Below, in pieces: positions 1 through 61,145 of a DNA stretch of 61,145 bases. This DNA comes from Saprospiraceae bacterium (lineage in GTDB: Bacteria > Bacteroidota > Bacteroidia > Chitinophagales > Saprospiraceae), in NCBI GenBank assembly GCA_029251525.1, contig JAQXDE010000037.1:1-61145 (forward strand), given 5' to 3'. The stretch's first letter is position 1, and every line of letters begins with the position of its first letter. The translations under genes and the position numbers were made by a program. A model generated the notes under the pieces. That model was not told where the DNA came from. It did no database searches and saw nothing but the letters and a program-made list of their open reading frames with translations.

Positions 1-1067
1 AAGATATATCCCCAACATGGTACACCTGCTGGATTAGTTACCATCACTTCAATAGTTTCACCAACATGTGAACCATCTAATACTAATGGTAAACCAGTTG
101 CAGCAAACGTTACATCATAAGTATCGTAACATCCATAATCATTACCTTCCAAAATTTGGTCAGCTCCTACAGTTGATGCACAGTTTTCATCTAGAGTAAT
201 GTGTACTAAAGAATTACAAGTAATTGAGTTTCCTTGTACTTGGTATTCATTAACAGTAATTGAGAAAGAACAAGTTTGTATTGCACCTAAAGCGTCTGCA
301 TATTCAAATGTATTTACAGTTGTTCCAATAGGAAATTCACTTCCGCTTGGTAAACCTGCAGTCTGAGTTGTAGAAAGACATCCTGCTATTGCATCGGCAT
401 CATAGCTAATTACTTGACCACATGCACCTGGATCCAAGTTCACAACTTGACTAGCTGGACAATTGAATTCACATGGAGGAGCTGTAAAGTTTACAGTTAA
501 CTCAAATGATTCAATAAATCCACCGTCTCCGCCAAAGGCATCAGATACTTCTAAAGTCCAGTCACCAACAGCATTTTCTCCTGCTAAAGAAGCAAGAGCA
601 TCTATTGATTGAAATGCACCTGATATTGCAAATGAAGGTCCAGGATTTCCTGCTCCTGTAAATGAATTATTACATGTTCCTTCCAAAGCAGCAGCTGAAG
701 CAGCAGCGGCATCCGAGAAATCTACCGATATATTATCTTGTGAACATCCGAAAAATGAACTTGGATTTCCAGGTCGATCGAAAAGGCTGATACTTGTTCC
801 ATCAGGAGAAACTAATGAAGCAGATATATCACCAACCCATGTATGTGTGATGTTAATACTAATTTCTACATCATCAATTGTAGAACCTCCTGGTATAATT
901 CCTGCAGAGGAAGCAGATAAACTAGCTGTATTATTATCAACAGTTGCTACTGGACCAATACCATTTATTGTTGTAGTCTGAGCACTGATTTGTCCAACAA
1001 AGAAAAACAACATCGCTAAGACGCATAGCGTTGAGGTAATTTTATTTGTAAATTTTAATTTTATCAT
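1..1067 (-). CDS. secreted P-domain and HYR-domain protein, partial (C-terminus beyond left edge)
   Basis: A minus-strand frame is open from ATG at 1065-1067 to the left edge, giving about 355 residues without a stop. It starts with MIKLKFTNKITS, a hydrophobic stretch and a signal-peptidase-like end GQISAQ. Residues about 40-195 look like a proprotein-convertase P domain, with the strands VEISINITHTWVGDISASLV and GDWTLEVSDAFGGDGG. A HYR/Ig-like module with paired cysteines follows. P and HYR domains are common in large secreted Bacteroidota proteins that end in a T9SS sorting domain; such a tail would lie outside this window. Domain calls rest on pattern recognition. The gene lies 67 bp downstream of the small secreted gene at 1135-1530 on the same strand, so the two are probably co-transcribed. 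Confidence 0.85.
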   Translation of the reverse strand, partial: MIKLKFTNKITSTLCVLAMLFFFVGQISAQTTTINGIGPVATVDNNTASLSASSAGIIPGGSTIDDVEISINITHTWVGDISASLVSPDGTSISLFDRPGNPSSFFGCSQDNISVDFSDAAAASAAALEGTCNNSFTGAGNPGPSFAISGAFQSIDALASLAGENAVGDWTLEVSDAFGGDGGFIESFELTVNFTAPPCEFNCPASQVVNLDPGACGQVISYDADAIAGCLSTTQTAGLPSGSEFPIGTTVNTFEYADALGAIQTCSFSITVNEYQVQGNSITCNSLVHITLDENCASTVGADQILEGNDYGCYDTYDVTFAATGLPLVLDGSHVGETIEVMVTNPAGVPCWGYI

Positions 1068-1134
1068 TTTTTGTAAGAATTTAATTTTTAATAACAAATT
1101 GGAAATATTATTCTATTTCCATTTAAAGAAGCTA

Positions 1135-1530
1135 CTATTGTAGCATGTTTACTGTATTGTTATACAGCTCTTGAATTGCAGAATTTGTTGTACCAAACTC
1201 TTGATCTACTTTTACTAAATTAATTAGCAAAGCATCTTCTAATGCAATGTTATTTCTTTTAGCATCTACCGCAACCAACCAGTAATAGCGATACTCTTTG
1301 GTATCGTAAGAACTTTTCATATTGTCCAACTCAGTGTTGAGTGTCACAAATGAATTGTCCAAATCAAATGTTCCATAAGCATAGGCACTAACATTATAGT
1401 CAGTAGCTATTGTATGGTTAGCATTAGGTGCATTTGCATCTGTTGTTTGTGCATTTACTTCTAAGCTAGAGCCCACTAGAAATAGTGCTAAAACAGCAAA
1501 CCAAATCTTTTTGATAATGATTTTTTTCAT
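1135..1530 (-). CDS. small secreted protein of unknown function
   Basis: This 131-residue protein has a clear signal peptide (MKKIIIKK, hydrophobic core, cleavage near VNAQ). The mature part is about 100 residues, has no cysteine, and looks mostly helical in its second half (EDALLINLVKVDQEFG). I do not recognise a family. The start is the ATG at 1528-1530, because the signal peptide begins exactly there. It lies upstream of the P-domain gene on the same strand with a 67-bp gap, so the two may form a small operon for surface or secreted proteins. Confidence 0.75.
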   Translation of the reverse strand: MKKIIIKKIWFAVLALFLVGSSLEVNAQTTDANAPNANHTIATDYNVSAYAYGTFDLDNSFVTLNTELDNMKSSYDTKEYRYYWLVAVDAKRNNIALEDALLINLVKVDQEFGTTNSAIQELYNNTVNMLQ

Positions 1531-2900
1531 GAGATAAAAAATTTTAAGTGAATTAATATTATAGAATTAAGTTTAGATCGAATTGATGGTTATGACATAA
1601 CAATCCAGGTAGACTAGGTAATTGTTGTTACCAATCTTTCTGATTTGATATTGATTATTTGGAGGAAAGAGAACTATTAAATTGACAACATTAGAAGTGG
1701 TGTCAAAAAGAGGGGATCTAAAATAGACTCAAATATTTTAAGATGGCAAAAAAAATATTATTCAAAATAACTTTTGCTTGATCTTTTAATTACTTCATAA
1801 AATAATTATTATTTATGCTAGGAAAATATTTTAATGAATTATTTATTTTAACTGTAGTATTTAATACTGCTATGTTTTACAAACTTTATGCATAATAAAG
1901 AATAGAATCATATTTTCTTGTTATTTTATAAGAGTCTTATTGGATTATTTTACATCACAAAGATATATGGAAAATACATTCCAAAAAACCCCTCCAAATT
2001 AATTGAAAAGATTTTCAATTTTATTATTAAAAAAATAAATAATACATCTCAATAAATACATGATTTTCGTCCATTTACCTCTCATTTCTGTTTTTATATT
2101 AAAAATAAATATTTAAAAAATACCCTTAAAATTTAACTAAAACCAGTACGATTTCTCTCTTTTTTATTTCTTTTCTGCGAATATTCTAACTTTTACTGCA
2201 CAAGTTCAAAGAAAGTCCTCCCTCAGTCTTATTGTTGTCCATATATGTTTTTGGGGAAATTAGTCATAACACTGATCTCTAACTTAACAATCGAAAAAAC
2301 GATTAAAAACTAGTAAAAGTTAAATAATAAAATAAGTTATACAAGCGAGAAGGCATTGATGATACAATCGGTCTAAAAATAACCATTTCAAAATATAGGG
2401 TTGTAGTTAATTTTTTTTCCGCACGACCGTATTTGATAGATTCAAAATGAGGTAATTAAAGGAGACGTATATTCACCTTTTATTAGATATCGAAAAACAA
2501 AAAATACACATTCGATCACATCCAATTACTAATTAAGCTTAGATCATTTTCGCTAACCAATATGTTGAGGATAAATATATATTATCTATTGGCTAAATAA
2601 TTGTAAAAAATTGAATAAGTTAATATCAAATAAATTGTAAAAAAATTTAATTGTCCATTCCCTTCTTTGAGCCTAGCCTTTATAAAACTCATATTTTCCA
2701 AGCTTTTTAACAAAATTTAACAAACTTGTCCAAGCTTTGTCCAATCACTGTCATAGTCTTGTCCATACCAAATTCTTGTAAAATAAAGTTTTAAACTTGA
2801 ATTTTACATCATGAATTACGGAAAATAAATAAGTAACTATCTAAGAGAAATTAATTCATAAAATGTATTTAAATTTTAGCTAAAAATTAAACACTAAGAG
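1531..2900. other. gene-free AT-rich interval
   Basis: I found no convincing coding region here. One open stretch near 2140-2310 (plus strand) reads about 60 codons but has no start codon. The heptamer TTGTCCA occurs four times between about 2650 and 2766; I can assign no function to it. No promoter with a clean TAnnTTTG was seen ahead of the gene at 1530. Confidence 0.4.
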
Positions 2901-3235
2901 TTTTAGTGAGGTTTCTCTCGGTTGTGAAATCAACCTTCTGACAATCTACCATTATCAAAAAATTTATTCCACTTCCGTATTTAACGTACCATCCGATAAT
3001 GTTCGGATTCAAGAATATAGGGTTTTAGTTAGATTTTTTCTCGGTTATGGAATCGAGCTTTTGACAATTTATTATTATCAAAAAATTTATTCCACTTCCG
3101 TATTTGACACATCATCCGATAGTGTTCGGATTCAAGAATATAGGATTTTAGTTAGGTTTTTTATCGGTTGTGGAATCGAACTTTTGGCAATCTATTATTA
3201 TCAAAAAATTTATTCCACTTCCGTATTTAGCTCGA
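2901..3235 (+). repeat. tandem direct repeat, period 123 bp, about 2.7 copies
   Basis: Three copies start at about 2901, 3023 and 3146. The shared core ATTATCAAAAAATTTATTCC recurs at 2951, 3074 and 3197, exactly 123 bp apart. Copies 2 and 3 are nearly identical; copy 1 is more diverged and has a 1-bp indel, and copy 3 ends soon after TTCCACTTCCGTATTT. Each full copy also holds a short inverted repeat (CCGATAGTGTTCGG in copy 2). The period equals 41 codons, so a chance reading frame crosses copies 2-3, but it has no credible start or family and I do not call it a gene. Confidence 0.85.
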
Positions 3236-3391
3236 ATCATAATATATAGGTTATTTAGACTGGCTTCGACAAAGTAATTTCTGTTTTAATTTTCAATAAA
3301 CCAGAAAGAGACATTTTAAAATATCAAAAAAATAAAACTTAGAATCACACAAATTTTAAAACAACACTGGTCTATAGCAATAGACTATGCA

Positions 3392-3568
3392 ATGAAAAAG
3401 CAAGGAGGGCAATATTTCTCAAAACTTTGGGGGTTATCCCAAAACTGTTGCGGGATTATTCTTAAAACTCTAGAAATATTTTCCCAAAAGCCAATAGAGT
3501 TCACTGAGGCTAAAAAAATGTTGCTCACTTGCCTTTCAAAATGTGAGGAAAACACTAACAAAACTTGA
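3392..3568 (+). CDS. possible small Cys-containing protein (58 aa) or gene remnant
   Basis: ATG at 3392 opens a 58-residue frame (MKKQGGQYFSKLW...) ending in TGA at 3566-3568. The frame is open upstream to 3320 without another start, so it may be the 3' part of a decayed longer gene. It has a CC pair and two more cysteines, and its composition looks protein-like. A hairpin followed by a T run lies about 60 bp downstream on the same strand. No family is recognised. Confidence 0.25.
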   Translation: MKKQGGQYFSKLWGLSQNCCGIILKTLEIFSQKPIEFTEAKKMLLTCLSKCEENTNKT

Positions 3569-3626
3569 AGTAAAAATTGTACTTTTTTTAAAAAAGATTA
3601 CTAAGATCGTGTGATAGGTTGTTTGT

Positions 3627-3674
3627 CCTGGCAGTCTTATTCTGATTTTTTTGGAATACTCTGTCAGGGTTTTT
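3627..3674 (+). terminator. candidate intrinsic terminator
   Basis: CCTGGCAG (3627-3634) pairs with CTGTCAGG (3661-3668) with one mismatch, and TTTTT-rich sequence follows on the plus strand. The 26-nt loop is long. It would end a plus-strand transcript from the 3392-3568 frame; the orientation does not suit pnuC. Confidence 0.3.
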
Positions 3675-3683
3675 AAAAAAAAC

Positions 3684-4301
3684 TTAAGTCAACTTAATAT
3701 CTCTGACCACTATTTTCCTCCAAATCAAGTACCCTTTGACAGCCAAAATAGTATTGAAAATAAATAATAGCATAAAAAGATAGGCTCCCACAGCCCAATA
3801 CATATATATGTAAATCAAATCTACGACAATCCAATATATCCAATTCCCAATCTTTTTTTGAATGGTCATAAATGTGGCGGAAATCGCAAAAGCAGTTGTT
3901 AAAGCATCTAAGTATGTTTTATGAGCAGGTGTATACTTATCAAAAAAGTATCCCAATAGAATAGTTAATCCTAACCCAATTGCAATAATCATAATATGCT
4001 GATTAATATTTAATTGAGTTACATGAAGTTGTTGTTTCTCTTTACTTCCAAACTTCCATTGATAGATCCCCAAAAATCCCATAACCACATAAAAAATATT
4101 CAAAATTGCATCGATATAAAAATTGTACAAATTATAAGTTACCCATGCCCAAAGTCCACAACTGAGGATTCCCCAGAACCAACACCACACATTTTGCTTG
4201 ATCGCAAGGATGATATAAATAAAACCAAAAATGGTAGCTAAAATTTCAGCCTTATGTAAACTTTGGCCATCATAGATAACATTTGAAAAAAAATCAGACA
4301 T
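3684..4301 (-). CDS. pnuC: PnuC-type nicotinamide riboside/vitamin transporter
   Basis: This 205-residue, very hydrophobic protein has about seven membrane segments. It shows the PnuC pattern: an early aromatic helix (KQNVWCWFWGILSCGLWAW), the block NIFYVVMGFLGIYQW, and near the C-terminus NWIYWIVVDLIYIYMYWAVG with the family's WxxW motif. PnuC proteins are facilitators for nicotinamide riboside; relatives in Bacteroidota can instead carry thiamine (PnuT). No TPP riboswitch-like element is visible upstream and no kinase gene is adjacent, so the substrate is open, with nicotinamide riboside the default. The length matches the family. It appears to be a single-gene unit. Confidence 0.9.
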   Translation of the reverse strand: MSDFFSNVIYDGQSLHKAEILATIFGFIYIILAIKQNVWCWFWGILSCGLWAWVTYNLYNFYIDAILNIFYVVMGFLGIYQWKFGSKEKQQLHVTQLNINQHIMIIAIGLGLTILLGYFFDKYTPAHKTYLDALTTAFAISATFMTIQKKIGNWIYWIVVDLIYIYMYWAVGAYLFMLLFIFNTILAVKGYLIWRKIVVRDIKLT

Positions 4302-5063
4302 ACTGCTTCTTATTAATTAAAAATGTAAAAGTGTTGTTATTTAACTCGAATTTGTTTTCTTAAAATGGATAAAATCAAAAACTGAAACGAATATTACATT
4401 CAAATTAATTACTGATATCTTCATGATAACTATCATCATCTCGAAATCATATCTATCCAAAACAAAAATACAAATTAATAAAATACTTTGAAATCAAATT
4501 CTAAGGTCATACAAAATATTTAGTAAAATCAAATAGACCAAAGTCATATAGTTTATATATCATATTAATTCTCTTAAAACAAAAGAAAGTGGAAGATTGA
4601 TCAATAGCTGTATGATTATTACAAATCAACCTTTTACTTTTACACCAATATAAAATGGGGAAACCCGATTTCAGATTTCAACTTCCCCACTTCAAAAAGT
4701 GCAATGATTAAATTCATTTTACAATACATCGGAAAAAGAACTACAGATAGTTCTTAAGATAAGAAAGTTTGTTATTTAAAAACTAAATAATTTATTAGAA
4801 GTTACTATGAATCTATAAACAAAAAATATTTTTATTCCATTCTAAAAACTTATTTTTGACTAATTATTTTTAGCTAGATATCACTCATTAAATTATATGG
4901 AATATAAAGAACCAAAATATGATAAACCCAAAAATCAAAACAAACCTCTTTTTCCAAAAATGGGAATTCAACTTAATTGTCCAAAATATATTCAAAAGTC
5001 AAAGCAGATTAAATCAATATTGACAAGGTGATTACAAAACGTAACAGTGTATTTACATTTTAA
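4302..5063. other. gene-free AT-rich interval
   Basis: There is no supported gene, hairpin terminator or riboswitch in this stretch. Frames on both strands are broken by frequent stops. Confidence 0.4.
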
Positions 5064-5651
5064 CCTGACATCACTTCTTCAATACGTCGGCGCAAAGAAA
5101 TATTCCTTCCAAAAGAAATTGAAATTGATGTATATCAAGATGAATTAGTAACGTATTATAAGTGGAGGAAGGCAAAAAGAATTAGTTCATTTTTTATATT
5201 CTTTGGTCTATTTTGGAATAGAATGATGATTCCGTTTGTAATTGCAGCTATTGCCACAGGAAATTCGTTCATGCCTCTAGGGATCAGTTTACACTTAATG
5301 GTAAGGGTGATTTTCTTAATTTACATTATTTCTCGGCTTATAAATACAAACTACATTACTGTCGATGATTATGAATTATCCATTGAACATCGTCCATTTA
5401 CCATTCCATTTATTGTCAAAAACTAATTATATGATGTGCAAAATATTGAATAGTTAAATTCTAAAAAATATGTATCAAATCAAACAAATGGTGTAAATAT
5501 TTATGCTTTTACTGTTTAAGCAAAAATAGTTGGAGAAAGATACATTAAGATAATTGGAGGACTTAAAAAAAAAGCACTTTTCATCGAACAAGAAATTGAA
5601 TTATTTCTAGGTGTGAAAGATGAAAAGATAGATGGAGAGGTTCCACGATAA
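5064..5651 (+). pseudogene. decayed small membrane protein with three in-frame stops
   Basis: One frame runs from 5064 to TAA at 5649-5651 and reads as a coherent protein: a basic/acidic N-terminus (PKEIEIDVYQDELVTYYKWR), two membrane segments, a segment ITVDDYELSIEHRPFTIPF, then YDVQNIE, KYVSNQTNGVNIYAF and AKIVGERYIKIIGGLKKKAL. It is cut by TAA 5424-5426, TAG 5451-5453 and TAA 5517-5519, all in that same frame, and has no good start codon upstream. The 67-residue frame starting at ATG 5223 is only the middle part. The layout (two helices plus a cytosolic beta domain) resembles unnamed Bacteroidota membrane proteins; function is unknown. Nonsense stops without frameshifts suggest recent decay. 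Confidence 0.75.
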
Positions 5652-5694
5652 CTATTCTTTATTTTCCAATACAATCTAAAACCACAAAATAATT

Positions 5695-7953
5695 ATGCGC
5701 TATACCTTTTTTGTAATACTACTTTCTACTTCAACTTTGATTTTAGGCCAAGATGATCAAAACTTTTGCTTAGCTAATCAAAGTTACCATATCATAATTT
5801 TAGGTTCCTCCACTGCAGCTGGCACCGGTCCATTATCGGCAGACAGTACTTGGGTTAATCGATATCGTAGTTTTTTACAGGAGATTAATTCTAATAATTT
5901 GGTAACTAACCTAGCGATTGGAGGAACGACAACTTATCATATTATGCCTGATTGGTTCGCTCCACCTTCAAATCGTCCAGCTACAAATCCTAACAATAAT
6001 GTGAGTCAAGCAATCACACTTGGAGCTGATGCAATCATTGTCAATATGCCTTCCAATGATGCTTCCAACAACTTCGGAGTCGATGAACAAATATTTAATT
6101 TCCAATCTATTGCAGCTGTGGCAGATAGTGCAAATATTCCTGTTTGGATATGCACAACTCAACCAAAAACTCCATTTGGTGCGATACAAGATGCCATTCA
6201 AATAGGTGTGCGAGATTCCATTTTTTCCACTTTTGGAAATATGGCAATTGACTTTTGGAATGGCATTGCTTTGCCTTCTAATGATATTGATCCGATGTTT
6301 GACTCTGGTGACGGAACACATCTAAATGATACAGCACATGGTATTTTATTCAATCGAGTTCGTGATAAAAATATTCTTTCAGAAATTTTCCAGCCTGATC
6401 AAGGAACGGATTTCGCAATGGAAAACTATATAATTACCAACCCCAATTTTTGTGGTGATTCTGCCACAATTATTCAAGGGGAAATTATAAATCTAGCAGA
6501 AGATGAATTTTCTGATATTTATATCGTTCATGATATTTACTATTCTTCCTCTACTACTCCAATAACTTATTATGATACTATTTCTGGTGGTTTAAATATT
6601 TGCGAATCAATTATTTTTGAGTTTTCAGTTAATACTCTTGCTGAAGGATACTATTCTATTCTAAGTACCTTATCTTCGCCGAATGATACTATCTTGGGTA
6701 ATAATTATTCTTCTCTTTTAAATTTCACTACACAAGCTGCTCCAAATTTAAATCCTCAAAATGATACAATTTGTAAAGACGAAATGGCTTTTCTTTCTGT
6801 TGATTTTGAGAATACAGATACAATTTTTTGGTATAAAAACTTGACAGATTTGATACCAATTGGAAATGGAAATAATTTTACAACTCCTGCTACAGACATT
6901 ACCCAATCTTATTTTGCTGAGGGAATTAACGGTGACTTATTTTTTAAAGAGTCATTGTTTACCACTAATAACTCCAATAAAAATTGGAACGGTGTCATGA
7001 TTAATTTAGTGGCTCATGAAACATTAACCTTGGATAGTTTTAGTTTAAAAATGGAAGATATCGGAACTCAAGGTGTCGTCGCATACTTTAAGAATGGTAC
7101 ATACAAAAGTTTTGAAAATGACGCTACCGCTTGGACCTTCTGGGGAGTGGACTCAGTAGAAGTACTTGGCTCAGGGAATTTTCACAATGTAAATTTTGGA
7201 AGTAAAATACTAGAACAAGGTGATACTTTAGGCATTTATTTTCACTTAGAAAATGGCGGTGCTCGGCTTTCCTACAACGATGCAACAGATTGGATCAGCC
7301 GATTCACAGATGAGTTAGAAGTTCAGAGTGGAAGCGGAATTACACATACTTTTGGAATTATTTATTTCCCAAGAGATTGGAACGGTGAAGTTTTTTATCA
7401 TTATGGATTTAATCCTGAAGGTGATTGTTCAAGTGGACGAATGGAAATTTCAGCAATTGTTTCTAAACCCATAATTAATTTGGGAAATGATACAATTATT
7501 TTTTCTAATCAAAATATTTCATTGAATGGTGGTGCTAACTTTACAGAGTACTATTGGGATGGAACCTTAGGTGAACAATTTTACAACATTAGTGCTACAA
7601 CATTCGGAATTGGAATTCATAAAGTTACTCTTGAGGCTATCAACGAATTTGGATGTATTGCTTTTGATACTATTGAAATTACAATTACTGAATTTGTGAG
7701 TATTTCAAACGAACAATTTATCGAAAATAATTTTCAAGTTTTCCCTAATCCTACTGCAGATTTCATCTCAATAAAAAATTTAAATTCGACATTAGTTGAA
7801 GTGCAATTATTTGACCTTTATGGAAAAAAGAAGTTTGAAAATATTGTGGTTGAAAATATTGAGATTACAGTAAAACACTTTTCAAAAGGAATCTATTTTT
7901 TACACTTAAGCAGCGAATATGGCTGGGGAGTCAAGAAAATTTTAATAGAGTAG
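5695..7953 (+). CDS. secreted SGNH/GDSL-type hydrolase with T9SS type A sorting domain
   Basis: The 752-residue protein starts with a signal peptide (cleavage near LILGQ). Residues about 30-225 form an SGNH hydrolase: block I IILGSSTAAG with the nucleophile serine, a block III-like NMPSNDASNN, and block V DSGDGTHLND with the Asp-His pair. Esterase or acyl-hydrolase activity is therefore likely; the substrate is unknown. The middle holds beta-rich repeats. The C-terminal about 75 residues are a T9SS type A sorting domain (FQVFPNPTADFISI ... GIYFLHLSS), so it should cross the outer membrane by T9SS and be surface-anchored or released. It converges on the 8011-11196 gene across a shared hairpin. 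Confidence 0.9.
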   Translation: MRYTFFVILLSTSTLILGQDDQNFCLANQSYHIIILGSSTAAGTGPLSADSTWVNRYRSFLQEINSNNLVTNLAIGGTTTYHIMPDWFAPPSNRPATNPNNNVSQAITLGADAIIVNMPSNDASNNFGVDEQIFNFQSIAAVADSANIPVWICTTQPKTPFGAIQDAIQIGVRDSIFSTFGNMAIDFWNGIALPSNDIDPMFDSGDGTHLNDTAHGILFNRVRDKNILSEIFQPDQGTDFAMENYIITNPNFCGDSATIIQGEIINLAEDEFSDIYIVHDIYYSSSTTPITYYDTISGGLNICESIIFEFSVNTLAEGYYSILSTLSSPNDTILGNNYSSLLNFTTQAAPNLNPQNDTICKDEMAFLSVDFENTDTIFWYKNLTDLIPIGNGNNFTTPATDITQSYFAEGINGDLFFKESLFTTNNSNKNWNGVMINLVAHETLTLDSFSLKMEDIGTQGVVAYFKNGTYKSFENDATAWTFWGVDSVEVLGSGNFHNVNFGSKILEQGDTLGIYFHLENGGARLSYNDATDWISRFTDELEVQSGSGITHTFGIIYFPRDWNGEVFYHYGFNPEGDCSSGRMEISAIVSKPIINLGNDTIIFSNQNISLNGGANFTEYYWDGTLGEQFYNISATTFGIGIHKVTLEAINEFGCIAFDTIEITITEFVSISNEQFIENNFQVFPNPTADFISIKNLNSTLVEVQLFDLYGKKKFENIVVENIEITVKHFSKGIYFLHLSSEYGWGVKKILIE

Positions 7954-7967
7954 ATTTATTAATATTA

Positions 7968-8008
7968 AAAAACCTAGGATGTAATTAAAAGTTACACCCT
8001 AGGTTTAA
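7968..8008. terminator. bidirectional intrinsic terminator
   Basis: AAACCTAGG at 7970-7978 and CCTAGGTTT at 7998-8006 are perfect arms; the stem extends inward through TGTAA/TTACA with a small bulge. It lies between two convergent genes (stops at 7953 and 8011) and has A/T tracts on both sides, so it can serve both. Confidence 0.8.
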
Positions 8009-8010
8009 GT

Positions 8011-11000
8011 TTATGGTTTATCTATTTTATCCTTTGCTTTTTTAGGTAAAATCAAAATCGGTAAATTTTTATCAAAATACATTTGATTAAATCCACCTAC
8101 TTCTTCTTGGATAATAAATTCCATATCTTTTTTCATGGTTTCCCACATATTCAAAACTTCAGTCAACCTCAATTGAACACCTTCGGTTGGTTTTGGATCA
8201 TGAGAATCCAAGACATCTTTTAAATTTAACAATTCTGTATTTAATTGATTTTTAAAATTGATGACATCTTGAAAAGTTTTTGAATTAGATTGAATTAAAG
8301 TTTTTTCCCAATCCGTAATTGCCTTTTCCACTTCTTTCCCTTTTGCCAAAACATCCTTTACTCCAGCCATTTCCTCAAGTAATTTGACTCGTGAATTTAA
8401 TTGAATTTTAACCGCTCGTAATCGGTTAACCGATTCGTGAATATCATAAACTGAACTTTCAATTTTCATCAATAAAGCTTGTTGCTCTGCATACACTTTT
8501 CCATCAGCATTAATTCTAAGATCAGCAAGAACTTCACAAGTAGTTTCTTCCACTATTTCATTCGAAGTAAAACGTAAAGTATATTTTCCAGGTGCAACTG
8601 TGTGACCTCGATAATCTCCCATAACAAATACATCTTCCACCGCAGGTAAGGTTTCTCTTCTCAAATCCCAATTAGTTCGATTCAACCCTGGCTTACTTGG
8701 TATAACCTGAAGTGGTGGTGGACCACCTTCCCACCCTTTTAATTTTGCCACCTTTTTATTGGATAGCGTTCGAATAATCTTTCCAGAATAATCTAAAATT
8801 TCTAATTTCAACTCATTACTATCCACCCAATTATGTGGTAAATAATAATCTAATGTGACTCCAGCTTTAGGATTAGATCCATTATTATCTCTACTGCCAG
8901 AACCAAGAGTGAATTTAATTGTAGGAGACGGTTGAATTACAGTAATTTTTGTTGTGTCAGGCAATCCTTTAGTTTGTTGTAAAGCACTTAAGTCATCTAA
9001 AATCCAAAAAGCTCTTCCACCAGTAGCTGCAACCAAGTCATTATTTTTTACTAACAAATCATTAATTGGTACCATCGGAAGATTTGCCTGGTACGCAGAC
9101 CATCGTTTACCTGAATTGAAACTGATATACAAGCCTCGCTCCGTTCCTGCATATAAAATATTACTTTGCTTTGGATCCTCTCGAATTACTCTAACAAAAT
9201 TATTACTGGGAATTCCATTAGTAATACTCGTCCAATTTTCTCCATAATCATTTGTTTTAAAAATCATTGGAGTATCATCATTCCATTTGTAACGTGTGAC
9301 AGCAATATAGATTGTACCCGGGTTTGTTGGAGACATTTCTATTGCATTAATTAGTGATTCCTCCAATTCTTGTGGAGTCACATTGCTCCATGTTTTTCCC
9401 TCATCCTGTGTAAAATGAACTAGTCCATCATCTGTCCCTACCCAAATTTCACCCGCGTCGTGAGGCGAAGTAGAAATATAACTAAAGGTATTGTAAACTT
9501 CTCCACCCGCTCCTTCATTCGTGAAAGGTACTCCACCATCTCCATGTCGAGCTTTATCATTTCGAGTCAGGTCTTTGCTTATTTCAGTCCAACTTTGCCC
9601 CTGATCATCGCTTCGAAAAAGAACATTTCCGCCAAAGTACAAAACATCTTTATCCTTCTGGGAGGCGACCAAAGGAGGATTCCAATTGAATCTATATTTT
9701 TGATCAATTGGATTTGTACCTAATTTTGCTTGGGGGTAAGGTTGAATATCTTTTATCAATTTAGTCTCCGAATCCCATACATCTATAAAACCTTGGATCG
9801 TTGTACCAAAAACTTTAGTTGGATTATTAGGATCATTAAATGCAATAAAAGCACTTTCTCCCCCAGCGACAGGATACCAATTTCTAATCCCAATTCCGCC
9901 ACTGGCAGTTTGGCTAGAAATCGCTACAGTAGAGTTATCTTGTTGCCCTCCATAAACGTAATATGGAAAACGATTATCAGCTATAACGCGATAAAATTGA
10001 GCCGTTGGTTGATTGTTTTCAGATGACCAACTATTACCTCCATTGAAAGTTACACATCCACCTCCGTCGTTAGCCAAGATGATGTTATTAGAATTCGCAG
10101 GGTTAATCCACATATGATGTTGATCACCATGTGGATTAGATATTCGAGAAAAACTTTTACCCCCATTGATAGATTTCAGCATTGGTGCATTTAAAACATA
10201 CACTTTATTTTCATCTAAAGGATCAGCAAAAATTTCAATATAGTACCATGCTCTAGTAATTGTTATTCGATCCGAACAAACTTGAGTCCAAGTTTTTCCA
10301 CCATTATCTGATCTATATACACCTCCCTTTTCAGCCTCGATATTTGCAAAAATCCTTTGTGGATTCGCAGGTGAAACATCAATCGCTACTTTTCCCATTT
10401 TTTTAGGTAATCCATCTTTTAGTTTTTTCCAGGTTTCTCCTCCATCAGTTGATTTCCATATTCCTGAACCTTCGCCCCCACTTCGAACCTGCCAGGGTGT
10501 TCGCTGATGATCCCACATACCTGCAAATAAAATTCTGGGATTTGATTCATCTAAACTTAAATCCGCAGCCCCCGTATTTTCATTGACAAAAAGTGTTTGC
10601 TTCCAAGTTTTTCCTCCATCCATACTTTTATAAACACCACGTTCTTTACTTTTTCCCCATAGTTTACCTTGTACTGCAACCCATACGATATCTGGATTTT
10701 TTGGATGAATTTGAATCTCTGCTATGTGATGCGATTCAGGCAATCCAATATGTTCCCAAGTTAGTCCAGCATCTGTACTTCTATACATTCCATCTCCATG
10801 CGATGTCATCACCCCTCGTACCGCATGTTCTCCCATGCCTAAATAAATTACATTTGCATCGCTAGGTGCTACTTCAATTGCTCCAACAGAACCAGTTTTA
10901 AGGAATCCATCTGAAATATTATTCCAACTAATTCCGGCATCATTTGTTTTCCAAACTCCTCCTCCAGTACTCCCCATATAGTACGTCATCGGGTCACCGA

Positions 11001-11196
11001 TCACACCACATACTGCATTGGAACGACCTCCTCGAAATGGACCAATACTCCTCCATTTTAATGCATCAAAGTTTTTAGTATCAAATACATATTCTTCAGT
11101 AGGCTCAAGTTTCTTATTTCGCTTTTTCTTTCTTTGAGAAAAAAGAGGTGATGTGAAAACGACTGCTGCAATTAATAGGAAGGTAAGTTTTTTCAT
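8011..11196 (-). CDS. secreted sortilin/VPS10-like Asp-box beta-propeller protein
   Basis: This 1061-residue protein has a signal peptide ([20 protein letters not shown]) followed by a very basic patch RKKKRNKK. Residues about 45-760 contain about eleven BNR/Asp-box repeats, for example [40 protein letters not shown] and TQDEGKTW. This is the pattern of the VPS10/sortilin-type ten-bladed propeller often labelled 'glycosyl hydrolase' in Bacteroidota; catalytic activity should not be assumed. After a beta domain, residues about 900-1030 are helical ([20 protein letters not shown]). No T9SS tail is visible, so it is probably periplasmic or exported by another route. A paralogue-like protein with a sorting tail lies at 42879-45941. 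Confidence 0.88.
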
Positions 11197-11317
11197 TTCA
11201 GTTAGTTTAGGTTTTATTTTTGAGAAAAAAAGTTAAAAAAATATAAAAACAAAGTAGGGGTCATTCATTTTAAAACTGTCTTAAAAGTACTAATCAATTT
11301 AACGAAAAAGTCAGCCA

Positions 11318-11425
11318 ATGAAAAATCTTAATTACCTAGACAAAGAAATCGCCATAAAAAGTACAATAATTACTTTTTTTGTAATTGCTCTGTGCATTCT
11401 TTCTTTTTTGATCGTGAATGGTTAA
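11318..11425 (+). CDS. possible 35-aa single-pass membrane peptide
   Basis: ATG at 11318 opens a 35-residue frame, MKNLNYLDKEIAIKST followed by a strongly hydrophobic helix ending ILSFLIVNG, with stop TAA at 11423-11425. The polar N-terminus and clean single membrane helix are what a real small membrane protein looks like. It lies alone between two minus-strand genes, with no clear promoter, so chance cannot be excluded. Confidence 0.3.
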   Translation: MKNLNYLDKEIAIKSTIITFFVIALCILSFLIVNG

Positions 11426-11480
11426 ACTCTCATATTCATGAGAATAAAAAACTAGATCAAAAAGAAATATCCGTCCACTA

Positions 11481-12098
11481 TTAATCATTAATCATTATAA
11501 AATCGTGCATTTGTTGAACAGTTTCTTCAGGTGTTCCACTGGCATCAATCTCCACTATAGTATCTCCATTCCATCGTCTTAAATATTGGATAGCTTTAAA
11601 AAATTTCTTCCTATCCTCCTCTAAGTTTTCCTCAAATAATTCTTTCGCTTGATTTCTTCCTTTCATTCTTTGATAGCAAACTTCATTATCTACATTTAAG
11701 AAAAAAATCACGTCGGGCTTTCGTGCTTCCTCATTCATTTTTAATACTTCTTTAAATCCAAAACCATCTTTACTCTGATAAACTAGAGAAGACAAATAAT
11801 ATCTATCGCAAATAATTGCTCGGTCACCTGCTCTTTCCAACCATGGATTAATCAACCTATCTCGGTGATCTAACCTATTAGCCGCAAATGATAAAGCTAA
11901 AGTTCGATGAGAAAATTGTATTATTTTTTTTGTCAAAACAGATCGAATATAAATTCCACCTACCATATCATCATTAGGTTCATAGGATCGTTTTACTTTT
12001 AATTTTTTCTTTAATTTTTTACACAACAATTCAGAAGCTGTCGTTTTACCTGCTCCATCCAAACCTTCAATAACTATAAAAAGTGACTTTTTTGACAT
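11481..12098 (-). CDS. tmk: thymidylate kinase
   Basis: The product is 205 residues from ATG at 12096-12098. An upstream in-frame Met at 12149 would add 17 residues before the P-loop and is unlikely, as MSKKSLFIVIEGLDGAGKTT already matches the family N-terminus. The Walker A motif is EGLDGAGKTT. A DR(Y/H)-type motif CDRYYLSSLVYQ and the lid-like segment KGRNQAKELFE follow. The enzyme phosphorylates dTMP to dTDP in the cytoplasm. The length is normal. The gene appears to stand alone; its 5' side faces the lipoprotein gene at 12232. Confidence 0.92.
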   Translation of the reverse strand: MSKKSLFIVIEGLDGAGKTTASELLCKKLKKKLKVKRSYEPNDDMVGGIYIRSVLTKKIIQFSHRTLALSFAANRLDHRDRLINPWLERAGDRAIICDRYYLSSLVYQSKDGFGFKEVLKMNEEARKPDVIFFLNVDNEVCYQRMKGRNQAKELFEENLEEDRKKFFKAIQYLRRWNGDTIVEIDASGTPEETVQQMHDFIMIND

Positions 12099-12231
12099 AA
12101 AAATATATTCTAATTTTTGATTTACAATGATATAAAAAGTATGGCACAATTCTTTTTAACTTTAACCTTGATTTTACATTGAAGTTGCTTAAACTTTATT
12201 TTACAAAATATTTTATTAAAAAATTTAACAT

Positions 12232-12741
12232 ATGAAAAACCTTATACTTTTTCTCACATTTTTTTCTACCCTTTTCCTAGCTTGCAACTCTGATTCAAAC
12301 TCTAAAAATACTATCAATGATATTCCTGATGACAAACTATGGGCGATTTTTTTAGGGGACTTTAAAAATGCTATTGGAAAAAATGATCTTCAAGATATAG
12401 TTAAATTAATTGACTTTCCGCTAGACGGTAATTTTTTTAAAACGAATACCGGAAAAGGTCTGTCTAAGAATGGTGTTCTTAAAAATTATGGAAAAATAAT
12501 TGGGACTACTGTGCGGGAAAGAGTTATTATTGCAAAAACAGATGAATGGTCGGAGAGGAAAATTAACTCAAGAGATGATTCCAAAAAATTTGGCGTCCCG
12601 GTTGGTGAAACAATGAAGGTTTTAACATTAAACTTTGTTTTCAACAAAGGTGAAGAGGATCAAACCGAGTCAGCACAAATATTTTATTTTGCGAAAGTTA
12701 AAGGAGATTATAAATGGTGTGCAATGGAGATTGTGGGTTAA
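12232..12741 (+). CDS. lipoprotein of unknown function
   Basis: This 169-residue protein has a short lipoprotein signal with lipobox LFLAC (Cys about 18), followed by a Ser/Asn-rich linker. The remaining domain alternates helix and strand, with LWAIFLGDFKNAIGKNDLQD and a C-terminal strand YKWCAMEIVG. The shape resembles small NTF2-like lipoproteins of Bacteroidota, but I cannot assign a family firmly. It diverges from tmk and converges on the giant gene at 12837 across a long hairpin. Confidence 0.8.
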   Translation: MKNLILFLTFFSTLFLACNSDSNSKNTINDIPDDKLWAIFLGDFKNAIGKNDLQDIVKLIDFPLDGNFFKTNTGKGLSKNGVLKNYGKIIGTTVRERVIIAKTDEWSERKINSRDDSKKFGVPVGETMKVLTLNFVFNKGEEDQTESAQIFYFAKVKGDYKWCAMEIVG

Positions 12742-12752
12742 AATAAATATTC

Positions 12753-12819
12753 AACAAGGATTTATAATTTGAGAAGTTTTCATCACAACTAGATACTTCA
12801 TAAATTTTAAATCCTTGTT
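12753..12819. terminator. probable bidirectional terminator between convergent genes
   Basis: Arms 12753-12770 (AACAAGGATTTATAATTT) and 12802-12819 pair over 18 bp with one mismatch, around a 31-nt loop. It sits between the stops of the lipoprotein gene (12741) and the giant gene (12837). Confidence 0.6.
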
Positions 12820-12836
12820 TCTTGATAATTTTCTTC

Positions 12837-15800
12837 TTATTTGGTCAATGTTATATCTCCCTTAAAAATCTTCACCAAACCATCTTTAAATTCAATTTCA
12901 GCAAAGAAAATAAATACATTTGGGTTTAATTTTTCTCCATTAAAAAATCCATCCCATCCTTCAGTTGGGTCATTCGGTTGGAAGTTTTCATTTTCAAAAA
13001 TAACATCGCCCCATCGATTGAAAATTCTAAAGTTTTTTACTCTTGCAACATCTTGCCCTGCATTAATGTAAAAAATATCATTGAATCCATTGTCATCAGG
13101 GCTAAACCCATTTGGGATAAATACATTTTGGTTTTTTTCTACAAAAATTGTTATTGAATCAACTGCTAAACACCCATTCTCATCAAACATAGTTACAGTA
13201 TAAGTGGACTGATCAACTGGAGAAACAAATTGACTTAGGCAATTATCACAATTTGAATTAGCTGACCAAATAATTTCCGTAGGAGTAAAACTTAGTATGG
13301 ATTGAATCTCTATACTATCGCCTAGTTCTATTATTTCATCAAACCCTAGATCCACTTCTACCTCCAAAGGTTCAGGGACTATCACTTGATCTGAAATCAA
13401 ACAACCATTATCGTCCGAAATAGTCAAGGAATGACCTCCTGGAGAAACAAAATCTAAAACTGTGGGAAAATCCTGTAATACTGCAAATCCACTCCCATCT
13501 AATGAGTAACTGTAATTCCCTGATCCTCCAAATATATTATCCAATATGATTTGTCCATCAAATATAGCTGAACAAGGGGGTGCATTTGAAATTATTACTA
13601 ATTGAATTTCACTAGGCTGTATAAGTGTGGTAGATGCAGTAGTTGAACAACCTAAAGCATCAGTAATTGTCACATCATAATTCCCAGCAAATACATTTTG
13701 GATATTTGGAGATGTGCTTCCATTACTCCAAAGGAATTGAAAAGGTGCTGCTCCTGATATTGGAACAGCTATGGCCGCACCATCATTTTCATTAAAACAA
13801 CTAATATTAAAATTTCCAAATTGGGAAGTAGGCTGTACAATCGCCTCTACCTCCTCAACCTGAATGGTAATTTGAGTTGTAGGTATAACACCAATACAGC
13901 TATTATTTAAAGGAATAACCGCCTCAAGGGAGTAGATTGTAGTTACTGATGGAAGAACTGTAATTGTGTGCCCATCAGAAATTCCATTCAATAATATTGG
14001 AGGGTTATTCCCCTCTGAAAACTCTACGTTATAGGTTGAACCTCCAGTCAAATTAAAGGTCAAAATAGCCTCGGTGTTAGGACAAATTATATTAGTTGAA
14101 GCTGAAATTGTTCCAGTAATTTCAGGTTCAAAAGTCAAATCAACATTAATGATACTATCGCAGCCATTCATGTTCCCACCTGGAATAATTTCAGTACCTG
14201 ATGCATTTAACTCATCGTAAACGATGCTATTAACAATAATACTTTCACCATCGCATAATGTTTGAATTAAATCATTTGTGGAATTTAAAGTTACAGAAAG
14301 TTCAATTTCAACAATTTGAGAAAAACAAGTTCCACTTGAAACTATCCCATAAACTGATGTACTGGCTGATGTAACTGTTGTTGAACTTGGTATAGTTGCT
14401 CCAGCATCCGTATACCAACTGACCATATTTCCGTTTCCTCCATTAATTGAGTTTTCTAACAATGTTAAATTAAATGTAGCGATACCGCCACCTTCATCAC
14501 ATTGAGAATTAATAGTTGAAAATGCAATTGGATTATCCTCAATTGCCAAAACAACTTCCACTATTTGAGACGAACAAACTCCATCGGTCACGATTGCATA
14601 GACAGAGGCATTGCCTGATGTAATTGTAGTTAAACTTGGTATGGTAGCTCCATCATCCATATACCAACTGACCATATTTCCGTTTCCTCCATTAATAATA
14701 TTTTCTAGTGCAGTTAAATCAAAAGTTGCTGTTCCATTTCCATCATCACATTGAGTATCTGTTGTAGAAAATGCTGATAAATTATTATCAACAGCCAAAA
14801 TGATTTCAACTATGGGAGAGTAACAAATTCCATTTGTCACAATCGCGTAAACAGACGTATCCCCTGTAAGAATTGTGGTCGGACTTGGAATAGTTGCCCC
14901 TTGATCTGAAAACCAAATAACAGTATTCCCACTTCCACCTGAAACTATATTTTCTAACGCAATTAAATCAAAAATGGCTATTCCACTTCCATCATCACAC
15001 TGGATATCTGTTGTAGAAAATGCAGTTAAACTATTTTCAACAATCAAGGTAATTTCTACTATTTGGGAGGAGCAAATTCCATCTGTTACGATTGCGTATA
15101 CAGAAGCATTTCCTGAAGTAATTATAGATGGACTTGGTATGGTAGCTCCGGCATTAGTATACCAACTAACCATATTTCCACTACCACCATTGACTGAGTT
15201 TTCTAAAGTAGTCAAATCAAAGATAGCTGTTCCATTCCCTCCATCACATTGAGTGTCTGTCGTAGAAAATGCAACTATAATGTTTTCAATTGTTAGATTG
15301 ATTTCAACAATTTGAGATAAACAACTCCCATCAGTTACGATTGCGTATACAGAGGTATTTCCTGATGTAATTGAAGTTGAACTTGGTATTGTTGCCCCGG
15401 AATCCGTGTACCAAATGACCGTATTTCCAGTTCCTCCGTTGACTGTATTTTCCAAAGTGGTCAGATCAAAAGTAGCAGTTCCATTGCCGTCATCACATTG
15501 AGTGTATATAGTTGAAAATGCAGATAAACTATTTTCAACGATTAAGGTGATTTCTACAACTTCAGACAAGCAATTCCCATCAGTTACAATTGCGTAAACA
15601 GATGTATTTCCTGAGGTAACTATAGTTGGGCTTAGTATAGTTGCTACTGAATCTGTGTACCAATTGACCGTATTCCCATTTCCTCCATTAACTATATTTT
15701 CTAAATCTGCTAAATTAAAAGTGGCAGTTCCATTGCCATCATCACATTGAGTATCTGTTGTTGGAAATACAGTTAAATTATCAAAAATAATTAACTCTAC

Positions 15801-18800
15801 CTCTACTATTTCGGAAAAACAAACTCCATCTGTCGCTATTGCATAAATTATAGTTGAAGCAGAAACAAAGGGTGAAGCAATTGCTAATGTTAAGTTTTGG
15901 TCCGCAAACCAGAACACCTGATTGCCGTTATTAAGGTTAATTACATCTTCCTGCATATCCAAATCAAAAGAGGCAGTTCCATTGCCATCATCACAACTAG
16001 ACAGTGAATAGTTATTAACAACAGGAACTTCAGGAGATAAAGTCAACGAAATTTCAACTGGTATGGAAGAACAACTACCATTAACTACAATTGCATATAT
16101 CAAAGTTGGAGTAGTTTCAAATTCATCAAAAGGTGGCGAAAGTGGAATATTAGCTGCAGCATCCTCAAACCATAAAATGCTATTTCCATTTCCTCCAGTG
16201 ATATTATCTTGAAAATTCAAATTAGTCAAATCATAAATTGCTGTACCTGTTCCATCATTACAAGCAGAAAGAGAAGTTGGATTTGCCTCAATGTCATTAC
16301 TTATTTCAAGAGTCACCTCAACTGCCTCTGCGGTACAACTTACATCATTAACTACAGCATAAATTGTTGTTGCAGATGAATTAAAAGGTGATGAAATCGA
16401 GTTGGTTAAGTTTACATCTGAATACCAATTGATTGGATTTCCATTTCCTCCATTAACGATATTTAAAATTGCATTAAGATCGAACTCTGCTGTCCCATTT
16501 CCGCTATCACAATTTGATAATGTTGCTGAATTAGCTTCTGGAAGGTTTGCTACGGTCAAATCAATTCCTTCAGCTGAAGAAGTACAATTTGCATCCGAAA
16601 CAATTGCATAAATTGTTGTAGAACTTGAATTAAAAGGTGATGAAATTGAATTAGTTCCGTTAGCATTTAAGAACCAAGAAACGGTATTTCCATTTCCTCC
16701 ATTTACAATATTTTCGATTGTGCTTAAATCAAAAATTGCCATACCCCCACCCTCATCACAAAGAGTAGCTGATGCACCTGAAATCTCAGGCGTAGTAGTT
16801 ATATTTAAATCAATACTAACTGAACTGGACAAGCAATTTCCATTATCAACTATTGCGTAAATTGTCGTTGCTGAACTTAAGTATGGTGAATTAATCGTCA
16901 TTGTTGCATTGGCATCTGAATACCACAGAACAATATTCCCATTCCCTCCGTTTACAATATTTTCTAAAGTCGTCAAATCAAAAGTAGCAGTACCATTACC
17001 ATCATCACAAAGAGAGGTTGATGTTAGATTAGCAACAGGTAAATCCTCTACTACTAAATCAATTGCTATTGGTTCGGATGTACAATTCATATTTCCTACA
17101 ACTGCATAAATTGTTGTTGTACCCGAAAAATAAGGAGAGGCGATATTATTTGTACCATTAATATCTGAATACCAATTAACTAGATTTCCTGAACCAATTG
17201 TATTCTCCAAAGACGTTAAATCAAATGTTGCCATTCCTATTCCTTCATCACAAAGTGTAGCTGAAGATGCATTACCAGTTGGAACATTCTCGACTGTCAA
17301 ATTAATTGCTACTGGTTCTGAAGAACAAAACCCTACAGTGACCGTAGCGTAAATTATTGTCGTCGATGTATTAAATGGCGAAGATATCAACAAAGTACCT
17401 CCTGAATCTGAGAAAAAATCAACAGGATCAGAGGTACCCCCGTTTATTGTACTTTCTAAAGTTGTAAGGTCAAATATAGCTGTACCATTTCCAATATCAC
17501 AGAGTGTTGCAAAAGTTGTATTTGCGGTTGGTTGGTTTTCTACCATTAAATCCACAGGCACCGGTTCCGAAATACAATTACCGATTGTAATGATTGCATA
17601 AATTACTGTTGTACCCGCATTGTAGGGAGAAAAAATCTGGTTCGTAATACCCATATCTGAATACCATAAGACTGGATGATTTGTACCTCCATTCACAGTA
17701 CTTTCCAAACTCGTTAAATCAAAATCTGCTAAACCACTAACATCATTAATGCATTCTGAAGCAGTAGTTGAAACACCTGCAGGAGTAGAGTTAACAATAA
17801 GATCTACAGCAACCGGTTGAGAATTACAAAGTGCTCCATTAACAACCGCATAAATTATGGCTGATCCAGAATTATATGGTGAGGAGATCAAATTCGTCCC
17901 TCCTGAGTCTGAATACCATGAAACTGCATAAGAGGATCCACCATTAACTATGTTTTCCAAAGACATTAAATCAAATTCAGCAGTTCCATTTGTTGTCTCA
18001 CACTCTTCCCCACTAGTTGCAAAAGCAGCGGGTGTATTTATTACATTTAGATCAACTTGAACTGGTACTGACTCACAACCTGCCACATTTGAAACTACTG
18101 CATAAATCTGCGTTGTAGAGGTATTAAACGGAGAAGTTAAAATCGGGTTAGTCCCATTAGCATTTAAAAACCAATTGACTGAATAAGCTGGATTGGTATT
18201 TACAACCAAAGCAAGAGTAGTTAAATCAAAATTAGCCGTTCCATCTCCAATATCGCAATCATCTCCAATGGCTGAATTGGCAGCAGGTGCATTTTCAACA
18301 GACAAAATAATTTCAGCAATGTTTGAGGGACAATTACCATTGGAAACAATGGCATAAACTGTAGTTGAAGCTGTATTGTAAGGTGAAGAAATTAAAAGAG
18401 TAGCTCCAGCATCTGAATACCAATTTATAGTATTTCCAATTATATTATTAATATCATTTTCGATAAGTGTCAAATCAAAATCTCCTGTTCCATTCCCCAA
18501 GTCACAAATTACGGCAATTGCATTATTTGCAATTGGAGCATCTTCAACATTTAAAGAAATTGGGATAATTGGTGATGTACAGTTTCCATCACTGACTTCT
18601 GCGTAAATTGTTGTTGACCCAGTATTGTAAGGTGAAAAAATTGGAAAGCTCCCATTCATATCCGAATACCAGTTTACAGTATTCCCTTGTGTACTATTTA
18701 TATCAAGTGCTAAAACATTAAGATCAAAATTTGCAGTTCCATTTCCTAAATCACAGTTTGAGGCAGTAGTAATATTTGCTGTTGGAACAATATCAATTGA

Positions 18801-21473
18801 TAATCCAATTGCGACAATTTGCGAAACACAATTAGCATTGGTCACTTGTGCATAAACAATTGTTGAAGCTGTTGAATAGGGAGATGAGATTGGAATAGTT
18901 GCATTTGAATCAAAATACCAATTAACAGTATTCCCAAGTTCATTATTTACATTAAGTCCAATATTATTTAAATCAAATGAAGCAGTTCCATTTCCCTCAT
19001 CACACTCTGAGGCCGAAGTACTATTTGCTATAATTCCTGGAGTTACTATCAACTCTACAGGAAGAATAGGGGAAGTACAAATTCCATTGATGGTTTGCAC
19101 ATAAACAAACGTCGACGAAGAAAGATAACTATTTGGAAGCAAAATTTGGTTTAGACCATTAACATCTTCAAACCAAGAAACTGTAGCTCCACTACCTGCA
19201 TTAACAGTATTTTCAACTGTAGTTAAATCAAAAACTGCTTGATTTCCAAATACAGCACACTCTTGTATTGTTGTGGATACTACAGGAGGAAATGGAGTTA
19301 CAAAAAGTGTTACTTGAGTAGCCAACGAGGTGCATGGAGCACTACCAATAACTGCATAAACAATTGTGTTATCTTGAGTTGTCAATAATGAACCAGGAAT
19401 AGGCATGGTAGCTGATGCATCTGTAAACCAAGCAACTGGTAGTCCTGTTCCTCCATTTACATCATTATTAATTGTTGACAAATCAAATTCTCCAAAAGTT
19501 GGAATTATTGTTGATTCACAAACAGTCATTGTAGAAGGAAAACCTATTGGTGTCTGAACCACAGTCAAGGTTATAGGTACACCAATTGAAGGACATCCAT
19601 TTTCAGTAACCGTGGCATAGACAACCCCGGATCCAGAAGTGTAATTTGCCCAATTGATAATTGGAATATTTCCACCAACATCCATAAACCATTCTACCGG
19701 TAACCCTGTTCCTCCATTTACAATAGTAGTAACCGTTGATAAATCAAATGTAACGGTACCAGTTGATGAACAAGCTGATAAACTTGCTGGAAATGCTGTT
19801 GGAACTGAATTAACAATTAATTGAACAGCAACGGGATCAGATTCACAATTCGTGGAATTAGATGTAGCATAAACTGTGGTCGATGTTGTTGAATAATTTG
19901 AAGGATTATTAATTGTTGTAGATAACAACATATCTTCATACCAATTAACAGAATTGGAGCTTCCACCATTCACAACAGTATTTAATCCTAATAAATTAAA
20001 TGTCGATGCATTCCCTCCCTCATCACATTCTATTATTGGACCAGCAGCAAATGCTGTTGGTGTTTCTTCTATATCCATAAAAAATGGAGTAGGATCTACT
20101 GTGCCAGGACATCCAGCATTATCAGTTATTCCGGTCAAAGTAAAAGTTAAATTTCCAAGTATAAAATTAGGTACTGATAAGGTAGCTGTATTTATATCAT
20201 ATGTTGGTATAAGCCCTTGAGAACAAACATTAAGTTCAAAATTAATTGAAGTCACTTGAATTGTCACTGGGAAATTATTTACAAATGGAGGTAAATCTAG
20301 TACCCCATCCAATGTATAAGGAGGAGCAGTTGGCCCCGCAATTGTGATGGTTACAATTGAACAATTATCAGAGCATAAAACACCACCTCCTGACAATGAA
20401 GCATTAGGTCCTCCTCCTGATCCAGTAAATGTAATCTGAGCCTCTCCAGCAAAATTAGAATAGATTGGACAACCATTCAATGCCGTCACAGAAACTAAAG
20501 AAAAGGTAGTACTTGCTGATAGTGAAACTATTTCAGTATATCCATTTGTAATATCTGATAATGTAAAATTAGATGATCCATCGGTGTATACTACATCAAA
20601 TGGACCACCAGTTGATGGTAAATTAAACGTTAAGGTTTCATTATATGATCCACATCCCCATGCACAAATAGCACAAGAAATTGACATATCATTAGTGGAT
20701 ATAGGTAAAATTGAAGGCGGAGGGTTGTTATTATAGTCTGTACAATTAGTGTAAGAGGTCCAATTGGTTGGATCTTTAATACGATTAATCCATTCTAATT
20801 GAGTAGTTGCCGTTGTTGGACCAGTATAATTAACATAATTAGTAGTACCACCCGTCGGATTCATGAAAAAACAAGGATCAACATCTGGATGTAAATTTGA
20901 TTGTTGAGAACTTCCATCAGCATTCCAAATAGTTCTTGTATTAAAACCATAGAGCACCTTTCCATTATAAGTTGCATCATGTTCTCCAGTTTCACCGCCA
21001 TTGTCCCAAACACCACCTTGCATCACATACATTTGATCTCCACCAGAATTCATATTGACATTCCTATCAAAAGTAGAGGGAACATTTAAATTTATAAATG
21101 TCCAATCTGGATTGGCTGTTTGAGTAGCTGTAAAGCTTGTAATCAAGGTTAACTCAAAACTTGTCCCAGCTGGAATAGTCCCACCAGTTCGAGTCATTCG
21201 ATAGGTTCCTTCTGAATCTCCCCAGAGACCAGCGGAAACACGTTCCCAACCATTATCAGTTATGTCAAATTCTGTCCCATTTGTAATATCTTTAAAAGCA
21301 ACAAATGTAACCACATCAGTCCCCCCAGAGCCACCACAAGCAGCACTATTAGCATTTACCCCAAGTATGGCTATATCACCACCTTGTAGATCAGTTTGAG
21401 CATTCAAATTTTTGGGAAGAACAGAAAGAAGGACAACTATAACGAGGTAGTTGATAATTTTAAATGACTGCAT
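12837..21473 (-). CDS. giant repetitive surface protein with gliding-type (CHU_C) T9SS C-terminal domain
   Basis: This 2878-residue secreted protein begins with a signal peptide (cleavage near NLNAQ). Residues about 27-250 hold an N-terminal domain (GGDIAILGVNANS... FDITDNGWER). From about residue 470 to 2395 there are 23 tandem repeats of 81-88 residues with the pattern CDDGNGTATFDLTTLEN, WYTD, SVYAIVTDGNC and a closing IVEITLIVEN. Each repeat has two cysteines at fixed places, suggesting one disulfide per Ig-like unit. After these come a SprB-type repeat (FNISCFNENDGAA ... VTITDALGC) and a last domain FIPNGFSPDDNGFNDIFYI ... FNRWGDVIFEN, the gliding-associated type B sorting domain. Probable role: T9SS-exported surface adhesin or filament. 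A TAnnTTTG promoter lies just upstream. Confidence 0.93.
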   Translation of the reverse strand: MQSFKIINYLVIVVLLSVLPKNLNAQTDLQGGDIAILGVNANSAACGGSGGTDVVTFVAFKDITNGTEFDITDNGWERVSAGLWGDSEGTYRMTRTGGTIPAGTSFELTLITSFTATQTANPDWTFINLNVPSTFDRNVNMNSGGDQMYVMQGGVWDNGGETGEHDATYNGKVLYGFNTRTIWNADGSSQQSNLHPDVDPCFFMNPTGGTTNYVNYTGPTTATTQLEWINRIKDPTNWTSYTNCTDYNNNPPPSILPISTNDMSISCAICAWGCGSYNETLTFNLPSTGGPFDVVYTDGSSNFTLSDITNGYTEIVSLSASTTFSLVSVTALNGCPIYSNFAGEAQITFTGSGGGPNASLSGGGVLCSDNCSIVTITIAGPTAPPYTLDGVLDLPPFVNNFPVTIQVTSINFELNVCSQGLIPTYDINTATLSVPNFILGNLTFTLTGITDNAGCPGTVDPTPFFMDIEETPTAFAAGPIIECDEGGNASTFNLLGLNTVVNGGSSNSVNWYEDMLLSTTINNPSNYSTTSTTVYATSNSTNCESDPVAVQLIVNSVPTAFPASLSACSSTGTVTFDLSTVTTIVNGGTGLPVEWFMDVGGNIPIINWANYTSGSGVVYATVTENGCPSIGVPITLTVVQTPIGFPSTMTVCESTIIPTFGEFDLSTINNDVNGGTGLPVAWFTDASATMPIPGSLLTTQDNTIVYAVIGSAPCTSLATQVTLFVTPFPPVVSTTIQECAVFGNQAVFDLTTVENTVNAGSGATVSWFEDVNGLNQILLPNSYLSSSTFVYVQTINGICTSPILPVELIVTPGIIANSTSASECDEGNGTASFDLNNIGLNVNNELGNTVNWYFDSNATIPISSPYSTASTIVYAQVTNANCVSQIVAIGLSIDIVPTANITTASNCDLGNGTANFDLNVLALDINSTQGNTVNWYSDMNGSFPIFSPYNTGSTTIYAEVSDGNCTSPIIPISLNVEDAPIANNAIAVICDLGNGTGDFDLTLIENDINNIIGNTINWYSDAGATLLISSPYNTASTTVYAIVSNGNCPSNIAEIILSVENAPAANSAIGDDCDIGDGTANFDLTTLALVVNTNPAYSVNWFLNANGTNPILTSPFNTSTTQIYAVVSNVAGCESVPVQVDLNVINTPAAFATSGEECETTNGTAEFDLMSLENIVNGGSSYAVSWYSDSGGTNLISSPYNSGSAIIYAVVNGALCNSQPVAVDLIVNSTPAGVSTTASECINDVSGLADFDLTSLESTVNGGTNHPVLWYSDMGITNQIFSPYNAGTTVIYAIITIGNCISEPVPVDLMVENQPTANTTFATLCDIGNGTAIFDLTTLESTINGGTSDPVDFFSDSGGTLLISSPFNTSTTIIYATVTVGFCSSEPVAINLTVENVPTGNASSATLCDEGIGMATFDLTSLENTIGSGNLVNWYSDINGTNNIASPYFSGTTTIYAVVGNMNCTSEPIAIDLVVEDLPVANLTSTSLCDDGNGTATFDLTTLENIVNGGNGNIVLWYSDANATMTINSPYLSSATTIYAIVDNGNCLSSSVSIDLNITTTPEISGASATLCDEGGGMAIFDLSTIENIVNGGNGNTVSWFLNANGTNSISSPFNSSSTTIYAIVSDANCTSSAEGIDLTVANLPEANSATLSNCDSGNGTAEFDLNAILNIVNGGNGNPINWYSDVNLTNSISSPFNSSATTIYAVVNDVSCTAEAVEVTLEISNDIEANPTSLSACNDGTGTAIYDLTNLNFQDNITGGNGNSILWFEDAAANIPLSPPFDEFETTPTLIYAIVVNGSCSSIPVEISLTLSPEVPVVNNYSLSSCDDGNGTASFDLDMQEDVINLNNGNQVFWFADQNLTLAIASPFVSASTIIYAIATDGVCFSEIVEVELIIFDNLTVFPTTDTQCDDGNGTATFNLADLENIVNGGNGNTVNWYTDSVATILSPTIVTSGNTSVYAIVTDGNCLSEVVEITLIVENSLSAFSTIYTQCDDGNGTATFDLTTLENTVNGGTGNTVIWYTDSGATIPSSTSITSGNTSVYAIVTDGSCLSQIVEINLTIENIIVAFSTTDTQCDGGNGTAIFDLTTLENSVNGGSGNMVSWYTNAGATIPSPSIITSGNASVYAIVTDGICSSQIVEITLIVENSLTAFSTTDIQCDDGSGIAIFDLIALENIVSGGSGNTVIWFSDQGATIPSPTTILTGDTSVYAIVTNGICYSPIVEIILAVDNNLSAFSTTDTQCDDGNGTATFDLTALENIINGGNGNMVSWYMDDGATIPSLTTITSGNASVYAIVTDGVCSSQIVEVVLAIEDNPIAFSTINSQCDEGGGIATFNLTLLENSINGGNGNMVSWYTDAGATIPSSTTVTSASTSVYGIVSSGTCFSQIVEIELSVTLNSTNDLIQTLCDGESIIVNSIVYDELNASGTEIIPGGNMNGCDSIINVDLTFEPEITGTISASTNIICPNTEAILTFNLTGGSTYNVEFSEGNNPPILLNGISDGHTITVLPSVTTIYSLEAVIPLNNSCIGVIPTTQITIQVEEVEAIVQPTSQFGNFNISCFNENDGAAIAVPISGAAPFQFLWSNGSTSPNIQNVFAGNYDVTITDALGCSTTASTTLIQPSEIQLVIISNAPPCSAIFDGQIILDNIFGGSGNYSYSLDGSGFAVLQDFPTVLDFVSPGGHSLTISDDNGCLISDQVIVPEPLEVEVDLGFDEIIELGDSIEIQSILSFTPTEIIWSANSNCDNCLSQFVSPVDQSTYTVTMFDENGCLAVDSITIFVEKNQNVFIPNGFSPDDNGFNDIFYINAGQDVARVKNFRIFNRWGDVIFENENFQPNDPTEGWDGFFNGEKLNPNVFIFFAEIEFKDGLVKIFKGDITLTK
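14288..20065 (-). repeat. coding tandem array: 23 repeats of about 250 bp
   Basis: The array lies inside the giant gene and has a mean period near 251 bp (about 84 codons). Counting from the N-terminus, repeats 1-4 are diverged, repeats 5-17 share SPYNTxSTTIYA-like middles, and repeats 18-23 (about 14.29-15.79 kb) form a tight subfamily with AFSTTDTQCDDGNGTATFDL and GATIPSPTTITSGNTSVYAI. The C-terminal block therefore looks like the most recent expansion. Assemblies may collapse or expand this region. Confidence 0.9.
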
Positions 21474-21499
21474 CGTTCAGCGTGTTTTTTGATTTATTT

Positions 21500-21507
21500 C
21501 AAAGATA
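21500..21507 (-). promoter_or_regulatory. Bacteroidota-type -7 element for the giant surface protein
   Basis: On the minus strand this reads TATCTTTG, a match to TAnnTTTG, about 27 nt before the ATG at 21473. A TTG lies 16 nt further upstream and may act as the -33 element. Confidence 0.5.
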
Positions 21508-22336
21508 CAAAAAAACCTATGACCAATGCTTGAAAAAAATGAAGTTTTGGTGAAGTTTTAGAATATTATCATTATTTAGATTTTATAACTAAACAAGGTT
21601 TCTTCTAAAGTCGATCGAAAGGCTTTCTACAAAGAAAAAAAGCAACTAGATTGATTAGAATAAATTATTTTCAACATTAAATATTAAAATGCTTTCCGTA
21701 TCATTTACAATGAATATAAAAATTATCTCTTAATCCATTTTGGTAATGACTTCTTGATCTTATTAATTTATCAAAACCAATCGCCTATTTGAGGAAATCA
21801 CTCGCGATTCTATTTTAAAAGACACAAAAATCAACGTATTCATTTATTTATTTATTAAAGATTTAGATATGCCATATTATACAGATTAAATCTCCCACCC
21901 AACGTAAAATTCTTCTCGAAACTAAGCCATCATAAATATATTTTTAATCATATAAACACCCAAATTGATATTAAAATTTAAAAAAACATGATGACGGTAT
22001 ACTTTTAAAATTTAAATATCAATTGATTCGAGAAAAATTCTCACAACAATTACAAGCATAATCTCTTAGGAGAAAACAAAGCAGAATTTCTATAAAGAAC
22101 GAAATCTTTTCGAAAAAATTTAGTTCTATATTTCAGATATTTTTATCAAAAAAACTATTTCATTTGCTAATTCGTTATAAACTAAGTTTCTCGGCAGAGA
22201 TTTTGACATAATAAATGTTAAGGATATTCTACTTTTATTATTATTCTAACTTCTAGTACAATTACTAGGTTTTTCCAAACAAAAGTCGTAATTACGGCTT
22301 TCTTTAAAAAAATTTGTGAGAAAACTACTCTCAATT
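21508..22336. other. gene-free interval with an imperfect inverted repeat
   Basis: There is no supported gene. Arms 21963-21979 (AATTGATATTAAAATTT) and 22008-22024 pair over 17 bp with one mismatch; a second pair, 21908-21920 with about 22026-22040, lies outside it. A near-palindrome AAAGTCGTAATTACGGCTTT at about 22283-22302 stands 35 bp before the next start codon and could be a leader hairpin or binding site. Confidence 0.4.
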
Positions 22337-22690
22337 ATGAAAGATACCGAATTATATGAACGTGCCATCACATGGGCAAAAAAACATGGCTTTTCAAATA
22401 TAAAAGCCAATACCGAAGAATATGAAATACCTGCTGGATTTACCCGAAAGGGAGAAACTGAAGCTTATATTCCTGACATTTCAGGAAGTAAACTAGGTGG
22501 AAAAAGCTATGTAGAAATAGCTATGAAAACAGAAGACAATGATGATCAGGTTTCCAAGTACAAACTTTTGAGTACAATGGCGAATATTAAATCTGGTAAA
22601 CTTTACTTGCTTGCACCTAAAGGCCACAAGGCTTATGTTGACAAGATGGTAAAACAGTACAATATTAGCGCTGAAGTAATTAGTATCTAA
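22337..22690 (+). CDS. small protein with a PD-(D/E)XK nuclease-like core
   Basis: I start it at ATG 22337 (117 residues). A GTG at 22316 would add seven residues but has no support. The protein has a helix (ELYERAITWAKKHGFSN), then YIPDISGSK with a candidate catalytic Asp, then YVEIAMKTEDNDDQVSKYKL, then a strand KLYLLAPKGH and a final helix. Asp - Glu strand - helix with QxxxY - strand matches the order in PD-(D/E)XK (RecB/Cas4-like) folds. The central motif is E-I-A-M-K rather than E-x-K, so activity is uncertain. It stands alone, with no methylase or helicase nearby. The fold call is an inference. Confidence 0.65.
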   Translation: MKDTELYERAITWAKKHGFSNIKANTEEYEIPAGFTRKGETEAYIPDISGSKLGGKSYVEIAMKTEDNDDQVSKYKLLSTMANIKSGKLYLLAPKGHKAYVDKMVKQYNISAEVISI

Positions 22691-22947
22691 TGGTGAAGGA
22701 CCGTAATTTAATGATTGATTATTTAATCAAGTCCTAATCAGATTAAAAAATCGCCCCTAAAGTTGGAAATATTATTTCACCACCAAATCGGACAACTTAA
22801 GGTCGCCATTGAGTTATGTTGAATAAAGTAATCCATTTGTTAATAGTCAACTTTTATTTCGGCTCAATGGAAAAAGATTGCGAATTGTCATGAAAATGAG
22901 ATAGTAAAAATTAACGAATATACCTTTCGAAATAATAAATCAGCTTT

Positions 22948-22982
22948 AAAAAGCTAGAAGGAATTCCTTCTAGCTTTTTTTC
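22948..22982 (+). terminator. strong intrinsic terminator
   Basis: AAAAGCTAGAAGG and its exact complement CCTTCTAGCTTTT form a perfect stem around the centre AATT, followed by a T run. It lies 258 bp after the 22690 stop and about 50 bp before the next ATG, so the transcript it ends carries a long 3' region or a separate RNA. Confidence 0.85.
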
Positions 22983-23032
22983 TAAATTTCAGAAAAAATA
23001 TCGCTTAAATAAATAAGAATAATCTCCTATTA

Positions 23033-23974
23033 ATGAATTCCTCTTCTTCAAAAAAATTCTCTTCTAAATTAGGTCTTCAAATTGCGTTCTCTCCTATTTA
23101 CAAATACAAGCTTCCTGAAAAACATCGCTTCCCGATGATTAAATATGAATTGATTCCAGAACAATTAATTTACGAAGGAACCATTTCTGAAAGCCAACTT
23201 TTCCATCCTGAAAAACTTTCAGAAGAAATACTTTTGCATACTCATGATTTAATCTATTGGGATAAATTAAAAAACCTAACCCTCTCTGAAAAAGAAATTC
23301 GTCGTATCGGATTTCCGCTTTCTTTAAATCTAATTGAACGTGGAAGACATATAGCTCAGGGTACAATAGACTGTGCATATTTAGCATTGCAAAATGGTTG
23401 TGCTATGAACGTAGCTGGAGGAACTCACCACTCTTTTGCAGACCATGGAGAGGGATTTTGCGTACTAAATGATTTTGCTATTGCTGCCAATCATTTACTT
23501 GTAGAAAAAATTGTAGAAAAAATTCTAATTGTTGATCTAGATGTTCATCAAGGAAATGGTACAGCCAAACTATTTGAAAATAATCATAAAGTCTTTACTT
23601 TTAGCATGCATGGTGCTATGAATTACCCCAGCCGAAAAGAAAAATCTGACCTTGATATTGGACTTCCCGACAAGACTAAGGATAATTATTATTTAAGAAC
23701 TCTCCATAACACACTTCCCCATTTAATTGACTTAGTTCAGCCCGATCTGATATTTTACCTCTCTGGAGTTGATATTCTGGAAACAGACAAATTAGGACGA
23801 TTAAGCATGAGTTTGGATGGTGCAAAAAATCGAGATCGATTCGTTTTAGAGCTTTGCAAAAAAAATAATATCCCTTTAGCCATTAGTATGGGTGGTGGAT
23901 ATTCTGAAAGAATTGCCACCATTATCGACGCTCATGTGAATACATTTCGATTAGCGCAAGAGATTTTTTTTTAA
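23033..23974 (+). CDS. histone deacetylase-family deacetylase
   Basis: This 313-residue protein has the arginase/deacetylase fold pattern of bacterial HDAC-like enzymes. The paired active-site histidines lie in GGTHHSFADHGEGF (about 129-142). The zinc-binding block is IVDLDVHQGNGT (D170 and H172), and the third Asp is probably that of ETDKLGRL. A C-terminal GGGYS is typical. Bacterial members act on acetylated lysines, acetylpolyamines or acetoin-related substrates; which one cannot be told here. The length is normal. It is cytoplasmic, stands alone, and follows the strong terminator at 22948. Confidence 0.9.
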   Translation: MNSSSSKKFSSKLGLQIAFSPIYKYKLPEKHRFPMIKYELIPEQLIYEGTISESQLFHPEKLSEEILLHTHDLIYWDKLKNLTLSEKEIRRIGFPLSLNLIERGRHIAQGTIDCAYLALQNGCAMNVAGGTHHSFADHGEGFCVLNDFAIAANHLLVEKIVEKILIVDLDVHQGNGTAKLFENNHKVFTFSMHGAMNYPSRKEKSDLDIGLPDKTKDNYYLRTLHNTLPHLIDLVQPDLIFYLSGVDILETDKLGRLSMSLDGAKNRDRFVLELCKKNNIPLAISMGGGYSERIATIIDAHVNTFRLAQEIFF

Positions 23975-24133
23975 AATTAACATTAATAAGATACTGAAAG
24001 CCAAAATGTTGACACATTAAATAAAAATTATATCTCTTTTTCTGGAACACTGTTTGTTTTAAGTTAATATCCCTCCCTAAATCCTTTGTTCCCTTTAATT
24101 CAATTTATCCACCTTTTCCTAAATATCAATAAT

Positions 24134-24970
24134 ATGTTATTTGCTCCAAAACAAATTTGTACATTTTTATTATTATCGATAATCTCAATTTCCACATTCG
24201 CTCAGACCAAAAATAACATCTGCTCAAAATCAGTTGACTACTGCGAAGGTAAGATCACTTTTGAAAATGGCAATATTTACAATGGCGAATTTTCCTTTGG
24301 AGTCCCAAATGGAAAAGGATTAATTAAATTTAAAGGAGGGAGTGAATATCTTGGCGATTTTAAAAATGGAAAAATCGAAGGCCAAGGTGCGATCCTTTTA
24401 GCATCTGGAGATTCATATATTGGAGAATGGAAAAATGGAGAGGCATCTGGAGATGGTACTTATAAAAAAAATGATGGTAGTAGTTTCAAAGGGAAATTCA
24501 AAAATGGAATGCGAGAAGGAGATGGAATTGTTACTTGGGAAAATGGAGATACTCTTAAAGGAGAATGGCAAGATGATAAATTAAATGGAAAAGCGATTTT
24601 TGAATTTGCTAACGGTGACTTTCTAGAAACAAGATGGCAGACTGGTAGTATGAAAATAAAATCTACTTACACCAAAGAGGATGGTCAAAAAATCCAAGGC
24701 AGTATGAATACTATTTATACCGGAATGGAAATGGAAAATAATTTTACTGAAGCAAAAGAAACGATGGTTGCAAATTTGCAAGTAGCATGGATATATGCTG
24801 CGATGGAATTCAAAGCAAATCAAAATTATAATTTAGCAGTTGATTTTTTAATAGCAGCACAAAAACATAGTTCAAGAAATCCTGAAATACAAGCAATTAT
24901 CGCACAACATATCAAAGCGATTGATACGCAAAAAAACAATAGTGGTTGGGCTCAACTACAAAAAAAATAA
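24134..24970 (+). CDS. secreted MORN-repeat protein
   Basis: The start is ATG 24134 (278 residues), where the signal peptide begins (MLFAPKQICTFLLLSII, cleavage near TFAQ). The upstream extension to 24086 would need a TTG start and is unlikely. Residues about 40-190 carry five to six MORN repeats of the form YIGEWKNGEASGDGTY, with GKG, GQG, GDG and GDG turns. The last about 60 residues are helical (VAWIYAAMEFKANQNYNL, TPR-like). MORN repeats form beta-hairpin rods; the partner is unknown. It converges on the FG-GAP gene with only 53 bp between the stops. Confidence 0.85.
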   Translation: MLFAPKQICTFLLLSIISISTFAQTKNNICSKSVDYCEGKITFENGNIYNGEFSFGVPNGKGLIKFKGGSEYLGDFKNGKIEGQGAILLASGDSYIGEWKNGEASGDGTYKKNDGSSFKGKFKNGMREGDGIVTWENGDTLKGEWQDDKLNGKAIFEFANGDFLETRWQTGSMKIKSTYTKEDGQKIQGSMNTIYTGMEMENNFTEAKETMVANLQVAWIYAAMEFKANQNYNLAVDFLIAAQKHSSRNPEIQAIIAQHIKAIDTQKNNSGWAQLQKK

Positions 24971-25023
24971 ATTCAAAACCAAAATTCCAAAAAGACTAGG
25001 CTTATTTTTTTTTGATATTTAAT

Positions 25024-26148
25024 TTATTGTCGAATCTTTTTTCGATTAATATAATAGACATTAACCTCTTTAGAATTCGCCTCAACAACATCCTTAAAAC
25101 CATCCTTATTCAAATCAACAAACCGAATATCATAAGTATCAAAGTCTTGCGAACTCAATAACATCATTTTATAGGACTTTCCATCTCCAAGATTTTGATA
25201 AATCCGGTTTGGTTCACCACTATTCCCAACCAAAATATCTACATCGCCATCCTGGTCATAATCTGCGGCATCTATAGAAAAAGAAGCATCCTTGACATTA
25301 TCTAATTTTATTATGTTTTTAAAAGACATTGAAGCATCTCCAAAGCAGATAGAATTAGGTTCATTAATATTAGCTAATATAAGATCACTCCATCCATCCT
25401 TATTAAGATCCGAAATAGCGATACTTCTTGTTTCATCTTTGCCCGTTCCAAAAGGTATTTTATTTTCGAAATTCATCTCATCATTAAGGTAAATATAATT
25501 TTGCTGCCCATCCCGATTCGCTAAAATCAAATCTTCATCGCCATCTTTATCTATATCAAAAATTTTAACATCAATTGTAGAATCATCTGACTCGCCAAAG
25601 TTTATGACTTTTTCAAAATTTCCTTTTCCATCATTTATACAAATTTCATTAAACTCCCTTCGGTTAGTAATAAAAATATCTAAGTCACCATCTTTATCCA
25701 AATCAACTAATGTAATGTTTCGAGTATTGGAATATAACTTCCCAAAGGTTTTTCCTTCCACAAATTTTCCTTTTCCATTATTTATAAAAAGTCGATTGGG
25801 CGCTTTGTCATTTCCTACAGCAATATCTAAATCACCATCACCATCTAAATCTCCTACCTCAGCTGCATAACTCGTCGATTCGTAAAAACCTAAATCGTAA
25901 GAAACAGTAAATTGTCCCTTCCCATTATTTAAAAATATTTTGTTAGAAGCAGTCCAATGTCTTCCATTCGCGATAATAATGTCTATGTCTCCATCGGCAT
26001 CAATATCACCAGAAGCGATGGAAGCGCTTCTTATTTTTTCAACTCCAAATGAATAACGAGTTCCATTTTGCGGATTTCTAAAATCAGAGTTTTGTGCAAA
26101 AATTGAAATTGGTAAAATAAATAGAAGGACGGTATATATTGAAGACAT
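25024..26148 (-). CDS. secreted FG-GAP/VCBS seven-bladed propeller protein
   Basis: This 374-residue protein has a short signal peptide (cleavage near SIFAQ). It consists almost entirely of seven FG-GAP repeats. Each carries a calcium-loop motif: DIDADGDID, DLDGDGDLD, DLDKDGDLD, DIDKDGDED, DLNKDGWSD, DYDQDGDVD and DLNKDGFKD. That number fits one complete seven-bladed beta-propeller. There is no sorting tail and no catalytic domain, so it is probably a periplasmic or secreted calcium-stabilised binding module. A TATATTTG promoter element stands about 36 nt upstream. Confidence 0.88.
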   Translation of the reverse strand: MSSIYTVLLFILPISIFAQNSDFRNPQNGTRYSFGVEKIRSASIASGDIDADGDIDIIIANGRHWTASNKIFLNNGKGQFTVSYDLGFYESTSYAAEVGDLDGDGDLDIAVGNDKAPNRLFINNGKGKFVEGKTFGKLYSNTRNITLVDLDKDGDLDIFITNRREFNEICINDGKGNFEKVINFGESDDSTIDVKIFDIDKDGDEDLILANRDGQQNYIYLNDEMNFENKIPFGTGKDETRSIAISDLNKDGWSDLILANINEPNSICFGDASMSFKNIIKLDNVKDASFSIDAADYDQDGDVDILVGNSGEPNRIYQNLGDGKSYKMMLLSSQDFDTYDIRFVDLNKDGFKDVVEANSKEVNVYYINRKKIRQ

Positions 26149-26183
26149 TTTCTAGGTTTTATAATTTGATTTCCAAATGATGA

Positions 26184-26191
26184 CAAATATA
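26184..26191 (-). promoter_or_regulatory. -7 element for the FG-GAP gene
   Basis: The minus strand reads TATATTTG, an exact TAnnTTTG match, 36 nt before the ATG at 26148. The -33 region upstream is T-rich without a clear TTTG. Confidence 0.5.
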
Positions 26192-26215
26192 AATCAATTT
26201 CTAAAAAAAATTAAA

Positions 26216-26250
26216 GAGGTGAATTACACTTATAAAGTATAATTCACCTC
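26216..26250 (-). terminator. intrinsic terminator of the OmpA/coiled-coil unit
   Basis: GAGGTGAATTA and TAATTCACCTC are perfect arms. On the minus strand the hairpin is followed by TTTAATTTTTTTT. It separates the stop at 26281 from the FG-GAP promoter. Confidence 0.85.
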
Positions 26251-26280
26251 AATATGATTTATGATATTTTTTAAAAAATC

Positions 26281-26613
26281 TTACTCATCCAAATATTTTT
26301 TCTTCAACTCATTTAATTGTGATTCAATATTCTCCTTTATTTCTCTTTCAGCTAGGTAATTCATTTCAACTCTAGCATTGGTTGATTGCAATTCAGTATT
26401 GGTATTTTCTAAATGATTAATTTTATCTATATGACCTTTGATTTCTGAATGTAAGTTAGAGACATTAGTTTCTAAGTTTTTAATATTCATTTTAAGTTTC
26501 TTACCAGTAGTTAGGTTCCAAAACCAGGATCCTAATAACCAGGACACTATTAATAATGGTAATATCCACCAACTACAAATCGTGAGAAAATTATCTACTA
26601 TTGAGAGTAACAT
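26281..26613 (-). CDS. membrane-anchored coiled-coil protein
   Basis: This 110-residue protein has one Trp-rich membrane segment (about 11-33, ICSWWILPLLIVSWLLG) and then a continuous coiled coil (about 40-108, rich in Leu/Asn/Glu, ending LNELKKKYLDE). No family is recognised. It lies 52 bp downstream of the OmpA-family gene on the same strand and upstream of a good terminator, so the two are very likely co-transcribed and may form an envelope complex, for example an inner-membrane coiled coil paired with a peptidoglycan-binding protein. Confidence 0.75.
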   Translation of the reverse strand: MLLSIVDNFLTICSWWILPLLIVSWLLGSWFWNLTTGKKLKMNIKNLETNVSNLHSEIKGHIDKINHLENTNTELQSTNARVEMNYLAEREIKENIESQLNELKKKYLDE

Positions 26614-26665
26614 ATTTATTTATTTTATTTGTTTCTAAAAAATTAATTTTGACTGCTTTTCGTAA

Positions 26666-27466
26666 TTATTTTATCCTTTGAATTACGGTTCTTCTATTCG
26701 ATGCTTGTCCTGCATCAGTTGCATTTGAAGATGCAGGCTCAGACTCTCCTTTTGAAACTGCTTTAATTTTAGCTGGAGGAACACCATTTTTTAATAATAA
26801 GTTTTGAATTGCTTGAGCTCTTCGAAGACCTAAATTATTATTATCTTCAGGAGTTCCATTATCATCAGTATGTCCCGTTATAGTAACAGTTTCATCTGAT
26901 GTTTTTAAAATGTCTGCTAATTTTTTTAAATACTCCTCTACTTTAGGATCAATCTTTCCAACCGCAGAATTAAATTCAAAATAAATTAATGCTTGATTCC
27001 CTAATTCAATTACAGGGGCTAATTTTTCAGGAGGAGCAATCCATTTAAAACTAGCACTAATAAATGAATTCGATTTCATACCTTCTTTATCTTTTGCCAA
27101 AACGGATTTTATTCGAATTCGTTCGTTTGGAATCTCAGAAAATAATTTCCGTATTTCTTCACCTCGTACAAGTCCTAGGTTATCAAAACCGGTAGGAATT
27201 TTTTCGCCTTTAAAATATTCACCGGTAATTTCAAAAATATTATCCTCTGCTTTACCTAAAAGCAATTTAGCTTTGTAATCATCAAAGGATTCATTGGTCA
27301 TAGCTTCTGAATTAGACCAATTGAACATCAATGGTTCTGATAACTTTGGCAGTGGAGTTTCTATTTCGGCGGGTTGGCAAGCTGGATTAATATTATTATA
27401 GAGCCATGTGGCAAATAAAAAATAAACACCAGACATGAGCAACACTAAAGATGCTTTTGAACTCAT
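26666..27466 (-). CDS. OmpA-family peptidoglycan-binding protein with N-terminal membrane anchor
   Basis: This 266-residue protein has one N-terminal hydrophobic helix (about 6-24) that lacks a clear cleavage site, so it is probably an inner-membrane anchor rather than a beta-barrel. Residues about 35-150 are an unassigned periplasmic region. Residues about 155-266 are a complete OmpA/MotB domain: IYFEFNSAVGKID, TITGHTDDNGTPEDN with the peptidoglycan-binding Asp region, LGLRRAQAIQNLLLKNG and ASNRRTVIQR. It should tether the inner membrane to peptidoglycan. It is the first gene of a two-gene unit with the coiled-coil protein at 26281. Confidence 0.88.
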   Translation of the reverse strand: MSSKASLVLLMSGVYFLFATWLYNNINPACQPAEIETPLPKLSEPLMFNWSNSEAMTNESFDDYKAKLLLGKAEDNIFEITGEYFKGEKIPTGFDNLGLVRGEEIRKLFSEIPNERIRIKSVLAKDKEGMKSNSFISASFKWIAPPEKLAPVIELGNQALIYFEFNSAVGKIDPKVEEYLKKLADILKTSDETVTITGHTDDNGTPEDNNNLGLRRAQAIQNLLLKNGVPPAKIKAVSKGESEPASSNATDAGQASNRRTVIQRIK

Positions 27467-27519
27467 AATTGATTAATAATTTAAAGTTGTTAAATCAAAC
27501 TTGATAGATAATACTTAAA

Positions 27520-27527
27520 CAAATATA
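27520..27527 (-). promoter_or_regulatory. -7 element for the OmpA-family gene
   Basis: The minus strand reads TATATTTG (TAnnTTTG), about 54 nt before the ATG at 27466. The rest of 27467-27714 holds no gene. Confidence 0.45.
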
Positions 27528-27714
27528 ATAATTGTTTTGAACTTCTACACTTTTGTAAAATTTATAATTAAATATTAACAAAAAAACAAAATTAAAATAA
27601 AATAAAACACATATGAATAATATTTTATTTAATATCATTAGAAAGTTCTATTTCTAAACAAAAATCCCGAATTTTTGAATAAATTAGACTTCAGACGAAA
27701 AGAAAAACACTTTA

Positions 27715-28074
27715 TTAAACAAATTCTAATGCATCCTTTATAAATTCAATTGCTTCCAAAGGATTTTCCACCTCGATAATTAATTTTTGATAATTCTCAG
27801 ATTCTAAATCAATGATAATTGCTTTATTTTTATTGACAACATCCCAAAAAACTTTTCCATTTGACTGATAAAATGTACCAGCAGTAATAATTCCAGGAAC
27901 ATGTATACCTGGCATTCTTATTCCTTTCCACCATCCATTCAAAGCATCTCTATTTTGGTAAGCTCGCAATATATTATTTATTGGGATTGATAGCTGGCTT
28001 TTTAATGCCCATAGCTTATGTAATCCTTTTACATTAAAATAAAAATTATTTCCATCTTTTGAAATTGTAACCAT
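27715..28074 (-). CDS. small cytosolic protein with a PH-like fold
   Basis: This 119-residue protein has no signal or membrane segment. The order of strands and a C-terminal helix (FYFNVKGLHKLWAL, GWWKGIRMPGIHVPGIIT, GKVFWDVVNKNKAIIIDL, KLIIEVENPLEAIEFI) resembles small bacterial proteins with a pleckstrin-homology-like barrel; in particular the IPGI-TAGTF and KVFWDV blocks look familiar from that group. Function is unknown. The gene stands alone; no promoter match was found. Confidence 0.65.
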   Translation of the reverse strand: MVTISKDGNNFYFNVKGLHKLWALKSQLSIPINNILRAYQNRDALNGWWKGIRMPGIHVPGIITAGTFYQSNGKVFWDVVNKNKAIIIDLESENYQKLIIEVENPLEAIEFIKDALEFV

Positions 28075-28149
28075 TAGTAAACCTTTTTTTGTGAGTATAT
28101 AACTTTACAATTATTATTAAAATTAATCTATCTTTCTTAAAATATGACC

Positions 28150-28590
28150 ATTGAAACTCTGGCACAGATATATTTTGTAGGTTTCACTATTCTCCTAGAT
28201 CAAATTTCATAAACTCCTCTCCATTAAATTTAAAGACTCCTTAGCTGTCTGTCCCTAACCAAAGAACCCCTTTCTTTGTAAATAAAAATCATCATAATAT
28301 TATTTTAATCGCCTTCAATCTGAAAATTAATGAGATTTCCTCCGTCATATTTTCAGACTCCGTCCTCGTATGTCACCATCCACAAGACACCATTATTATC
28401 TGGCACCCCTGAAAGAAAATAAGGAAGTCAATTGCTTTTTTGATTGATCAAAACTTTCCAATTTTTCATATTTAAGGGTTGACCCAATACCGATTATTTA
28501 ATATTTACTGATAAAAAATTTTATTCTACTGGAAACATAGCACCTTCTCCACCTTTGCAATGAATATCTCTGGAATATTTAGTTTAGAAA
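28150..28590 (-). pseudogene. decayed two-component-regulator propeller (Reg_prop) repeats
   Basis: Reading the minus strand, broken frames give VPDNNGVLWMVTYEDGV, stop, KYDGGNLINFQIEGD, stop, IYKERGSL, then in another frame GVFKFNGEEFMKFDLGE, and further upstream CKGGEGAMFPVE. These match the Reg_prop blade pattern (G.LW.GT..DGV.RYDGK.F.NF) found in sensors of hybrid histidine kinases and related proteins. Stops and frameshifts occur every 20-40 codons. No kinase or regulator part remains in the window. The rest of 28075-28904 shows no gene. Confidence 0.7.
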
Positions 28591-28904
28591 ATAAATTATT
28601 ACCTCTAAATCGAATCAATTTCTAGGAGAAACAGATGGTCTGGAAATTGAACAGTTAAGAAATTTATATTTTCGGGGAATAAAAAAATCGCAGATATTTT
28701 TTTCAATTGTTTATAAGATGATATTGATTATCTTACTAAAATTAAATTGAAATTTATGATAATGCTTTTTTAGAGAAATGGTTAACAGTTATAATGGCAA
28801 GTGTTGTACTAGAGGAGGATTCTATTAGATTTAAAACTTACCTTGCTAGTTTTAGCCTCATATTTACTTAATTGATTTTTAAGTTTTGCAATTATTTATT
28901 TCTT

Positions 28905-30170
28905 TTAGCTTTCCCCAATTTTTTTTGATCTTATTTGAATACCTTTTCTTTTATGTTCTCTCAATACATATTCATGAGTTGATTTGAGCTCCAAAATTTT
29001 AAGGAAGGAATAACGAGATGAAATTTCTAACCCTTGAGTTTCTCCAATTTTATTGATTGTTTTAGCCGCATTTAATATTTGTTCCTCCATTTGAATCTCA
29101 TTATTCCATTTCACACTTTTAATAAAATTATTACATTCGGCATTAAAAGCTCTTAACATTAACTTTTTTTGCACACTTATCATTTTTCCACCTTCTGCAA
29201 TAGTCCCATTCACCTTCCAATCCACACATTCTACTATAGCTTTACCATTCGTTATCACCATCTTTTGCTTTTCCTGAATTTCCTTGATTTTCAATTTAAA
29301 TTTTTCAGGAAATTCCTCACCGAACAGAGGCTCATAAACCCCAAATTCAGCAACCTCTATCTCATTCTTTAGAAGGTTTGTTTCAATAATTAACTTTTCA
29401 TAAATATCATTTTCAGAGTGATATTTTGATCTTAACTCATCCCGGGATCTCATCACTTCATTAACCTCAATTTTTCTCTTATTGAGTTCATCATCAATAT
29501 TTATTATTCCTTGATATTTTACATTTAGATCTCTAATTATTGTTTCTACCTTTTTGTTTTTAAAAAGCAACTTATAGTTAAAGTACCCTAATCTACAAAT
29601 CAATAGACCTCCTAAAATGATAATTCCATATAGAAGTATTAAAAAACTATTAGAGGTATTGTTGACTGACAAACTATTTTCATAATCCCAATTTAATTTT
29701 TCTGTATCATCAATTGATTTTTCTGTATCCGACCCTTTTGAGATAAACTCTTCTTTAGCATATTGAAAATTGGTTTCGTCTTGTTCTAAAGAATCAACCT
29801 GGTCTGTTTGCAATTGTTTTTCAGATGGAATTATTACATCTGCAGCATACTGAAAATTGATTTCGTTTTGTTCAACAGTATCAACCTGTTCTGTTTGCAT
29901 TTGTTTTTCAGGTGGATTTCTTACAACTATTAAGAGCTTTTTTACCCAACCAATTCTTCCATTAAAATCAACTTTACAATAAAAATAATTGCAATCATTT
30001 AGAAGAATAACCTTGTCATCAGCGAATATTCTAGAAATCGTTTTTGAGGAGAAACTCCCTTCTGATTTAAAACTTGTCTCCTTAGTAATAAAAGCCTCAT
30101 TAGTTTGAGCCTGGATTTGACATAAACATAATAGAAAGAAAAAGGTAATATATATTTTGAGGAGGTTCAT
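28905..30170 (-). CDS. SH3-like domain, membrane helix and DUF4041-like coiled-coil protein
   Basis: This 421-residue protein has an unusual layout. Residues 1-22 are a signal peptide (QIQAQ). Residues about 25-82 look like a bacterial SH3 domain (KTISRIFADDKVILL ... GRIGWVKKLLI). Residues 88-138 are a direct duplication (next entry). Residues about 174-195 are a membrane helix. Then come a coiled coil and, at about 265-400, a DUF4041-like region (GVYEPLFGEEFPEKFKLKI, LMLRAFNAECNNFI, INKIGETQGLEISS). DUF4041 usually precedes a GIY-YIG-type (T5orf172) domain in phage-related proteins; here the frame ends right after it with a basic tail. It may be a truncated or repurposed form. The topology predicts SH3 outside and DUF4041 in the cytoplasm. 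Confidence 0.75.
   Translation of the reverse strand: MNLLKIYITFFFLLCLCQIQAQTNEAFITKETSFKSEGSFSSKTISRIFADDKVILLNDCNYFYCKVDFNGRIGWVKKLLIVVRNPPEKQMQTEQVDTVEQNEINFQYAADVIIPSEKQLQTDQVDSLEQDETNFQYAKEEFISKGSDTEKSIDDTEKLNWDYENSLSVNNTSNSFLILLYGIIILGGLLICRLGYFNYKLLFKNKKVETIIRDLNVKYQGIINIDDELNKRKIEVNEVMRSRDELRSKYHSENDIYEKLIIETNLLKNEIEVAEFGVYEPLFGEEFPEKFKLKIKEIQEKQKMVITNGKAIVECVDWKVNGTIAEGGKMISVQKKLMLRAFNAECNNFIKSVKWNNEIQMEEQILNAAKTINKIGETQGLEISSRYSFLKILELKSTHEYVLREHKRKGIQIRSKKIGES
29757..29909 (-). repeat. in-frame duplication of 29 codons inside the SH3-TM-DUF4041 gene
   Basis: The products EKQMQTEQVDTVEQNEINFQ (from residue 88) and EKQLQTDQVDSLEQDETNFQ (from residue 117) are 29 residues apart and nearly identical, both followed by YA. 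The repeat forms the linker between the SH3-like domain and the membrane helix. Confidence 0.85.
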
Positions 30171-30945
30171 TCTAATTTTTTTATTTAAAAAACCCTAATA
30201 GCATTCTCTAATATTTGTATTCATTGTGGTCTACCATTTAAACTTTATCGAATTTTTCTCAAACTGAATAGCGAAAAATTGGATTTATTATGATTAATGG
30301 CGTGTTCCCTAATTTTTGATTGACCCTAATGTTACATCAGAGAATCTTTTTATATTATTTGGAAAGGGATTTAAGGTTAATTCAGGATAAGGGTGGCTGA
30401 TAAATATGTTCAAAAGTAACAATAATACAATGAAAATCAATAATATCTTATGTAAAATCATCACATTCTAATCAATAAAAATAATTCAAACCTTTCCTCT
30501 CATATTTTTAATTCCCTCAATCTATTTATTCACAGAATAACAACACATTTCAATTTATAAAACAGACATTATCTTTTTCAATTGTAGTCAATTTCAAATT
30601 ACGACTCACCTACAATAGTTCAAAAACATGATTCGAAACCTGAATGATACATTAGGAAAAAATATACCTCCATCATTTGGTGAGATTTTCACTTCGTTAA
30701 ACTAAAAACATAAATCTTAACCCATTTTTACTTAAAAAAAATTAAGAATTATTACTATTTGATATTTTGGTACAAAAAAAACTGCAAATACAAATTCAAT
30801 AATAAAAATGATGATGAAAAATGACATGCTTAAAATACAGGACAAAACGTTACGAGATGAATCAATGCCAGACACCTATGTTATCAGCAATCATTAAATT
30901 TCCAAATCAATTCCCTATCTTCAATTATTTTAAAATAACATACCA
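30171..30945. other. gene-free AT-rich interval
   Basis: There is no supported gene, terminator or promoter match. Stops are frequent in all frames. Confidence 0.4.
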
Positions 30946-33900
30946 TTGAAACGAAAAAACCAACTTAACCACAACGTTATCATTATCCTTCTCGCCATCT
31001 TTTCATTAGCGAGTTGCTTCTCAGAGAAACAATCAGAATCACTCAACCTCTCCATTTCTAAAAATCAACACATCACACTTATTGGCAATAATCTCTGTTC
31101 TCGTATGCTTAACTTTGGGCATTTCGAAACAGAGCTCCACCTGCGATATCCCGATCACGAACTGTTTATACGTAATATGTGTGATGGTGGAAACACCCCA
31201 GGATTTCGTCCTCACTCAGGTCGATTTTCACCTTGGGCATTTTTAGGCGCAGAAAAATTTCAAAATGAGTTAGCTAACTTTTCTAATAGCCAAGGTCATT
31301 TTGAAACACCTGATCAATGGCTAACACGGTTAAAAACAGATATAATTTTTGCTTTTTTTGGATATAATGAATCATTCGAAGGACCTAATGGTTTGTCTAA
31401 CTTTAAAGACGAACTGGAGGCATTTGTCCAACATACTTTGAATCAAGAATATAATGGCGAATCTGCACCACAACTGGTATTAATTTCTCCCTTAGCTTTT
31501 CAAGATTTGACGGACAAATATGATTTACCAGATGGGAAAAAAGAAAATATCAATCTAGAATTATACACTGCGGCAATAAAACTGATTGCAGAAAAAAATA
31601 AAATTCCTTTCCTCGATGTTTTTCATCCCTCTAAAAAATGGTTTACAAGTGGTGAACAGTTAACCATTGACGGTTTTCAACTTAATGATCTAGGTTATCA
31701 AAAATTTGCCAAATTATTGATTGATCAAACTTTTGGTTTCATCGATGCCAAAGCCGAACCACATAGAAAATTAGTTTTAGAATCTGTACTTGAAAAAAAC
31801 TGGTTTTGGCATGATGACTTTAAGAGTCCAAATGGAGTTCACGTTTTCGGCCGTCGTTATAATCCATTCGGCCCCGATAATTACCCAGACGAGATAAAGA
31901 AAAAGAAAGAAATGACTGCCTTACGTGACCAAGCAATTTGGAAAGCTACACTCGGCGAAAAAATGGATCTAGCTAAAGCTGATGCACAAACACATCAACT
32001 CCCTGAAGTACCAACTAATTATAAAGTCGGTGACTATGGGCGTGGTAAAAATCAATATTTATACGGCGAAGATGCCTTGAAAACTTTAACAACCCCTAAA
32101 GGATTTCAAGTCGAACTATTTGCATCTGAAAAAGAATTTCCAGATTTAGCAAACCCAGTCCAATTATCTTTTGACAACAAGGGGAGACTCTGGGTAGCGG
32201 TCATGCCAACTTACCCTCATTACAAACCTGGGGATCCTAAACCAAATGATAAATTATTGATTTTAGAGGATACTGACGGTGATAACAAAGCTGATAAACA
32301 AACTATTTTTGCAGACAACTTGCATATCCCTGTTGGATTTGAATTCGCGCCCGAAGGAGTTTATATATCTCAAGGAACTAACTTAAAATTATACTCTGAT
32401 ACTAATGGCGATGACAAAGCTGATAAAGTTGAAATTATTTTAAGTGGATTCGATGACCATGATACTCATCATGTAATTAGTGCTTTTTGTGCCGATCCGT
32501 CTGGGGCACTTTTTATGGGGGAAGGTGTCTTTTTGCATACCAATGTCGAAACTCCTTATGGACCTGTTAGAGCTACTAATGGTGGGTTTTACCGCTACAG
32601 TCCACAACGAAAACATTTGGAACGTACCGCTCAAATTCCAATCCCAAATCCTTGGGGAATTGCATTTGATGATTGGGGTCAAAATATTTTTGCCGAAACT
32701 TCTGGACCAGAAATAAGATGGATACTGCCAAGCACTATCAAACCTCGATATGGTCAAGGTAATGATAAAGCTCCATCTATGTTGAATGAGCATGAGAAAG
32801 TAAGACCGACTTCAGGTTTGGAATTTGTATCAAGTAGACATTTCCCCGATGAAATTCAAGGAGATTTATTAATCAATAATTCCATTGGATTTCTAGGTAT
32901 GCGACAATATAAAATTTCTCAAAACAAAACTGGTTTCCATCTAGATTTACGACATGATTTAGTGGAAGGAAGCGATCAAAATTTTCGACCTGTAGATATG
33001 GAATTTGCACCAGATGGTTCTCTATATTTTATTGACTGGCACAATGTCCTAATTGGCCACATGCAGCATAATGCTCGTGACCCATTACGAGACCATGTCC
33101 ACGGACGAGTATATCGAATCACTTATCCTTCCAGACCTTTAGTTAAACCTGCGAAAGTTGTTGATGCTCCAATTTCAACTCTTTTAGAAAATTTAAAACT
33201 ACCAGAATACCGCACTCGATATCGCACTAGGCGAGAGCTTCGTAATAGAAACCCAAAAGAAGTATTAACTGCTTTAATTACATGGGTAGGTAATTTAGAT
33301 AAAAAAAATGACCGCTACGAACATCATAAACTCGAAGCACTTTGGGTGACATGGGGGCTTAATAAAATAAATGAAAATATACTGTTACAACTTTTAGATG
33401 CGAAAGATTTTAGAGCTCGCGCTGCTGCTGTTCAAGTATTACGATACTCAGGGCATCAGATAAAAAATCAACCTAAATTACTCTTGAAGGCAGCAAGCGA
33501 CGAAAATAGTCGCGTGCGCCTAGAAGCAATTACGGCAGCTACATGGCTTGATTCAACAAAAGGATTAGAAATTTTGAAGGAGGCTGGAAAATATCCTTTG
33601 GATAAATGGATGAAACCAACTCACACTAGAGCTATTGCACATTTGGAAGGGAGAAATTTAGAAATCAAAAAAGCTGAAATTCAAACACACCTTAGAGGAG
33701 CAGACCGAGAACTATTTATCAAAGGAAAAGAATTATATGAACGTGAAGCATACTGTGGAACTTGTCACCAAGAGCAAGGACAAGGTCTAGCATCAGCGGG
33801 ATACCCACCACTCCGTCAATCAAAATGGGTAAGAGAAAATGAAGACCGATTGATAAAATTAACATTGAAAGGAATATATGGACCTATGACTGTTTTGAAT

Positions 33901-34140
33901 CGAGATTATAAAGGTTTGGTACCTATGACTCCCTTTGAGGGTTTGATGAATGACGAAGAAATTGCAGCCGTTTTAACTTTTGTGCGAAACAGATTTGGAA
34001 ATCGAGGCTCTGTCATTTATCCTAAAAAAGTGGAGGAGGTACGAGCGAAAATTGCTAAAAAAGATGGGTTTTATACCGCGAAAGAATTACTAAAGTTGCA
34101 TCCCCATAAAAGTGAAAATGGAAAGCAATTAGTAAATTAA
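30946..34140 (+). CDS. lipoprotein: SGNH domain, PVC-type dehydrogenase propeller, HEAT repeats, cytochrome c
   Basis: The start is TTG at 30946: a stop (TAA 30931) lies just upstream in frame, and the signal MKRKNQLNHNVIIILLAIFS with lipobox LASC begins here. Residues about 45-265 are an SGNH-like domain (ITLIGNNLCSRM, TIDGFQLNDLGY). Residues about 375-730 are the membrane-bound dehydrogenase propeller (GFQVELFASEKEFPDLANP, GRLWVAVMPTYPHY, Asp-rich DTDGDNKADK). Helical HEAT-like repeats follow, then a cytochrome c domain with CGTCH near 937 and a likely distal Met in VPMTPF. This matches the Planctomycetes-rich 'PVC-type' heme protein family, thought to oxidise sugars or alcohols and pass electrons to the heme. 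It lies 28 bp upstream of the ThuA-like gene, so they probably form an operon. Confidence 0.9.
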   Translation: MKRKNQLNHNVIIILLAIFSLASCFSEKQSESLNLSISKNQHITLIGNNLCSRMLNFGHFETELHLRYPDHELFIRNMCDGGNTPGFRPHSGRFSPWAFLGAEKFQNELANFSNSQGHFETPDQWLTRLKTDIIFAFFGYNESFEGPNGLSNFKDELEAFVQHTLNQEYNGESAPQLVLISPLAFQDLTDKYDLPDGKKENINLELYTAAIKLIAEKNKIPFLDVFHPSKKWFTSGEQLTIDGFQLNDLGYQKFAKLLIDQTFGFIDAKAEPHRKLVLESVLEKNWFWHDDFKSPNGVHVFGRRYNPFGPDNYPDEIKKKKEMTALRDQAIWKATLGEKMDLAKADAQTHQLPEVPTNYKVGDYGRGKNQYLYGEDALKTLTTPKGFQVELFASEKEFPDLANPVQLSFDNKGRLWVAVMPTYPHYKPGDPKPNDKLLILEDTDGDNKADKQTIFADNLHIPVGFEFAPEGVYISQGTNLKLYSDTNGDDKADKVEIILSGFDDHDTHHVISAFCADPSGALFMGEGVFLHTNVETPYGPVRATNGGFYRYSPQRKHLERTAQIPIPNPWGIAFDDWGQNIFAETSGPEIRWILPSTIKPRYGQGNDKAPSMLNEHEKVRPTSGLEFVSSRHFPDEIQGDLLINNSIGFLGMRQYKISQNKTGFHLDLRHDLVEGSDQNFRPVDMEFAPDGSLYFIDWHNVLIGHMQHNARDPLRDHVHGRVYRITYPSRPLVKPAKVVDAPISTLLENLKLPEYRTRYRTRRELRNRNPKEVLTALITWVGNLDKKNDRYEHHKLEALWVTWGLNKINENILLQLLDAKDFRARAAAVQVLRYSGHQIKNQPKLLLKAASDENSRVRLEAITAATWLDSTKGLEILKEAGKYPLDKWMKPTHTRAIAHLEGRNLEIKKAEIQTHLRGADRELFIKGKELYEREAYCGTCHQEQGQGLASAGYPPLRQSKWVRENEDRLIKLTLKGIYGPMTVLNRDYKGLVPMTPFEGLMNDEEIAAVLTFVRNRFGNRGSVIYPKKVEEVRAKIAKKDGFYTAKELLKLHPHKSENGKQLVN

Positions 34141-34168
34141 AACTATTTCTAACAGTACATAAATAAAT

Positions 34169-35293
34169 ATGAGACTAATAACTTTAATCTTACTAATATC
34201 TTTCTTGAGTTGTGAAAATGAATCAAGCGAAAGTAAAAAAATTATTGAAAAAAAAACTTTGAATGAGCCCATTCAATGGGTGAACTACAAATCAAAAAAA
34301 AATTCGAAAAGAAAACGAGTAGTTTTAATTTCCGGCGACGAAGAATATCGCTCTGAAGAATCTCTTCCTCAATTAGCAAAAATTTTAACAGAACATCATG
34401 GTTTTGATTGTACCGTTTTATTTGCACAGGATCCCGAGAGACCTGGGTTGATTGATCCTAATTATAGTTTTAACATTCCCGGAATGGAACAATTAAAAGA
34501 AGCAGATTTGATGGTTTTATTTACTCGATTTCGAGCATTACCGGAGGAACAAATGCAGCATATAGAAAATTTTCTTTTAAAAGGAAAACCATTACTAGCA
34601 ATTCGTACTTCTACTCATGCATTTAATTTTCAAAATAAAAATCACGCCTTTGCACATTATGGTTGGAACTACAATGGAAATCTAAGTTTTTGGCATTTAG
34701 GTTTTGGAAAAAATATTTTAGGCGAAACTTGGTTCACTCATCATGGTCATCACCAACAGCAAAGTACTCGCGGCATCATTGCTCCTAATGCTAAAAACCA
34801 TCCATTGGTTAATGGAATAGGGAATGGAACAATATGGGGACCTTCAGATGTTTATGGAATTAGAGTGCCTATGCGTGATGATGCGAAATCAATCATTCTA
34901 GGGCAAACAATTGATAGAACCGCTCCATACGATAAATCTGATCCATTCTATGGATTAAAAGAATCTGATTTAATAATCGCAACTGAAAATAAGGATTCCA
35001 CTTACAATCCAAATAAAGAAATGCCACCAATCGTCTGGACTAAATCTTATCAAATTCCAGATGGTCAAAAAGGCCAGTCAATTACATCAACAATTGGGGC
35101 AGCCACCGATATGGTTGATGAAGAAGTTCGAAGACTTTTTGTGAATGCTACTTATCACTTATTAGGTTTAAATGTACCAAAGAAGGCAAAAGTAGATTTC
35201 GTGGGAAAATATGCTCCTTCTGCTTTTGCTTTTCATACAGATGAATATTGGAAAAAGAAAGGATTAAAGGTTGAAAGTTATTTATGGGAATAG
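34169..35293 (+). CDS. ThuA-like domain lipoprotein
   Basis: This 374-residue protein has a short lipoprotein signal (MRLITLILLISFLSC). Residues about 48-340 match the ThuA (trehalose utilisation) family, a class I glutamine-amidotransferase-like fold: KRVVLISGDEEYRSEESLPQ, ADLMVLFTRFRALPEEQM, KPLLAIRTSTHAF and WFTHHGHH. ThuA proteins are linked to sugar oxidation or 3-keto-sugar use. Co-occurrence with PVC-type dehydrogenases is common, and here the gene follows one after 28 bp. Periplasmic, membrane-tethered location is inferred from the lipobox. Confidence 0.88.
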   Translation: MRLITLILLISFLSCENESSESKKIIEKKTLNEPIQWVNYKSKKNSKRKRVVLISGDEEYRSEESLPQLAKILTEHHGFDCTVLFAQDPERPGLIDPNYSFNIPGMEQLKEADLMVLFTRFRALPEEQMQHIENFLLKGKPLLAIRTSTHAFNFQNKNHAFAHYGWNYNGNLSFWHLGFGKNILGETWFTHHGHHQQQSTRGIIAPNAKNHPLVNGIGNGTIWGPSDVYGIRVPMRDDAKSIILGQTIDRTAPYDKSDPFYGLKESDLIIATENKDSTYNPNKEMPPIVWTKSYQIPDGQKGQSITSTIGAATDMVDEEVRRLFVNATYHLLGLNVPKKAKVDFVGKYAPSAFAFHTDEYWKKKGLKVESYLWE

Positions 35294-35392
35294 GTTTATA
35301 ATTCAGCGATCTCTCATAAGGGTTAGTAAATATTGGATGTCAAAATAAAATATTTTTCAAAAACACAATCAATTTTTGTTTTACATTTGTCG

Positions 35393-36235
35393 ATGATCTC
35401 AAAAGGTATATTCTTTATCCTCATTGCTACTTTTGCATTTGCCATTATGAATGCAACAGCTAAAGAATTGAGTAATTTCCATCCGATGCAAGTCGTATTC
35501 TTTCGTGCTATTGGAACATTTATTTTCATATTTCCAACAATGCTTATACGTAAAATACCTATTATTGGAAACAACCCAAAACTTTTGTTTCTTCGGGGAC
35601 TTGTTGGTGTAGTTTCACTATCCACATTTTTTATGGCATTACAAAAAATCCCTTTAGGTTCTGCAATTTCAATTAGATATTTGGGTCCAATCTTCGGAGT
35701 GGTAATGGCTGCTTATTTTTTAAAAGAAAAAGTAAAAGGTATTCAATGGTTGAGTTTGATTATTGCTTTTTCAGGAGTGATCGTCTTAAAAGGATTTGAC
35801 CCTAGAATTGATTCTGCGAGTTTGGGATTGCTTTTAATCTCAGCTCTTTTTGTAGGGATGGTTTTTGTTATGATTCGGTATTTGACAGATAAGGAACATT
35901 ACTTGACTATCATTAATTATTTTATGGTAGTGACGATTATAGTTAGTTTATTTTTTGTGAATCTTTGGAGAATACCAATTAAAAACGAATGGTACTCTGT
36001 TGTAGGAATCGGAATTTTAGGATTGATAGGACAAGTGTTTATGACACGGGCTTTTCAAACGGAAGACACAAGTGTCCTTGCTCCTTTTAAATATATGGAA
36101 TTAGTTTGGGCTTTAATTTTAGGATATTTTTTATTCGACGAAACGTATTCTTGGGCTCCATTTTTTGGAATTAGTTTGATTATAATTGGAATGCTATTAA
36201 ATGTGTATTCCAAAAATAAAACATATAAAGAGTAA
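35393..36235 (+). CDS. EamA/DMT-family transporter
   Basis: The start is ATG 35393 (280 residues, MISKGIFFILIATFAFAIMN). An upstream TTG frame from 35333 would add a non-hydrophobic lead and is rejected. The protein has ten predicted membrane helices in two EamA halves, with the usual motifs: NATAKELSNFHPMQVVFFRA, GPIFGVVMAAYFLKEKV with the conserved Glu-Lys, and in the second half FMTRAFQTEDTSVLAPF and ALILGYFLFDETYSW. DMT transporters export or import metabolites or amino acids; the substrate cannot be predicted. It lies 100 bp after the ThuA-like gene and could share its transcript. Confidence 0.9.
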   Translation: MISKGIFFILIATFAFAIMNATAKELSNFHPMQVVFFRAIGTFIFIFPTMLIRKIPIIGNNPKLLFLRGLVGVVSLSTFFMALQKIPLGSAISIRYLGPIFGVVMAAYFLKEKVKGIQWLSLIIAFSGVIVLKGFDPRIDSASLGLLLISALFVGMVFVMIRYLTDKEHYLTIINYFMVVTIIVSLFFVNLWRIPIKNEWYSVVGIGILGLIGQVFMTRAFQTEDTSVLAPFKYMELVWALILGYFLFDETYSWAPFFGISLIIIGMLLNVYSKNKTYKE

Positions 36236-36254
36236 GTCTACTTATTCAATATTT

Positions 36255-36290
36255 AAGGAAGATAGAAAGACTAGACTTACTATCTTCCTT
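36255..36290. terminator. bidirectional intrinsic terminator
   Basis: AAGGAAGATAG (36255-36265) and CTATCTTCCTT (36280-36290) are perfect arms with a 14-nt loop, between convergent genes ending at 36235 and 36308. Confidence 0.75.
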
Positions 36291-36307
36291 TAGATAAAAA
36301 ACACTCT

Positions 36308-38662
36308 TTAAAAATCAATTTGATAACTTAAGACAGGAGTCAATGATGACTGTGTCTTGAAAACCCATTCTCTTAAATCTGGATCAAACGTTCTACTAAT
36401 TCCATCAATATTTCTTCTTGCAATCGCATTTTGGACATCTAATGATAAACTCCAAGCATATTTTTCTTTATCTTTTCGATAAGCAATCCTCAAATCTGGC
36501 CGAAAGTAAGGATCAACCTTCTCTGTAAATGCTTTGGACTCATCTAGGAGCGGTTCATTAGGATTATTCGAATTTACTCCTTCATAAAGCAAGGGAGTTA
36601 ATCGTTGACCACCATTAAACAACAACTTCAATCCAGTTTGTAAAACTGAATTATTTTTAAATGTAAATTCTTTTGATAACAATAAACTTCCTGAAATCTG
36701 ACTATTATAACTTGTACTAAACCTTTCTTTGTTTATTGCTTGATAAGTAGATTCAAAAATGGAAGTAGACAATAACATAAAGAATCCAGCATCAAAAGAT
36801 TGTTGTAGCGAAATATCAATTCCATAATTTCTCCCTGTCCCCTGGCTTACCAATGCTTGAGTTGCAAATCCATCAATCTCATTTAAAATAGAATAGGAAC
36901 TATTTTCATCAATACTAACTGGTACATCATATAAATATTGAAAATAAACTTCCGTATGTAAACGAAGTCGATTGGCAATCAATTGATCATATGCTATGAC
37001 GAGATGGTGTGACTTTATCAATTCCAAATCTATATTTGGATTAGTAACTATTCCTTGATCATCTGTTAGTCTGGTAAAATAACTTCCAGTTGGGAGTGTC
37101 CTACTATGTAATCCGTAGGCAAAACTAAGAGAATTATTTTTCGAAAAGGTCTTCCTTACAGCCAACCGTGGTTCAACCGAGTAAGTATTATTTAAATTAA
37201 AATACATTGCATGAGTTCCTATGTTAATCAACCAATCTACCCTTGGACGAATTCTAAAATTGACATATGGTTGAATTAAAAAACTATTGTCTTTAATATC
37301 TAAAAAATTGACTGTCATTTCATTAATTAATTTGTCGTGATACAAATCATATAATAAATTATTAACATATACTCCTGTTTTCAGCGTCAATTTCGGATTA
37401 ATTTTTTTATTGTAACTCGTTGAAAGGGTAATTCTTCCCTCTATATAATCTTCATCATTTACATTAGTTGCTACGAAATCTTGAGTTAATGTATCGTTTG
37501 CAAATAATACCTTCTGATTCATTACGGCCAAGTTAGTTCTCAAATAAGAATCATCTTTAAATAAATGAGTATGTGTCATTCCTATTGCACCCATATTAGT
37601 TTCAAAATCACGAGTCAAATAGTCAGTATACGATTTCCAGTTTTCGATACCATCAATTGGGTCTTGTCGCTCTTTACTTAATCCACCTATTCCCCAAAAA
37701 GATAAAATATCTCTATTATTTTTACTAGCAAACCGAAGTTTAAAAGACAAATCCTGAAACGTATTATTCACCCGCGGTCCAACCAAATGGATACCCATCG
37801 AATTTAAAATTCCCAAAGTAGAATATCTGTAATTCACGAGGTAAGAACTTTTCCCTTTCCGAATAGGTCCCTCTGTGGAAAAATCTAATCCTAAGATTCC
37901 AGCTTTAAATGAATACTCTCGATTGTCTTTATTGCCATTTCGAAGCTTTACATCAAAGACTCCAGAGAAAGCATTTCCATACTCAGCAGAAAATGCACCA
38001 GTTGAAAAATCAGAATTACCTAGCATACTCATACTAAAAATGGTAATTCCACCACCTGAAGATCCACGTCTAGCAAAGTGATTGGGATTAGGTATATCAA
38101 TTCCTTCTAGTCTCCATAACAATCCAATTCCGGAATTTCCACGAATAACTATATCACTCCTATTATCCCGGCTTGGTTGCACTCCTGAAAACCCCATAGC
38201 CATTCTTCCAGGATCATTAGCACTCGCTGCATTACTCTTGATATCTTCAACAGAAAATGAAATAGCACTGACAATAAGATCTTCATTATTGGCTCGTTTC
38301 CCATTTTGATTAGCAAGGACAGTCACTTCTCCTAGTTCTGATGAGGATTGTAATAAGGAAATATTTAATTCCATCTCCTTTGCGGAATTCAACAGGATAT
38401 TATCATTTGAGTAGGATTGATAACCAACATAAGTTGCTGAGACTTTTCTCCGACCAACTGGAACATCTTCCAATCTAAAACTTCCATCAATTTCTGTAGT
38501 CGTCCCTATATCATCAAAGCCATCAACAGTAACGGTTGCTCCGATTAATGGCTCTTGGGTATCCTGATCAACTATAGTTCCTTTAATAGTTTGACTTTGA
38601 CTTTGGCCAAAAATAAATAGTTTGAGTAAAATGAGTGTGATTGTAACAATTATCTTTTTCAT
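36308..38662 (-). CDS. TonB-dependent receptor with carboxypeptidase-like N-terminal domain
   Basis: I start it at ATG 38660-38662 (784 residues, MKKIIVTITLILLKL). The extension to 38680 needs a TTG. After the signal peptide (IFGQ), residues about 25-110 are a CarboxypepD_reg-like domain (IKGTIVDQDTQEPLIGATV ... VGYQSYSN). The plug follows with DIVIRGNSGIGLLWRLEGID and SAEYGNAFSGVFDVKLRNGN, then a beta-barrel of about 550 residues ending LTPVLSYQIDF with the terminal aromatic. It imports an unknown ligand across the outer membrane. There is no SusD-like partner, so it is not a typical polysaccharide system. A TATCTTTG promoter lies 46 nt upstream. Confidence 0.92.
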   Translation of the reverse strand: MKKIIVTITLILLKLFIFGQSQSQTIKGTIVDQDTQEPLIGATVTVDGFDDIGTTTEIDGSFRLEDVPVGRRKVSATYVGYQSYSNDNILLNSAKEMELNISLLQSSSELGEVTVLANQNGKRANNEDLIVSAISFSVEDIKSNAASANDPGRMAMGFSGVQPSRDNRSDIVIRGNSGIGLLWRLEGIDIPNPNHFARRGSSGGGITIFSMSMLGNSDFSTGAFSAEYGNAFSGVFDVKLRNGNKDNREYSFKAGILGLDFSTEGPIRKGKSSYLVNYRYSTLGILNSMGIHLVGPRVNNTFQDLSFKLRFASKNNRDILSFWGIGGLSKERQDPIDGIENWKSYTDYLTRDFETNMGAIGMTHTHLFKDDSYLRTNLAVMNQKVLFANDTLTQDFVATNVNDEDYIEGRITLSTSYNKKINPKLTLKTGVYVNNLLYDLYHDKLINEMTVNFLDIKDNSFLIQPYVNFRIRPRVDWLINIGTHAMYFNLNNTYSVEPRLAVRKTFSKNNSLSFAYGLHSRTLPTGSYFTRLTDDQGIVTNPNIDLELIKSHHLVIAYDQLIANRLRLHTEVYFQYLYDVPVSIDENSSYSILNEIDGFATQALVSQGTGRNYGIDISLQQSFDAGFFMLLSTSIFESTYQAINKERFSTSYNSQISGSLLLSKEFTFKNNSVLQTGLKLLFNGGQRLTPLLYEGVNSNNPNEPLLDESKAFTEKVDPYFRPDLRIAYRKDKEKYAWSLSLDVQNAIARRNIDGISRTFDPDLREWVFKTQSSLTPVLSYQIDF

Positions 38663-38707
38663 AACAGAGAAAGTTTTCAATTTTGTTTATTGTAATTCAA
38701 AAATAAA

Positions 38708-38715
38708 CAAAGATA
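38708..38715 (-). promoter_or_regulatory. -7 element for the TonB receptor
   Basis: The minus strand reads TATCTTTG, with TTTTG about 15-16 nt upstream as a possible -33. The distance to the ATG at 38662 is about 46 nt. Confidence 0.5.
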
Positions 38716-38752
38716 GCTTTCCCTCTTTTCCAAAATTGCTAATTATAGCAAC

Positions 38753-38770
38753 ATATATATATATATATAT
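38753..38770. repeat. (AT)9 dinucleotide tract
   Basis: Nine AT units flanked by GCAAC and TGC lie about 40 bp upstream of the TonB receptor -7 element. The tract is self-complementary. Length changes could alter promoter activity, but no evidence of this is visible. Confidence 0.85.
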
Positions 38771-38909
38771 TGCATACAAATACAGAATATTATCTTAAGC
38801 ACCAAAATATGAATAATGGGTTTTTCTTAAAAATAGACTTTCTTAACAAAAGACAGTCAATGCTACTTGTAATTAATATTATTTCTTAGATGTCAAAGCT
38901 TGTTGATTT

Positions 38910-39377
38910 TTACCCCTGAGTTATTAGGAGGTTAAGTTTTTCGGAAATCTCCTCCAAGTATGTTTTATCAAACCATTTTTCATTCACCGTCGTCGTCCCG
39001 TAAAGATTTTCCGCTGCAATTCTTTGCACATGAATTAATTCATCATCAATAACAAATCCCATATAATTTCGGGCATACAACTTAGTAGCGTTTGCCCAAA
39101 GCTTTGTTCCCTCTTCATTCATAATCACTTGTAACCCTTCATTACCAACCATACCTGAATAGATAATTACTTCCTTAAAATGAGGAATCGTAACAATAGG
39201 AATGGGATTTAAATAAAAAGTGTCTTGAGTATTAATTTTTATCCTTTCAACTAAATCTGTTCGCTCCTTTTCAACAATATAATACCAACCTGTTTCGATT
39301 TTTTGAACTTTATCGGAAGTACAACTGGCTATAAAACCAAAAAATAACAATACAACTACGTAATTTAAATATTTCAT
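38910..39377 (-). CDS. lipoprotein with a SecD P1-head-like domain
   Basis: This 155-residue lipoprotein has lipobox IASC. The segment VGNEGLQVIMNEEGTKLWAN ... NYMGFVIDDELIHVQRIAAE follows the pattern of the SecD/SecF periplasmic head (small residue, strand, EEG-helix, strand with D-x-x-I-x-x-P-like end). Such stand-alone, lipid-anchored SecD-head domains have been seen as short Bacteroidota lipoproteins; the function is unknown. It lies 71 bp downstream of the methyltransferase on the same strand and could be co-transcribed. The domain call is moderate. Confidence 0.75.
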   Translation of the reverse strand: MKYLNYVVVLLFFGFIASCTSDKVQKIETGWYYIVEKERTDLVERIKINTQDTFYLNPIPIVTIPHFKEVIIYSGMVGNEGLQVIMNEEGTKLWANATKLYARNYMGFVIDDELIHVQRIAAENLYGTTTVNEKWFDKTYLEEISEKLNLLITQG

Positions 39378-39448
39378 TTTATTTTTTTATACTAATTACT
39401 AGGATATATTTAGAAAAACACTTGAACTAAACTAATAAATTTGGTGAA

Positions 39449-40642
39449 TTAAATATTTGATGTCAGTTTTTCCAAATAATGAAACTCAATCCCAAACTGT
39501 TTTTTCAATTCCTCCACTTTATCCAAATATATTTTCGCATCAACTGCTTCTCTCCTTTTTTGGCCAACGATCATCACATTTTTCCCTGTATGATCCATTG
39601 AGATGAATTCAAAAACTTTGGTTTTATAGCCATTCGACTCTAAAATTAAGGCACGAATAGTATCAGTTACAATCTCTGCTTGTCGCTCTTTAAGGATTCC
39701 AAAATTCAAAATTGGTTCAAGTAATGAATCATCTTTAATCTGTTTCCGAATTTGTTTATGGCAACAAGGTGCACAAACAATCAGTTGTGCATCAGCTTTG
39801 ATTCCTTTGGCAATCGCTTCATCAGTTGCAGTATCACAAGCATGCAAAGCAATTAAAATATCAGTCTTTGGCAATTCGTATCCTTGAATAAAACCTTGTT
39901 CAAAATGTAGATTTTCAAACTTTGAATTTTGAGCAATTTCATTACAAATCTCAATTAAATTTTCTCGAATTTCAACACCAGTTACCTTAGCCTGTAAATT
40001 TAAAATATTCACTAAATAATCATAAAGTGCAAATGTAAGATAACCTTTTCCTGACCCCATATCAACAATTCGTAACGATTTTTGCTCATTCATTCCTATT
40101 AACTTATTGGCTAAAATCTGAGGATTTTTTCGCAATAAGTCTGCTATGACTTCTACAAACTTTTTAATTTGTTTGTACTTATCCCCTTTTCCTTTTTGAA
40201 CTCGATTTTTGTCATCGAGAATTCCTAATTCTTGCAAATATGTTGCTTTTTGAATCAAACCAGTTTTATCTTTATCATGTTGCCGATCAGGTTTTTGAGG
40301 AAAAGTGGGTTTACCTTCTCGAAGATTGATTTTACCTTTTTTATTTTTTTCAAAAACAAAATCCCGTTTGGTAGTAAAAAAATTAGCTACCCAAAATTCA
40401 TTACCAATTATTTTCTCTAATTCTGCCTCTCCATTTTTTATGGAAAAATTCTTGGTGATGTCTTGTGTCTCATGTCGATAAACAAAGGAATATTGCAACT
40501 CCTTTTTAATCAAGGCTAGTTTAATTAAAACCTTCTTTAGCGAAGCGGAACGATCAACATTTTTGCTCAAAGTCAATCGAACGAAGGTATCGTTAGCTAC
40601 GCATTTGGAAATTTTTTGGATAAAATCAGTTTGTGGATTCAT
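39449..40642 (-). CDS. SAM-dependent methyltransferase (Methyltransf_32-like)
   Basis: This 397-residue cytosolic protein has an N-terminal about 150-residue domain, then a class I methyltransferase. The SAM site is RIVDMGSGKGYLTFALYDYL (about 191-210). The block DILIALHACDTATDEAIAKG and the Cys-rich ICAPCC-like CAPCCHKQIRKQI mark it as the Methyltransf_32 type, related to the METTL25/RRNAD1 group. The substrate is unknown; RNA is a possibility from the family. The start is the ATG at 40640-40642. A -7 promoter element ends only 6 nt before it, which suggests a leaderless or very short leader mRNA. Confidence 0.85.
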   Translation of the reverse strand: MNPQTDFIQKISKCVANDTFVRLTLSKNVDRSASLKKVLIKLALIKKELQYSFVYRHETQDITKNFSIKNGEAELEKIIGNEFWVANFFTTKRDFVFEKNKKGKINLREGKPTFPQKPDRQHDKDKTGLIQKATYLQELGILDDKNRVQKGKGDKYKQIKKFVEVIADLLRKNPQILANKLIGMNEQKSLRIVDMGSGKGYLTFALYDYLVNILNLQAKVTGVEIRENLIEICNEIAQNSKFENLHFEQGFIQGYELPKTDILIALHACDTATDEAIAKGIKADAQLIVCAPCCHKQIRKQIKDDSLLEPILNFGILKERQAEIVTDTIRALILESNGYKTKVFEFISMDHTGKNVMIVGQKRREAVDAKIYLDKVEELKKQFGIEFHYLEKLTSNI

Positions 40643-40647
40643 TGATG

Positions 40648-40655
40648 CAAAGATA
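40648..40655 (-). promoter_or_regulatory. -7 element for the methyltransferase gene, very close to the start codon
   Basis: The minus strand reads TATCTTTG, and its 3' end is 5 nt from the ATG at 40642. With the usual spacing, transcription would start at or next to the start codon. Confidence 0.4.
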
Positions 40656-40837
40656 GTTTTTTGAATTGAAAAAAACAGGTCCCTGTGAAATACAAATTAA
40701 TTGGATTGAAAAGATTTTTTGCATATTTGATGACTAAATTCGTTTGAAGGGAATCCGTACTCAAAGATCTAAACCATTCAATTTCATATTCCTACCAATT
40801 ATATTTTTTATCTTGCAAAAACAAAACATCAACACAT

Positions 40838-42586
40838 ATGAAAAACCTAATCTCCCTATTTTCCTTTGCAACCCTAGTATTTCTCACAAGTTGTCAACAA
40901 GACATTTCCAAAAATAAAAATGAGAACTCTTCCAAAGAACTTCACGCTATCTTTGATGAGGAATGGAAGTTTCGCAGCAAAGATTACGAAGTAGAACTCC
41001 TTCCTGATGTCACTGCTAAAAGAAAGAAAAAGGATGCTGATTTTTGGACCAACACTTTGAAAAAATTAGCTGAAATTAATCGAACTAAACTAACAAAAAA
41101 AGATCGTATTAATTACGATATTTTTAAATACCAATTGGAAGATAAAGTAGCTCGAATTGGGTTTGAGGATTACCTGATGCCATTAAATGCTGAAGGTGGT
41201 TTTTATACCAACCTCTCTTATATGGTTCGAAGCATGTCATTTGAAAATGCAGACGACTATGAAAAATATTTGAGAAAATTAAGAGCAGTTCCGCAATTTT
41301 TTGATGACAATATTGCCCTCATGCAACTAGGTATAGACAAGGGTATTACTCAGCCAAACGTCATTGTCAAAAACTATAAAGCATTGATAAAATCTTACCT
41401 TGTTGAAACCCCTTCAAAGAGTAGCTTTTATGGTCCTTTTTCTAAAATAAATAATAGCGTTCCAAAAGAATTACAAACTGATTTACAAAATAGAGCCAAA
41501 GAGATCATTCTTACTCACGTGCTTCCTTCTTATCAAAAATTCGATAAATTCATGGAGGAGGAATACGTTCCAAAATCTCGAAAGACATTAATTGCTAGCG
41601 ATTTACCTAAAGGAAAAGAGTACTACGAGCAACGAGTTCAATTTTTCACAACACTACCAATGACCTCTGATGAAATTTTTGAATTAGGAAAAAAAGAGGT
41701 AGCAAGAATTCGTGCAGACATGGAGCAAATCATTCGTGATGTAAAGTTTGAAGGTAGCTTTACCGACTTCATCACTTTTTTACGAAATGATCCGCAATTC
41801 TATGCAAAGACGCCAAAAGCTCTGCTCAAAGAAGCCTCTTATTTGGCAAAAAAAATGGATGGAAAGCTTCCTCAATTTTTCAATACATTACCTCGGAATT
41901 CTTACGGCGTGGAGCCAGTTCCTTCGGCAATTGCGCCAAACTATACTGGCGGCAGATACTCAGGTGGCTCATTAAAAAATCATAAGGCTGGAAATTATTG
42001 GGTGAATACTTACAAGCTGGAAAGTCGCCCATTATATGTTTTACCATCCTTAACTTTGCATGAAGCAGTGCCTGGTCATCATTTACAAATTTCATTGGCT
42101 CAAGAGTTGGATGACTTCCCTGAATTTCGAAAAAACACTTATTTGTCTTGCTATGGAGAAGGCTGGGGGTTATACTCTGAATACCTTGGAATCGAAGCCG
42201 GTATGTACGAAACGCCTTATGAAAATTTTGGACGCATGACGTATGAAATGTGGCGAGCATGTCGCTTGGTTGTAGATGTGGGAATTCATGCAAAAGGTTG
42301 GTCAAGAGATCAAGCGGTAAAGTATTTAGGTTCTAATACTGCACTCTCTTTACATGAGGTGAATACTGAAATTGACCGATACATTGGTTGGCCTGGACAA
42401 GCACTTTCTTATAAAATAGGTGAATTAAAAATTCGAGAATTACGAAACAAAGCAGAAACTGATTTGGGTGATGGATTTAATCTTCGAGATTTTCATGATG
42501 TGATTCTATTAAATGGAGCGGTGCCGTTGTTTGTATTGGAAGAATTGGTAAATGACTGGATTGTGAGTGCCAAACAAACCTCCTAG
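40838..42586 (+). CDS. DUF885-family metallopeptidase-like lipoprotein
   Basis: This 582-residue protein has lipobox LTSC after a normal lipoprotein signal. It is a full-length DUF885 protein: the zinc-binding-like HEAVPGHHLQ (about 407-416) with glutamate, followed by CYGEGWGLYSEYLG (the third ligand region) and DRYIGWPGQALSYKIGELKI near the C-terminus. The family resembles M1/M3-type gluzincins in its HExxH-like motif and is thought to be peptidase-like; activity is not established for most members. It is expected to sit lipid-anchored in the periplasm or on the outer membrane. It is a single gene. Confidence 0.9.
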   Translation: MKNLISLFSFATLVFLTSCQQDISKNKNENSSKELHAIFDEEWKFRSKDYEVELLPDVTAKRKKKDADFWTNTLKKLAEINRTKLTKKDRINYDIFKYQLEDKVARIGFEDYLMPLNAEGGFYTNLSYMVRSMSFENADDYEKYLRKLRAVPQFFDDNIALMQLGIDKGITQPNVIVKNYKALIKSYLVETPSKSSFYGPFSKINNSVPKELQTDLQNRAKEIILTHVLPSYQKFDKFMEEEYVPKSRKTLIASDLPKGKEYYEQRVQFFTTLPMTSDEIFELGKKEVARIRADMEQIIRDVKFEGSFTDFITFLRNDPQFYAKTPKALLKEASYLAKKMDGKLPQFFNTLPRNSYGVEPVPSAIAPNYTGGRYSGGSLKNHKAGNYWVNTYKLESRPLYVLPSLTLHEAVPGHHLQISLAQELDDFPEFRKNTYLSCYGEGWGLYSEYLGIEAGMYETPYENFGRMTYEMWRACRLVVDVGIHAKGWSRDQAVKYLGSNTALSLHEVNTEIDRYIGWPGQALSYKIGELKIRELRNKAETDLGDGFNLRDFHDVILLNGAVPLFVLEELVNDWIVSAKQTS

Positions 42587-42851
42587 ATTCCCCCCATACT
42601 TTCTTAGTATTTTGGAATATAGTAGTTACCAAAATTGTTACAATAAAACAATAAATTAATATCCTCAAGCATTTACCTTTGGGATCTACAAAGATTTTTT
42701 TCATTTATTTTAAAAATGATCGAACGATAACTCATCTTATTTTTTTCGCTTCAGATCAAAAACGATTACCTCACTTTTAAAGAAAACGACTATTAATAAA
42801 TCCATCTAATTAAATCAAAGGGATATTTTTATATCGTTTTCTTTCTTTTAT

Positions 42852-42859
42852 TATATTTG
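42852..42859 (+). promoter_or_regulatory. -7 element for the Asp-box T9SS protein
   Basis: TATATTTG is an exact TAnnTTTG match, about 20 nt before the ATG at 42879. Its upstream side is T-rich without a clear TTTG. The rest of 42587-42851 shows no gene. Confidence 0.5.
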
Positions 42860-42878
42860 CCAAAAAAAATAGAATAAA

Positions 42879-45800
42879 ATGACCAAAAATCACCCAAGTA
42901 TCCGTCTGTTTTTAATAATTAATCTCTCTATTCATTTATTTTCTTGCCAGAACACAAATTTAAACTCTCTTGAGGCATTACCCAGTCAAATAACCCTTAA
43001 AAACGAGAAAATTGAGTCTTTAGAAGAAAAGGCCTACACAGCTGAACAAAGATGGGAATGGGAATACGATATGCTCAAAGACCCTATGACAGGTCTTATT
43101 CCTGCAAAAGATATAGTACTTTCGAATGCACAAGCTAAAGAAGCTCCAGTATTTGACTTACTAGAAAACAACCCAAATATATCAATTAATCCAAGAGGCC
43201 CCAATAACCTTGGAGGAAGAACTCGAAGTATCGCTTTTGATACTCGTGATGCATCTATTATGTTAGCAGGGGGAGTGAGCTCTGGACTATTTAGAAGTAC
43301 AAATGGAGGAAACTCCTGGACTAAGGTCTCTTCCAATAGTGAGATTCATAATGTAACTACTATTGCTCAAGATACTAGAGCTGGACAAGAAGATACTTGG
43401 TATTATGGAACGGGAGAAGCTTCTGGTAATTCTGCTGGATTAGGGGCTGCTTATCGAGGACACGGACTTTGGAAATCAACGAATAATGGACTGAGTTGGA
43501 CATTATTAGGAAGTACTCAAAGTAGTTATACCGTTTTCGATATTGCATTTGATTATACAAATAGGCTTATTGTAAATCCAACAAACGGAGATGTCTATGC
43601 TGCTGCGAGTGACGTTATTCTCCGCTCCACTGATGGTGGAGCAAATTGGAGTATTGTTCTTGGATCATTTGGTAACAATAATTATACGGATGTCGTGATA
43701 ACCTCAACAGGACGCTTATATGCAGCTTTTCATGGTAGTGACGATAGTGATGGTGTTCATACTTCCACCGATGGAACAACTTGGACAAAAATAGCAGGGT
43801 CTGGTGCGGGAACTAATCATGCCAATTGGAATGCACAATCGGCCTACGGAAGAGTGGTGTTGGCTGTTGCACCAAGTAATGAAGATAAGTTATTTGCTCT
43901 TTATTATAATAATGCCACTAGCAACTGTTCTGGATCTGCTACTCCAGAAGCAGAGTTGTTTGTTTGGAGTCAATCAGGTAGTTCTTGGACAGACTTATCA
44001 GCTAATCTTCCGGATGAATCTGGATGTAGCAATGGAAATGATCCCTTTGCTTGTCAAGGAGGTTACGATCTTTGTATAGCAGTAAAACCTGATGATGAAA
44101 ATACGGTGTTTATTGGTGGGACTAATGCTTATCGTTCTACTGATGGTTGGACAACCACTTCTAATTATGATAGAATAGGAGGCTATGCTAGTTCTGCTGG
44201 CTATGCTCAATATAGTAATCATCATCCAGATATTCACACCTTTGTATTTGCTCCTGGAGATGATGATAATCTTTATTCTGGGTCTGATGGCGGAATTGCC
44301 AGAGCAGATATCACTGCCTCCTCAGGAACCGTTTCTTGGACGGAGTTAAATTCAGATTACGTCACATATCAATATTACCACGTAGATATTGAGCCAAGCT
44401 CCGGAAATGATAATGTTATTGGGGGCGCCCAAGACAATGGGACAACCATCATTCCTTCTGGTTCAACTGCTTCTGAAATATTCGGTGGTGATGGAGTTGC
44501 TGTTGGCCTAATAAGCGCAACTAATGCAACAACTTTCCATTGTGTTTTAGGCTTTCAAAATGGTGGTATATATCGCACTAAAATGGTCAATGGGAGTTGG
44601 ACGGTAATTGCCAATATAAAACCAGCAACAGCAGGTACTGGTATTTTTGTGACCTATTTTCATTTAGATCAAGATAATACGGATATTCTATATTATGCAA
44701 GTGATGATAAACTTTATCGTACCAGAATTACTTCCAGTATAACAGATGGTACCGTTACCGGAGATGCTTCAACTGGTTGGGAAGAAATGACAGGAATCGC
44801 CAGTACCTTAAGTAGTGATATTCGCTCCATTGGATTATCTCGAAATAATGCCTACGGAGGGGCTAGTTATACCTCTTCAAATAGCGATAGAAAAATATAC
44901 ATTGGTACATCAGATGGATCTCTTTACCGCTTGAATGACCCTGCATATGTCTCGGAGTCAACGAACCCAACTTCCATTACCCCTGGAACATCAGGTGCCG
45001 GAATTGTAAGTTCAATTTCTGTAAGATCAGATGATCAAGATGAAGTCATGGCTACCTGGTCTAACTATGGTATCAATAGCTGTTTTCATACATCTGATGC
45101 AAGTGTTGCGAGCCCTTCATGGAGCAATATTGAGGGGAATTTATCAGCTCAGTCATTTCGCTCCTGTATTATAGCAGCTGGAAATTCACAAACTATTTAT
45201 TTAGCTGGAACTGAAAATGGACTTTATTGTACAAACACCCTAAATGGATCTAGTACGAGCTGGAGTAGTGTTGGATCTACCTCAATAGGCTATGCTGTCT
45301 GTAGTTCTATGCGTTATCGTCCATCAGATTACAATGTAATTCTCGGAACTCATGGTAATGGGATGTTTCAACTGGATGTAAGTGGAGCAATATTACCAGT
45401 GGAGCTAATTATTTTCAATGCAAAGGCTCAAGAAAAAGGAAATTTACTAAACTGGAGTACCTCTTCAGAAATAACTAATGACTATTTTCAAATTGAACAT
45501 TCTCTGGATGGTGTATACTTTGAAGAGGTCTCTAGAGTAAATGGTTCTTCTGAATCTTTCAATAGACTAGACTACTCTTTTTTACATAGAGAGGCGAAAA
45601 CAGGTTTAAATTATTACAGACTTTCACAAATTGACCTAGATGGACGGACAACCGATTTAGGTATAAAAGTAGTAGAACGAAAAGCAACTATTTCATTAGT
45701 TATTGAACAAAATCCAGTTAACGAAACTTTAAAATTAAGAATTGAATACCCCTCAGAACAAGATGGAAAAATTGACATTTTCAACTTAAATGGACAGCTA

Positions 45801-45941
45801 TTGTTTTCGGAAAATATATTAATCCAAAAAGGATTAGGTAATTTTCAATTCAATGTTACCGAGTTTCCTATTGGGAATTATTTCTTAAGAATTCAAATTG
45901 GGGGAGAGCAATATACCGAACGATTTGTCAAAATTAAATAA
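42879..45941 (+). CDS. Asp-box (sortilin-like) propeller protein with T9SS type A sorting domain
   Basis: This 1020-residue protein has an N-terminal signal that ends in a lipobox-like HLFSC (about residue 24). Residues about 100-840 carry BNR/Asp-box repeats such as STNGGNSW, STNNGLSW and STDGGANW, giving the VPS10-like propeller seen also at 8011-11196. A beta domain (LPVELIIFNAKAQEKGNLLN ... DYFQIEHSLDG) follows. The last about 75 residues are a T9SS type A domain (QNPVNETLKLRIE ... FPIGNYFLRIQ). It is probably a secreted surface protein; no catalytic residues can be assigned. A signal with a lipobox plus a T9SS tail is unusual. Confidence 0.88.
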   Translation: MTKNHPSIRLFLIINLSIHLFSCQNTNLNSLEALPSQITLKNEKIESLEEKAYTAEQRWEWEYDMLKDPMTGLIPAKDIVLSNAQAKEAPVFDLLENNPNISINPRGPNNLGGRTRSIAFDTRDASIMLAGGVSSGLFRSTNGGNSWTKVSSNSEIHNVTTIAQDTRAGQEDTWYYGTGEASGNSAGLGAAYRGHGLWKSTNNGLSWTLLGSTQSSYTVFDIAFDYTNRLIVNPTNGDVYAAASDVILRSTDGGANWSIVLGSFGNNNYTDVVITSTGRLYAAFHGSDDSDGVHTSTDGTTWTKIAGSGAGTNHANWNAQSAYGRVVLAVAPSNEDKLFALYYNNATSNCSGSATPEAELFVWSQSGSSWTDLSANLPDESGCSNGNDPFACQGGYDLCIAVKPDDENTVFIGGTNAYRSTDGWTTTSNYDRIGGYASSAGYAQYSNHHPDIHTFVFAPGDDDNLYSGSDGGIARADITASSGTVSWTELNSDYVTYQYYHVDIEPSSGNDNVIGGAQDNGTTIIPSGSTASEIFGGDGVAVGLISATNATTFHCVLGFQNGGIYRTKMVNGSWTVIANIKPATAGTGIFVTYFHLDQDNTDILYYASDDKLYRTRITSSITDGTVTGDASTGWEEMTGIASTLSSDIRSIGLSRNNAYGGASYTSSNSDRKIYIGTSDGSLYRLNDPAYVSESTNPTSITPGTSGAGIVSSISVRSDDQDEVMATWSNYGINSCFHTSDASVASPSWSNIEGNLSAQSFRSCIIAAGNSQTIYLAGTENGLYCTNTLNGSSTSWSSVGSTSIGYAVCSSMRYRPSDYNVILGTHGNGMFQLDVSGAILPVELIIFNAKAQEKGNLLNWSTSSEITNDYFQIEHSLDGVYFEEVSRVNGSSESFNRLDYSFLHREAKTGLNYYRLSQIDLDGRTTDLGIKVVERKATISLVIEQNPVNETLKLRIEYPSEQDGKIDIFNLNGQLLFSENILIQKGLGNFQFNVTEFPIGNYFLRIQIGGEQYTERFVKIK

Positions 45942-45970
45942 CAATTTATCCAAACTTAAAAAAGGAAAAT

Positions 45971-46028
45971 AAAATGAAAAGTAATTGGGTTCAAAAATCT
46001 ACCTAAGTTCTCAACTACTTTTCATTTT
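45971..46028 (+). terminator. probable intrinsic terminator after the Asp-box gene
   Basis: AAAATGAAAAGTA (45971-45983) and TACTTTTCATTTT (46016-46028) are perfect arms with a 32-nt loop; T residues follow. Confidence 0.5.
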
Positions 46029-46214
46029 TTTCAATAATTGTATAAAAGCAATCAAAATGTCGCCCAATATTAAACTCCCTGGAAAAGAGCTACTGCTTTA
46101 AAAGATCATAATTGGTAATTCAATTTGATGTGATTCATATTTATCCATTTCAAAGAAATGAATATAAATTCTTAGCTCTCCCTTTCCTCTAAATACATAA
46201 TCAGGAGAGTATAA

Positions 46215-46409
46215 TTTATCCCTCTCGCTTTTTATTTTCAAATATTTACTCCTACATCAGAAACTTTTAATGTGAATGAGATAGATTCTTTTACACTAAG
46301 TTCAACTATAAATCTTAAGTTATCATTTACCTCAAGAAAGAAAATTAAAAGAAATGATACAATTGAAAATTCAATTAATAATATTATAGTTAACTTCGAT
46401 GAATTTTAA
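46215..46409 (+). pseudogene. possible remnant of a decayed gene
   Basis: A frame of 64 codons without a start reads like protein (TPTSETFNVNEIDSFTLSST ... IIVNFDEF) and ends in TAA 46407-46409. In another frame just upstream (about 46110-46190) IQFDVIHIYPFQRNEYKF is also protein-like. Together they suggest a frameshifted remnant. No family is recognised. Confidence 0.3.
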
Positions 46410-46430
46410 TTTTAAACAACATATATCTAA

Positions 46431-46562
46431 ATGGAAAATCAACATCAAGAAGAACCACCTCCACCAATATTTAAAACGTGGAATCAGATGTACACCTTCG
46501 TACTTATTTTACACTTTGTACTCCTTTCTATTTTTTACTATCTGACAAAAAATTATTCTTAA
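46431..46562 (+). CDS. 43-aa membrane protein paired with the sodium/solute symporter
   Basis: ATG 46431 to TAA 46560-46562 encodes a 43-residue protein: an acidic, proline-rich head (MENQHQEEPPPPIFKTWNQM) and one membrane helix (YTFVLILHFVLLSIFYYL) with a short TKNYS tail. The stop is one base before the ATG of the symporter at 46564, so the two are translationally coupled. Small single-helix proteins encoded next to SSS-family transporters are known in bacteria (DUF4212 and DUF485 types); this one has a different sequence but the same position. It may be an accessory or assembly subunit. Confidence 0.75.
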   Translation: MENQHQEEPPPPIFKTWNQMYTFVLILHFVLLSIFYYLTKNYS

Positions 46563-46563
46563 T

Positions 46564-48351
46564 ATGCACACTATTGATTGGGCTGTATTGGTATTCACAT
46601 TATTATTTATAGTTTTTTATGGACTTTGGAAAACCAGAAAAGTAAATACAACTGAAAGTTATTTACTAGGTGACCGTGAACTAAAATGGTGGACAATTGG
46701 ACTTTCCATCATGGCAACACAAGCAAGTGCTATTACTTTTTTATCCACCCCTGGACAAGCGTTTGACGATGGGATGCGATTTGCACAATTCTATTTTGGA
46801 TTGCCAATTGCAATGGTGATTTTGGCAGTTTTTATCTTGCCTATATTTTATCGCCTCAAAGTTTACACCGCTTATGAATATTTGGAACAAAGATTTGATA
46901 GACGAATGAGGCAGTTTACAGGATTTCTATTCTTGTTAGGTAGAGGCTTAGCAGCTGGAATTACGATTTATGCACCTGCTATTATTTTATCATTAGTCCT
47001 AGGCTGGAGTCTAAATTTGACGATAGGAATTATGGGGATTTTAGTCATTTTTTATACCATGTCAGGTGGAACAACTGCGGTAAGTCACACACAAAAGCAG
47101 CAGATGATAATAATTATGGGAGGTCTGGTGGTTGCATTTATTATTTTAATTACAAAATTACCTGCCGATATTTCCTTTTCAGATACAGTTGGAGTGGCAG
47201 GAAAAATGGGCAAATTAAATATCGTTGATTTTGAATTTGACTTAGAAAATAAATACAATATGTGGTCAGCGTTGTTTGGAGGGACATTTTTGTTTCTTTC
47301 CTATTTTGGAACAGACCAATCACAAGTTGCGAGATATCTTTCTGGAAAAACTTTAACAGAAAGCCGATTAGGGCTTTTATTCAACGGAATTTTCAAGGTG
47401 CCGATGCAATTCTTTGTTTTATTTGTGGGAATTATGGTCTTTATGTTTTATCAATTTACCAAACCACCTGTACATTTCAACCCTTCCAATTTAGCAAAAA
47501 TCGAGGCCGATGCAGCATCGCAATTAGAACTGAAAGATTTGCAAACCAAGTATAATCTAGTTTTTGAACAAAAACAAAATGAAATCCGAACTATGGTTAC
47601 TGCATTAAATTCAGAAAATGAATTAATGGTTAATCAATCTCAAATTGCCCTCAAAGGTTTAAATGAGCAAGATGTAAAGATTAGAAAAGATGTCGATAAT
47701 TTGCTGGTAAATTATGGTGCAAGAACTGGTGAAAAAATCGATATCGAGGATAATGATTATGTTTTCATGTCATTCGTCACCCAACATTTACCAATTGGAC
47801 TAGTAGGGCTTCTGTTGGCCGTTATTTTTTCTGCGGCGATGTCTTCTATTGCTTCAGAGTTAAATGCGTTAGCAAGTTGTACTACAATTGATTTTTACAA
47901 AAGGTCTTGGAATAAAAATAAATCAGATGCTCATTATTTGAAATCTGCTAAATTCTTCACCTTGACTTGGGGGTTAATTGCCTTATCATTTGCGTCCATC
48001 GCATCACTTTTTGAGAACTTAATTGAATTCGTTAATATAGTAGGATCCTTATTTTATGGGACAATTTTAGGCGTATTTGTAGTGGCATTCTTCTTTAAAA
48101 AAGTAAAGTCAAAAGCAGTTTTCATTGGTGCTATTATCGGAGAATTAGTAGTACTGACTACTTTTATATTAGATTATTATGACGTCATTAATCTCGCATA
48201 TTTGTGGTTAAATTTAATTGGATGCTTGGTGGTTGTTTTTGTAAGTGTACTGTTACAACCGTTATTTGGGGATGATAAACCGAAGAAAGAAGTAGAAAAT
48301 ACAATTGACTTGGATAATAACTTGTTAGACGATGTTGCGCTGAACGGTTAA
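46564..48351 (+). CDS. sodium/solute symporter (SSS family)
   Basis: This 595-residue transporter has about 13 membrane helices. Family marks are SYLLGDRELKWWTIGLSIMATQASAITFLSTPGQA near the start, GGTTAVSHTQKQQ, SYFGTDQSQVARYLSGKT and, late, AVIFSAAMSSIASELNAL. These fit the SGLT/SSS fold with sodium-site serines in the last block. An insertion of about 90 polar, coiled-coil-prone residues (about 305-400, PSNLAKIEADAASQLELKDL onward) interrupts the membrane part, which is uncommon. The substrate is unknown; sugars, sialic acid or carboxylates are all possible. It is coupled to the 43-residue protein just upstream. Confidence 0.92.
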   Translation: MHTIDWAVLVFTLLFIVFYGLWKTRKVNTTESYLLGDRELKWWTIGLSIMATQASAITFLSTPGQAFDDGMRFAQFYFGLPIAMVILAVFILPIFYRLKVYTAYEYLEQRFDRRMRQFTGFLFLLGRGLAAGITIYAPAIILSLVLGWSLNLTIGIMGILVIFYTMSGGTTAVSHTQKQQMIIIMGGLVVAFIILITKLPADISFSDTVGVAGKMGKLNIVDFEFDLENKYNMWSALFGGTFLFLSYFGTDQSQVARYLSGKTLTESRLGLLFNGIFKVPMQFFVLFVGIMVFMFYQFTKPPVHFNPSNLAKIEADAASQLELKDLQTKYNLVFEQKQNEIRTMVTALNSENELMVNQSQIALKGLNEQDVKIRKDVDNLLVNYGARTGEKIDIEDNDYVFMSFVTQHLPIGLVGLLLAVIFSAAMSSIASELNALASCTTIDFYKRSWNKNKSDAHYLKSAKFFTLTWGLIALSFASIASLFENLIEFVNIVGSLFYGTILGVFVVAFFFKKVKSKAVFIGAIIGELVVLTTFILDYYDVINLAYLWLNLIGCLVVVFVSVLLQPLFGDDKPKKEVENTIDLDNNLLDDVALNG

Positions 48352-48380
48352 TGATGAATGGTGAATGGTTTCCTAACCAA

Positions 48381-48419
48381 AAAAATCCCGAACCTTCCAA
48401 ATGAAGATTCGGGATTTTT
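48381..48419. terminator. bidirectional intrinsic terminator
   Basis: AAAAATCCCGAA (48381-48392) and TTCGGGATTTTT (48408-48419) are perfect arms, between the convergent genes ending at 48351 and 48470. Confidence 0.88.
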
Positions 48420-48469
48420 CGTAAGTAACTGTAACCAATAAATCGTTCACAGTTAAATAAAAAACTTTA

Positions 48470-49312
48470 TTAAAACTCTGCCATGATTTTATCATTAGCT
48501 TTTGCATAACCTGCGCTTCCTGCAGCTTTAGCAACAGCAGAAGATTTGCCTATCGTTATCATTGCTTCTTTTTTCATCCCAAGCTTTGCTTCGATTTGAG
48601 CTTGCAATCTTAATTGCCAATACCTTTCTCCTTTTTGGTTAGCCATTGTTGCCCACTCGTGTGCTTTCTTCATGTCTTTCCCATTGTCATAGTAGTATTT
48701 TGCAGCTGAATAAAACTCACCTCTTGTTGTTCCTGCCATTGCAGATTCAATCTCCTTCATTACCTGTTTGTCATAAGAAACCTCTAATTTAAAAGGAACA
48801 TACCAGTTACCCCATTTCAAAGACATAGTTGCTCCACTAGCTTTAACATCTGCAATATCAATAGCAAAGGACTCCACAAAATTAGACCGTTTATATCCTC
48901 TAACTTTGAATCGAACTAACTCATCCTTTTTATTATATTTTGAAACATTTCCTCCTATTGTCAAATCCTTGTACAACATGATTGTCCAATCAACAGGATC
49001 AGGAATACTGTACAAAGCATAAGTTCCAGCAGGAACAGCATTACCCTCGATTTTAACATCATCAGTAAAAGTAATCTTAGTCGCTCGGTTAGCTCCTGTT
49101 CTCCAAATACTTCCAAATGCCTCTACATCTACAAAAAGAGTACGTCCTTTAACATTTGGCCGACTATAATCTAACTTAACAGTAGTTAATCCAACTACTT
49201 GCTCCATTTTACAGCCTGGACTTGGAGCTGGTGTATTAATTTGCGCCATTGCACTATTGCTGACCATCATAACAGCAGCAATCATAAATAAACTGGTCAA
49301 TAATTTTTTCAT
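48470..49312 (-). CDS. secreted DUF2911 protein with C-terminal helical (TPR-like) region
   Basis: This 280-residue protein has a signal peptide (NSAMAQ). Residues about 30-190 match DUF2911: VKLDYSRPNVKGRTLF, GSIWRTGANRATKITF, VPAGTYALYSIPD and MSLKWGNWYVPFKLEV. The rest is helical and TPR-like (AKYYYDNGKDMKKAHEWATM). DUF2911 proteins are common in Bacteroidota and their function is unknown; the domain looks like a beta-sandwich binding module. A TATTTTTG promoter element lies 46 nt upstream and a shared terminator lies downstream. Confidence 0.9.
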   Translation of the reverse strand: MKKLLTSLFMIAAVMMVSNSAMAQINTPAPSPGCKMEQVVGLTTVKLDYSRPNVKGRTLFVDVEAFGSIWRTGANRATKITFTDDVKIEGNAVPAGTYALYSIPDPVDWTIMLYKDLTIGGNVSKYNKKDELVRFKVRGYKRSNFVESFAIDIADVKASGATMSLKWGNWYVPFKLEVSYDKQVMKEIESAMAGTTRGEFYSAAKYYYDNGKDMKKAHEWATMANQKGERYWQLRLQAQIEAKLGMKKEAMITIGKSSAVAKAAGSAGYAKANDKIMAEF

Positions 49313-49357
49313 CGTAAGATTTTATTTTTTTAATTTTATTAATTACTTTTTTCAGGA

Positions 49358-49365
49358 CAAAAATA
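49358..49365 (-). promoter_or_regulatory. -7 element for the DUF2911 gene
   Basis: The minus strand reads TATTTTTG (TAnnTTTG), 46 nt before the ATG at 49312. A TTTTG lies about 12 nt upstream, which is short spacing for a -33 element. The stretch from here to 49817 holds no gene. Confidence 0.45.
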
Positions 49366-49817
49366 ATATTTCTTTCTCAAAATTTATAAACTAATTATCT
49401 TGATTACTTAACATACAATCAAAGGTAAACTACACTACATTTTCGGTATTTTATGTTCACAGATAATTCTTCACATTTAATTTAAAAATATTGTTTTTGG
49501 ACAATTAATTAGGAAAAATAATCCAGTTTAATCTAACTTTTCATTCTTACTTGAGGTAACATAATCATCTATAAAGTTGTTTTACAAACATTATTTGAGA
49601 TCTTGATTTCCCTGAAATTAATTATAACTACACCTCAAATCATGTTATCTATTTTTTAATATTAAAGATAAATTTGGTTTAAACTTAATATAACTGTAGG
49701 TTTTTTGAACAATTGCTGCTCCAATAAAGAAGGAATAATCTTTTTAATTCATTGAAATTTTGCCGCTGTTCTCTCGAGTAATGGATAAGGAATTTCATTT
49801 TTCTCCCATGTTACACT

Positions 49818-49866
49818 AAAAAGAAAAGCTCTTTTTGCACACTAACAAAAAGAGCTTTTCTTTTTT
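49818..49866 (-). terminator. intrinsic terminator of the tolC-like gene
   Basis: Arms AAAAAGAAAAGCTCTTTTTG (49818-49837) and its complement ending at 49866 form a long, almost perfect stem with an 8-nt loop. It lies 60 bp downstream of the TolC-family stop codon. Confidence 0.85.
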
Positions 49867-49924
49867 CCTAATCATAGATAATAATCAAATTTAGAAAACA
49901 TCTGTAACCCAAAGCTCCTCGATA

Positions 49925-51370
49925 TTATAACCTCAACTTTTTTCCCTCGTAAAATTCCACAACCATTTTTTTCAAAATAAACTCATACTTCGCCAATACC
50001 AATTCGATTTCTGCGCTATCTCGCTCATTCAGAATGGTTTTATATTCGAACGCATTAATATTTCCAAGGCTTAATCTATTTTTCATGGAAACGATGGATG
50101 CCTCTAGCAAAGATAAGGTCTTCTCGGCAGCTTCTAATTTTTTAGCAGCAGCCTGAACATCTAAAATAGCATTTTGAATTTCAATACGCAGTTGTTGTTT
50201 AAACTGAATATTCTCTTCTTGCTGTTGTCGATAATTGACTTGTGCAATTTGGGAATTTAGCTTGGAAGCTTTTTTATCTAAAATTGGAAGGTAAATATTT
50301 AAACCAACTCCGTACCCCAAATTTTCACCTAATTGACTAAAGTATTTTTTATTTTTTGTTTCAACTCCACTAGTTATAATTTCAGAGGCAGTTATATAAT
50401 TATCAGGACCAGGGATTAAAGTTATAAAATTTGATGTAACGGTATCCATAAAAGAATTTGAATCATCAGCTTCCATATTTCTGGAAGAATAATTCGCCCA
50501 AATACCTCCAAACAAACTCACAGAAGGCTTTTTCTCTGCTAAAGCAATTTGTTTATCAAGCTTCAAACTTTTTAATTCCAACTCACCACCTTCTATACTT
50601 GGCTGAGTTTTTAATGCTCCGGAATATATTGTTTTGAAAGAAAGCTTATTGATCGACTCATCTGGCTGGACTATTTTTAATGGCTTCGCTATTTTTAGTG
50701 ATTGAGAAGGATCGAGTTCCAAAATATTTTTCAATGAAACATAGCTTCTATCCAAATAATTTTGGCGATCAATTATTTTCTGTTCATCTCTCGCTTTTTG
50801 AATCTCAACATTTCTCAAATCAACATTTGATTGTAATCCTGCATTTACAAGATTTTTTGTTTGACGCATCCAGGATTCCGTTTGTGATAAATTTTTCTTA
50901 GCATTTGACAATTGCTCTTCCGCCATCAATATGGTCAAATAAGTACGTAATACGTTTAATGATAAATCCTTGGTTAGTTGATCAGCATCATATTGCGCAG
51001 ATCGAACAGCTAAAACAGATTTTTTCATTCGTTTTTTAGCCTGGTTTCCATCGTACAAGGTGTAATTACTCTCTAATTGAAAACTATTATAAAGTGTAGA
51101 TGAATTTCCAAATGCATTAGTAGATGGATCAATTGTTCGTCCTAAATTTAATCCAAAATTGGTAGAAAACCCCAGATCGGGTTGTCGTTCTGCCTCTGTT
51201 TTTTCTAGTATTATTTTGTTTTTCTCTACTTCCAGATTTGCATGACGCACAGTAGATGTATTACTTTCTTGTACATGCTGGATACATTTTTCCAATGACC
51301 AAGTAGGCTGAGCAATCAACACATTTCCAAAAACTAAAACACTAAAAATGATTAAAGTTATTTTTTGCAT
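49925..51370 (-). CDS. TolC-family outer-membrane efflux protein
   Basis: This 481-residue protein has a signal peptide (VLIAQ). It shows the two-fold TolC pattern: WSLEKCIQHVQESNTST at the start, LGLNLGRT-like FGLNLGRTIDPSTNAFGNSS, long alpha-helical hairpins and an L-P-I-L motif in GVGLNIYLPILDKKASKLN. The protein forms an outer-membrane channel and periplasmic tunnel for a tripartite exporter. It is divergent from the ABC transporter/HlyD pair at 51847-55349, sharing the 476-bp intergenic region. That gives a complete type I secretion set from one locus. Confidence 0.9.
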   Translation of the reverse strand: MQKITLIIFSVLVFGNVLIAQPTWSLEKCIQHVQESNTSTVRHANLEVEKNKIILEKTEAERQPDLGFSTNFGLNLGRTIDPSTNAFGNSSTLYNSFQLESNYTLYDGNQAKKRMKKSVLAVRSAQYDADQLTKDLSLNVLRTYLTILMAEEQLSNAKKNLSQTESWMRQTKNLVNAGLQSNVDLRNVEIQKARDEQKIIDRQNYLDRSYVSLKNILELDPSQSLKIAKPLKIVQPDESINKLSFKTIYSGALKTQPSIEGGELELKSLKLDKQIALAEKKPSVSLFGGIWANYSSRNMEADDSNSFMDTVTSNFITLIPGPDNYITASEIITSGVETKNKKYFSQLGENLGYGVGLNIYLPILDKKASKLNSQIAQVNYRQQQEENIQFKQQLRIEIQNAILDVQAAAKKLEAAEKTLSLLEASIVSMKNRLSLGNINAFEYKTILNERDSAEIELVLAKYEFILKKMVVEFYEGKKLRL

Positions 51371-51846
51371 AAAAATTGGATAAATAAAAAAAATAGAAAA
51401 TGATTATTTTACATTTAAATAAAATATTCAATAGTATTGGCAGATAAAAAATTATGAATAGGCTTTTAAGCTTTTCAAAAAGGCTAATTTTCTTTTAAAA
51501 TTATTACAAAAAAAAGAACCAAACAAAACAAACTTATAGCAATTTTGTAAAATTACGTTATTATTTAATGATTAAAAAAAAAATATGACACCCTCCATAA
51601 TTACCCATTAAAAAAAAAACTATATAAACTCGACATATTATACAAATCCGGTATAGTTATTGATGCATACTAATTGCTTATCATACGGCGTATAGAATAT
51701 TTGCAATCTGCTGATTGTCAAATAATTACACGAATTACAACCAATTAAAAAAAGAAAACTTTACCTCTCACCTCCTTGATTTTGCTGTTCTTTTGCAAAA
51801 AAGACAATAATTACGTTGATGAGATCAAAAATTTCAGCTAATTCAA
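51371..51846. other. divergent intergenic region of the type I secretion locus
   Basis: This region should hold the promoters for both sides, but no exact TAnnTTTG was found; the best near-match is TACGTTG close to the transporter start. I looked for a small precursor with a double-glycine leader on both strands and saw none. Confidence 0.35.
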
Positions 51847-54036
51847 ATGCCGATTTCTTTTCCTTTTTACGAACAATTAGATGCGATGGATTGCGGAGTA
51901 GCGTCTTTACGAATGATAGCTCGTTATCATGGTAGACATTACAATCCGGAATACTTACGCTCCATTTCCTATCCAGATCGAGAAGGTGTCTCCCTAATGG
52001 ATATTAGCGATGCAGCTGAGCATATTGGTATGCATTCTTTGGCCGTAAAAGTTCCATTTGATGTTTTAATTGAAGAAATACCTGTTCCTTTTGTTGCACA
52101 TTGGCGACAACAACATTTTATCGTCATATACAAAATAAAGAAAAATAAAGTTTGGGTAGCTGATCCTGCTCATGGTAAAGTGACTATAACTAAGGACGAA
52201 TTCATGGATGGTTGGGCGAGTGATAAAGTAGAGGAAAAAGACGTAGGAGTAATTTTGATATTAGAACCAACACCAAAATTCTACGAACGTGATGGTGAAA
52301 AGTCCAACAAAATAAGTTTTGGTTATCTTTTCAAATATTTTAAAAGTTATACTGGACTAATTGGGCAGTTAATCATTGGATTAATGGCCGGTGCATTTTT
52401 GCAAATTGCCTTTCCATTTTTGATGCAATCTGTGGTCGATACTGGAATTGAAAATCAAGACTTAGACTTTATATATGTAGTCTTAATAGCTCAATTAGTT
52501 TTATACTTTAGTCAGACAATGGTCGAATATCTTAGATCATGGATACTTCTTTATATTGGTTCGAGAGTCAATATTAGTATGATCAGTGACTTCTTGTTAA
52601 AAATGATGCGGCTGCCAATACGATTTTTTGATACTAAATTGATTGGAGATTTATTGCAAAGAATTTCAGACAACCGTCGAGTAGAATATTTTTTAACATC
52701 TTCGGCTTTGTTTACAGCGTTCTCGCTGGTAACATTCGTGATTTTTACAATAATCTTAGCAATTTACAATAAACTTATTGTATCGGTATTTTTACTTGCT
52801 ACCATTTTTTATATTGGATGGGTTTTATTCTTTTTGAAAAAACGAAAAGAGTTAGATTATCGTCGATTTGATCAAATGGCTGATAATCAAAGTACGCTGA
52901 TTCAACTTTTAAATGGCATGCAAGAAATCAAATTGCATAACGCGGAAAAACAAAAAAGATGGAAATGGGAACGCATCCAAGCTAAACTCTTTAGGATTAG
53001 CGTGGGCTATTTGAAACTGGAACAAATACAAAGTGTTGGAGCTAATTTCATCAATGAATTGAAAAATATTTTCATTACATTTATCGCAGCTCGTGCGGTG
53101 ATTCAAGGAGATATGACCTTGGGGATGATGATGGCTGTTCAATATATTATTGGTCAATTAAACGGACCAATCTCACAATGGATAAATTTTATAAAATCTT
53201 ATCAAGATGCGGAAATAAGTCTTGAACGACTCAATGAAATCCATTTAAAAGAAGAGGAAGAAGATTTGGAGGAGAAAATGAATATTCTTCCTGGTAATAA
53301 AGATTTGACTTTAGAAAAAGTATTTTTTCAATACGGTGGTCCAAGCTCAAACATGATTTTGAAGGATATCAGTTTAACTATTCCAAAAGGAAAAAAAGTG
53401 GCAATCGTTGGAACAAGTGGAAGTGGAAAAACAACTTTACTAAAACTATTATTAAATTTTTATCAACCTACCCAAGGAAATGTAAAATTGGGTGAAACTA
53501 CCCTTTCCAATATCAGAAATAGGATATGGAGAGAAAAATGTGGCGTTGTAATGCAAGATGGCTACATTTTTTCTGATTCCATTGCCAATAATATTGCACT
53601 CGGAGATGAAGTTGTAGATAAAAAGAAATTACTTCATGCTGTAAAGGTAGCAAATGCCCAAACATTTATTGAAGGTTTACCTCTCGGCTACAACACAAAA
53701 ATAGGGGGAGACGGAATCGGTCTGAGTCAAGGGCAAAAACAGAGATTATTGCTCGCGAGAGCAGTTTATAAAAATCCGGAATTTATTTTCTTAGATGAAG
53801 CGACCAATGCATTGGATGCATATAATGAGATGATTGTTATGGATAATTTAGAGGAGTTTTTTGAGGATAGAACAGTATTAATTGTTGCGCATAGATTAAG
53901 TACTGTAAAAAACGCTGACATGATTATTGTTCTTGAAGATGGCGAAATTATCGAACAAGGAACTCACAAGAGTTTAACTGAATTGAAAGGCGCATATTAT
54001 TATTTAGTGAGAAACCAATTAGAACTTGGAGCTTAA
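51847..54036 (+). CDS. peptidase (C39)-containing ABC exporter
   Basis: This 729-residue protein has three parts. Residues 1-140 are a C39 peptidase: catalytic Cys16 in MDCGVASL, His90 in WRQQHFIV and Asp106 in VADPA. Residues about 165-440 are the six-helix exporter membrane domain. Residues about 490-729 are the nucleotide-binding domain with Walker A GTSGSGKTT (about 522), signature LSQGQKQR, Walker B FIFLDEATNALD and H-loop VAHRLST. Such exporters cut leader peptides ending in double Gly and export the rest. All catalytic residues are present, so the peptidase should be active. HlyD follows after 14 bp and TolC is divergent. Confidence 0.94.
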   Translation: MPISFPFYEQLDAMDCGVASLRMIARYHGRHYNPEYLRSISYPDREGVSLMDISDAAEHIGMHSLAVKVPFDVLIEEIPVPFVAHWRQQHFIVIYKIKKNKVWVADPAHGKVTITKDEFMDGWASDKVEEKDVGVILILEPTPKFYERDGEKSNKISFGYLFKYFKSYTGLIGQLIIGLMAGAFLQIAFPFLMQSVVDTGIENQDLDFIYVVLIAQLVLYFSQTMVEYLRSWILLYIGSRVNISMISDFLLKMMRLPIRFFDTKLIGDLLQRISDNRRVEYFLTSSALFTAFSLVTFVIFTIILAIYNKLIVSVFLLATIFYIGWVLFFLKKRKELDYRRFDQMADNQSTLIQLLNGMQEIKLHNAEKQKRWKWERIQAKLFRISVGYLKLEQIQSVGANFINELKNIFITFIAARAVIQGDMTLGMMMAVQYIIGQLNGPISQWINFIKSYQDAEISLERLNEIHLKEEEEDLEEKMNILPGNKDLTLEKVFFQYGGPSSNMILKDISLTIPKGKKVAIVGTSGSGKTTLLKLLLNFYQPTQGNVKLGETTLSNIRNRIWREKCGVVMQDGYIFSDSIANNIALGDEVVDKKKLLHAVKVANAQTFIEGLPLGYNTKIGGDGIGLSQGQKQRLLLARAVYKNPEFIFLDEATNALDAYNEMIVMDNLEEFFEDRTVLIVAHRLSTVKNADMIIVLEDGEIIEQGTHKSLTELKGAYYYLVRNQLELGA

Positions 54037-54050
54037 TTCCAAATAGTAAA

Positions 54051-55349
54051 ATGGAAGAACACAACAGGATAGAACTCAGAAGTGATGATGTTCAAGAGAT
54101 CATCGGAACACCACCACGTTGGATTGTACGTTGGGGAACACTTGTTGTAACAGGTGCTATTTTTTCAATGGTAGCTATGAGTTTATGGGTACAATATCCT
54201 GATAAAGTAAGAGGCCGAGTCTCCATCACTACTAAAATTGCTCCAGTAAGGGTCAATGCTCAAAAATCAGATTTGATCTCAAAAATTTGGGTAGAAGATG
54301 GAGATAATGTGAAAGAAGGTGACCTTCTAGTAGAGATGCAAAGTGCAGCAAATTTTGAAGATGTGGAGGAATTAGAGGAATTTACAAATGATTTAAATAA
54401 TGCTGATCAATCTGAATTATTGGAATTTATATCCTCCGATTTTAAGCAATTAGAAATTGGAACATTGCAACCTTTACATGCTGAAGTGCAAATGAATTTT
54501 GAAAATTTTCAGTTTTATGAACAAAACAAAGCTGCTGCAAAAGAAATTATTCAATATAAAAATCAAATGACAGGCATCAATTCTGGAATAAAAATTCAAA
54601 ACCGAAAATTAACTGATGCCAAAAAATCTGAAAAATTAGAACGAAATAAATATAATCGAATAAAAACACTTGTTGCCAGTAACGACAAATCTCCTCAAGA
54701 ACTGGAAAACCAAGAAAAAATTTGGATTTCATCTCAAACTAGAGTGAAAGAGATTGAAGACGAAATAAATCAACGAATGTTACGAATTTCAGGACTTCAA
54801 AAAAATATTACTGACATTCAAAGTTCAAGTAGCGAAACCAATAATCAAAATTACATCAACCTTCGTAGCAGTATCAATAATCTTGTGGGTGCCATTGACC
54901 GGTGGAACGAGGAAAATTTACTAATTGCTGCTATGCCTGGAAAAATCTCCATGGTACAAAATTGGAGTGAAAAACAATATATTGAACAAGGAAAAGAAAT
55001 CATGGTCATTCTTCCAGAAAACAAGAAAGACAATTATTTTACTCAACTTTTTATCCCCGTTCAAGGTTCAGGAAGAATTCAAAAAGGACAGCGAGTTTTA
55101 TTAAAACTAGACAACTTTCCTTACCGAGAATTTGGACAATTAGAAGGCGAAGTAATTGATCTTCCTGGCCTCTCACGCGAAGAAGGCTTGCCAGTAAAAA
55201 TAAAATTGATCAATGGTCTCATCACTCAAAGTGAAAAAGAATTAAAATTGGAACAAGAGCTACTGGGTAATGGTGAAATTATTACCGAAAATAGAAGTGT
55301 ATTTGTTCGTATTTTTGAAAATGTTGTTAAACCACTTTTTCAAGAATAA
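54051..55349 (+). CDS. HlyD-family periplasmic adaptor
   Basis: This 432-residue protein has one N-terminal membrane helix (about 30-48, VVTGAIFSMVAMSLWV) after a cytoplasmic head. A biotinyl-lipoyl half (VRVNAQKSDLISKIWVEDGD), a long coiled coil (about 150-260), a second lipoyl half (LLIAAMPGKISMVQNWSEKQ) and beta domains follow (LKLDNFPYREFGQLEGEV). This is the adaptor that links the ABC exporter to TolC. The gene lies 14 bp after the exporter and must be co-transcribed with it. Confidence 0.92.
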   Translation: MEEHNRIELRSDDVQEIIGTPPRWIVRWGTLVVTGAIFSMVAMSLWVQYPDKVRGRVSITTKIAPVRVNAQKSDLISKIWVEDGDNVKEGDLLVEMQSAANFEDVEELEEFTNDLNNADQSELLEFISSDFKQLEIGTLQPLHAEVQMNFENFQFYEQNKAAAKEIIQYKNQMTGINSGIKIQNRKLTDAKKSEKLERNKYNRIKTLVASNDKSPQELENQEKIWISSQTRVKEIEDEINQRMLRISGLQKNITDIQSSSSETNNQNYINLRSSINNLVGAIDRWNEENLLIAAMPGKISMVQNWSEKQYIEQGKEIMVILPENKKDNYFTQLFIPVQGSGRIQKGQRVLLKLDNFPYREFGQLEGEVIDLPGLSREEGLPVKIKLINGLITQSEKELKLEQELLGNGEIITENRSVFVRIFENVVKPLFQE

Positions 55350-55400
55350 AACAAAATATATCAATTCATAAATATTTCTTTTCTTTGATAAAAAATATTT

Positions 55401-57065
55401 ATGAAAAATCCATCACTATTTTTTCTATTACTAATTTTTATCGGAAGTATATTTATAACTAGTTGTACTTCAAATTCAAATACGGCTTACAGCAATCCAC
55501 CTGCCGATGCTATCGATACAACTGATATAGAATATTATTTAGCAGAACTTTCCTCCGATAAATTTCTTGGAAGAAAACCTTGTTCAGCAGGCGAAGAAAT
55601 TACCATCGATTTTATCCAAAAAGAATTTCAAAAAATGGGATTAGAACCTGGAAATGGTAATAGCTATTTTCAAAAAGTCCCGTTGGTCGACATTACCGCT
55701 AAACCTTCTGATGGAATGTACATCACAGGAGGAAAGGAAGAACTAAAATTTGAATACAAAAAAGATATGATGACTTTCACTCAACAAGTGAAAGAAAATA
55801 TCGACCTAAAAGATTCAGAATTAGTTTTTTGCGGCTTTGGAATTGTTGCGCCTGAATATGGTTGGAACGATTACGATGGAATTGATATGACTGGAAAAAC
55901 TGCTATAATTTTTGTTAATGATCCAGGCTATTATTCTGAGGACTCAACTTTTTTCAAAGGAAAAACGATGACTTATTATGGTCGATGGGATTACAAATTT
56001 GAAGAAGCTGCTAGGCAAAATGCGGATGGTGTAATTTTAATTCACGAAACTGGTGCTGCTGGTTACCCTTGGTTTGTTGTTTCTAATTCATGGTCAGGTG
56101 GACTTTTATCTTTACAATCTGATGATGACAATATTTCTAGATGTGCGGTGGAAAGTTGGATCACTTTTGATGCAGCTAAGCGACTTTTTATGAACTCAAA
56201 AATTGAAGCAAAAGACATGTTGCGAAATGCGAGTCAAAAAGGGTTTAAACCAATGCTTCTTGGAATGAATATGAGTACTTCGATCAATAATACTTTTGTA
56301 AAGAATAACTCTAACAATGTAATTGCAAAAATTACAGGTTCAGAAACACCTGACGAATATATCATTTATACTGCTCATTGGGATCACCTGGGTGTTGGTC
56401 AAGTGGTGAATGGAGATTCTATTTACAATGGTGCTCTGGATAATGCAAGTGGCTCCGCAAGTATGTTTTCAATTGCGAAAGCTTATTCAAAAATGAAGGA
56501 AAAACCAAAACGAACCATCATTTTCCTTTCAGTAACCGCGGAGGAGCAAGGACTTTTAGGTTCTCTTTGGTATGCTCAAAATCCAATTTATCCAATTAAA
56601 AATACGATTGCCAATATCAACATGGATGGTGCTGCTATCATGGGACGTATGAAAGATTTAACAATCACTGGTTATGGACATTCTGAAATGGATGATATTG
56701 CAGCAGCAGAAGCGAAGAAACAAGGCCGCTATATTTTACCAGATCAAGAACCTGAGAAAGGATATTTTTTTCGCTCAGATCATTTTTGTTTTGCGAAAGT
56801 TGGAGTACCTGCCCTTTATGCAAAAGGTAGTTATGATCATCGTGAGAAAGGAAAAGAATATGCGATGAAAAAAAAGAAAGAATTTACAACAACTAATTAC
56901 CACCAACCTTCTGATCAATATTTGAAGGGTGATTGGGATTTGAAAGGTGCTGTAGAAGATGCACAATTATTTTTCAATGTAGGATTACGGTTGGCAAATG
57001 AAAAATTATATCCGCAATGGAAAGAGGGTTCAGAGTTTAAAAATGCGAGAGAATTAAAAGATTAA
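55401..57065 (+). CDS. M28-family zinc metallopeptidase lipoprotein
   Basis: This 554-residue protein has lipobox ITSC. Residues about 130-270 form a PA-like insertion (GFGIVAPEYGWNDYDGIDM). The catalytic M28 domain has the zinc-ligand and active-site blocks: TAHWDHLGVG, GALDNASGSAS, SVTAEEQGLLGS, NINMDGAAIMG and NYHQPSDQY. All expected ligands are present, so aminopeptidase-like activity is likely, in the periplasm or on the outer membrane. It lies 51 bp after HlyD on the same strand, so it may be read through from the exporter operon; a functional link is not shown. Confidence 0.92.
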   Translation: MKNPSLFFLLLIFIGSIFITSCTSNSNTAYSNPPADAIDTTDIEYYLAELSSDKFLGRKPCSAGEEITIDFIQKEFQKMGLEPGNGNSYFQKVPLVDITAKPSDGMYITGGKEELKFEYKKDMMTFTQQVKENIDLKDSELVFCGFGIVAPEYGWNDYDGIDMTGKTAIIFVNDPGYYSEDSTFFKGKTMTYYGRWDYKFEEAARQNADGVILIHETGAAGYPWFVVSNSWSGGLLSLQSDDDNISRCAVESWITFDAAKRLFMNSKIEAKDMLRNASQKGFKPMLLGMNMSTSINNTFVKNNSNNVIAKITGSETPDEYIIYTAHWDHLGVGQVVNGDSIYNGALDNASGSASMFSIAKAYSKMKEKPKRTIIFLSVTAEEQGLLGSLWYAQNPIYPIKNTIANINMDGAAIMGRMKDLTITGYGHSEMDDIAAAEAKKQGRYILPDQEPEKGYFFRSDHFCFAKVGVPALYAKGSYDHREKGKEYAMKKKKEFTTTNYHQPSDQYLKGDWDLKGAVEDAQLFFNVGLRLANEKLYPQWKEGSEFKNARELKD

Positions 57066-57080
57066 TTCTCACTCCCCTTA

Positions 57081-57124
57081 ATTAAAGAAAGGATTAATAT
57101 TAAAATAGTAATCCTTTCTTTAAT
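57081..57124. terminator. bidirectional intrinsic terminator
   Basis: ATTAAAGAAAGGATTA (57081-57096) and TAATCCTTTCTTTAAT (57109-57124) are perfect 16-bp arms with a 12-nt loop, between convergent genes. Confidence 0.85.
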
Positions 57125-57133
57125 GGAAAAAAA

Positions 57134-58237
57134 TTATGCACCTGGTTGAACCTGCATTTTCCCTTGTCCCAATGCCTTCAAAATCCTCATGTGTGAAATC
57201 AGCGCTTCATTTACTTTGGCAAATTCATAATAAGGTAAGTTAAATTCCTTTGCTGCTCCCTTTACAATCTCAGAAATTTTTTCATAGTGAATATGAGAAA
57301 TAGTAGGGAATAAATGATGTTCAATTTGAAAATTTAAACCACCTACTAGAAAAGTGACCAATTTATTTTTAGTTGCAAAATTGGCAGTTGACCTTAATTG
57401 ATGTATTGCCCAAGTATTGTTCATTTTTCCATCGTGCGGAATATCTGTATGCTCTGGTCCTTCTACCAAATGCGCCAATTGGAAAACAAACGTAATCAAT
57501 AAACCAGAAACCACATGCAACAACACAAAACCTAAAACTACTAACCACAATTTTACTCCTAACATAACAGGGAGTACCAACATGTAAAAATAATAAAACA
57601 CTTTTGACACAATCATAATAATCGTTTCACGAAAAGGGCTGAAACCACATCGCTCTGTCATTCCTGATTTATTATAATCAATTAATTGTTTAAAATCCTT
57701 TTTAATTACCCAACTTAAGGTTGCCAAAGAATACAATAAAGGTGCATACCAATGCTGAAATTTATGATACCATTTCAACTTCCCTTCTGGAGACAATCTT
57801 AAAAATGGTTTATCATCAATATCTTCATCCAACTCATACATATTGGTATAGGAATGGTGTAAAACATTATGCTGGATCTTCCAAGTAAAAGAACTTGCCC
57901 CAATCATATTAGTTGTATATTCCATCAAGGTATTCACCCATTTAATTCTAGAATAAGATCCATGGTTAGCGTCATGCATTACACAAAGCCCAATTCCTGA
58001 ATTTCCTAACCCCATTACTAAATAACAAACCAATACTCCCCACACAGGTAACACTTGAGCTAAAACTATGGAAAATGGAATAAAATACAAACCAAAGACA
58101 ATAATTGTTTTTAAATACAATAAACCGTTGCCTGTTTTTTTGATTTTATTTTTTTCAAAATATTCATTAACTCGTTTTCTTATGGTTGGGAAAAAATTTT
58201 GGGGATCTTTTCTAGCGAATTTAACTGTAGGAATCAT
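57134..58237 (-). CDS. membrane fatty-acid desaturase (front-end type, no cytochrome b5)
   Basis: This 367-residue protein has four or more membrane segments and the three histidine boxes of membrane desaturases: HDANH, HNVLHH and QIEHHLFP. The last box has Gln in place of the first His, which marks the 'front-end' (delta-5/6-like) group. The N-terminal cytochrome b5 domain of eukaryotic forms is missing, as is usual in bacteria. It introduces a double bond into acyl chains for membrane fluidity or long-chain unsaturated lipids. It is a single gene; upstream a TATATTTA is near the -7 consensus. Confidence 0.92.
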   Translation of the reverse strand: MIPTVKFARKDPQNFFPTIRKRVNEYFEKNKIKKTGNGLLYLKTIIVFGLYFIPFSIVLAQVLPVWGVLVCYLVMGLGNSGIGLCVMHDANHGSYSRIKWVNTLMEYTTNMIGASSFTWKIQHNVLHHSYTNMYELDEDIDDKPFLRLSPEGKLKWYHKFQHWYAPLLYSLATLSWVIKKDFKQLIDYNKSGMTERCGFSPFRETIIMIVSKVFYYFYMLVLPVMLGVKLWLVVLGFVLLHVVSGLLITFVFQLAHLVEGPEHTDIPHDGKMNNTWAIHQLRSTANFATKNKLVTFLVGGLNFQIEHHLFPTISHIHYEKISEIVKGAAKEFNLPYYEFAKVNEALISHMRILKALGQGKMQVQPGA

Positions 58238-58774
58238 TAGTTGTTTGTTGTAAGATTTGTAAATATAGTTGAGTTCCTATTAACTTGTTAGATTATCAAG
58301 TGGTAAAACAACGACTTTAAATGGGTTAAAGTTCATTCTTCACAGGTGATAATAATCATTAAAAACATCTTTTTACGAAGACCTAACTTCATTTATGACA
58401 TAATCTGATAATGATAACCTTGGTGAAATCTTTAATTTAACGCAATCTAACCTTAACAAAGAAAAGGAAAAACCTCCAGTAATTGTTAGTTTCATGGCAA
58501 AATCTAAACCTTTACAATATTTTCCACATTCAAATAAATCATGAAAAAGTGTTATTCTCGATTTTAATGAACCTTTCAATAAGTTTTTTTTGGTAAAATT
58601 TTACATCAAAAATTAATAACATCAAAGAAGCTAAAAATTAAAGTTAATGATAGAAAAAAATGAGATTTACTAAAAATAGGATAATCGGAATAGTTATCGA
58701 GATAGTTAATCACCATTTCAAAAAATAAAAAATATAGGGATATGACCTTAGATAGGTTCAAAATTCTCCTCGAC
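58238..58774. other. gene-free interval upstream of the desaturase
   Basis: Apart from the TATATTTA near-promoter close to 58270, no supported element is seen. A 68-residue minus-strand frame (58373-58579) has unlikely composition and no context. Confidence 0.35.
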
Positions 58775-59230
58775 ACAGAATATATTTGTTGATTTATTAA
58801 AATACTTATCGCCTAATGCAGGCTTTACTGTTCAAGTAAGATCAATCAAAGATGTGGTGGAACATAATTTAAAAGACTCCCTCTAGCGAACACCTTTTGG
58901 CAAAGAACTTCCAAAAGTATTGCGAATGAAAATATTAGCACAGCAGATTTAAAAAACTAAAAACAATAGTTGAAAACGATGCCCGTATTTCTTTACGTAC
59001 TTCAATGGATAATCTAAAATTAAATGCGACCCTCTCGATCAATAATTATAACTTAAATCATGCTTTCATGGTAATAAATCTTTAGTAACTGTTCCAACGG
59101 GATTTAAAAATTTGAGTACCAATCAGTTTGACTTTTATTGCAAAAAATTTGAAGAAGACAAATTATATCAGATTAGATTTGCCCAGAGCAAAAAACGAAA
59201 TAACCTAAAAGACATGAATGACTTAAATAC
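58775..59230 (+). pseudogene. probable decayed gene of unknown family
   Basis: Protein-like pieces occur in shifting plus-strand frames: NIFVDLLKYLSPNAGFTVQV, RTPFGKELPKVLRMKILAQQ, then after a shift KLKTIVENDARISLRTSMDN and, in a further frame, LSTNQFDFYCKKFEEDKLYQ. Stops and frameshifts separate them. I recognise no family. The 3' end runs up to the hisS stop codon on the other strand. Confidence 0.35.
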
Positions 59231-59250
59231 AATACACTTACAAAAAAGAT

Positions 59251-60834
59251 TTATCCTTTCATTTGTTCATTTAAATAATCTGCTAATTCACCAATCAAAA
59301 CTTCCTTTTGCACTTGCTCCATCCACTCTTTTTTGTCCGTGAATTTATCTGCGATTTCTTTTCCTAACTTTAAATTTTTAACCGTCGCAATTCCTGCTTC
59401 TGCTTCATTCGCTCCAATTAGAACTACAAATGGACAATTCTTATCATCAGCATAAGCCATTTGTTTTTTCATTTTCTTTTTATCCATACCATAATAAACT
59501 TCTGTTTCGATTCCAGCAGTTCGTAAGTCCCTAGCAACTTTTTGATAGTGTGGCATCAATTCTTCATCGAAGTAAGCGATAAAAACTGGTCCATCTTTTC
59601 TTTTCGGAGCTTGGTTCGTCAACATCAACAATTCTGCTAATCGATCCACACCTATCGAAGCTCCTGTCGCTGGGACTTTAATCCCTAACAAATTTTCTAC
59701 CAAGCCATCATATCGACCACCCCCACAAATAGAACCTATTCGTCTTTCCACTCCTTTAGAATCAATATAACTTTGTAATGATTCTACCTCATAAACTGGT
59801 CCAGTATAATATGCCAAACCCCGAACTAATGATGGATCAAAAATAACTCTTTCCTCATCAAAATCTAAAGCGGAAAGAATCGAATCTATTTTTACCATTT
59901 CTTGAATTCCCTCTTGAGCTATTTCATTTTGAATGTCCAATTTTCTCAAATCAGTCAATACTTCCTTTCTTTTTCTTTGAATAGAAAATCCTTTAATAAA
60001 ATCAGCAACACTCCTCACTAATTTTTCATCCAAACCTAAACCTTTTACTTCTGCACCCGAATCATCCGTTCTACCTATCCCTAATTCTAATGCCACTTTA
60101 TCCAAACCAATTTTATCCATTTTATCAATAACTCGAATAATATTTTGCTCTGTCAAATCATCTTTTACTCCAAGCTCTTTTAAATAACCTGTCAAAATTT
60201 TCCGATTATTAACTTTGACAACATAACTCTTCCTAGGCAGGCCAATCGCCTCTAAAGCATCAGACAAGACCATACAAACTTCTGCATCGGCAGCTACATC
60301 ATTTGTTCCAACATTATCAAAATCTAATTGCCAAAACTCCCGAAAACGTCCTGGACTTAATTTAATCTCATATCTATAAACAGGTCCAAACTGATACCGG
60401 CGAAACAAAGGTGGTTTCATTTGGTTCAGCATATGACGTTGATACTTTTCCAATAAACCTTCCGCATATCTACGAGCCAATGGTGAAGTCAAATCATATC
60501 GCATTGACAAGTGTTGATTTTCCATTACAACATGTGCATCCTCATCTCTCAACTCTGAACCATCTGCTCGCAAAACAGGTTCTACTTCTGGATTTTTAAA
60601 AGAATATACTCCTTTATCCACCGTATCATCGTCTGGTAAATATTTTCCCAAACAATCAGCATATTCTAAAATAGGAGTATCCCAATGCTCAAAACCATAA
60701 CTTTTATAAACCTGGCCTGCAGAATTAATAATCTTCCATTTTAATTGGTTTAAACTTGGATCAATATCTCGAAAGCCTTTGACCTTTCTGGCTACTGTGC
60801 CTCGCTTATTTTCTACTTGCTTTTTATTTGCCAT
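59251..60834 (-). CDS. hisS: histidyl-tRNA synthetase, alphaproteobacterial-like type
   Basis: This 527-residue protein is longer than common bacterial HisRS (about 420-460). Class II motifs are present: motif 2-like GPVYRYEIKLSPGRFREFWQ (about 150-169), a histidine-binding LVRGLAYYTGPVYEVE, motif 3 region GASIGVDRLAEL, and a C-terminal anticodon-binding domain. It differs from the E. coli type: RYDLT (112-116) replaces RPEGT, and FREFWQLDFD and GLAYYTGPVYEVE match the divergent alphaproteobacterial form. That form is known to charge a tRNA-His lacking G-1 and having A73. The tRNA-His gene just upstream has exactly these features. The gene has its own TAATTTTG promoter 17 nt before the ATG. 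Confidence 0.95.
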   Translation of the reverse strand: MANKKQVENKRGTVARKVKGFRDIDPSLNQLKWKIINSAGQVYKSYGFEHWDTPILEYADCLGKYLPDDDTVDKGVYSFKNPEVEPVLRADGSELRDEDAHVVMENQHLSMRYDLTSPLARRYAEGLLEKYQRHMLNQMKPPLFRRYQFGPVYRYEIKLSPGRFREFWQLDFDNVGTNDVAADAEVCMVLSDALEAIGLPRKSYVVKVNNRKILTGYLKELGVKDDLTEQNIIRVIDKMDKIGLDKVALELGIGRTDDSGAEVKGLGLDEKLVRSVADFIKGFSIQRKRKEVLTDLRKLDIQNEIAQEGIQEMVKIDSILSALDFDEERVIFDPSLVRGLAYYTGPVYEVESLQSYIDSKGVERRIGSICGGGRYDGLVENLLGIKVPATGASIGVDRLAELLMLTNQAPKRKDGPVFIAYFDEELMPHYQKVARDLRTAGIETEVYYGMDKKKMKKQMAYADDKNCPFVVLIGANEAEAGIATVKNLKLGKEIADKFTDKKEWMEQVQKEVLIGELADYLNEQMKG

Positions 60835-60850
60835 AATTTACTCTTTAAAT

Positions 60851-60858
60851 CAAAATTA
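60851..60858 (-). promoter_or_regulatory. -7 element for hisS
   Basis: The minus strand reads TAATTTTG (TAnnTTTG), 17 nt before the ATG at 60834, with TTTTTTG about 16 nt further upstream as a candidate -33. Confidence 0.5.
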
Positions 60859-60870
60859 AAACGGTGACCA

Positions 60871-60916
60871 AAATCAAAAAATTAATGATTGAATTAAACT
60901 TAATGTTTTTTGATTT
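60871..60916 (-). other. hairpin in the tRNA-His/hisS spacer
   Basis: Arms 60871-60885 and 60900-60916 are complementary except for a 2-nt bulge. No T run follows on the minus strand, so it does not look like a terminator; it overlaps the -33 region of hisS. Confidence 0.4.
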
Positions 60917-60950
60917 CAACTTTGATTGAAATTTTGATAACTGATTTAAA

Positions 60951-60987
60951 ACAAAAAAGCACCATCCATATTTCTGAATGATGCTTA
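60951..60987 (-). terminator. intrinsic terminator just after tRNA-His
   Basis: On the minus strand AAGCATCAT pairs with ATGGTGCTT (one G-T wobble), followed directly by TTTTTT. It lies 4 nt past the end of the tRNA gene and separates it from hisS. Confidence 0.7.
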
Positions 60988-60990
60988 ATG

Positions 60991-61064
60991 TCCCCGCGAC
61001 TAGATTCGAACTAGTGACTTCCTGAACCACAATCAGGCGCTCTAACCAACTGAGCTACGCAGGG
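60991..61064 (-). tRNA. tRNA-His (GTG) lacking encoded G-1, with A73
   Basis: A full cloverleaf reads on the minus strand: acceptor CCCTGCG/CGCGGGG, D arm GCTC-loop-GAGC, anticodon arm CCTGA-TTGTGGT-TCAGG with anticodon GTG, T arm ACTAG-loop-CTAGT. Position 1 is C paired with G72, position -1 is T and the discriminator is A. Ordinary bacterial tRNA-His has an encoded G-1 facing C73; neither is present. CCA is not encoded. An intrinsic terminator follows, then hisS in the same direction. Confidence 0.95.
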
Positions 61065-61125
61065 AAAATATGATAATAATTTCTATTCATTTTCCTAATT
61101 ATACTAGGTTTTTCAAAATGGAGTG

Positions 61126-61133
61126 CAAATTTA
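61126..61133 (-). promoter_or_regulatory. candidate -7 element for tRNA-His
   Basis: The minus strand reads TAAATTTG (TAnnTTTG), about 62 nt before the tRNA 5' end. The matching -33 region would lie beyond the window. Confidence 0.35.
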
Positions 61134-61145
61134 AAAGAATTATAA

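Follow-up and report, generated by a model that had tools for sequence, protein, structure and literature searches.

The extra G of tRNA-His (G-1) is nearly universal. Histidine tRNAs without it are known from the Alphaproteobacteria, from some protists and from the mitochondria of C. elegans (PMC9976931, PMC7590224, PMC6471195, PMC3937112, PMC5370408, PMC3875453), and in the His pair of C. crescentus U72 has been described as an identity element (PMC9976931, PMC7590224). The ancestral glutamine of motif 2 in histidyl-tRNA synthetase (HisRS) contacts G-1:C73, and the alphaproteobacterial enzyme has Gly123 instead (PMC3937112). In the same source the loss of G-1 together with a matched HisRS was called a unique synapomorphy of the Alphaproteobacteria with a likely single origin in bacteria, was used as evidence on the placement of SAR11, and the transfer of foreign tRNA identity rules was argued to be rare (PMC3937112). 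A synthetase found together with tRNAs of foreign identity is described for CPR bacteria, where archaeal TyrRS and TrpRS occur with the matching tRNA identity; other amino acids are concerned there, and the Discussion of that paper says nothing of the two genes being neighbours (PMC5370408). The literature that we searched, in which the founding papers on the alphaproteobacterial system were not covered, so that absence from print is not established, held no G-1-less His pair from Bacteroidota or Planctomycetota.

In the stretch of 61,145 nucleotides analysed here (the window), which comes from a genome of the Saprospiraceae (Bacteroidota), we found a single tRNA-His(GTG) gene, with hisS beginning 156 nt downstream of it (Table 1). 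The tRNA scored 68 bits (ARAGORN, Rfam; gathering score 29), and its acceptor, read directly as CCCTGCG/CGCGGGG, is paired throughout from C1:G72 to G7:C66 with one wobble (U4:G69). With T at position -1 and A at position 73 it has no encoded G-1 and no G-1:C73 pair, and the CCA end is not encoded in the gene. The original prediction had named C1:G72, T at -1 and A73 as the peculiarities of this tRNA; direct reading bears out all three, and the objection that the gene might be a pseudogene fails, score and fold both being intact. The mature tRNA would presumably start at C1, without an extra base.

Table 1. Features of the tRNA-His/hisS region in window coordinates
Feature	Position	Strand	Basis or remark
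hisS, divergent HisRS, 527 aa	59251..60834	-	NCBIfam hisS and Pfam domains
HisRS C-terminal tail	59254..59352	-	in the divergent type; not found in three aligned ordinary Bacteroidota HisRS
HisRS motif-2 loop RYEIKLSPGRF, residues 154-164 (ordinary: RADRPQKGRY)	60343..60375	-	alignment
Terminator-like hairpin (12 pairs) with a U run after it	60957..60986	-	between tRNA-His and hisS
tRNA-His(GTG)	60991..61064	-	C1:G72; A73 at 60991; U-1 at 61065; anticodon 61028-61030
Exact 119-nt match to the end of contig C23 (window genome)	61027..61145	.	contig-end overlap
Leader ORF MNRNYYHIFPA, then stop	61055..61090	-	one His codon, 61070-61072; stop is U8A9G10 of the tRNA
TAAATTTG, resembling the Bacteroidota -7 box	61126..61133	-	-33 box would fall beyond the window end

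The synthetase lies above the NCBIfam hisS cut-off (337 versus 287 bits) and has the catalytic and the anticodon-binding Pfam domains, with PF03129 at residues 417-493. An identity as HisZ (the regulatory subunit of ATP phosphoribosyltransferase) was ruled out, since PF03129 is present, the hisS equivalog cut-off is passed and the hisZ cut-offs are failed. Three properties set the divergent HisRS apart: its motif-2 loop, its C-terminal tail and its position in the tree. The loop reads KLSPGRF where ordinary Bacteroidota HisRS mostly have RPQKGRY, the ancestral Gln being replaced by Ser160 with Pro161 next to it; an exception among the carriers is the HisRS of genome G572, which has Gln at that column. 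The RYDLT block, which had been taken as evidence of a special type, is not diagnostic, for it is also found in the three ordinary Bacteroidota HisRS of our first alignment.

The pair resembles that of the Rhizobiales, Rhodobacterales, Caulobacterales and kin (e.g. Caulobacter crescentus) in having A73 and no encoded G-1, in a motif-2 loop without the ancestral Gln-Lys, and in an enzyme that belongs to one larger HisRS clade with theirs. The window genome (G000) also lacks a match to the tRNA-His guanylyltransferase Thg1 (PF04446, 0 matches at the Pfam cut-off; the control search matched 1 of 14 genomes). Unlike the alphaproteobacterial pair with its G1:U72, the window branch has C1:G72 (U1:A72 in two relatives), a motif-2 loop that is one residue longer, a HisRS outside the alphaproteobacterial clade, a tRNA-His beside hisS and a leader ORF with His codons. 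The ordinary Bacteroidota pair shares the enzyme family, the RYDLT block and the tRNA body, but encodes G-1:C73, has the RPQKGRY loop, lacks the C-terminal tail (in those aligned) and has its tRNA unlinked to hisS. What differs from the descriptions that we found is C1:G72 instead of G1:U72 and the order of a His-codon ORF running up to or into tRNA-His, then a terminator, then hisS.

The two types of tRNA-His go one to one with the two types of HisRS. Among 120 family genomes sampled, 112 yielded a HisRS match (none in the other 8), and the six genomes with the divergent HisRS are exactly the six with the A73 pattern of tRNA-His. The G-1...C73 pattern was found in 93 of the 120 genomes, none of them among those six, and neither pattern in 21. 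These counts support the matched non-canonical pair that had been predicted from the window alone. Outside the family, every tRNA-His that could be read alongside a divergent HisRS has A73 as well: in 11/11 alphaproteobacterial genomes, in 4/4 genomes titled Planctomycetota, in G184, G156, G055, G014 and G039, and in G313, G314, G315, G321 and G323. In G316-G318 we looked for a tRNA-His and found none.

In the HisRS tree the window enzyme belongs to a Bacteroidota clade (14 rows, support 100/100), which is sister to the enzymes of the G-1-less Alphaproteobacteria and the Planctomycetota (support of the join 100/99), with the ordinary Bacteroidota HisRS separate (100/100). The 17 alphaproteobacterial rows, taken from loci L125-L198 (74 loci among the matches listed in the collection scan), form a clade of their own (100/96) with the window clade outside it. 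An origin inside the Alphaproteobacteria is thereby ruled out, within the 17 alphaproteobacterial sequences sampled among the matches listed. Of the original prediction, the part that stands is a matched, linked, non-canonical pair whose HisRS has its relatives in the alphaproteobacterial type and falls apart from the ordinary Bacteroidota enzymes. Identity with the alphaproteobacterial pair, or descent from it, is not supported, since the HisRS is sister and not nested and the 1:72 pair differs.

This 1:72 pair is G1:U72 in 11/11 alphaproteobacterial genomes and in 3/4 of those titled Planctomycetota, C1:G72 in the window branch and U1:A72 in two relatives of the window type (G580 and G530). 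The HisRS tree requires three or more changes of this pair, which in the window branch is therefore unlikely to be a strong identity element. In the window genome the combination of C1:G72 and A73 is found, besides tRNA-His, only in tRNA-Pro (31 tRNAs typed), so that the acceptor end alone presumably cannot identify histidine, and the anticodon would carry much of the His identity. Within the window clade G1:U72 is accompanied by an Asp in motif 2, and C1:G72 or U1:A72 by other residues; we do not claim this Asp as the reader of G1:U72, because it is a single change on the tree and the alphaproteobacterial enzymes combine Gly with G1:U72. For G316-G318, the genomes without a tRNA-His match, G1:U72 had been predicted in advance. 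A separate observation concerns locus L162 (G324, titled Planctomycetaceae), where a tRNA-His with C1:G72 lies beside hisS on a separate branch next to the alphaproteobacterial HisRS, which reads as a second switch away from G1:U72.

A wider sample of the family, searched with a pattern that requires A73, yielded 23 loci in 23 of 398 genomes and 6 of 112 genera: g1 (4/5 genomes), g162 (13/14), g124 (2/2), g189 (1/1), g164 (2/9) and g5 (1/21). In all 23 carriers and in five named relatives (28/28; G313, which is among these five, is apparently identical with G557), hisS lies 26-193 nt downstream of tRNA-His on the same strand. The linkage of tRNA and synthetase that had been noted in the window thus holds for every A73 cassette found in the family. 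By comparison, a tRNA-His was found in the flanks (mostly 1.5 kb) of 0/48 ordinary hisS loci and in the flank of 2/74 of loci L125-L198 (alphaproteobacterial and other loci not of the window type, among the matches listed), neither of the two titled Alphaproteobacteria. Linkage is not universal, since G184 and G156, which belong to another class, have the two genes at separate sites (about 2.8 kb apart; different contigs).

The genes that flank the cassette differ by genus and are shared by close kin only (G000 with G273; G315, G256 and G313), with the exception of an aromatic amino acid lyase that adjoins hisS in G184, G156 and G314. A lyase gene of this kind (PF00221) was observed beside hisS at five Bacteroidota loci (L237, L238, L120, L034 and L037) with both HisRS types, and is probably hutH. 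The lone A73 carrier of genus g5 (G597, contig C147; L282, L295) has a HisRS that is 70% identical to that of g164, and is either a recipient of a transfer or a misbinned contig.

In our opinion these observations are explained best, and with good probability, by a self-contained histidine-charging cassette which, in several genera of one family, took the place of the ordinary Bacteroidota pair, partly by lateral transfer. A HisRS without the motif-2 Gln-Lys would read a tRNA-His without G-1:C73, with A73 and the GUG anticodon as the expected determinants of its specificity, and tRNA-His and hisS, being linked, would displace the ordinary pair as a whole unit. The cassette would be orthogonal to the ordinary His pair, and its identity elements and the co-transfer of tRNA-His and hisS are deduced from sequence comparison. 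We read the spread as transfer of the linked unit combined with vertical inheritance within genera.

The main competing explanation, which we consider unlikely, is ancient presence followed by loss: an ancestor had both systems, or the G-1-less one, most lineages reverted and there was little transfer. In line with it, all window-type Bacteroidota HisRS form one clade, and inheritance within a genus looks vertical, as in g162, where all genomes but one carry the A73 tRNA-His. In a tree of rpoB (28 rows from 30 genomes, two having no rpoB match) six changes of the carrier label are needed, three of them forced by starred branches; these changes could be losses, and many losses would also give a patchy distribution. 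Most rpoB branches within the family are weakly supported, and a single clade of G000, G273 and G284 was not rejected (AU p 0.133). One clade of all eight carriers (family and near kin) was rejected, however (AU p 0.0056), the cassette is patchy within g164 and g5, its neighbourhoods are unrelated between genera, and a return to G-1:C73 requires that the whole ordinary pair is regained.

Still less probable is that hisS alone was transferred and that the tRNA-His of each host was then mutated in place to fit. The tRNA bodies do vary by genus and resemble host tRNAs (the window tRNA-His and the ordinary one of G064 are 91% identical over 56 nt), and the three changes of the 1:72 pair on the HisRS tree could be understood in the same way. 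A tRNA-His mutated in place would have kept its old site, whereas in all cassettes tRNA-His immediately precedes the divergent hisS (28/28, as against 0/48 flanks of ordinary hisS), and a terminator hairpin lies between the two genes in 24/24.

RNase P commonly prefers U-1, and it may be asked whether the U-1 of these tRNAs is left in place by RNase P, so that an extra 5' base is kept and U-1:A73 substitutes for G-1:C73. T at -1 is the most constant position of the leader, occurring in 29/31 Bacteroidota-type G-1-less tRNA-His leaders as compared with 12/30 other tRNAs of the window genome, and this constancy may serve RNase P or may reflect pairing of U-1 with A73. We regard retention of U-1 as rather improbable, because U-1 is also what RNase P commonly prefers, the cassette loci (T or A at -1 in 28/28) include two with A-1, and the G-1-less Alphaproteobacteria are reported to do without the extra nucleotide altogether (PMC9976931, PMC6471195).

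An assembly or binning artefact, with the contig end stemming from another organism, is hardly credible: the genome is a draft with the pair at a contig end, and many carriers are metagenome assemblies, but the exact 119-nt overlap ties the window to contig C23, which carries rpoB of the window genome, eight C23 genes upstream of the pair have the same order in G273, the second genome of the genus, and no other hisS was found in a genome that is 100% complete. The assembly (5.25 Mb, 66 contigs, 1.27% contamination) has one hisS match and 33 tRNA matches, of which 32 were typed (30 among the loci given and two seen as neighbours; the remaining one is 84 nt long and unlike tRNA-His) and only one is tRNA-His, so the second, canonical tRNA-His/hisS pair that was searched for as a possible refutation was not found in this draft. 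An apparent second, partial tRNA-His of 38 nt at G000:C23:187090-187127 is the contig-end overlap (exact over 119 nt), not an integration scar or a second gene. Elsewhere in the window, genes for a DUF2911 protein, an OEP-type outer membrane protein, a C39-peptidase ABC transporter and an HlyD protein lie in a row (48470-55349), which looks like an export system for double-glycine peptides, and an ORF of 2878 aa is found at 12837-21473 (minus strand).

The leader of the his operon is known as a leader-peptide attenuator with His codons. The cassette has similar parts, a short His-codon ORF before a His-related gene together with a terminator hairpin (18/24 cassettes; the window copy with one His codon), but here the tRNA-His gene lies between leader and terminator and no antiterminator pairing was found. 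The literature that we searched for a His-codon leader beside a tRNA gene held no similar layout. All 24 cassettes examined have, between tRNA-His and hisS, a hairpin with 10-17 pairs and a U run behind it, with a mean of -14.8 kcal/mol as compared with -3.5 for shuffled sequences. In 7/18 leader-bearing loci fewer than 45 nt separate the terminator tail from the ATG of hisS, which leaves little room for a promoter of its own, so that hisS may depend on read-through.

An ATG ORF that is 5-12 codons long and contains between one and four His codons (at least two in 15) precedes tRNA-His in 18/24 cassettes, its stop lying at -6 or -5 or being U8A9G10 of tRNA-His itself. The ORF of the window is not significant by itself (p 0.05) and is backed by its relatives; the leader ORF as such was first spotted by eye and the shuffle test was designed afterwards, and as the loci are related the p values are not independent. 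A His-codon leader ORF was sought in other tRNA-His leaders (0/29), and an ORF of this kind with the tRNA's own cognate codon before the other tRNA genes of the window genome (0/29). An ATG leader is lacking in L283 and L292 (both genus g162) and a His leader in L281, L246, L282 (g164 and g5) and L120. The stops at -6 vary among related loci (TGA, TAA, TAG) and His is written both CAT and CAC, which argues for translation of the leader. In Bacteroidota the promoter consensus is TTTG, a spacer of 19-21 nt and the -7 box TAnnTTTG; against this consensus 11/24 cassettes reach the full score, and the box ends at -50 to -54, so that the leader ORF would lie within the transcript. The unit, which the original prediction had set at 59251-61064, thus reaches further, to the leader ORF and the promoter-like box at 61055-61133.

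We infer from this arrangement that the leader may sense the charging of tRNA-His. Classical attenuation by pairing of leader and terminator was not borne out by modelling, as the terminator stays stable in every modelled ribosome state (probability at least 0.83 in 22 loci, by equilibrium folding only and with assumed ribosome footprints). Pairing of the leader with the 3' arm of the terminator was significant by shuffling (p < 0.05) in 2/18 leader loci (L279 and L245) and with the 5' arm in 0/18, and capture of an arm by upstream RNA had no consistent direction. Because equilibrium folding gave no antiterminator, tRNA folding or processing by RNase P is a better guess for the target, if charging is sensed. 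The first His codon stands at -14 or -15 in 13/18 leader loci, and a ribosome starved there would just clear tRNA-His, while one that reads on to the leader stop would cover the 5' strand of the tRNA; charging of tRNA-His would thus gate its own maturation and possibly the expression of hisS. Putting these elements together, we tentatively suggest, with more doubt than confidence, that the His system independent of G-1 is ancient, has crossed phyla as an orthogonal cassette and replaces the canonical pair in a single step, that the alphaproteobacterial trait is one lineage of several and not an invention of that group alone, and that the C1:G72 branch adds a novel form of control, a His-codon leader which would gate the maturation of tRNA-His and perhaps hisS as well.

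A pair of the kind described as an alphaproteobacterial "synapomorphy" occurs in Bacteroidota and in records titled Planctomycetota; in one family its tRNA-His and synthetase are neighbours, which makes it look transferable. From the co-replacement of tRNA-His and hisS it would seem that genetic-code rules can be passed on as one unit. How an identity rule changes without a lethal intermediate becomes testable in close relatives with and without the cassette, and the pairs are candidate orthogonal pairs with a drifted 1:72 element.
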